A DNA stretch of 26,629 nt from a virus: positions 1-26,629 of the IMG/VR virus record IMGVR_UViG_3300017748_000113. One strand, 5' to 3'. Of this stretch, positions 1 through 26,629 are shown in pieces (positions within the stretch are counted from its first letter, which is position 1; every line of letters starts with the position of its first letter). Under the pieces are notes generated by a model, which worked only from the letters and a program-made list of their open reading frames with translations, had not been told where the DNA came from and searched no databases. A program made the position numbers and the translations under genes.

Positions 1-219
1 GGTTTTCCATTTACTCATAGAACCAGTACTTATTATGGATCTACAGCAGTTCAATGTAGATATATTGATTACTCAGGTGATACTGTATATGCAGTATATG
101 GTAGTGGATTTGGTACAAGTGTATTATTATATGCACAAAATGATAATGCTAATCATAGTTATGTAGCGATTGATAGTGCTGGTCGAGTTGAAGGGACTAT
201 AAGTTATCTTGCTGGTTAA
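1..219 (+). CDS. Tail fibre or other virion protein, C-terminal fragment (5'-truncated)
   Basis: The first frame is open from base 1 to a TAA at 217-219, giving 72 residues without a start, so only the C-terminus of a larger protein is present. It is rich in Gly, Ser, Thr and Tyr, with alternating short beta-type stretches such as YGSGFGTSVLLYAQND, and ends in SYLAG. That composition is typical of beta-structured phage fibre tips. In T7-like phages the fibre gene (gp17) lies directly before the holin and terminase genes, as here. The receptor-binding role is inferred from position and composition; no specific fold is recognised. It could also be another virion surface protein. Confidence 0.6.
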   Translation, partial: GFPFTHRTSTYYGSTAVQCRYIDYSGDTVYAVYGSGFGTSVLLYAQNDNANHSYVAIDSAGRVEGTISYLAG

Positions 220-278
220 TAGACCGAGCTACGTCTTAAAACTAAGCCTAAACCTGTTTATATCGGAGATATATCCTA

Positions 279-563
279 ATGGCATTAGCCGAATCAATCG
301 AATACGACAAGATAGAAGTTGTCGGAACATACAAAGCGGTACAAGTCCGCAAAGCAACAGTCATCAAAAAAGATGGTGTTGAACTTACAAGATCTTTTGA
401 AAGATATGTACTGCAAGCTGGCACGTTAGATGCTTCTGACAACCTAGTAGATACTGACATATCAGCAGAACCAGCAGAAGTCTCTGCAATCTGCACAGCA
501 GTTTGGACAGATTCAATAAAAGCTGCATGGAAAGCAAAACTTATTGCAGATAAGCCAGCATAG
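279..563 (+). CDS. Conserved cyanophage protein of unknown function
   Basis: The 94-residue protein starts at an ATG 10 bases after a GGAG Shine-Dalgarno-like sequence (265-268). It has no membrane segment or signal peptide. I recall similar proteins (N-terminal DKIEVVGTYK-type strand, central DGVELTRSFERYVL, C-terminal AICTAVWTDSIKAAW) next to the tail-fibre genes of marine cyano-podo- and myoviruses, where they remain uncharacterised. The stop codon overlaps the GTG start of the next gene (TAGTG), so the two are probably translationally coupled. A role in the virion or in fibre assembly is only inferred from position. Confidence 0.75.
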   Translation: MALAESIEYDKIEVVGTYKAVQVRKATVIKKDGVELTRSFERYVLQAGTLDASDNLVDTDISAEPAEVSAICTAVWTDSIKAAWKAKLIADKPA

Positions 564-952
564 TGGAAATACCCACCATAGTATTGCCACCAGTAGAAAA
601 AATAGAAACTATATCTATACCTTTACCAACAGCTGACGTACCAAGTTATGTACCTCTGGTAGTACCTCCAAGTGATCTTAGAGAACCAGAAGGTACTAAG
701 CCAGCTAAAGAAAATACTGAGCAACCACCTCCACAACCAACACTTAACTTTCCACCTTTACCACCTATTCCTATACCTTCTAATGAGGTGTTGATTACAA
801 CTAGCATAGCAGCTGTTACAGCAGTAGCAGCTACTACGTTTACTCAACCTATTATAGAGAATATCAAAAAGAAACTACAAAAGTTCTTACAAGGCAAGAT
901 AAACACATGGAAGGCAAAGAGACAGAAGAAAAAGGATTCCTTGGTAAAGTAA
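563..952 (+). CDS. Proline-rich protein with one membrane segment and basic tail
   Basis: The likely start is GTG at 563, inside the TAGTG overlap with the preceding stop. The 129 residues fall into three parts: a very proline-rich N-terminal two-thirds (for example EQPPPQPTLNFPPLPPIPIP), a hydrophobic stretch around residues 75-92 (VLITTSIAAVTAVAATTF), and a lysine-rich end (KKKLQKFLQGK...KAKRQKKKDS). The arrangement suggests a membrane-anchored or virion-tethered linker. Proteins of this build occur beside the fibre genes of cyanophages; their function is unknown to me. The 3' end overlaps the next gene by 46 bases in another frame. Confidence 0.65.
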   Translation: MEIPTIVLPPVEKIETISIPLPTADVPSYVPLVVPPSDLREPEGTKPAKENTEQPPPQPTLNFPPLPPIPIPSNEVLITTSIAAVTAVAATTFTQPIIENIKKKLQKFLQGKINTWKAKRQKKKDSLVK

Positions 953-1218
953 AAGATATTGCTGAAGACAAGGAACATCAAATAGAATTCCTGGGAACTG
1001 TAGTAAGACTAGGTGTAGTCGTTTGGTCTGGTTTTATTATTACTATGAACTATGTAGAAATACCTATGGTTAAAAAGTCTGGTAACTCTGATATTACTTT
1101 TGTGGCCAGCGTATTTACTGGAGCTTTGGCCACATTTGGTTTGACTACTGGTAATAAGAATGGTAAAACACCAACCAACTGTCCTATGATGAAAAAAACC
1201 GACAAACCAAAAGTATGA
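907..1218 (+). CDS. Putative holin, two transmembrane segments
   Basis: This 103-residue protein has a charged N-terminus (MEGKETEEKGFLGKVKD), a first hydrophobic helix at about residues 29-48 (GTVVRLGVVVWSGFIITMNY), a short loop, a second helix at about 62-79 (ITFVASVFTGALATFGL), and a polar basic C-terminus. Two helices flanked by charged tails is the class II holin layout. T7 places its holin (gp17.5) between the fibre and the small terminase subunit, the same position as here. A holin permeabilises the inner membrane to time lysis. No endolysin is visible in this window. The gene overlaps its upstream neighbour by 46 bases and shares ATGA with the next one. Confidence 0.7.
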   Translation: MEGKETEEKGFLGKVKDIAEDKEHQIEFLGTVVRLGVVVWSGFIITMNYVEIPMVKKSGNSDITFVASVFTGALATFGLTTGNKNGKTPTNCPMMKKTDKPKV

Positions 1219-1571
1219 AAAAATTACTCATACTCTTAGCACTGGTTGCACCTACAGTAGCAAGAGCTAATACAGTCACGCCTCAGTTTACAACAGGGTC
1301 GATGAACAGTACGACCACTACAACACAAACCGTAACCGAGGTCGAGCAGCGTCAAGTTTTTGGCTCTGCCGTAAACACTTGGTCTGGAACCAATGTAACA
1401 CCTTCAGCTGACATAGCTGGCAGTGGTACAACATTTACAGTTACCAACACCGCAAACCCTTGGACACTAGAAACAACAACCAGAGCAGCTGGTTTAGTAG
1501 AGCAGTGGGATACCACAACAAACTATACAATAAACTCTACTACTACATCGCTCTCTGTATTCTCACAATAA
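1215..1571 (+). CDS. Exported Thr/Ser-rich cyanophage protein
   Basis: The start is the ATG of an ATGA overlap with the holin stop. The protein opens with a textbook Sec signal peptide, MKKLLILLALVAPTVARA, with a likely cut after the ARA motif at residue 18. The mature 100 residues are dominated by Thr, Ser, Asn and Val (SMNSTTTTTQTVTEVEQ near the start) and end TTTSLSVFSQ, which suggests a beta-rich periplasmic or envelope protein. I recall homologues in the fibre/lysis neighbourhood of marine cyanophages, with no established role. Its place beside the holin suggests a role at the envelope during lysis or in cell-surface modification. This is inference. Confidence 0.7.
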   Translation: MKKLLILLALVAPTVARANTVTPQFTTGSMNSTTTTTQTVTEVEQRQVFGSAVNTWSGTNVTPSADIAGSGTTFTVTNTANPWTLETTTRAAGLVEQWDTTTNYTINSTTTSLSVFSQ

Positions 1572-2071
1572 CACCAGTATATGCAGAAGGAGACACAAAC
1601 AACTCGTCCAACCCTGTGGCAGCAGCAACAGGAAATGTTACCAATCAGGCTGTGCAATTTCAAAATAACGGAGCACCGTCTAGACAACAATATGGTAATT
1701 CCATATCTTGTAACGGATCAACAATGACGTTTAGCCCTTTTTATATGGGTAACGATACTCAACCTCAAGGGGATGAGGGATATGTTATCACAGAGAACTG
1801 GGGCTTTCAAATAAACTTTTCAGTACCTTTAGACAAGCGTGGTCTTGAACAATGTAGACAGATTGCCAAACGTCAAGAGGAAAAGATGAGATTAGACTAT
1901 GAGTTAGTTCGTGCTCTTAAATGTGCAGAGCTGATGCAGAAAGGGTTTACAATACGCCCTAACACACGTGTAACTTACATGTGCCAAGATATTGTACCTA
2001 TCCAATCATTACTACCTAAGAAAGATGTTAGCACTACTAAAACCAATCGTTTTAACCTTTTTAAAAGGTGA
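1505..2071 (+). CDS. Second exported protein, conserved in cyanophages
   Basis: The frame is open from TTG 1460. GTG 1505 gives a better product: a basic n-region (YHNKLYNK), a hydrophobic core and a signal-peptidase-like end (ALCILTITPVYA) before EGDTNN. The mature part contains NPVAAATGNVTNQAVQFQNN, SISCNGSTMTFSPFYMGN and later RQEEKMRLDYELVRALKCAEL, an N-terminal beta-like half followed by a charged helix with several Cys (possible disulphides in the periplasm). I recall the NPVAAATGNVTNQAVQ block as strongly conserved in cyanophages. The 5' part overlaps the previous gene by 67 bases, so the start remains uncertain. Function unknown; export and position make an envelope role likely. Confidence 0.65.
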   Translation: MGYHNKLYNKLYYYIALCILTITPVYAEGDTNNSSNPVAAATGNVTNQAVQFQNNGAPSRQQYGNSISCNGSTMTFSPFYMGNDTQPQGDEGYVITENWGFQINFSVPLDKRGLEQCRQIAKRQEEKMRLDYELVRALKCAELMQKGFTIRPNTRVTYMCQDIVPIQSLLPKKDVSTTKTNRFNLFKR

Positions 2072-2183
2072 CAAGTTTAAATTTTTTGTACTTGACCTAT
2101 TAGAAAAGTTATCCAAAGAAAGCGATAATGACCTTGATGACAAGGCAGTAGAATTTATTAAACGAGGATTAAAAGTTGAGTAA
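2025..2183 (+). CDS. Small conserved cyanophage protein
   Basis: The frame is open from 1992, but the ATG at 2025 gives the compact product MLALLKPIVLTFLKGDKFKF... of 52 residues and ends at TAA 2181-2183. It has an N-terminal amphipathic or hydrophobic helix and an acidic C-terminal half (SKESDNDLDDKAVEFIKRGL). Small proteins of this pattern precede the small terminase subunit in cyanophages. It overlaps the previous gene by 47 bases and the next TTG-started gene by 8. Function is unknown; T7 has the small lysis protein 18.5 in the same neighbourhood, but there is no visible similarity. Confidence 0.55.
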   Translation: MLALLKPIVLTFLKGDKFKFFVLDLLEKLSKESDNDLDDKAVEFIKRGLKVE

Positions 2184-2439
2184 AGTTCAACGTATACCCC
2201 GCAGAGCTGGGGAAGATGAGTTTAATGAGCTACATAAGTTAGTTACAACCGAACTCATTGCAAGAATACGCAGTGGTGAAGCCACTACTGCTGACTTAAA
2301 AGCTGCTTCTGACTGGTTATACAAGAACGACATTACAGGTGTGGCATTTGACACATCACCATTGTCACAACTAGCCGACATTATGCCTAGTGTCGATTTT
2401 GATACAGTCCAGAAATCGGTAATTAAACATGGCTCCTAA
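2176..2439 (+). CDS. Terminase small subunit (T7 gp18-like position)
   Basis: The 87-residue protein begins at TTG 2176. It contains a predicted helical core, ELHKLVTTELIARIRSG, followed by EATTADLKAASDWLYKNDITGV, consistent with the DNA-recognition helices of small terminase subunits. T7 gp18 is 89 residues. The size, the helical character and the position a few genes before the large subunit support the call. The protein would assemble as a ring that marks concatemer DNA for packaging. The 3' end overlaps the next gene by 11 bases. Sequence identity to T7 gp18 is not evident by eye, so the call rests mainly on context. Confidence 0.65.
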   Translation: MSKVQRIPRRAGEDEFNELHKLVTTELIARIRSGEATTADLKAASDWLYKNDITGVAFDTSPLSQLADIMPSVDFDTVQKSVIKHGS

Positions 2440-2692
2440 AACAGCTAAAAACCCAAAGAAAACTGCACGATTTTACCGTGATAATCCTAAGTCAAAGGCA
2501 AAAAAAAATGCAGCCCAAAGAAAGCTCAACAAAACTGAAGCAAACAAAAAGTACAGAGCCGAGCTTAACGGAGCCCGTAGAAAAGCGGGTGAGTATGGCA
2601 AAGGCGGTAAAGATTTTTCACACACTAAATCAGGAAGATTAGTGCGAGAATCCCCTTCTAAAAACAGAGCTAGAAACAGAAGCAGAAAATGA
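2429..2692 (+). CDS. Small Lys/Arg-rich phage protein
   Basis: This 87-residue protein is extremely basic throughout (KTAKNPKKTARFYRDNPKSK, then RKLNKTEANKKYRAELNGAR) and carries a conserved-looking tail, GKDFSHTKSGRLVRESPSKNR. Basic proteins with this SH.K.G.L..ES.S.NR pattern are frequent next to HNH endonucleases in marine phages, but I know of no assigned function. Nucleic-acid binding is the simplest inference from charge. The gene overlaps the HNH gene by ATGA (2689-2692), and together with terS, HNH and terL it forms a coupled packaging cluster. Confidence 0.7.
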   Translation: MAPKTAKNPKKTARFYRDNPKSKAKKNAAQRKLNKTEANKKYRAELNGARRKAGEYGKGGKDFSHTKSGRLVRESPSKNRARNRSRK

Positions 2693-3018
2693 CACCAGTA
2701 CTTCCTAACTATAAACATTACACACAAAACTTAATAGTCATGACATCAGCAGACGCTAAACGGTTATGGAGAAAAGCTATTAAGGAGGCAAACAATTATG
2801 AATGTATCTATTGCGGACAAAAACATCATGAATTTGATCTTACCATTGACCATGTACATCCCAGATGTCTGGGAGGTGGTACTCATTCTTACAACTGTGT
2901 TCCCGCCTGCAGAAAATGTAATCAACAAAAAGGAAGTAACAACTGGTTAACGTGGTTTAGGGATAACTTCCCACCAAACCCATTTAGAGAAAACCTAATC
3001 TTAAATTGGATTAAATGA
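2689..3018 (+). CDS. HNH endonuclease
   Basis: The 109-residue protein contains a compact HNH domain at about residues 38-85. A first Cys pair lies in YECIYCG, the catalytic strand is LTIDHVHPRCLGGG with the D-H pair, the central Asn is in THSYNCVPAC, and the second Cys pair is in CRKCNQQKG. The domain would cut DNA with a beta-beta-alpha-metal active site. HNH proteins beside terminases are known to take part in packaging in several tailed phages; homing or host-DNA cutting are alternatives. M18 (MTSADAKRLWRKA) is an alternative start, but ATG 2689 fits the ATGA overlap with the gene before it. Confidence 0.9.
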   Translation: MTPVLPNYKHYTQNLIVMTSADAKRLWRKAIKEANNYECIYCGQKHHEFDLTIDHVHPRCLGGGTHSYNCVPACRKCNQQKGSNNWLTWFRDNFPPNPFRENLILNWIK

Positions 3019-3305
3019 ACAAACTATTTAACCCTAACAAGTTATTATTACAGGAACTCAAAGACATAGCACAAGCTACACCTAAGCCCTTACGTTGGGC
3101 TATGGTGTGGTTTTTATTATGGATAGAACCTAAGTATGTAGACTACAAAGCTGAAAAAGCTGTAGACGATGCTCTTAAGGAATACCATAAACTATGTGAT
3201 TTTTGTGAAGACTGGCGTAATGATCCAGGGGTCAAAGTTATACCATCAAAGGTCAAAGGATTGAACGACATGAGTATAACTAGAGATGCTGAGTGTGATA
3301 TATGA
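3015..3305 (+). CDS. Hypothetical protein between HNH endonuclease and terminase
   Basis: The 96-residue protein has ATGA overlaps with both neighbours (3015-3018 and 3302-3305), so it sits inside one translationally coupled unit. It contains one aromatic-rich hydrophobic stretch (PLRWAMVWFLLWIEPKYVDY, about residues 25-44), which could be a membrane or peripheral helix. The C-terminal half is charged with two close Cys (LCDFCEDWRND). I do not recognise a family. T7 places its spanin subunits (18.5/18.7) between the terminase subunits, so an envelope role is conceivable, but no lipobox or signal peptide is present. Confidence 0.6.
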   Translation: MNKLFNPNKLLLQELKDIAQATPKPLRWAMVWFLLWIEPKYVDYKAEKAVDDALKEYHKLCDFCEDWRNDPGVKVIPSKVKGLNDMSITRDAECDI

Positions 3306-5029
3306 ATATAGAATCTAAATTACATGATGATTTTAGATACTTTTTAACTGCTGTATGGACACACCTTAGTCTACCAGCTCCTACCAGAGCACAGTTATGT
3401 ATAGCGGAGTATCTACAACATGGCCCCAAACGACTACAAATCCAAGCGTTTCGTGGTGTCGGTAAATCTTGGATCACTGCTGCTTTCGTTCTTTGGACTC
3501 TATTTAACAACCCAGATAAAAAAATCATGGTTGTATCGGCATCTAAAGATAGAGCTGACAGTTTCTCCATCTTCTGCCAAAGACTAATATTAGAAGTACC
3601 TTGGCTATCACAGCTAAAGCCTAAGAACGATGATCAGAGATGGTCACGTATATCTTTTGACGTAGGGCCAGCAGCCCCACACCAAGCCCCCTCAGTTAAG
3701 TCTGTAGGTATTACAGGACAGTTAACTGGATCTAGGGCAGATCTAATGGTGCTCGATGATGTAGAAGTACCAAATAATAGTATGACGGAGCTACAACGTG
3801 AAAAACTTTTACAGCTTGTTACTGAATGTGAGTCTATTCTTACTCCTAAACGTGACTCTCGTATTATGTTTCTCGGCACTCCTCAGACGACATTCACTGT
3901 ATATAACAAGTTAAGGGAGCGTAGCTACAGACCATTTGTATGGCCAGCTAGATACCCCCGTAAGATTGCTATGTATGACGGATTGTTAGCACCTCAGCTA
4001 ACAGCAGACTTAGAAAAAGGTGATATGGCGTGGCAGCCTACAGATACACGATTTAAAGAAGGTGATCTACTGGAAAGAGAGTCATCTATGGGTCGTAGTA
4101 ACTTTATGCTGCAGTTTATGCTAGATACTACTCTATCTGATGCTGAGAAGTTCCCGTTAAAGTTTGCAGACCTAATAATTAACCCTGTAAACCCTACACA
4201 TGCACCCGAAAATATAATATGGTGCTCTAATCCAGAAAATATGTGTAAGGAACTGCCTTGTGCAGGACTTCCAGGGGACTATTATTATAAGCCAATGCAG
4301 ATACAGGGAGAGTGGAAAGAATATAGTGAGACCATTTGTAGCGTAGACCCCTCTGGAAGGGGCTCAGATGAGACTGTAGCATGCTTCTTATCTCAGTTGA
4401 ATGGATTTATATACTTACATGAAATCTACGCCACTAAAGACGGTTACAGCGACACTACACTATTAGACATATTAAAAAGGTGTAGAAAGTATAATGCAAG
4501 TACGTTGCTTATTGAGAGTAACTTTGGTGATGGTATTGTATCAGAACTATTTAGAAAACACTGTCAAACGACAAAAACATTAATTAACATAGAGGAGACT
4601 AGAGCAAATGTCAGGAAGGAAGATCGGATTATTAGTAGTCTTGAACCTATCTTTAATCAGCATAGGCTTGTTGTGGATCCTGCCGTCATTACGTGGGATT
4701 ATAAGAGTAATGCAGATGAGGCGACTGAAAATAGATTCCAATATATGCTTGCTTACCAAATCAGCAGGATGTGCAGAGAGAAAGGTGCCGTTCGACACGA
4801 TGACAGAATTGACGCCCTCGCTCAAGGAGTTCAGTGGTACACAGATGCCCTCGCCATTTCAGCAGAAGGACAGATAAAAGACAGAAGACAACAAGAATGG
4901 TTAGACCACCTAGAGGCTTGGATGGATGACCCTCAAGCAGAAGCTAATCACATGGTCATGGGTATGGACTTAGACCAAAGAAGAGAGGCTAGAGGATCGA
5001 CTAAAAGCCATACACACACTTGGATGTAG
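3302..5029 (+). CDS. terL: Terminase large subunit (T7 gp19-like)
   Basis: The 575-residue length is close to T7 gp19 (586). The N-terminal ATPase has Walker A at residues 50-56 (FRGVGKS) and Walker B at about 147-153 (DLMVLDD), with a coupling-type segment RIMFLGTPQT downstream. The C-terminal nuclease has the RNase-H-like first acid at Asp349 in CSVDPSGRGSDET and a late acidic region near RHDDRIDALAQ. The protein translocates DNA into proheads through the portal (19960-21540) and cuts concatemers. The start overlaps the previous stop (ATGA). It is the last long gene before the genome-end-like region. Confidence 0.95.
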   Translation: MNIESKLHDDFRYFLTAVWTHLSLPAPTRAQLCIAEYLQHGPKRLQIQAFRGVGKSWITAAFVLWTLFNNPDKKIMVVSASKDRADSFSIFCQRLILEVPWLSQLKPKNDDQRWSRISFDVGPAAPHQAPSVKSVGITGQLTGSRADLMVLDDVEVPNNSMTELQREKLLQLVTECESILTPKRDSRIMFLGTPQTTFTVYNKLRERSYRPFVWPARYPRKIAMYDGLLAPQLTADLEKGDMAWQPTDTRFKEGDLLERESSMGRSNFMLQFMLDTTLSDAEKFPLKFADLIINPVNPTHAPENIIWCSNPENMCKELPCAGLPGDYYYKPMQIQGEWKEYSETICSVDPSGRGSDETVACFLSQLNGFIYLHEIYATKDGYSDTTLLDILKRCRKYNASTLLIESNFGDGIVSELFRKHCQTTKTLINIEETRANVRKEDRIISSLEPIFNQHRLVVDPAVITWDYKSNADEATENRFQYMLAYQISRMCREKGAVRHDDRIDALAQGVQWYTDALAISAEGQIKDRRQQEWLDHLEAWMDDPQAEANHMVMGMDLDQRREARGSTKSHTHTWM

Positions 5030-5031
5030 AC

Positions 5032-5052
5032 CAACCCCACCATAATACACGG
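5032..5052 (+). repeat. 21-bp exact repeat, copy 1; candidate phage-RNAP promoter
   Basis: Three bases after the terL stop lies a 21-bp sequence (begins CAACCCCACC, ends ATACACGG) that recurs identically at 10901-10921 inside the RNA polymerase gene. Both copies are on the + strand and run into purine-rich sequence (GGGGAAG and GGAGAGA), as T7-class promoters do at their start site. T7 has a promoter/origin (phiOR) at this position, right of gene 19. Promoter function is an inference; the repeat itself is directly seen. Confidence 0.55.
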
Positions 5053-5065
5053 GGAAGTGGTGCTC

Positions 5066-5145
5066 CTCGTGGGTGGAAACAGCGGTCAAGAGGGTGAGTA
5101 GAGTAAAAACTTCCACCCTCTTCTATCACGAGTTACCCGCTCGTG
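5066..5145 (+). ncRNA. Two-state RNA structure downstream of terL
   Basis: Two incompatible folds can be drawn. Fold 1 pairs 5071-5078 (GGGTGGAA) with 5111-5118 (TTCCACCC), and 5066-5071 (CTCGTG) with 5127-5132 (CACGAG). Fold 2 pairs 5088-5096 (AAGAGGGTG) with 5114-5122 (CACCCTCTT), and 5127-5132 (CACGAG) with 5140-5145 (CTCGTG). All four stems are perfect but share the same partner strands. No U-run follows, so it is not an intrinsic terminator. It could be a processed RNA, an attenuator-like switch, or a DNA hairpin involved in end processing. Confidence 0.5.
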
Positions 5146-5188
5146 CTGTATATAACCTCCTCCTACTACCACTAAAGCACCTATTACC

Positions 5189-5395
5189 ATGAAAAAACTA
5201 TTATTAATATTACTTGTGTTACGTGTAGCTGCTCCTCTGGGGCTTATGGGGTACATGTGGATCAGGAATAGGAACAAGGATGTCTCCTTAAATTTTGATA
5301 AAATTGTTTGTAGGGATTATATACGTGCCCTATCCTGGCCGACCCCCTTGGGGGTGCCGTCACGATTTCCTGACAATAGGTATTTATACTCTTGA
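5189..5395 (+). CDS. Possible small membrane protein in the genome-end region
   Basis: The ORF encodes 68 residues starting MKKLLLILLVLRVAAPLGLMGYMWIR. This reads as a signal-anchor helix with a basic n-region, followed by RNRNKDVSLNFDK and a polar tail. There is no Shine-Dalgarno sequence before ATG 5189. The last third overlaps a GC-rich hairpin (5342-5355) and the first palindrome of the repeat array, so the frame may simply be open by chance at its 3' end. If real, a small lysis or superinfection-type membrane protein is possible. I do not recognise a family. Confidence 0.35.
   Translation: MKKLLLILLVLRVAAPLGLMGYMWIRNRNKDVSLNFDKIVCRDYIRALSWPTPLGVPSRFPDNRYLYS
5342..5355 (+). other. GC-rich perfect hairpin
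   Basis: ACCCCC, TT, GGGGGT forms a 6-bp inverted repeat, extended by GGC/GCC on either side with a small bulge. No T-run follows (the next bases are GCCGTCACG), so it is not a standard intrinsic terminator. It stands out as a GC-rich element just before the AT-rich palindrome array. Confidence 0.5.
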
Positions 5396-5885
5396 CTTCT
5401 AAAATATTTTATGGTACCTCTCAGGGATTTTGATTTGCTGACAATAGGTATTTATACTCTGTACATATTCACCATCACACTGTTTAATGTCAGCTTTTTG
5501 CTGTTAGGTAAAAATACTTACCGCCTCTCAGGGGTTAGGGGTTCGGCCATCTGTTAGCGTCTCAAAACATAGACTGGCACTAGATATAGAGGTGTGGAAA
5601 AATTGGGTATATCAAGATTTATTGATTTTTTGAGTATAAATACTTAGTTAATCATTTTTTAATCAATGAGTATAAATACTTAGTACTTTAGGAAAAATAA
5701 AAAGGTTAAAGGGGATACATTGAAAAGCTAGTAATGAATTTTAAATTGCCTAGTCTGCCTAAATCAAAACACTCTATATATATAAAAAAAGGATTTATTA
5801 GTTTTCCTGGCTGAGATCCCTTGGTATACCTGGCTTTTCACCGATTTGTAGCTATAAATGATAAAAAGATAGGTATAAATACTTA
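5370..5885 (+). repeat. Array of six 14-bp near-palindromic sites (RGTAWAAATACYTA)
   Basis: Six sites fit one 14-bp consensus. Read on the - strand: 5377-5390 and 5445-5458 (both AGTATAAATACCTA). Read on the + strand: 5507-5520 (GGTAAAAATACTTA), 5633-5646 and 5669-5682 (both AGTATAAATACTTA), and 5872-5885 (GGTATAAATACTTA). The first two lie in an exact 23-bp direct repeat (5370-5392, 5438-5460), and the third pair lie in an exact 18-bp repeat (5631-5648, 5667-5684). The core AGTAT..ATACT is palindromic. The last site is 11 bases upstream of a consensus -35 box. Candidates are regulator operators, replication iterons, or the counterpart of the short-repeat arrays flanking the T7 terminal repeat. 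Confidence 0.8.
5467..5478 (+). repeat. ATTCACCATCAC motif, copy 1 of 3
   Basis: This 12-mer occurs three times in the window (5467-5478, 6973-6984, 7733-7744), always on the + strand and always between genes of the early side. This copy starts six bases after the second 14-bp palindrome site. Function is unknown; candidates are a protein-binding or RNA-processing site. Confidence 0.6.
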
Positions 5886-5896
5886 TGGTTAGATGG

Positions 5897-5925
5897 TTGA
5901 CAATTAGATTCGGGTTTGATATTGT
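5897..5925 (+). promoter_or_regulatory. Early sigma70-type promoter P1
   Basis: A perfect -35 TTGACA (5897-5902) is followed by a 17-base spacer and TATTGT (5920-5925; 4 of 6 matches to TATAAT). Transcription would start near 5932 and run into the early genes. The 14-bp palindrome at 5872-5885 lies just upstream of the -35, a suitable position for an activator or for an operator that touches polymerase. It would be read by the host vegetative sigma factor right after infection. Confidence 0.65.
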
Positions 5926-6002
5926 AAGTACATCGAACAAATCACTAACTTATTTACAAGTCACTCAATCAGTCACAAATTAACAGACAAATAAATTGAT
6001 AC

Positions 6003-6030
6003 TTGACAAATAAAAATGATTTGCTAGATT
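6003..6030 (+). promoter_or_regulatory. Early sigma70-type promoter P2
   Basis: A second perfect TTGACA (6003-6008) is followed by a 16-base spacer and TAGATT (6025-6030; 4 of 6). The predicted start near 6037 lies between this box and the GGAGG at 6051-6055. This argues against translation starting at the TTG at 6003, which is part of the -35 element, and favours ATG 6069. Tandem strong host promoters before the first early gene match T7's A1-A3 layout. Confidence 0.6.
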
Positions 6031-6068
6031 TAAATCAAGTCAAACATCAAGGAGGTTTATTACTACTC

Positions 6069-6713
6069 ATGACATACGCTCAGTTGAGCGTTAATGCAAG
6101 AGAGATAGTCGCCAAGTTCACACTAGCTACAACGCAAGAAGTACAACTAGGTTGTGACTGGTACGCATCAGCTTTTCAAATCAGTTGCCGTATCGCTAAC
6201 AAGTACGGTCTACGTCCCGAAGTTGCTGCAGGTGTCATCGCTGCATTATCGCCAAACAATCGCTGGGAGCGTAACATCATAGACGCTGAGGCCATGATCA
6301 AATGTTGGTCGGCTGGCGGTACAGATGAGGACATCCTGGCCGTGAAGGTTTGTACCTACACGAAAATGCAAGAGAAAGCACTAGCTATTCTAAGATTCGG
6401 TGACATTCTCACAAATACTACACCATCTATTACGGCTATTCTCAATGGCCCAAAGATCATAGAGTTTTTCAACTGCATTACTAACTCAGCTCTCAATGAC
6501 GTATGTATTGACGGTCACGCCTATAGTGTCTGGTTCGGTCAACGTCTAACTATGAAGCAAGTCCCTAATATTGGTAAGAAGCTACGCTCACAAATCAAGA
6601 CTGATTATGTTGATGCAACTAGCTTTATCAATGAGGAACTTAACGAATCCTTTACACCTGCTGACATTCAAGCTATAACGTGGGTAACTCACAAACGTAT
6701 TTATGGAGTCTAA
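6069..6713 (+). CDS. Conserved phage protein with AALSP / IDGHA motifs, function unknown
   Basis: The frame is open from a TTG at 6003, but ATG 6069 is preceded by GGAGG (6051-6055) and lies downstream of promoter P2, giving 214 residues. It is mostly helical, with two blocks I recall from a family of uncharacterised phage proteins: AGVIAALSPNNRWERN (residues about 54-69) and, near residue 145, CIDGHAYSVWFG. The second block, followed by a helix-rich region with K and W, is vaguely like DNA-glycosylase or helix-hairpin-helix folds, but I see no full catalytic motif and do not assign an activity. As first gene after the early promoters it probably acts in host takeover. TAATG overlap with the next gene. 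Confidence 0.75.
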   Translation: MTYAQLSVNAREIVAKFTLATTQEVQLGCDWYASAFQISCRIANKYGLRPEVAAGVIAALSPNNRWERNIIDAEAMIKCWSAGGTDEDILAVKVCTYTKMQEKALAILRFGDILTNTTPSITAILNGPKIIEFFNCITNSALNDVCIDGHAYSVWFGQRLTMKQVPNIGKKLRSQIKTDYVDATSFINEELNESFTPADIQAITWVTHKRIYGV

Positions 6714-6910
6714 TGCCTAAACAACTAACACTCATGCCATTACTCGATGGCTCAGTTATGAAATATACTGATGCCGTCAACGATCCCGTACTCTTAGAAG
6801 TTCTTACTGACATCCATGACAGACACTACCAATTCCCCAGCCAAGAAGTCTCAAGATGGTACTTCGATACCGTCAAAGGCCTCTCACGTACTCCCCGAAG
6901 ATGTGCGTAA
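6713..6910 (+). CDS. Small early protein, unknown
   Basis: ATG 6713 overlaps the upstream stop (TAATG) and gives 65 residues: MPKQLTLMPLLDGSVMKYTD... through DRHYQFPSQEVSRWYFDTV. I recognise no domain. The last 95 bases overlap a second short ORF (6816-6965) in another frame, so the C-terminal end (GLSRTPRRCA) may be less constrained. Expression by translational coupling to the previous gene is likely. Function unknown. Confidence 0.5.
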   Translation: MPKQLTLMPLLDGSVMKYTDAVNDPVLLEVLTDIHDRHYQFPSQEVSRWYFDTVKGLSRTPRRCA

Positions 6911-6965
6911 AGCCATCCAATACTTAGAATATAGACGCTTACGCCATAAGCATCCGCACTGCTAA
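6816..6965 (+). CDS. Possible 49-residue protein overlapping the previous ORF
   Basis: A frame starting at ATG 6816 encodes a polar N-terminal half (MTDTTNSPAKKSQDG) followed by a convincing charged helix, LPEDVRKAIQYLEYRRLRHK, ending HPHC at TAA 6963-6965. The helix lies mainly beyond the stop of the overlapping ORF (6910), where this is the only open frame, so some coding function here is plausible. Without comparison it could still be chance. A one-base frameshift joining it to 6713-6910 is an alternative reading. Confidence 0.4.
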   Translation: MTDTTNSPAKKSQDGTSIPSKASHVLPEDVRKAIQYLEYRRLRHKHPHC

Positions 6966-6972
6966 GTCAACC

Positions 6973-6984
6973 ATTCACCATCAC
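6973..6984 (+). repeat. ATTCACCATCAC motif, copy 2 of 3
   Basis: An exact copy of the 12-mer lies seven bases after a gene stop and 79 bases before the methyltransferase-like gene. The rest of this 98-base gap holds a TGGCAT/ATGCCA inverted repeat followed by TTTTT, a weak terminator- or processing-like structure. Confidence 0.55.
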
Positions 6985-7063
6985 CGCAGCTGGCATATCG
7001 CCAGGAATATATCCCAATGCCAATTTTTCCAGGGGTACTTGCCCTGCCACCAATTATTTAACC

Positions 7064-7663
7064 ATGAAAGTATTAGTTGCCTGTGAATACTCAGGTGTAG
7101 TCAGAGACGCATTTACTAAACGTGGTCATGACGCTACATCCTGTGACTTCCTACCATCGGACAGCCCTAACGGTAAACACTACCAAGGTAATATGTTCGA
7201 CCTCATCTACCCACATAATGTGTACGATTGGGATCTCATAATCGCCCACCCTCCTTGCACTCACTTAAGTTTGAGCGGTTCTAAGTACTGGGCCGAGAAG
7301 GTCAAGGATGGCCGACAACCTGCAGCTATTCGATTCGTTGAACGCATATGGGATTTACATGAGCAGTCAGGTGTCAAGCTATGTATAGAGAATCCTGTGG
7401 GTGCTTTATCATCACGCTCCAAGCTAGGCAAGGCCACCCAATACATAAACCCATTCCAATTTGGCCACCCTGAGAAAAAACGTACAGGCTTATGGCTTCG
7501 AGGTCTACCCAAGCTCACGCCTACCGATGTTATAGACATCACCAAGGTTGACCCTAAGATTGCCAACCGCTTGCACCTGCTGTCGCCTTCAGCTGACCGC
7601 TGGAAGATCAGATCTCAAACATTCCAAGGTATTGCTGACGCTATGGCTGCACAATGGGGTTGA
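7064..7663 (+). CDS. DNA cytosine-methyltransferase-like protein
   Basis: The 199-residue protein starts MKVLVACEYSGVVRDAF, an AdoMet-binding motif I like FxGxG loop (CEYSGVVR), followed by GHDATSCD (motif II acid), then WDLIIAHPPCTHL. The last carries the Pro-Cys of motif IV, with Cys65 as the likely nucleophile. Motif VI appears as LCIENPVG rather than the usual ENV. The order suits C5-methyltransferases, but the protein is short and lacks an obvious target-recognition domain. Such compact PPCT proteins are common in phages. It may methylate or otherwise modify phage DNA against restriction; activity and specificity are unproven. The stop is followed within bases by a 16-bp palindrome. Confidence 0.8.
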   Translation: MKVLVACEYSGVVRDAFTKRGHDATSCDFLPSDSPNGKHYQGNMFDLIYPHNVYDWDLIIAHPPCTHLSLSGSKYWAEKVKDGRQPAAIRFVERIWDLHEQSGVKLCIENPVGALSSRSKLGKATQYINPFQFGHPEKKRTGLWLRGLPKLTPTDVIDITKVDPKIANRLHLLSPSADRWKIRSQTFQGIADAMAAQWG

Positions 7664-7676
7664 GTATATTTACTCA
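7661..7676 (+). repeat. Palindrome TGAGTATATTTACTCA
   Basis: A 6-bp perfect inverted repeat (TGAGTA/TACTCA, spacer TATT) overlaps the stop of the methyltransferase-like gene. Its left half matches TGAGTAT at the sites 5631-5648 and 5667-5684. Over 14 bases it differs from that site at three positions, so it may be an outlying member of the same operator family. Confidence 0.45.
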
Positions 7677-7687
7677 TGACATTCTCC

Positions 7688-7728
7688 TAGAATCATTGCT
7701 ATATTGATTCTATGAGGGCATCACCCTC
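7688..7728 (+). other. Two adjacent hairpins in an early intergenic gap
   Basis: TAGAATCA (7688-7695) pairs perfectly with TGATTCTA (7705-7712), and GAGGG (7714-7718) pairs with CCCTC (7724-7728). They are followed directly by the third ATTCACCATCAC motif (7733-7744). There is no U-run. A processing site (RNase III type, as between T7 early genes) or a regulatory leader of the next gene is plausible. Confidence 0.45.
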
Positions 7729-7732
7729 CTGT

Positions 7733-7744
7733 ATTCACCATCAC
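7733..7744 (+). repeat. ATTCACCATCAC motif, copy 3 of 3
   Basis: Exact third copy, ending 11 bases before the ATG of the KTSC-like gene and immediately downstream of two hairpins. It is too far in sequence from a purine-rich Shine-Dalgarno to be a ribosome site. Confidence 0.6.
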
Positions 7745-7755
7745 TAGGCCGCTTT

Positions 7756-8046
7756 ATGCAACCAAAATCACGTACTTCAACATGTGTCAAATCTATTGAC
7801 GTAGACCCTCTTTCTGGCACAGCTATTGTTGAGTTCCTTACCGATACTCGCTATGAGTACACCAATGTATCTCGTAGAGCTATCGCCAACCTACTTGCAC
7901 AACCTAACATGAGCTTAGGATTCTGGGTCAATGCCAACTGCAAACTCAAGAGTGTCAAGTGTAAAGAGATCACACCAGTCTCTATCTACAAACACAAGCT
8001 TGCCAAGGTGCGAGTCTTGCAACAACCTGTACTCCCTAATGTCTAG
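7756..8046 (+). CDS. KTSC-domain-like protein
   Basis: The 96-residue protein fits the KTSC fold pattern: VKSIDVDPLSGTAIVEFLTDTRYEYTNV is two strands and a turn with the typical Y-x-Y-x-x-V, followed by a helix (SRRAIANLLAQ) and SLGFWVNANCKLK. KTSC is a small domain also found at the C-terminus of some lysyl-tRNA synthetases and as free-standing phage proteins of unknown role. The C-terminal 25 residues (SIYKHKLAKVRVLQ) are basic. It overlaps the next gene by 8 bases. Function in infection unknown. Confidence 0.65.
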   Translation: MQPKSRTSTCVKSIDVDPLSGTAIVEFLTDTRYEYTNVSRRAIANLLAQPNMSLGFWVNANCKLKSVKCKEITPVSIYKHKLAKVRVLQQPVLPNV

Positions 8047-8251
8047 CCACACAATGACTGTAACATTCGACAAGTCTGTATCCTCCTCCATATTGGAGGC
8101 AGGGTACAACTACAACCCATCATCCAACAACACTATCGCTGTTGAATTTGATCAAGATGGTAGAGACATCTACGACATACTCGAAGATGCTGGCCTTGGC
8201 CACCTATCAGATGAGGTCATCTACACCAACTACTACAGTGACTGCCTCTAA
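8039..8251 (+). CDS. Small acidic early protein
   Basis: ATG 8039 overlaps the preceding stop (ATGTCTAG) and gives 70 residues: a Thr/Ser-rich N-terminus, then FDQDGRDIYDILEDAGLGHLSDEVIYTNYYSDCL, which is strongly acidic. Such small acidic early proteins are typical of phage inhibitors of host enzymes or DNA mimics, but that is only an inference from charge. The 3' end overlaps the endonuclease-VII-like gene by 41 bases in another frame. Confidence 0.6.
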   Translation: MSSHTMTVTFDKSVSSSILEAGYNYNPSSNNTIAVEFDQDGRDIYDILEDAGLGHLSDEVIYTNYYSDCL

Positions 8252-8579
8252 ACCATGTAAGGAGTGCGGGGAGGTCAAACCACTAGAAGACTTCCCACTC
8301 TTTTCTACAGCTGGAGCAGGGCGCAAGAATACTTGTAAGTGCTGCTCAAACAAACAAGCTACGGTCAGACGTAGGCTTAGAAGACAGCATCCAGTGCCAA
8401 TTCCTGGCGACTGCCCTGCGTGTGGTAGGCATACCACCAAATGGGTTCTTGACCATGACCATAAGACTGACAAGTTTAGAGGTTACATCTGCGACTCATG
8501 CAACGTAGCCTTTGGCAAGTTTGACGATGACTCATACACTATGCAACGTTCACTTAACTGGCTTTCATCACATGGCTAA
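8211..8579 (+). CDS. Endonuclease VII-like (HNH/ββα-metal) nuclease
   Basis: ATG 8211 gives 122 residues, although the frame is open from 8142. The N-terminus has a CKECGEVKPLEDF zinc-finger-like element followed by CKCC. The C-terminal half matches the recombination endonuclease VII family: CPACG, then KWVLDHDHKTDKFRGYICDSCNVAFGKFDDD, with the DHDH catalytic block and a second Cys pair. T4 endonuclease VII resolves branched DNA; small relatives in other phages are often annotated this way without proof. Here it could resolve replication intermediates in addition to endonuclease I (13006-13350), or attack host DNA. It overlaps both neighbours. Confidence 0.8.
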   Translation: MRSSTPTTTVTASKPCKECGEVKPLEDFPLFSTAGAGRKNTCKCCSNKQATVRRRLRRQHPVPIPGDCPACGRHTTKWVLDHDHKTDKFRGYICDSCNVAFGKFDDDSYTMQRSLNWLSSHG

Positions 8580-8838
8580 TACCATCAAAACAAACATCAC
8601 TCAACCCATCGGTGACAAGTACATCAAGACCTTTGATGCTTGCGATGACCCTATCGTTTACACACTGGTACGTGTAAGCCCGTATACAATGGAGGACATG
8701 CTACTAGGTGTCTTTGATAGCAAAGAAGCTGTACTATGTAGGCTCGCCAGGATTATGGACAGACCTTCCAACGATGAACAGTTCAAGATTGAAACACACA
8801 ATCTCAGAACACTCAAGCAAGAGGAGGATCTCAACTAA
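8572..8838 (+). CDS. Small early protein, unknown
   Basis: ATG 8572 overlaps the previous stop (ATGGCTAA) and yields 88 residues, ending inside the TAATG start of the next gene. The protein has mixed alpha/beta character with a central acidic stretch (VSPYTMEDMLLGVFDSKEAV) and a basic/acidic tail. No family recognised. The overlap arrangement on both sides indicates it is translated as part of the early cluster. Confidence 0.65.
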   Translation: MANTIKTNITQPIGDKYIKTFDACDDPIVYTLVRVSPYTMEDMLLGVFDSKEAVLCRLARIMDRPSNDEQFKIETHNLRTLKQEEDLN

Positions 8839-8981
8839 TGGAGAAAAGTAAACTCATTGAACTCCTAACCGATTTAGGTTGGGACTATCAAAGCCTAACC
8901 AGCTCTGGTCGAGATACTTATGATGAAATCATGAGAGGTCTAGGTTTATTAGGCTCAAACGAATCATGGATAGACTTATGA
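8838..8981 (+). CDS. 47-residue early protein
   Basis: The start is the ATG in TAATG at the previous stop, and the end is a TGA overlapping the next ATG. The peptide begins MEKSKLIELLTDLGWDYQSL and continues with an acidic helical segment (TYDEIMRGLGLLG). The double stop/start overlap and GAGGAGG upstream (8821-8827) support real translation. Function unknown. Confidence 0.6.
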   Translation: MEKSKLIELLTDLGWDYQSLTSSGRDTYDEIMRGLGLLGSNESWIDL

Positions 8982-9184
8982 CTGAGTACACTGACCTCAT
9001 GCAACAAGCAGAAGACTACGACAAATCTATGTGCCGTAGTAAGGACATCAATGTTGCCGACTGTCTTACATACGAGGACAGAAATGACATTGCCAAGATC
9101 ATTGATGCCAGAGTTGCCGAAGAATACGGTACAAACTACCCATTCAGATGGTCGTTCTCATGTAGCGGTTACTTTATCTGCTAA
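8978..9184 (+). CDS. 68-residue acidic early protein
   Basis: The frame has ATGs at 8966 and 8978; 8978 matches the ATGA overlap with the preceding stop and is chosen. The product is acidic (MTEYTDLMQQAEDYDKSM..., EDRNDIAKIIDARVAEEYG) and ends with an aromatic/Cys-rich stretch, FRWSFSCSGYFIC. No known domain is visible. It overlaps the next start by TAATG. Confidence 0.6.
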   Translation: MTEYTDLMQQAEDYDKSMCRSKDINVADCLTYEDRNDIAKIIDARVAEEYGTNYPFRWSFSCSGYFIC

Positions 9185-9312
9185 TGAGTACACCACACGC
9201 ACAAGAACGCCTTGAAACTATCTTTGAAGAAGTCAAGGCAGCCTTCCCTTACTACGATGAGGACAAGCAAGCTGAGATTGCTATGAAGCGATTTGATGAG
9301 GAGCTTGTATGA
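9184..9312 (+). CDS. 42-residue acidic helical protein
   Basis: ATG 9184 lies in TAATG and TGA 9310-9312 lies in ATGA with the next gene. The protein is a single charged helix: QERLETIFEEVKAAFPYYDED, then KQAEIAMKRFDEELV. A small partner or inhibitor protein is conceivable. The coupling signals at both ends are the main evidence for coding. Confidence 0.55.
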   Translation: MSTPHAQERLETIFEEVKAAFPYYDEDKQAEIAMKRFDEELV

Positions 9313-9446
9313 GGCATGATGAATGGAAAGTGCCAGTATATTCCTTACTAGCATTGATCATCCTTCTAGGCTCATCAGCCTTACTATCCGAGGCAACCAT
9401 GTACCACCGCCCATCACCAAATCATAAACTTAGATTATTATCATGA
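9309..9446 (+). CDS. 45-residue single-span membrane protein
   Basis: The gene starts in ATGA with the previous stop and ends in ATGA with the next. The protein has a polar N-terminus (MRHDEWKVP), one hydrophobic helix (VYSLLALIILLGSSALLSEA, about residues 10-29) and a basic tail (YHRPSPNHKLRLL), so the tail should face the cytoplasm. Early small membrane proteins in T7-like phages can exclude superinfecting phages or alter host transport; neither is shown here. Confidence 0.6.
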   Translation: MRHDEWKVPVYSLLALIILLGSSALLSEATMYHRPSPNHKLRLLS

Positions 9447-9739
9447 ACAAACGTGACCCATTTGACAATAGAATCCGAGACATCAACAGATGGAAAGCCA
9501 CTGATGAATTAACCGAAGTAACATTCGATATGGGTCATGAGGCAGCTCTCACCTGGGATTTGCCCGCCTCGTACGTTTGTGTTGTCAGAGCTATCAAGAC
9601 TGACGGCAAGATAGAGGAGAGATCCTATCGTCAAGCCAAGGCAGCTAAAGTCTACATGAAGAATCTATTGCACAATGATTGTGATTATGTGGTGATGACA
9701 GGCACTGCTATCTTAGACACCTTATCTGACATATTATGA
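9443..9739 (+). CDS. Early protein of 98 residues, unknown
   Basis: The start is coupled by ATGA to the membrane-peptide gene and the end by ATGA to the next. The N-terminal third is charged (NKRDPFDNRIRDINRW), followed by an alternating strand pattern (YVCVVRAIKTDGKIEERSYR) and a helix (AKAAKVYMKNLLHN). No family recognised. The regular coupling in this cluster suggests all its members are made in similar amounts early in infection. Confidence 0.65.
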   Translation: MNKRDPFDNRIRDINRWKATDELTEVTFDMGHEAALTWDLPASYVCVVRAIKTDGKIEERSYRQAKAAKVYMKNLLHNDCDYVVMTGTAILDTLSDIL

Positions 9740-10014
9740 CACTCAACCCGCATGACCTATCCGAGATCTTAGATCGACTAGGCTATTACATTGATGATGA
9801 CACAGGTGAGGTCAGCCTTGAGCTTGACCCATGTGGCCCACCAACAATAGATAAGTTCTTAGTTATACTAGCTTCTCAAGGCCAACTAACCACCAAACGT
9901 AATGCAGCATATGAGGTAGGGTTCTACTTACCCAACTGGCAATGCTTCAGCAGCATGGAGGAGTACTGTAAGGTATTTCCCTATGAACAACAATGCAAAA
10001 TTTATGATGACTAA
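9736..10014 (+). CDS. Early protein of 92 residues, unknown
   Basis: It begins in an ATGA overlap and has an acidic N-terminal half (ILDRLGYYIDDDTGEVSLELD) followed by a mixed C-terminal half ending PYEQQCKIYDD. No domain recognised. Its stop overlaps a start codon at 10007 (ATGACTAA) that would begin the ORF running into the RNA polymerase N-terminus. Confidence 0.65.
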   Translation: MTLNPHDLSEILDRLGYYIDDDTGEVSLELDPCGPPTIDKFLVILASQGQLTTKRNAAYEVGFYLPNWQCFSSMEEYCKVFPYEQQCKIYDD

Positions 10015-10252
10015 TTTGACACAACGACAAATTGACCGTCTTGATGACTACGAATACTCACTCTTTCTAGCTTATGGTGACTCATACAAACCTACACCGA
10101 CAATTTCTCCTAGAACAAGAAGCGATCAGCTGTGGGAAGCAAAGACTTCACGATTCTTTAGAGAAACTAGAAGGGAAATCCTACGCTTCCGCAAGCGTGT
10201 ACGGGGTGTCATCAATCAAAGAGGCTCTACCGTACTTAATGAAAACAGTTGA
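10007..10252 (+). CDS. ORF overlapping the RNA polymerase 5' end; possible displaced RNAP N-terminus
   Basis: ATG 10007 (the frame is also open from 9983) encodes 81 residues, overlapping the RNAP frame from 10074 onward. The part before the overlap, MTNLTQRQIDRLDDYEYSLF followed by LAYGD, resembles in length and pattern the first 30 residues of T7 RNAP (which reaches FNTLADHYGERL around residue 21). The later part is very basic and arginine-rich, as often happens in a non-coding alternate frame. Either this is a small separate gene, or the true polymerase N-terminus is out of frame with the body because of a one-base change near 10085. Confidence 0.35.
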   Translation: MTNLTQRQIDRLDDYEYSLFLAYGDSYKPTPTISPRTRSDQLWEAKTSRFFRETRREILRFRKRVRGVINQRGSTVLNENS

Positions 10253-12422
10253 GGATACATTTTGTAAACTCAAGAATGGTCAAGCTGGTAAGTTCTATAA
10301 AGAAATTGCCATCTACATTGATGACCTCGAACCACTAGCTATCTCAACCATACTACTGAAGATAACCTTTGATAGGGTATTCAGTACACAAAGAGGAGCT
10401 AACCTAGTCACACCTACTCTTGTTGCTATTGGAGCTGCACTTGAATCAGAGTGTAAGTTTAGATGGTATAAGCATAATTACCCAGGACTTATGCACTATA
10501 TCAGTGACAAGTTTTTTCATGATGCCTGTGGCACTATGCAGAAACAAGCAATAGCCAGTAAGAAATTTGGTGAACATGACATAAGGTGGAACCCTTGGAG
10601 TATTAAAGCTAAGACATCCTTGGGAAGATGGGGGCTGACTGCAGTTATGGAGACCACTAACTGGTTTACCATAAACAAACGTAAGACCCACCGCAAAAAG
10701 TATGACTACAGAGTTGTACCTACCCCAGAGTTCAATGAAAAACGAGCTGAACTTATCAAATCAGCAGAGTTATTCAGTGGTATACCTTGGCCAATGCTAG
10801 TTGTACCAGACGATTGGGGTTATAATGAGACTGGTGAGATTATCTACGGTGGTTACTTAACTAATCGTATGATGAGAGGCCATGACTTAACCCGAAAGGG
10901 CAACCCCACCATAATACACGGAGAGACACCTATTAACTTTTTAAACAAGTTACAAGCTGTCAAATACTGTGTAAACAACCATATACTGCAAGTAGCAGTA
11001 GAGATGAGGAGTAGAGGTAGAATAATAGGTAAGTTTATACCTATATCTCCTTCATATAAACCACCTCGTCCACCTAGTGCTGATGATGATTGTGATGCTA
11101 ACCTAGCTTGGAGACGAGCTATGGCAGAATCATACAATGCTGATCGGATAAACTTTAAAAGATCAGTAAGAACCAGAACACAGCTAGAGGCAGCTGAGAA
11201 GTTTAAAGATGAGATCTTTCATCTATGTTGGTCTTTCGACTACAGGGGAAGAGCATACCCCATTCCAGCTTTCCTCACCCCTCAAGATACAGACTTTGGT
11301 AAGGCACTCTTGGTCTTCGCTGATGAGTCTAGTGTGACAGATGAAGCAGAGCTATGGCTCTCATTCCAAGTGGCCACTACGTTTGGCCTCGATAAAAGCA
11401 CACTAGAGGACAGACATCAATGGGTGTCTGAGAATCATGAACTCATTACTAAAGTTGCTACTGACCCTATTAGATATTTGTCTGATTGGGAAGCGGTAGA
11501 TGAACCTTGGCAATTTATGGCTGCTTGTCATGAATATTACCACTGTTGTATAGCTAAAGACAAGTTAACTACAGGTCTTATGGTCGCAGTCGATGCTACG
11601 TGCTCAGGATTACAGATCCTCGCAGCTTTGGCGAAAGACAAAAGTACAGCAGAACTTGTAAACGTAGTACCTAGTGCAACACCTAGTGACGCTTACAGAG
11701 CGGTGGCAGACAAGGCAAAGGAGTTTCTCCCAAGTTACATGCACCAATGGATGAACAGAACCGTATGCAAAAGAACGGTTATGACCATACCATACAATGC
11801 TACTAAGGATAGTAGTCGCAAGTACATACGTGAAGCGTTACTTGAAAAGGGAATTGATCCTACAAAGGATGAATTAACACAGGTTGTCAATGCTATTTAC
11901 AGCAGTATGGACAGTATAGTTCCTGGCCCAATGAGGGTAATGAGATGGATCAAAAAGCATGTCGGACAGTACATCAGAAATGGTGCTACTGAAGTCCAGT
12001 GGGTCACACCATCAGGTTTTGTCGTCAATCAACGCAGAGATGACATAGAAACCATGAGGATGGAGCTGCAGCTGTTAGGAAGGACAAGTATAAGATTACC
12101 TACGGGTAATTCTACACCTAGTCCAACCAAGCATAAGTCTAGCACTGCACCCAATTACATACATTCATTCGATGCTTCGATCCTTCACAGATCTTTTACT
12201 CAATTCGATGAACCATTCACAGTTATCCATGACTCAGTTCTTTGCAGAGCAGGAGACATGGGAACACTCAATCGCCTTGTGCGAGAAACCTACTCCAATA
12301 TCTTTTCCGAGAAGTGTTGGCTGTCAGAATTTGCCGAAACCATCAATGCCTCGGAACCGCCACCAATCGTTGGGACACTAGACCCAAAGGTTGTATCCAA
12401 TTCCACCTATTTTTTCTGTTAA
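10074..12422 (+). CDS. T7-like single-subunit DNA-dependent RNA polymerase
   Basis: The 782 residues hold all catalytic motifs of the T7 family. Motif A is VAVDATCSGLQ (Asp507, T7 D537). Motif B is CKRTVMTIPYN (Lys566 and Tyr574, T7 K631 and Y639). Motif C is VIHDSV (Asp720, T7 D812). The frame already aligns with T7 from HRQFLLEQEAISCG onward, so little is missing from 10074, but about 25 N-terminal residues of T7 have no counterpart in this frame. The specificity region (WVTPSGFVVNQRR...MRMELQLLGR) differs from T7, with Glu where T7 has Asn748, so it should recognise a different promoter. It transcribes the replication and late genes. A 21-bp repeat at 10901-10921 lies inside the gene. Confidence 0.95.
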   Translation: MVTHTNLHRQFLLEQEAISCGKQRLHDSLEKLEGKSYASASVYGVSSIKEALPYLMKTVEDTFCKLKNGQAGKFYKEIAIYIDDLEPLAISTILLKITFDRVFSTQRGANLVTPTLVAIGAALESECKFRWYKHNYPGLMHYISDKFFHDACGTMQKQAIASKKFGEHDIRWNPWSIKAKTSLGRWGLTAVMETTNWFTINKRKTHRKKYDYRVVPTPEFNEKRAELIKSAELFSGIPWPMLVVPDDWGYNETGEIIYGGYLTNRMMRGHDLTRKGNPTIIHGETPINFLNKLQAVKYCVNNHILQVAVEMRSRGRIIGKFIPISPSYKPPRPPSADDDCDANLAWRRAMAESYNADRINFKRSVRTRTQLEAAEKFKDEIFHLCWSFDYRGRAYPIPAFLTPQDTDFGKALLVFADESSVTDEAELWLSFQVATTFGLDKSTLEDRHQWVSENHELITKVATDPIRYLSDWEAVDEPWQFMAACHEYYHCCIAKDKLTTGLMVAVDATCSGLQILAALAKDKSTAELVNVVPSATPSDAYRAVADKAKEFLPSYMHQWMNRTVCKRTVMTIPYNATKDSSRKYIREALLEKGIDPTKDELTQVVNAIYSSMDSIVPGPMRVMRWIKKHVGQYIRNGATEVQWVTPSGFVVNQRRDDIETMRMELQLLGRTSIRLPTGNSTPSPTKHKSSTAPNYIHSFDASILHRSFTQFDEPFTVIHDSVLCRAGDMGTLNRLVRETYSNIFSEKCWLSEFAETINASEPPPIVGTLDPKVVSNSTYFFC
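10901..10921 (+). repeat. 21-bp exact repeat, copy 2, inside the RNAP gene
   Basis: Identical to 5032-5052 over 21 bases and followed by GAGAGACACC. In the RNAP frame it encodes GNPTIIHG, a region not specially conserved with T7 by eye. Coding constraint alone does not explain identity with the sequence after terL. It may be an internal phage promoter or a product of recombination between the two places. Confidence 0.55.
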
Positions 12423-12424
12423 AG

Positions 12425-13006
12425 ATGAACACACACGTAACACCAAAACCCGTTACCCTTGAAGGGTATCAAGCGATACTCAAGCCAGGGGAATGGGGTT
12501 ACAAGCTTGCAGCTCTCGTTGATGAGGAGTTAATTAAGACTCTTGAAGATGAACGTGAGTCAGCCTTAGAATGGGCTAGAAGCAAAGCAAAGAACCCAAG
12601 GAGGGTAACAGTCAAACCTGAGCCTTGGGAAGAGCTACAGAACCAACAAGGTACATATCAGATTAGATTCTCATGGAAAGACGGAGACAAGTTTATTCCT
12701 GTTGTCGTTGATACTGAAGGAACTAAGATTGAAGACATTGATACCCCTGTTTACAGTGGCAGTAAAGTTAAGTTAGCTTTCTTCCAAAAGCCTTACATAC
12801 TACCAGCTGGAGATATTGGTACATCATTGAAACTAAAGGCAGTCCAAGTTATTAGTCTTAATAGCGGAGCTGGTGTAGTAGACAATGGTGACTTGTCAGC
12901 TGAAGAAGCTGTAGAACTATTTGGTTCAAGTAAAGGTTTCAAGGTTGAAGACCCTAACGTTGAGGCAGCTGGAACACCTAGCTCAGTTGAAGCTGACGAC
13001 TTCTAA
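12425..13006 (+). CDS. Single-stranded DNA-binding protein (T7 gp2.5-like)
   Basis: ATG 12425, two bases after the RNAP stop, gives 193 residues (T7 gp2.5: 232). The body has an OB-fold-like beta pattern (TYQIRFSWKDGDKFIPVVVD, SGSKVKLAFFQKPYILP, GTSLKLKAVQVISLN). The C-terminus is acidic and ends EADDF, the acidic tail with terminal Phe that in T7 gp2.5 contacts the helicase and polymerase. It coats ssDNA and coordinates the replisome encoded just downstream. The TAATG overlap couples it to the endonuclease gene. Confidence 0.9.
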   Translation: MNTHVTPKPVTLEGYQAILKPGEWGYKLAALVDEELIKTLEDERESALEWARSKAKNPRRVTVKPEPWEELQNQQGTYQIRFSWKDGDKFIPVVVDTEGTKIEDIDTPVYSGSKVKLAFFQKPYILPAGDIGTSLKLKAVQVISLNSGAGVVDNGDLSAEEAVELFGSSKGFKVEDPNVEAAGTPSSVEADDF

Positions 13007-13350
13007 TGCGTAGTCATTTGGAAGAACAAGTAGCTGATCTATTAGAGCAGTTAAATGTAGACTATGAGTATGAATCTGAGAAGTTATCATATGTCATAGA
13101 AGCTAAGTACATTCCTGATTTTAAAGTTGGGGATGTATACTTAGAAGCTAAAGGTTACTTTCCATCAGATCAGAGACGCAAAATGAAAGCTGTTAAGAAG
13201 GCTAACCCAGAGTTAGACATTCGTTTCATCTTTCAAAATCCCCTTACTAAAATATCCAAGACTTCCAAAACATCCTATGCGATGTGGGCTGAACGTAATG
13301 GATTCCCTTGGTGTGTATATTATGCAATCCCAGTTGACTGGCTCAGATGA
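13006..13350 (+). CDS. Endonuclease I, Holliday-junction resolvase (T7 gp3-like)
   Basis: The 114-residue protein has the T7 endonuclease I active site. An N-terminal Glu helix (HLEEQVADLLEQL) is followed by YIPDF (Asp equivalent to T7 D55) and VYLEAKGYF (Glu and Lys equivalent to E65 and K67). T7 gp3 is 149 residues. It resolves branched phage DNA and helps break down host DNA, feeding the exonuclease (16660-17379) and reductase. It starts in TAATG, and its end overlaps the primase-helicase start by 29 bases. Confidence 0.93.
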   Translation: MRSHLEEQVADLLEQLNVDYEYESEKLSYVIEAKYIPDFKVGDVYLEAKGYFPSDQRRKMKAVKKANPELDIRFIFQNPLTKISKTSKTSYAMWAERNGFPWCVYYAIPVDWLR

Positions 13351-14920
13351 ATCAACCTTCTTATATCACACAAGCTGTGATAATTGCGGTTCGTCAGACG
13401 GTAATTCCGTATACGATGATGGACATACTTATTGTTTTGTATGTAACCACTTTACTAGCGGGGAGTTATCCGATGATAGTGAACAACCACAAACAAAAGC
13501 TATGCTGAAAGGAAACCCTATAAAGCTACGCAAAAGAGGTCTATCAGAAGAGACCTGCCGTAAATATCGCATCCACATGGACGGTGATACTTTACGTATG
13601 CACTATTTTAACAAAGCTGGGCAAGTATGTGCAGCCAAAGTTAAAACAAAAGACAAAGACTTCTGGATGGAAGGTAACAATACTGACCATCAACTTTTTG
13701 GGCAAAATTTAGTTCCAACTGAAGGGACTAGGCTTACCATATACGAAGGTGAGCTAGATGCAGCCTCTGGATATGAAGCACAACCCAAGTGGCCACATGT
13801 ATCCATACCAAATGGAGCTAAGGCTGCAAAGAAGTCATTACAAAGGGTGTTAGACCTCCTTCAAGGTTATGAAGAGGTTGTATTATTCTTTGACAATGAT
13901 GAGGCAGGTAGACAGGCAGCACAAGAATGTGCAGAGCTACTACCGCCAGGAAAAGCTAAAATCGCTAGGCTTGAGAAGTACAAAGATGCTTCTGAAGCAC
14001 TACAAGCAGGGGATAATGAGGCAGTAAGACGTGCGATCTGGGATGCAAAGACATACAGACCAGACGGTATTGTTGATGCCAAGTCCCTGCTTGAAATAAT
14101 TACCACACCTACCCCACCCGCTGACCATGATTACCCATTTCAAGGATTACAAGACAAGCTGCACGGCATACGGTATGGAGAACTTATCACAATTACTTCA
14201 GGATCTGGTACAGGAAAATCCAGCTTCTGTAGGGTTCTTGCAAGTCATCTTCTCAACAGACAAGAACGAATCGGTTACTTGGCACTTGAAGAATCTAACC
14301 GTAGGACGGCTCTCGGATTAATGTCCGCACAGCTCGGCAAACCTTATCACCTTGAAGAATATGAACGAGCAGAACTCGAATACGCCTACAACAGTACTAT
14401 TGCTAATTGGAATCTTTTCTTGTTCGATGGCTTTGGCAGCTATGACCCTGACACAATTTACAGTAGGATCGAATACCTCGCCTGTGGATTGGAGTGTCGT
14501 GTTATTTTCCTTGACCACCTTAGTATATTGCTGAGTGGATTAGACGGAGATGAGAGACGCATGATTGACATCACGATGACGAAATTACGCTCACTTGTTG
14601 AACGTACTGGTATCACATTGTTTCTTGTATCACATCTCAGACGTACACAGTCAGATCAAAACCATGAGGAAGGGGCACGTGTAACACTAGGACAACTGAG
14701 AGGATCTGCTGCTATTGCACAGTTATCTGATACAGTCATTGCCCTTGAACGTGACCAACAAGACCCAAACAAACAGAACACCACCACTCTTCGTGTTTTG
14801 AAAAACAGAAACAGCGGAGAGGTTGGAGTTGCTAACCAACTGATCTATGACCTACGAACATGCACCTTCACCGAACATGAAGTTACGCCCGACTTCGACC
14901 CGACCACAGACTTCGGGTAA
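13322..14920 (+). CDS. Bifunctional primase-helicase (T7 gp4-like)
   Basis: ATG 13322 is chosen because it precedes the zinc-binding domain directly, giving 532 residues (T7 gp4A: 566). The order is as follows: a zinc finger with CDNC and CFVC pairs; a TOPRIM primase core with YEGELDA and VVLFFDNDEAG; a RecA-like helicase with Walker A GSGTGKS at residues 294-300; the acidic motif CRVIFLDHLS; and motif H4 in LGQLRGSAAIAQLSDTVIAL. The zinc finger means it can make primers as well as unwind DNA. It works with the split polymerase encoded next. Its 3' end overlaps the exonuclease-domain gene by 44 bases. Confidence 0.95.
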   Translation: MQSQLTGSDESTFLYHTSCDNCGSSDGNSVYDDGHTYCFVCNHFTSGELSDDSEQPQTKAMLKGNPIKLRKRGLSEETCRKYRIHMDGDTLRMHYFNKAGQVCAAKVKTKDKDFWMEGNNTDHQLFGQNLVPTEGTRLTIYEGELDAASGYEAQPKWPHVSIPNGAKAAKKSLQRVLDLLQGYEEVVLFFDNDEAGRQAAQECAELLPPGKAKIARLEKYKDASEALQAGDNEAVRRAIWDAKTYRPDGIVDAKSLLEIITTPTPPADHDYPFQGLQDKLHGIRYGELITITSGSGTGKSSFCRVLASHLLNRQERIGYLALEESNRRTALGLMSAQLGKPYHLEEYERAELEYAYNSTIANWNLFLFDGFGSYDPDTIYSRIEYLACGLECRVIFLDHLSILLSGLDGDERRMIDITMTKLRSLVERTGITLFLVSHLRRTQSDQNHEEGARVTLGQLRGSAAIAQLSDTVIALERDQQDPNKQNTTTLRVLKNRNSGEVGVANQLIYDLRTCTFTEHEVTPDFDPTTDFG

Positions 14921-15437
14921 TATTAATCTAGCGTTTGACATAGAAACAAACGGATTAGATTGTACTGAAATACATTGTATAGTTACACAAGACCTAGATA
15001 CTGGTCTAGTAACTGAGTACAATGACCAAGCTACTCCAAACTACAGCATTGCTAATGCAGTAAATGACTTGGAGGTAGCAACTAACATTATATCTCACAA
15101 CGGTATAATGTTTGACATACCACAAATTAAAAAACACTTCCCTTTTTATAAGGGTCATGCTAAACATTGGGACACTCTTATACTGAGTCGTTTCTTCCAC
15201 CCTGACATGCTAGAGCTAGACCTCAGACGCAAATGGCCTATGATGCCAGCTCGTTTGTATGGTTCACATAGTCTCGAAGCATATGGTTACAGACTACGTT
15301 GTTTCAAAGACACGTTTGCTAAGACCACTGACTGGAAAGAATGGTCACAAGAAATGCAGGACTACTGTAAAAAAGACGTTGCTATCCTAGCTAAATTATG
15401 GACACATTTCCAAAAATCCCTGAAAGCGTTGTCTTAG
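14877..15437 (+). CDS. DNA polymerase 3'-5' exonuclease subunit (split gp5 N-terminal part)
   Basis: The 186 residues correspond to the proofreading domain of T7 gp5 (about 190). Exo I is AFDIETNGLD, Exo II SHNGIMFDIP, and Exo III YCKKDVAIL. The start ATG 14877 lies inside the helicase gene's 3' end. The protein stops at TAG 15435-15437, exactly where the T7 exonuclease domain joins the polymerase part. The polymerase gene begins 40 bases earlier in the -1 frame. All catalytic residues seem intact, so it should be an active separate subunit. It could also be fused at low frequency by frameshifting (see findings). Confidence 0.92.
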   Translation: MKLRPTSTRPQTSGNINLAFDIETNGLDCTEIHCIVTQDLDTGLVTEYNDQATPNYSIANAVNDLEVATNIISHNGIMFDIPQIKKHFPFYKGHAKHWDTLILSRFFHPDMLELDLRRKWPMMPARLYGSHSLEAYGYRLRCFKDTFAKTTDWKEWSQEMQDYCKKDVAILAKLWTHFQKSLKALS

Positions 15438-16660
15438 AGCATCAGATAGCAGAACTAATGGCTACACAAAAAGCCACTGGTTGGCCGTTTGATGTGCAAA
15501 AGGCACAAGACTTAGAAAACAAACTACTAACGAGGTTAGAGAAGCTTAGACGACAGGCTGAGGACGTATGTGCCTATGTGCCAGGAAATCTATTCACACC
15601 TCGTAGAGACAACAAGACACAAGGCTACATAGCTGGAGCAGAGATGCAAAGGTTAAAGGATTTCAATCCTAGTAGTCGAGAGCATATAGCTTGGTGGTTT
15701 AAAACCTTTCAAGGTTGGACACCTACTAAACTCACACCCACTGGTAAAGCAGTGATTGATGAAACAGTGCTCAAAGAAATTAACACAGAGGAAGCATTAG
15801 TATTCTTAGAAATTCTGGTCATACAGAAGAAACTAGGAATGTTATCCCAAGGAACTAATGCGTGGTTGAAGCTAGTCAAGGATGGCAGACTTCACCACTC
15901 TTGCTTTATCGGTGCAGTGACACATCGAATGGCACATTCACACCCGAATCTTAGTCAAGTAAGTTCGGACAAGGATTGCCGTGAACTATTTATCACACAA
16001 CCAGACTGGAAACTTATTGATTCTGATTTAGCTGGTATAGAATTAAGATTATTTGCACATTACTTAGCCCGCTATGATGGTGGACGGTACGGCAAGATCT
16101 TACTTGAACAAGATATTCATCAAGTCAATGCGGATAAAATTGGCATCTCTCGCAGACAAGTTAAGACTATCACGTATTGCTTTCTTTACGGTGGCGGCAA
16201 CCAAAAGCTTGGACTCTCTTATGACAACATGTTATCCCCCGAAGCTGCAAAGAAGAAAGGGGCAGAGATTAGGCGAGCTTACTTGGATGCTGTTGACGGT
16301 CTCGAAGATTTGGTTGAAGCTACTAAGAAAGTTGCTACAAGAGGTAGTATACGTGCTATCGACAAACGCCAAATCCTTGTGGACAAAGAACACAAAGCGT
16401 TAAATTGTCTTTTACAGGGATCGGCAGCAGTCATCGCAAAGCGTTGGCTACTACTAACTGATGCTAAATTAGGCAACACTACCCATGAACGTTATGCTTT
16501 TGTGCATGACGAACAAGTGTTAGGTGCTCCTGCTACAAACGCAGAGTACATAGCTGAGGTATGCAAACTATCTGCATTAGAAGCTGGTGAGTATTACAAC
16601 TTACGATTACCCATTGAAGCTGACGCACAAATTGGCGACAACTGGGCACAGGTACACTAA
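15398..16660 (+). CDS. Family A DNA polymerase, polymerase subunit (split gp5 C-terminal part)
   Basis: The 420 residues start at ATG 15398 inside the exonuclease gene and continue the gp5 alignment (IAELMATQKATGWPFDVQ resembles the first gp5 segment after the exo domain). Motif A is LIDSDLAGIELRLFAHY. Motif B is RRQVKTITYCFLYGGG. Motif C is FVHDEQVL. The residue four after the motif-B Lys (E. coli Pol I position 762) is Tyr, as in T7; Tyr or Phe here has been linked to fast, virulent phages. The combined exo plus pol length (606) is below T7's 704, so the thioredoxin-binding insertion may be reduced. TAATG couples it to the exonuclease gene. Confidence 0.93.
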   Translation: MDTFPKIPESVVLEHQIAELMATQKATGWPFDVQKAQDLENKLLTRLEKLRRQAEDVCAYVPGNLFTPRRDNKTQGYIAGAEMQRLKDFNPSSREHIAWWFKTFQGWTPTKLTPTGKAVIDETVLKEINTEEALVFLEILVIQKKLGMLSQGTNAWLKLVKDGRLHHSCFIGAVTHRMAHSHPNLSQVSSDKDCRELFITQPDWKLIDSDLAGIELRLFAHYLARYDGGRYGKILLEQDIHQVNADKIGISRRQVKTITYCFLYGGGNQKLGLSYDNMLSPEAAKKKGAEIRRAYLDAVDGLEDLVEATKKVATRGSIRAIDKRQILVDKEHKALNCLLQGSAAVIAKRWLLLTDAKLGNTTHERYAFVHDEQVLGAPATNAEYIAEVCKLSALEAGEYYNLRLPIEADAQIGDNWAQVH

Positions 16661-17379
16661 TGTTATTAATTGACTCTGATTTCCTAGCTTACAAAGCTGC
16701 TCAAGCATGTGAGATTGGTATAGACTTTGGAGAGGATGTCATCATCGCTCAGTCACAGTTCAGTGAAGTGCTTAAAGTATTTCATAATGAGCTAAATAAA
16801 GTGACAAAAGCTATGATGGAGGACGACTTCATACTATATTTCTCAAGCACTAAAAATTTTAGAAAAGAAATTTACCCTGATTACAAGGGACATCGAATGA
16901 AACGTAAGCCCCTTGGCTACAAACGTTTAGTAAATTATTGTAGAGAAAACCACAACTTTAAACTAATCGAAGGGTTGGAAGCCGATGACACCATTGGCAT
17001 AGAAGCAACTCGTTTCGCAGACCCAAACAATATCATTGTCAGTCCAGACAAGGACATGAGACAGATTCCTAGTACGCTATGGGATATGAAGAATGATGTT
17101 GTTGAGATTACTAAAGACGATGGTGATCGTTGGCATCTAATACAGAGCCTAAGCGGAGACCCCACAGATGGGTACTCTGGTTGCCCTGGAATAGGAGTCA
17201 AGCGAGCATCAGAATTACTAGACAAGAATGAAAACAAGTGGGAGGCAGTGTGTAAAGCCTATAGAGATAGAGGGTTATCAGACGATGACGCTTTGCTCAA
17301 CGCACGTCTAGCCAAGATCTTACAAAAAGAAGACTTCGACCATGACCGCAACCAACCTATTTTATGGACTCCTAATTAA
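16660..17379 (+). CDS. 5'-3' exonuclease (T7 gp6 / FEN family)
   Basis: The 239-residue protein carries the flap-endonuclease signature: LLIDSDFLAYKAA at the N-terminus, a YKGHR(M)KRKP helical-arch segment, EGLEADDTIGI with the acidic metal ligands, VSPDKDMRQI, and a helix-hairpin-helix region DPTDGYSGCPGIGVKRA. T7 gp6 removes RNA primers and degrades host DNA to nucleotides. Here it would supply nucleotides to the reductase encoded directly downstream. The start overlaps the polymerase stop (TAATG), and the stop is two bases before the reductase start. Confidence 0.93.
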   Translation: MLLIDSDFLAYKAAQACEIGIDFGEDVIIAQSQFSEVLKVFHNELNKVTKAMMEDDFILYFSSTKNFRKEIYPDYKGHRMKRKPLGYKRLVNYCRENHNFKLIEGLEADDTIGIEATRFADPNNIIVSPDKDMRQIPSTLWDMKNDVVEITKDDGDRWHLIQSLSGDPTDGYSGCPGIGVKRASELLDKNENKWEAVCKAYRDRGLSDDDALLNARLAKILQKEDFDHDRNQPILWTPN

Positions 17380-17381
17380 TT

Positions 17382-18770
17382 ATGTTGAATGATTTGTTTC
17401 CACACCCTTTGATAGCTAGAACTGGTAGAATCCAACAGTGGATTAAAGAACCAGAGGGACGCTTACCTGTTAGCTGCACAGTATTTGTAGTTGAAGATAG
17501 CATCGAGGGTGATAATGGAATAGAAGCTAGCTGGCGTTTTGTCAGCCATGCTCTACGATTTGGAGCAGGTGTAGCAGTACACCTCTCTAAGATTAGACCT
17601 AATGGTCACACCAATGAGAAAGGATTAGTCGCTAGTGGCCCTGTATCATTTGGTAAAGTATACTCTGCTCTTAATGAAACTATTAGGAGGGGGGGAATTT
17701 ATAAAAATGGAGCTTGCGTCCTGCATTTGGACTTAGACCATGCTGATATTCTAGAGTTTATACAAACTCCCAGAGAAGAACTAGCTTGGGTTAAGCGTTG
17801 TGTAGACTTAACTCCAGAAATGTGGGAAAAGACTCCTCACAAAGAAGCATTGTTACATGGCATAAAGTCAGGTGACATATGGTTAAACAAGATTAAATAC
17901 CAAAATAGTAAAAGGATTTTTTCGAATGTATGCTTGGAAGTTTATCTGCCCTCACGTGGAACATGCTTGTTACAGCATGTCGCTCTCAGTGCCTGTGTGC
18001 TCACCAACATACAAGAGGGTTTCGTTACAGGTATGTCCGAGTTGTGTGATCTCCATTCAAGGACAGGTGTTGGAAAATCTGGAGAGTACCTTGCCTCGGA
18101 AAATGACAGACAAGTCGGGCTCGGTATGCTCGGTCTTGCCAACCTCCTCAGACGTTACAAAGTAACTTATGAAGAATTTGGTCACGCTTTAGAGAGGATT
18201 AACAATGGTGACACACCACAAGAAGGAGACGCTGCCAAGATAGCCTTCGGTATCAAACGTGGAATACTAGCAGCAGCTGATATAGCTCGTGAGCATGGTA
18301 TGGAGAGAGCATTTGCTATAGCTCCTACTGCATCATGTAGTTACAGCACCAAAGATCTCGATGGGTTTACATCCTGTCCTGAGATTGCTCCACCAATAGC
18401 TCGAAGTGTAGACCGTGACAGCGGTACATTTGGAGTTACATCTTATGATTATGGCGAAGTTGAGATCGCCTCGGAAGTTGGCTGGGACGCATACAAGCGT
18501 GTAGCAGACGGCATAATGACAATGCTCAATAAAACGGGACTTCTTCACGGATACTCATTCAACTCTTGGAGTGATGTAGTGACCTATGACAATGCGTTCA
18601 TTGAAGAGTGGCTGGACAGCCCCCAAACATCTTTATATTATTCCCTGCAAGTGATGGGCGATACACAAGATAAGTCCAGTGCGTTTGCTGCATTAGATGA
18701 AGCTGATGTCGATGATTACTTGAGTGGGATACTAAATGAACCCATTACATGTATAGGTTGTGCAGAATGA
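17382..18770 (+). CDS. nrdA: Class I ribonucleotide reductase, alpha subunit (N-terminally short)
   Basis: The 462 residues contain the catalytic barrel residues: Cys32 in PVSCTVF (E. coli C225), Asn182, Cys184 and Glu186 in SNVCLEVYLP (N437, C439, E441), and Cys205 in LSACVL (C462). The C-terminus has the Tyr419-Tyr420 pair in SLYYSL (Y730-Y731), the radical relay used only with a class I beta subunit, and a CIGC redox pair at 457-460. Cys32 so close to the start means the roughly 190-residue N-terminal region of NrdA, including the ATP cone, is absent. Relatives in cyanopodoviruses such as P-SSP7 were long annotated as B12-dependent class II; published reannotation places them in class I. 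The stop overlaps nrdB (ATGA). Confidence 0.93.
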   Translation: MLNDLFPHPLIARTGRIQQWIKEPEGRLPVSCTVFVVEDSIEGDNGIEASWRFVSHALRFGAGVAVHLSKIRPNGHTNEKGLVASGPVSFGKVYSALNETIRRGGIYKNGACVLHLDLDHADILEFIQTPREELAWVKRCVDLTPEMWEKTPHKEALLHGIKSGDIWLNKIKYQNSKRIFSNVCLEVYLPSRGTCLLQHVALSACVLTNIQEGFVTGMSELCDLHSRTGVGKSGEYLASENDRQVGLGMLGLANLLRRYKVTYEEFGHALERINNGDTPQEGDAAKIAFGIKRGILAAADIAREHGMERAFAIAPTASCSYSTKDLDGFTSCPEIAPPIARSVDRDSGTFGVTSYDYGEVEIASEVGWDAYKRVADGIMTMLNKTGLLHGYSFNSWSDVVTYDNAFIEEWLDSPQTSLYYSLQVMGDTQDKSSAFAALDEADVDDYLSGILNEPITCIGCAE

Positions 18771-19483
18771 ACCCTTATGAAAAACTATTATCCCGCAAAA
18801 GAAAGTGGACTCCCGTCAAACCTACTAGAGGAAAGCTCCTTGAAGGTAGTGAAGAAGCCATCTACCGTGCTCTTGCAATACGGCATATGGAGCTACCTGT
18901 GGGTGACTTCATTACGGAAACCCTTAGCAAAGAGGTTCCCGAAATTGCTAGAACACTTCTCGAATCCAATGTCGTAGATGAGGAGAGACATGACCTTGCT
19001 CTTAATTATATTGCTGAAGTTCACGGACTAGATGCTAAAGCTGAGAGAGAGGCTAAACTATTACGTGATGCTTGGATAGCTCATCCAGATCACACTGTCC
19101 TAAAAGCTTTGGTGGCTGAACGTGCTATTTTCTTTGTTATTTTACCTTTCAATAGGTTTTGTGGCGATGCTGCTCTTAGGACAGTATCGGCTGATATTTC
19201 CAGAGATGAGCAAATTCATGTCGCCTGCAACTCTTTGGTATGTGCTGATATGGGTTTACGTCCTAGCGTTTCTTTGGACAAACTTAGGAAGGCTACTATA
19301 AATTGGATCTTTGAACCGTTAAATCATATATCAAACAACAAACATTTAAGCAGAAAATTTTGGACTGATTGTAGTGATCGTCTAATGTATGAGGGCAAAG
19401 CCCCAGAACTTTCTGACACTAAACGAGGCAGGATGCCTGCTTTCTTTGAACATGCAAACACCAACTTACCCAAGTACGCTTGA
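18767..19483 (+). CDS. nrdB: Ribonucleotide reductase beta subunit, ferritin-like, lacking the canonical Tyr
   Basis: ATG 18767 lies in an ATGA overlap with nrdA and gives 238 residues. The di-metal ligands are recognisable: probably Glu42 (RHMELP), Glu72 and His75 (DEERH), Glu118 (VAERAIFF), then Glu148 and His151 in SRDEQIH, almost the E. coli RDEALH. E. coli NrdB carries its radical Tyr122 four residues after the first ligand His. Here that position is Leu79, while Tyr81 is two residues on. The C-terminus ends NLPKYA, with a Tyr that could serve the relay. The subunit generates the radical for NrdA and is easily missed because of low similarity and small size (E. coli 376). Confidence 0.88.
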   Translation: MNPYEKLLSRKRKWTPVKPTRGKLLEGSEEAIYRALAIRHMELPVGDFITETLSKEVPEIARTLLESNVVDEERHDLALNYIAEVHGLDAKAEREAKLLRDAWIAHPDHTVLKALVAERAIFFVILPFNRFCGDAALRTVSADISRDEQIHVACNSLVCADMGLRPSVSLDKLRKATINWIFEPLNHISNNKHLSRKFWTDCSDRLMYEGKAPELSDTKRGRMPAFFEHANTNLPKYA

Positions 19484-19634
19484 ATGGGGACGTATCGAAA
19501 AGATGATTGATGATCTTGACGAGCAGTTTCCAGACAAGTTTCCAGACCACACACTATCAGAAAAAGAAATATCTTATAGGGCTGGTCAACTATCAATAAT
19601 TAGATTACTAAAAGAAAATCTCAAAGGAGAATAA
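19452..19634 (+). CDS. 60-residue conserved cyanopodovirus protein
   Basis: The frame is open from 19389, but ATG 19452, within the last codons of nrdB, gives the compact product MQTPTYPSTLEWGRIEKMID... with an acidic centre (DDLDEQFPDKFPDH) and a helical end (SYRAGQLSIIRLLKENL). I recall similar small proteins at this place in T7-like cyanophages. Function unknown. It ends two bases before the next gene, whose strong AAAGGAG (19624-19630) lies in its last codons. Confidence 0.65.
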   Translation: MQTPTYPSTLEWGRIEKMIDDLDEQFPDKFPDHTLSEKEISYRAGQLSIIRLLKENLKGE

Positions 19635-19636
19635 CT

Positions 19637-19960
19637 ATGTGCCTCGCAAGTATTTTTGGAGGGGGTAGAAACAATACCCCAACTCCACCAACCCCAGCCC
19701 CACCAACCACTCCTCCACCTCCAATGCCAGTACAACAGGCTCCAACACCGATGCCTGAATCTACTACACCTGCTCCTGTACAAGAGGATCAGACTAAGAA
19801 GAAGGCAAAAGTAAAAGCTAAGAAAGTTTCTAAAGAAGCAGCTAAGAAAGGTACAACCCAATTAGCTACTAAGAAGCCTAAAACAGGTGGACTAAAAGGA
19901 ATCACAACTGGACAAGGTGCTAACACTGGTGGTGGTGGTTCTGCTGGAGGAACTTATTAA
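19637..19960 (+). CDS. Pro-rich then Lys-rich virion-type protein (gp6.7/gp7.3-like position)
   Basis: This gene has the clearest ribosome-binding site in the window (AAAGGAG, 6 bases before ATG 19637). The 107 residues begin MCLASIFGG, continue with a Pro/Thr/Ala segment, then a lysine-rich helix (KKKAKVKAKKVSKEAAKKG), and end in Gly/Thr repeats. T7 gp6.7 and gp7.3 are small, low-complexity, basic virion proteins encoded just before the portal; gp6.7 also starts with Met-Cys. Position and composition suggest a similar structural or assembly role, but residue-level homology cannot be claimed. TAATG overlap with the portal gene. Confidence 0.65.
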   Translation: MCLASIFGGGRNNTPTPPTPAPPTTPPPPMPVQQAPTPMPESTTPAPVQEDQTKKKAKVKAKKVSKEAAKKGTTQLATKKPKTGGLKGITTGQGANTGGGGSAGGTY

Positions 19961-21540
19961 TGAAGAACGCACGGCAAAGATACAACGAGTTATCTAGTCA
20001 CCGTGAACAATTCTTACATGTTGCTTATGAGTGTGCGGAATTAACTATCCCTACATTACTAATGCGTAACGAAGGTGATGCTTTATATCAAAGCTTCCAA
20101 ACACCTTGGCAATCAGTCGGGGCCAAAGGAGTTACCACGCTGAGTTCAAAGCTCATGCTAGGTCTCCTACCCCCGTCAACCAGTTTTTTTAAACTACAAT
20201 TAGATGATTCTAAATTAGGTGTAGAGATACCAGCTGAATCTAAAAGTGAATTAGATCTTAGCTTTGCAAAGATTGAGCGTATGATTATGGAAAGCATTGC
20301 AGCTTCGACTGATCGAGTTCAAATATTTGCAGCCTTAAAACATCTTGTTGTAACAGGTAACGCTCTTGTTTTTATGAACACAGACGGTATGAAAGTGTAT
20401 CCACTTAATCGTTATGTTGTAGAAAGAGATGGTAATGGTGAGGTTGTTGAGATAGTAACTAAAGAAAGAGTCAGTAAAAAACTATTAGGTCTGCCAGAAT
20501 TGGATGCAGAAAATAGTCCTAACGATGACTCTAAAGGTGACTACAAAGGTACAAAAGATGTAGATGTATATACATGTGTAAAGATCGCAGAAAATGGATG
20601 GCGGTGGCATCAAGAAGCTAACGATATGATCTTACCTGACAGTGTGGGTAAAGCTCCAAAGGATAAAACCCCCTGGCTCCCATTACGTTTTGTAACTGTG
20701 GACGGAGAAGATTACGGACGTTCTAGAGTAGAAGAGTTCCTTGGGGACTTAAAATCTTTAGAAGCATTAATGCAAGCTATCGTTGAAGGTAGTGCAGCTG
20801 CAGCTAAAGTTGTCTTCACTGTCTCACCATCTTCTGTAACTAAACCAAGCTCACTTGCTAATGCAGGTAACGGGGCTATCATACAAGGTAGACCAGACGA
20901 TATTGGTGTAGTTCAAGTAGGTAAAACTGCTGACTTCCAAACTGCATATCAGATGATTAACATGCTAGAGAAGAGATTAGCTGAGGCTTTCCTTGTACTC
21001 TCTGTACGTCAATCAGAAAGGACAACAGCAGAAGAAGTTAGAATGACCCAGATGGAATTAGAGAGACAGCTTGGCGGGCTCTTCAGCTTGTTAACGACAG
21101 AATTTTTAATACCATATTTGAAGAGAAAGATGCACACTCTCACTAGATCTAAGAAGATACCAAGTCTTCCTAATGGTCTTGTCAAACCTACAATAGTTGC
21201 AGGTATAAATGCACTAGGTAGAGGACAAGATAGAGAAGCATTAGTACAATTTATAACTACAATAGCCCAAACAATGGGCCCAGAGGCTTTAGCTCAGTAC
21301 ATGAATCCTGATGAAGCTATCAAACGTCTTGCAGCAGCTCAAGGTATTGACATACTTAACCTTGTTAAGAGTGTACAAGAACGTGACGCTGAACAGCAAC
21401 AAGCTATGCAAGCACAACAAATGCAATCTTTAACTGACCAAGCATCTAAGTTTGCTAATGCACCTTTGATGGATCCTCAAAAAAATCCTCAAGCATTAGA
21501 GGCAGTTGAAGGAGCAGCACAAGCACTACAACCACAGTAA
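19960..21540 (+). CDS. Portal / head-tail connector protein (T7 gp8-like)
   Basis: The 526 residues match T7 gp8 (536) in length and pattern. An N-terminal helical region (RYNELSSHREQFLHVAYECA) leads to LTIPTLL, then TPWQSVGAKGVTTLSSKLML, the conserved podovirus portal segment. A central SVRQSERTTAEEVRMTQMELERQLGG stretch and a Gln/Ala-rich C-terminus (QQQAMQAQQMQSL) complete it. It forms the dodecameric ring at the capsid vertex that the terminase docks on. It is followed after 2 bases by the scaffold gene, as in T7. Confidence 0.95.
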   Translation: MKNARQRYNELSSHREQFLHVAYECAELTIPTLLMRNEGDALYQSFQTPWQSVGAKGVTTLSSKLMLGLLPPSTSFFKLQLDDSKLGVEIPAESKSELDLSFAKIERMIMESIAASTDRVQIFAALKHLVVTGNALVFMNTDGMKVYPLNRYVVERDGNGEVVEIVTKERVSKKLLGLPELDAENSPNDDSKGDYKGTKDVDVYTCVKIAENGWRWHQEANDMILPDSVGKAPKDKTPWLPLRFVTVDGEDYGRSRVEEFLGDLKSLEALMQAIVEGSAAAAKVVFTVSPSSVTKPSSLANAGNGAIIQGRPDDIGVVQVGKTADFQTAYQMINMLEKRLAEAFLVLSVRQSERTTAEEVRMTQMELERQLGGLFSLLTTEFLIPYLKRKMHTLTRSKKIPSLPNGLVKPTIVAGINALGRGQDREALVQFITTIAQTMGPEALAQYMNPDEAIKRLAAAQGIDILNLVKSVQERDAEQQQAMQAQQMQSLTDQASKFANAPLMDPQKNPQALEAVEGAAQALQPQ

Positions 21541-21542
21541 TT

Positions 21543-22394
21543 ATGGCAGAAACAATCCGCTACGACACTTCAGATGATCCTGTAGCAGCACAAGCTATTG
21601 CAGAGAAAGAAGCTGAATCTTTAAAAATAGGTGAAGAACTTATAGCCAAGCAAGATAAAAGACTTGCTGGTAAATATAAAACAGCTGAAGAATTAGAGGC
21701 TGGTTATCTTGAACTACAAAAAAGATTAGGTGAAACACCTACTACAGATACAGATACAACTGAATCCGAACCAGAGTATCAGTTATATTCTGATGACGGT
21801 GCAGTAAATTATGATACTGCAAATGAGTTATATGGAGAACAACTAGGAGACTTATTTAAGTCCAACGACATTGACCCATTTGCAATGAGCAAACATTTTG
21901 AAGAGAACAATGGTTCACTTAGTGAGGAAATGTATGAGCAACTTAATACAGCTGGGCTTAGTAAAAGTGTAGTTGATAATTATCTTGAAGGTGTTAGAGC
22001 TGAAGTAGGTTTTAAAGCTGAAGCAGCAGAGCCTGTGCTATCAGAAGCCGAAGTCACAGAACTTAAAGGTTTAGCTGGTGGTGAAAAAGGTTATGATAAT
22101 TTAATGGAATGGGCTGGTGATAATTTAGGCGAAGATGCAGCAAAGGACTACGATGCTGTCTTAGCTACTGGTAATAAATCAGCTGTAAAATTCGCAATAA
22201 CTGCACTCATGGGAAAATATGAAGATGCTAATGGGCGGGATACTAAACTTGTCACAGGCAAAGAGTCAGCTCCAGAAACATACAGAAGTATGGCTGAAGT
22301 TGTAAGAGATATGAACAAACCAGAATACACTACTGATGAAGCGTTCAGAGATGATGTCATCAGAAAGTTATCCGCATCAAACTTAAAAGTATAG
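21543..22394 (+). CDS. Capsid scaffolding protein (T7 gp9-like)
   Basis: The 283-residue acidic protein (T7 gp9: 307) lies between portal and capsid genes. It has Glu/Asp/Lys-rich helices (AIAEKEAESLKIGEELIAKQ, KTAEELEAGYLELQKRLGE), a Ser/Asp/Thr linker and a basic/hydrophobic C-terminus (DDVIRKLSASNLKV), the part that usually binds coat protein. It guides prohead assembly and leaves before packaging. A good ribosome-binding site for the next gene (AGGAGC) follows the stop. Confidence 0.9.
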   Translation: MAETIRYDTSDDPVAAQAIAEKEAESLKIGEELIAKQDKRLAGKYKTAEELEAGYLELQKRLGETPTTDTDTTESEPEYQLYSDDGAVNYDTANELYGEQLGDLFKSNDIDPFAMSKHFEENNGSLSEEMYEQLNTAGLSKSVVDNYLEGVRAEVGFKAEAAEPVLSEAEVTELKGLAGGEKGYDNLMEWAGDNLGEDAAKDYDAVLATGNKSAVKFAITALMGKYEDANGRDTKLVTGKESAPETYRSMAEVVRDMNKPEYTTDEAFRDDVIRKLSASNLKV

Positions 22395-22404
22395 GAGCTA
22401 AAAA

Positions 22405-22527
22405 ATGCCGATGGGAAAAGGAACTTACGGAAGTAAGAAAGGTAGACCTGCTAAGAAAATGAGCAAAGGTATGTCAAAGCTACCTGCAGCTGTACGTAAA
22501 AAAATCTTAGGTAATAAAAAGAAATGA
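22405..22527 (+). CDS. 40-residue very basic protein
   Basis: ATG 22405 follows TAGGAGC by a short spacer, giving MPMGKGTYGSKKGRPAKKMS and onward to KKILGNKKK. About a third of the residues are Lys or Arg. TGA 22525-22527 overlaps the next ATG (ATGA). It is the first of five consecutive tiny basic genes. Short proteins of the MGKGTYGSK.GRP type occur next to structural genes in marine phages; they may bind DNA or be packaged. No function is established that I know. Confidence 0.7.
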   Translation: MPMGKGTYGSKKGRPAKKMSKGMSKLPAAVRKKILGNKKK

Positions 22528-22649
22528 ACAAAAGAGGATCTGGTAAAAAAGTTAACTCAGTCAACGTCCAAAAATCATGCCCTAGTGGTTTTTACATGAA
22601 GGATGGTAAATGTGTACAGGCTGGAGTTGGTAAAGAATTTAAACCATAA
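22524..22649 (+). CDS. 41-residue basic protein with two Cys
   Basis: It starts within ATGA and reads MNKRGSGKKVNSVNVQKSCP, then SGFYMKDGKCVQAGVGKEFKP. The CPSGFYMKDGKC motif looks like a small knuckle with a Cys pair ten residues apart, possibly metal- or disulphide-linked. Together with its four neighbours it forms a cassette of small basic proteins between scaffold and hli. Function unknown. Confidence 0.65.
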   Translation: MNKRGSGKKVNSVNVQKSCPSGFYMKDGKCVQAGVGKEFKP

Positions 22650-22654
22650 AACAA

Positions 22655-22903
22655 ATGGCTGTCAAAAAAAAGAATGTCAGTCTCAAGATGGGAAAGCACA
22701 AGTCCCGTACTGGTGGACTGACAGCAGCTGGTAGAAAAAAATATAATAAAGCTACTGGCTCAAATCTAAAAGCTCCACAACCTCAAGGTGGTGCTCGTAA
22801 GCGTTCCTTCTGTGCTCGTATGAGTGGAGTTAAGGGGCCAATGAAAAAACCTAACGGTAAGCCAACCCGTAAAGCTTTGGCACTACGTAAATGGAAATGC
22901 TAA
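22655..22903 (+). CDS. 82-residue Lys/Arg-rich protein with SFCARMSG motif
   Basis: It starts MAVKKKNVSLKMGKHKSRTGG and contains LTAAGRKKYNKATGSNLKAPQP, then RKRSFCARMSGVKGPMKKPNG and a basic end KALALRKWKC. I recall the SFCARMSG block as the signature of a small phage family of unknown function (I believe DUF6321), often near terminase or capsid genes. The strong positive charge suggests nucleic-acid binding or DNA condensation in the virion. TAATG overlap with the next gene. Confidence 0.75.
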   Translation: MAVKKKNVSLKMGKHKSRTGGLTAAGRKKYNKATGSNLKAPQPQGGARKRSFCARMSGVKGPMKKPNGKPTRKALALRKWKC

Positions 22904-22959
22904 TGGCGTACAAAAGTAAAAAGAAATGTGGATGTAAACACGGAGGCAAAAGAAAGTAA
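22903..22959 (+). CDS. 18-residue basic micropeptide MAYKSKKKCGCKHGGKRK
   Basis: ATG 22903 shares TAATG with the preceding stop, and TAA 22957-22959 shares TAATG with the next start. The peptide has seven Lys, one Arg, one His and a CGC pair, which could bind metal or nucleic acid. Its placement between two well-supported genes with overlaps on both sides, and GGAGG just before the next start, argue that it is translated. Confidence 0.55.
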   Translation: MAYKSKKKCGCKHGGKRK

Positions 22960-23111
22960 TGGCTAAACGAGGACTCTATGCAAACATTCACGCCAAGCGT
23001 AAGCGGATAGCCGCTGGCTCTGGTGAGAAGATGAGGAAGGTCGGGAGTAAAGGTGCTCCCACTGCTAAGAATTTTAAACGTTCAGCAAAGACCGCTAAAA
23101 AAAAGAGATAG
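22959..23111 (+). CDS. 50-residue basic protein (DUF5872-like)
   Basis: It begins MAKRGLYANIHAKRKRIAAG and continues SGEKMRKVGSKGAPTAKNF to a KKKR end. I recall the MAKRGLYANIHAKR..RIA.GSGE.MR..G..GAPT pattern as a widespread small phage family (DUF5872) found near structural genes of marine phages. Function unknown; it may be a virion or DNA-binding protein. GGAGG at 22942-22946 lies 12 bases before the start. Confidence 0.75.
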   Translation: MAKRGLYANIHAKRKRIAAGSGEKMRKVGSKGAPTAKNFKRSAKTAKKKR

Positions 23112-23165
23112 TTGAAAGACCTCTATATATACCTCACACTAATAACTAACCTGTTTATTTGCTCA

Positions 23166-23178
23166 GGCGTAATACGCC
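23166..23178 (+). promoter_or_regulatory. Hairpin in the hli-psbA leader
   Basis: GGCGT, AAT, ACGCC (23166-23170 / 23174-23178) is a perfect short inverted repeat in the 91-base gap before hli. Structured leaders called PhotoRC-II have been described upstream of cyanophage psbA genes; whether this is one cannot be decided by eye. No clear promoter boxes are seen in the gap. Confidence 0.4.
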
Positions 23179-23202
23179 ACTGGAACAATTTACCTAAACA
23201 CA

Positions 23203-23382
23203 ATGACACCACTCGACAACATGTTTCCAAACGAAACACCACCAAGACCTATAATGACACATCACAAAAATCACTACTGGCACAATGCCGAAGAGACTAA
23301 CGGTAGACTAGCCATGATTGGCTTCGTTGCTGCTCTTGGATCTTATATATTTACAGGGAACATAATCCCAGGAATTTTTTAA
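23203..23382 (+). CDS. hli: High-light-inducible protein (Hlip)
   Basis: ATG 23203 gives 59 residues, with a polar N-terminus and the diagnostic chlorophyll a/b-binding-type helix AEETNGRLAMIGFVAALGSY, ending TGNIIPGIF. The E..NGR.AM.GF motif supplies the chlorophyll ligands. Hlips protect photosystem II by binding chlorophyll and quenching energy; phage copies are thought to keep host photosynthesis going during infection. The stop TAA is followed with no gap by the psbA ATG, so the two are surely cotranscribed. The gene is short and easily overlooked. Confidence 0.95.
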   Translation: MTPLDNMFPNETPPRPIMTHHKNHYWHNAEETNGRLAMIGFVAALGSYIFTGNIIPGIF

Positions 23383-24465
23383 ATGGCTGCAATTACATTA
23401 TCAAAATCAAAACCAAATACTAATTGGCAGGAATTTTGTAAGTGGGTCACGAGTACAGACAACCGCCTATACGTAGGATGGTTCGGAGTGCTAATGATAC
23501 CTTGCTTACTAGCTGCTACAACATGCTTTATACTCGCCTTTATTGCTGCACCTCCTGTGGACATAGATGGCATACGTGAACCAGTTTCTGGCTCCTTAAT
23601 CTATGGAAACAACATCATATCTGGAGCGGTCGTACCCTCCTCAAACGCAATCGGACTACATTTCTATCCCATCTGGGAAGCAGCAACACTTGACGAATGG
23701 CTCTATAACGGAGGGCCATACCAGCTTATCATCTTTCACTTCCTTATCGGTGCAGCATCTTACATGGGACGCCAATGGGAACTTAGTTATAGACTAGGGA
23801 TGAGACCTTGGATATGCGTAGCTTACTCAGCCCCAGTATCAGCTGCACTTGCAGTATTTCTTGTCTATCCTTTTGGACAGGGGAGCTTCAGTGATGGTAT
23901 GCCTCTTGGTATTTCTGGTACTTTTAACTTCATGTTCGTATTTCAAGCAGAACACAATATCCTTATGCATCCGTTCCACATGCTCGGTGTTGCTGGGGTA
24001 TTCGGTGGAGCTCTTTTCGCTGCTATGCACGGAAGTCTCGTTACTTCCTCAATCCTTAAGGAAACAACAGAAGAAGTATCTCAAAACTACGGTTACAAGT
24101 TTGGTCAAGAAGACGAGACTTATAACATCGTAGCTGCACACGGTTACTTTGGTAGACTTATTTTTCAATATGCTTCTTTCAATAATTCTCGTGCTTTACA
24201 TTTCTTTCTTGGTGCTTGGCCCGTGGTTGGCATATGGCTCACAAGTATGGGGATCTGCACAATGGCTTTCAATCTTAACGGCTTTAACTTTAACCAGTCA
24301 ATAGTTGACACTAACGGTAAAGTTATACCTACATGGGCTGATGTCGTTAATAGACAGAACCTCGGTATGGAAGTTATGCACGAAAGAAATGCACACAACT
24401 TCCCATTAGACCTAGCGTCTGCTGAATCTACTTCTGTAGCTCTTACAGCACCTGCACTAGGCTAA
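23383..24465 (+). CDS. psbA: Photosystem II reaction-centre protein D1
   Basis: The 360-residue protein is nearly collinear with cyanobacterial D1 (numbering is plus one here). Present are the chlorophyll and Tyr-Z region ([13 protein letters not shown]), the Mn ligands in [12 protein letters not shown] and in [16 protein letters not shown], and the C-terminal extension [15 protein letters not shown] that is cut after Ala. The residue at standard position 130 is Gln (SYMGRQWEL), the low-light D1:1 type rather than Glu. Phage D1 replaces the quickly turned-over host protein during infection. No intron interrupts the gene. It is followed by a structured RNA region and the capsid gene. Confidence 0.98.
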
Positions 24466-24474
24466 TAGTCACGT

Positions 24475-24535
24475 CCGTTCATCCTGTTTAGGACGCATGA
24501 AACCAAAGCATGGAACGGGGCTTTGGTATATGGAG
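24475..24535 (+). ncRNA. Glutamine-riboswitch-like RNA (glnA / Downstream-peptide family)
   Basis: The element starts ten bases after the psbA stop. P1 pairs CCGTTC (24475-24480) with GAACGG (24513-24518). Inside it a small stem pairs TCCT with AGGA (24482-24485/24490-24493). ACCAAAGC (24502-24509) pairs perfectly with GCTTTGGT (24520-24527), placing the 3' strand of P1 in its loop, that is, a pseudoknot. The CGTTCATCCT...AGGACG...GGAACG layout is that of glnA and Downstream-peptide RNAs, which bind L-glutamine. A GGAG ribosome site (24532-24535) and a 17-codon gene follow, as in Downstream-peptide RNAs. The usual GGAAGUAG core is diverged (CGCATGAAACC), so ligand binding is not certain. Confidence 0.7.
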
Positions 24536-24541
24536 ATTACA

Positions 24542-24595
24542 ATGCAAGTAACTTACGTATATCGTGGCATTGCTTACACAAAATTTGTTAAGTAA
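24542..24595 (+). CDS. 17-residue downstream peptide MQVTYVYRGIAYTKFVK
   Basis: The ORF lies 6 bases after GGAG and directly behind the riboswitch-like RNA. The sequence follows the M.LTYRG..Y pattern of the DUF4278 / Downstream-peptide ORFs, which are conserved in marine Synechococcus, Prochlorococcus and at least one of their phages. Its length equals the lower limit described for that family (17 codons). It presumably acts in the host response to nitrogen status or as a regulator of a host enzyme, but its target is unknown to me. Confidence 0.7.
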   Translation: MQVTYVYRGIAYTKFVK

Positions 24596-24605
24596 GTAAA
24601 ACGGG

Positions 24606-24716
24606 GGGGAGCACCTCAGAGTCGGACTCCCCTCTAATTGGTAAAAGCCTCTACGGAGACACCTTTTGCCGTCTGGACGGTAGGGATAGACCTACAAGCA
24701 GCTTGAGTCTTAGCTG
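24606..24716 (+). other. Series of five hairpins between peptide gene and capsid gene
   Basis: H1 is GGGGAG/CTCCCC (24606-24611/24627-24632). H2 is GGTAAAAG/CTTTTGCC (24640-24647/24663-24670), capped by CTC-TACG-GAG (24649-24658), a UNCG-class tetraloop. H3 is CCGTC/GACGG (24669-24673/24676-24680). H4 is GTAGG/CCTAC (24680-24684/24691-24695). H5 is CAGCT/AGCTG (24699-24703/24712-24716). None is followed by a T-run. Such close packing suggests a functional RNA, a processing region or a transcript-protecting 3' end for the psbA message. Confidence 0.5.
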
Positions 24717-24723
24717 ATATAAT
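24715..24723 (+). promoter_or_regulatory. Extended -10 promoter candidate for the capsid gene
   Basis: TGATATAAT is a perfect extended -10 (TGnTATAAT). Transcription would start near 24730 and give a leader of about 47 bases before the capsid ATG at 24777. No good -35 is visible, which extended -10 promoters tolerate. A phage-RNAP promoter may also exist here but cannot be recognised. Confidence 0.4.
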
Positions 24724-24776
24724 TAAGATTCCAACAATTCTAGATCTAGAGACGATAACTAATACCCTACAAATAA

Positions 24777-25946
24777 ATGGCACAACAGTCAACAAATAAT
24801 CCTAGCTCACAAACCTTTCTGGGTAGGATAAATACTGCGACTAACGCTACAAATAATAGAGATTTGTATCTTAAATTATTTTCTGGCGAGATGTTTACTG
24901 GCTTCCAGAGAGAGACAATCGCACGTGACTTAGTCATGAAGCGTACTCTAACTAATGGACGCAGTTTACAGTTCATCTATACTGGACGCACAAGTGCGGA
25001 ATACCACACTCCAGGCAACAGTATATTAGGAAACTCTGACAAAACTCCTCCAATAGCGGAGAAGACAATTACAGTTGATGATCTACTCATCAGTTCTGCA
25101 TTTGTATATGAGTTAGATGAGACACTAGCACACTATGAAATGAGAGGAGAAATTTCCAAGAAGATTGGATATGCTCTTGCTCAAAAGTATGATAGACTTA
25201 TCTTCAGAGCTATTGCTAAAGGTGCTAGACAGGCTAGCCCAGTATCCCTAACCTCTTTCGTAGAGCCAGGTGGTACACAAATCCAAGTTGGTGCAGGTTC
25301 TAACGCTGACGATGCTCTTGATGATGATAAACTTGTAACAGCATTTTATGATGCTGCAGCAGCTTTAGATGAAAAAGGCGTATCTGATGACGGAAGAGTA
25401 GCTGTACTTAACCCACGTCAGTACTATTCACTTATAAAAGGAGCAGGTACTAACGGGTTAATTAACAGAGACGTACAAGGTACATCTTTACAAAGCGGAA
25501 ATGGTGTAATTGAGATTGCAGGTATTCAAATCTACAAGTCAATGAACGCTCCATTCTTCTCTAAGTATGGTACTAAGTATGCTCCATCTTCTGGTGCAGC
25601 AGCTGGCACTGACCTTGATACAATAGATCCTGGAAATACAGGTTCATTCGTATCTGAAGGTATCGAAACAGCTAACACAGCAACAGGCAACAACTACGGA
25701 GCTCGTCAGAACTACGGTGCTGCCTCTAACTTTGCAAACACATGTGGCTTAATCTTCCAAAGAGAAGCAGCAGGTGTTGTAGAAACAATAGGGCCACAGG
25801 TTCAAGTAACAAGTGGTGATGTTTCAGTTGTTTACCAAGGCGATGTCATCCTAGGAAGACTAGCTATGGGAGCAGATTACGTTAATCCTGCAGCTTGTGT
25901 AGAATTGTTCGCTGGAACAACTACAAAGCCAGCAGCTTTCTCATAA
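24777..25946 (+). CDS. Major capsid protein (T7 gp10-like)
   Basis: The 389 residues (T7 gp10A: 345) have the HK97-fold pattern of podovirus coat proteins. The N-terminal arm (NNRDLYLKLFSGEMFTGFQR), the TLTNGRSLQFIYTGRTSAEY strand region, DLLISSAFVYELDETLAHYE and the spine helix DDDKLVTAFYDAAAALDEKG are visible, followed by VLNPRQYYSLIKG in the P-domain. There is no Shine-Dalgarno before ATG 24777. It forms the icosahedral shell around the gp9-like scaffold. It is followed by an intrinsic terminator, exactly as T7 gene 10 is followed by T-phi. Confidence 0.96.
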   Translation: MAQQSTNNPSSQTFLGRINTATNATNNRDLYLKLFSGEMFTGFQRETIARDLVMKRTLTNGRSLQFIYTGRTSAEYHTPGNSILGNSDKTPPIAEKTITVDDLLISSAFVYELDETLAHYEMRGEISKKIGYALAQKYDRLIFRAIAKGARQASPVSLTSFVEPGGTQIQVGAGSNADDALDDDKLVTAFYDAAAALDEKGVSDDGRVAVLNPRQYYSLIKGAGTNGLINRDVQGTSLQSGNGVIEIAGIQIYKSMNAPFFSKYGTKYAPSSGAAAGTDLDTIDPGNTGSFVSEGIETANTATGNNYGARQNYGAASNFANTCGLIFQREAAGVVETIGPQVQVTSGDVSVVYQGDVILGRLAMGADYVNPAACVELFAGTTTKPAAFS

Positions 25947-25960
25947 TTATTCATTTATAC

Positions 25961-25985
25961 GGGGACTTCGTGTCCCCCTTTTTTT
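25961..25985 (+). terminator. Intrinsic terminator after the capsid gene
   Basis: GGGGAC (25961-25966), loop TTCGT, GTCCCC (25972-25977), one C, then seven Ts (25979-25985). It sits 14 bases after the capsid stop and its T-run touches the ATG of the tail-tube gene. T7 has its only strong phage terminator, T-phi, at the same place, which boosts capsid relative to tail transcripts. Confidence 0.92.
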
Positions 25986-26624
25986 ATGTCAGTAATATCT
26001 TACGGAGTGTCTACCGAACTAGATGCTGTAAACTCAATCCTGATGAGCGTTGGAGAATCCCCAGTTAATACATTAACAGTGCAAAGCCCCGAAGTGGCTA
26101 TAGCACAGAAGACTCTAAGGCAAGTCTGCCGTGAGGTTCAAGCTGAGGGATGGTCATATAACACAGAGAACGAGTATCCAATAGACCTTGATACAAACAA
26201 TCAATGTATCATACCTAACAATGTCATACAACTAGATCTAAACATTTATCAACACGGTAAAGATTATGATATAGTCAGACGTAGTGACAACGGTATAATG
26301 AAAGTATATGACAAAAAAGGTCATACGTTTACTTTCACAAATTGTAGTAAATTATATTTTGATATTATATGGATGATAGATTATGAAGATCTACCACAAG
26401 CATTTAAAGATTACATCACTTGTAGAGCCTCTAGAATCGCCTCTAACCGTATGGTAAACAACCCACAGTCTGCTAAGTTACTTGAGGCAGATGAAGCAGG
26501 TTTAAGAGCCTTAGCGTTGGAGTATGAAACTAAACAAGGTGACTACAATATCTTTAATGATTTCCAATATCAACAAGACGCTAACACCACATACAGACCA
26601 TTTAAAGTATTAAGAAGAATGTAA
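25986..26624 (+). CDS. Tail tubular protein A (T7 gp11-like)
   Basis: The 212 residues match T7 gp11 (196) along their length: TELDAVNSILMSVGESPVNT, LRQVCREVQAEGWSYNTE, a DIIWMIDYEDLPQAFKDYIT segment, and RIASNRMVNNPQ followed by a C-terminal YETKQGDYN block. It forms the adaptor ring between portal and nozzle. The ATG directly follows the T-run of the terminator, so the ribosome must initiate on a nearly leaderless stretch of readthrough transcript whose only purine-rich upstream element (GGGGA) is in the terminator stem. The stop overlaps the next start. Confidence 0.94.
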   Translation: MSVISYGVSTELDAVNSILMSVGESPVNTLTVQSPEVAIAQKTLRQVCREVQAEGWSYNTENEYPIDLDTNNQCIIPNNVIQLDLNIYQHGKDYDIVRRSDNGIMKVYDKKGHTFTFTNCSKLYFDIIWMIDYEDLPQAFKDYITCRASRIASNRMVNNPQSAKLLEADEAGLRALALEYETKQGDYNIFNDFQYQQDANTTYRPFKVLRRM

Positions 26625-26629
26625 TGCCA
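26624..26629 (+). CDS. Start of next gene, probably tail tubular protein B (gp12-like)
   Basis: The last bases, ATGCCA, share a TAATG overlap with the tail tube A stop. T7 places gp12 here. Only two codons are inside the window, so the identity rests on gene order. Confidence 0.4.

Follow-up and report, generated by a model that had tools for sequence, protein, structure and literature searches.

The window, by which we mean the whole stretch of 26,629 nucleotides that was analysed (IMG/VR virus record IMGVR_UViG_3300017748_000113), is a fragment of a T7-like cyanophage, in which terminase, phage RNA polymerase, primase/helicase, DNA polymerase, ribonucleotide reductase, a head-tail adaptor, hli, psbA, the capsid protein and a tail protein were recognised. 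Between psbA and the capsid gene lie a glutamine riboswitch aptamer and a short open reading frame (ORF) with one YRGxxY unit (Table 1). The sequence elements that a preliminary description had named in this region (24475-24595) are all present where it placed them.

Table 1. Features at the aptamer locus, in order of position in the window
Feature	Position	Strand	Evidence or remark
psbA (photosystem II D1), upstream neighbour	23383..24465	+	phrog_182, E 1.8e-193
P0 (predicted), 5' strand GUCACG, directly 5' of aptamer	24468..24473	+	complementary to CGUGGC 24563-24568
Glutamine-II (type II, formerly Downstream-peptide) riboswitch aptamer	24473..24527	+	RF01704, 57.5 bits, model 1-60/60
Pseudoknot strand 1, CGUUC	24476..24480	+	pairs with GGAACG of the P2 loop; identical to crystallised RNA (PMC6698751)
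P1 hairpin, UCCU-GUUU-AGGA	24482..24493 (TCCT 24482-24485, AGGA 24490-24493)	+	sequence; Rfam alignment; 19 distinct P1 stems
CGCA	24494-24497	+	sequence
P2 hairpin, ACCAAAGC-AUGGAACGGG-GCUUUGGU	24502..24527	+	pseudoknot strand 2 in loop; covariation, 39 distinct stems
P3 (predicted), 5' arm GGUAUAUGGAGAUUAC	24525..24540	+	predicted fold; covariation; first three bases GGU are also the P2 end
Shine-Dalgarno GGAG	24532..24535	+	sequence; paired inside predicted P3
17-codon ORF MQVTYVYRGIAYTKFVK, one YRGxxY unit	24542..24595 (ATG at 24542, TAA at 24593-24595)	+	YRG frame after 183/183 phage aptamers; pN/pS
P3 (predicted), 3' arm, within ORF (codons 3-7 and first base of codon 8)	24548..24563	+	synonymous-shuffle stability
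P0 (predicted), 3' strand, Arg-Gly codons CGU GGC	24563..24568	+	codon choice
Major capsid protein, downstream neighbour	24777..25946	+	phrog_27239 and phrog_267, E about 1e-78

An Rfam search of the window revealed only one family above threshold, RF01704, which was matched over its full length (E 1.2e-11) against a gathering score of 33. RF01739 (glnA/type I) had no match in the window or in 11 T7-like records carrying the module. The preliminary description had proposed a glutamine-riboswitch-like RNA and had named both kinds; its Downstream-peptide (type II) part was thereby confirmed with the covariance model, and its glnA part was not. It had also described an 8-bp stem that pairs with P1 as a pseudoknot. 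The stem exists, with arms ACCAAAGC and GCTTTGGT at 24502-24509 and 24520-24527 and the loop ATGGAACGGG, but it is GGAACG in this loop that pairs, and its partner is CGTTC instead of P1. Comparison with relatives, which had likewise been proposed, supports P2: in 39 distinct stems of fixed register 98% of cells were paired, versus 66% (maximum 74%) when the arms were re-dealt. The invariance of pseudoknot strand 1 is not independent evidence, because the pattern with which copies were collected required CGUUC. The glutamine pocket of a crystallised Prochlorococcus Glutamine-II RNA is formed by C1, G2, U3, G18, C19, A33, G35, G36, A37, A38, C39, G40, G41 and G42 (PMC6698751), and the window aptamer is identical to it at every one of these nucleotides and at every pseudoknot nucleotide. 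The window aptamer is thus almost certainly a type II glutamine riboswitch, an additional member of an already known class, and with its glutamine site intact a nitrogen-status sensor in this T7-like cyanophage, as had been proposed, is likely.

Folding predicted two helices besides those of the aptamer. One is a hairpin, P3, that pairs the Shine-Dalgarno with codons 4-6 and leaves the AUG in its loop; the other is an outer helix, P0, in which the Arg-Gly codons are the partner of the 5' flank. The Shine-Dalgarno had a mean unpaired probability of 0.15-0.17 in the computed fold of the window. In nearly all distinct peptides, native RNAs comprising leader and ORF were more stable than shuffles with synonymous codons, with a mean z of -1.7 for 78 short forms, -2.1 for 26 long forms and -1.3 for a third class. 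Pair 5 of P3, which is U24529-A24559 in the window, joins the base following GGUA to the third position of the codon preceding Tyr. It was scored only where a GGUA-like anchor was found (153 of 183 phage copies). It was paired in 16 of 17 distinct combinations by six pair types, against a permuted mean of 46%, and 0 of 5000 permutations were as good. On the capsid tree all 108 placed copies (108/108) were paired, with five types and 23 state changes, and 13 of 13 independent contrasts agreed (p 0.0002), a result possibly inflated because the module may be inherited or exchanged whole. Two further P3 pairs gave no significant covariation in the same test. P0 of at least 4 bp was observed in 68 of 110 distinct phage flank/core pairs and was absent in the other 42; its pair 6 showed G-C to A-U covariation (45/57 paired versus 38.3 permuted, p<0.0005). 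Furthermore, CGT-GGC follows TAT in 134 of the 183 copies, whereas in the window genes CGT makes up 23% of Arg codons and GGC 14% of Gly codons. These sequence comparisons show that pairing between the leader and the peptide codons is under selection. Separately, inspection by eye pointed to an alternative possible platform in podoviruses with peptides of the MSDLEKRY/MSINLIRF class (L087, L219, L269, L283, L302, L309, L323 and L324): TTCGTA in their 5' flank complements TACGAA, which directly precedes the start codon.

The sequence GGU is common to the base of P3 and the end of P2, which suggests that P2 and P3 compete. In a nearest-neighbour model with P1 and P2 fixed, however, no Shine-Dalgarno release was seen (median unpaired probability 0.28 free versus 0.27 fixed), so that the competition would touch only the base of P3; we give it slightly less than an even chance. 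Because the bound and unbound states modelled thermodynamically show no such release, we infer the mechanism, and take its direction from the tested Prochlorococcus type II switch, in which glutamine activates expression (PMC6316151). We propose that, at low glutamine, the Shine-Dalgarno would be held in P3, formed by the leader and codons 3-8 and closed by P0 in many phages. Glutamine would lock the pseudoknot and P2, whose 3' end GGU doubles as the base of P3; P3 would then shed its lowest pairs, initiation would become easier, and the peptide would be made when glutamine is plentiful. It is probable from the sequence evidence that a 17-residue micropeptide with one DUF4278-like YRGxxY unit is translated under the control of a type II glutamine riboswitch, and the reading towards which we lean by analogy is that glutamine turns the peptide on through initiation. 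The lack of any rise in computed Shine-Dalgarno accessibility with the aptamer fixed would also fit an OFF switch, or action via RNA decay or processing and not translation. Such an arrangement is rather unlikely, since the tested Prochlorococcus switch turns expression on and the Shine-Dalgarno lies inside the switching region.

Phage aptamer copies were pooled into 191 instances, of which 8 were too near a contig end, and the remaining 183 include duplicates of one contig. Each of these 183, which have adequate downstream sequence, is followed by an ORF with [YC]RGxx[YF] (183/183; 105 distinct peptides of 13-48 aa), so that the 17-codon ORF with its YRG motif, as first described, holds across the phages. 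The ORF starts 22-30 nt past the pseudoknot loop, with one exception at 11, and the peptide is 17 aa long in 92 of the 183 copies; 17-aa forms are also found in P-RSP2 (MKQIKLVYRGVVYYINN) and SS120-1 (MKRTKLVYRGVTYYVNR). As a control, YRG frames were looked for in 77 readable host loci that have a very similar aptamer before a different small protein, and 0 of 77 had one. Among 45 distinct 17-codon ORFs, pN/pS was 0.46 in frame versus 0.79 and 0.83 in the other two frames, a ratio that understates the amino-acid constraint because RNA pairing also lowers silent change. Frames that begin at the first ATG (MGVYHDSNL...) were rejected as out-of-frame ATGs, the YRG frame being present in each such locus. 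The codons might instead be conserved merely as one side of an RNA structure, with a non-functional peptide, and TAT and CGT GGC are indeed nearly invariant in phages and paired with the leader. This is improbable, because hosts and phage SS120-1 write the same YRG with other codons (TAC AGA GG), YRGxxY is retained, as two repeats, in T4-like phages, whose aptamers are of type I, and some phage ORFs have gained in-frame N-terminal extensions of 15-20 codons. The 17-aa peptide is, in all likelihood, a real gene.

Its relation to DUF4278 was tested with Pfam. A 21-aa form of the window peptide had no Pfam match and did not reach the DUF4278 (PF14105) cut-off, and a 34-aa podovirus form scored 19.6 bits versus a cut-off of 25.3. 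Because these scores lie below the curated cut-off, we label the podovirus peptide DUF4278-like only. The window peptide also matched weakly the YRG end of phrog_5049 (E 0.022). The host YRG repeat proteins do match Pfam DUF4278 (E 7e-8 and 6e-11), and the relation to DUF4278 that had been suggested is supported. RF01704 matches were found in 31 of 31 sampled Prochlorococcus genomes, with 1-5 per genome. In 34 of 40 readable host loci the protein that follows has 33 or 57 aa and two or three YRG-type repeats; the other 6 lie before an unrelated protein of 54-56 aa. The host YRG codons are TAC/TAT AGA GG, versus TAT CGT GGC in phages, and YRG is therefore conserved at the protein level. A search of hosts with a phage-like pattern returned only the YRG-less paralogue; the model-based search recovered the YRG paralogues. 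The Prochlorococcus paralogue that is closest to the phage aptamer in its 5' half precedes the 54-56-aa protein MNNLLQIREKIKRANRLYEAQ..., without YRG (L342, L346, L093-L172), and this protein had no Pfam match above cut-off.

The element was found by blastn in P-SSP7, P-SSP2, P-SSP3, P-GSP1, NATL2A-133, NATL1A-7 and others, and it also occurs in dozens of IMG/VR contigs; in several podovirus records, among them P-SSP7 and P-GSP1, no feature is annotated beneath the match. RF01704 scored above cut-off in 10 of 11 T7-like records retrieved as blastn matches. In S-SBP1 the match is partial and sub-threshold (19.6 bits), and the YRG frame is nevertheless present; Syn5 and P60 gave no RF01704 match in Rfam. 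A simple pattern detected the aptamer in 62 of 80 contigs collected via the capsid protein, and many of those without it begin close to the capsid gene. Contigs from a pattern search of IMG/VR that was blind to context nearly all encode head proteins of this lineage. In P-RSP2 (L085:500-660), the module is found right at the beginning of the deposited record, ahead of opposite-strand genes and not in its usual position preceding the capsid gene, possibly an artefact of where the record opens.

Position alone might suggest that the aptamer regulates a neighbour, either the capsid gene or, as a 3' element, psbA, with the peptide merely a leader: in nearly all T7-like contigs the module lies between the scaffold/psbA and capsid genes, and in the window the aptamer begins 10 nt past the psbA stop. 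However, the capsid start lies anywhere between 205 and 1235 nt from the aptamer, with further ORFs in the interval, 31 loci whose upstream sequence reaches 2.5 kb or more have no psbA, and T4-like phages carry the aptamer/YRG pairing elsewhere, upstream of td. Because the spacing to the peptide is, by comparison, nearly fixed, the target is very likely the peptide and not psbA or the capsid gene, and regulation of a neighbour is quite unlikely. The idea that the peptide is produced along with the photosynthesis genes is likewise weak, as the module persists where psbA is absent or has moved.

Two further observations were made downstream of the peptide. In relatives without psbA (L014, L018, L046 and similar), a second small ORF, MNDRAIWFSIIGLAIVMGALELSH..., encoding a probable membrane protein, directly follows the peptide; it starts at or adjoining the peptide stop codon (AAATGAATGAC), which suggests translational coupling. 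In the window, 24603-24700, between the peptide stop and the capsid gene, holds a second conserved structured RNA. Its parts are a G-rich hairpin, whose 7-nt loop resembles a T-loop and reads TTCGAGT/TGCGAGT in L026, L082 and similar relatives, another hairpin around CTCTACGGAG, and GACGGTGGGATAGACCAC. Of 183 loci, 84 contain 10-mers of this RNA such as GGGATAGACC. In 6 sequences, changes on both sides were seen for 5 of the 23 predicted pairs; a search of 24580-24800 gave no Rfam match to it, even at E 10.

The core motif GGAAGUAG is that of the glnA/type I aptamer. The preliminary description had applied it to what is a type II aptamer, and its suggestion of an altered core, with altered ligand or affinity, was rejected as highly improbable, because every crystallised glutamine-site nucleotide is kept in the window and nothing was found in its favour.

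Glutamine aptamers next to YRG proteins are also found in other cyanophage groups. glnA-type RNAs in T4-like cyanophages have already been reported (PMC9964418, PMC9602691). We found type I glutamine aptamers in P-SSM2, P-SSM7, S-SSM7, P-TIM68 and S-PM2, above cut-off in P-SSM2 and P-TIM68 only, and two in tandem in P-TIM68 and S-PM2. In all five phages the aptamers precede 40-56-aa proteins with two YRG repeats (P-SSM2: L414:1155-1552; others L402, L404, L405, L406), and according to annotation the pair lies upstream of thymidylate synthase (td) in the three phages P-SSM2, P-TIM68 and S-PM2. Four of the five proteins pass the DUF4278 cut-off (26-30 bits), and that of S-PM2 (21.0) is below it. 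In siphovirus PSS2 (L416:1182-1431), a sub-threshold type II match (30.8 bits) lies just before a 57-aa two-repeat YRG protein, which is annotated as similar to host P9303_11001 and scores 23.0 bits for DUF4278, below cut-off. P-SSM4, P-HM1, Syn9 and MED4-213 gave no glutamine-aptamer match in Rfam.

Weinberg 2010 (PMC2864571) described Downstream-peptide RNAs that precede ORFs encoding 17-100 aa, marine metagenomes being the source of many. The phage module shares the aptamer fold, the conserved nucleotides, a nearby short ORF and YRGxxY with picocyanobacterial RF01704 RNAs (Yfr6 and PMM1846 leaders). It differs from them in that the phage peptide has one YRG unit (17 aa) and the host proteins have 2-3, in its codons, in a leader with P3/P0-codon pairing, and in its locus between scaffold/psbA and capsid genes. 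With the glnA/type I RNAs (RF01739; T4-like cyanophages, gifB of Synechocystis) it shares glutamine sensing and, in T4-like cyanophages, a small YRG (DUF4278) protein downstream; the aptamer architecture differs, and neither the window nor the T7-like phages match that family. IF17, the product of gifB, also follows a glutamine riboswitch and its DUF4278 region is N-terminal, whereas the phage ORF ends after 17 codons, without the C-terminal glutamine synthetase inhibitor part; the DUF4278-like N-terminus of IF17 is dispensable for glutamine synthetase inhibition (review, PMC6316151). The T4-like YRG proteins belong to phage family phrog_5049 (E 1e-17 to 1e-22), whose model covers two YRG repeats, unlike the 17-aa podovirus form.

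The phage module, which combines a type II aptamer, a single-unit YRG micropeptide and a codon-built platform, is a variant of the host pairing of a glutamine riboswitch with DUF4278. New here, at the level of a predicted fold, is that the podovirus Shine-Dalgarno would sit in a hairpin with the peptide's own codons, the base of which shares GGU with P2. In the literature searched, we found no description of the podovirus module or of the link between phage aptamer and YRG; Klaehn 2018 and Ames and Breaker 2011 may mention phage copies earlier. The pairing of aptamer and peptide is kept across the whole of this virus group and echoed in two unrelated groups, and peptide output therefore probably follows the nitrogen of the infected cell. 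The preliminary description had noted neither this generality of the module among T7-like cyanophages, nor the pairing of type I aptamers with YRG in T4-like ones, nor the use of the peptide codons in the switching region. More speculatively, the peptide might act on the targets of host DUF4278 proteins, probably in nitrogen assimilation, and the phage would thereby adjust nitrogen assimilation to the nitrogen state of the infected cell; this putative effect on the host is tentative. A wider reading, which we consider somewhat unlikely as a whole, is that three unrelated cyanophage groups (with type II aptamers in T7-like phages, tandem or single type I aptamers in T4-like phages and a type II-like aptamer in siphovirus PSS2) carry a glutamine-gated effector of the DUF4278 kind, in podoviruses a single 17-aa YRG unit with its own codons in the platform, which mimics or poisons host riboswitch-controlled DUF4278 proteins, so that infection would both read and reset nitrogen status.

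T7-like cyanophages abound in the ocean, and one of them, P-SSP7, serves with Prochlorococcus MED4 as a laboratory model. In this module, codons of the controlled gene seem to supply the switching region of the riboswitch, an arrangement that can be tested by silent changes, and the 17-aa form offers a minimal DUF4278-like unit for testing. The occurrence of host riboswitch-linked DUF4278 proteins, whose function is putative, in three phage groups suggests that they are important in infection.
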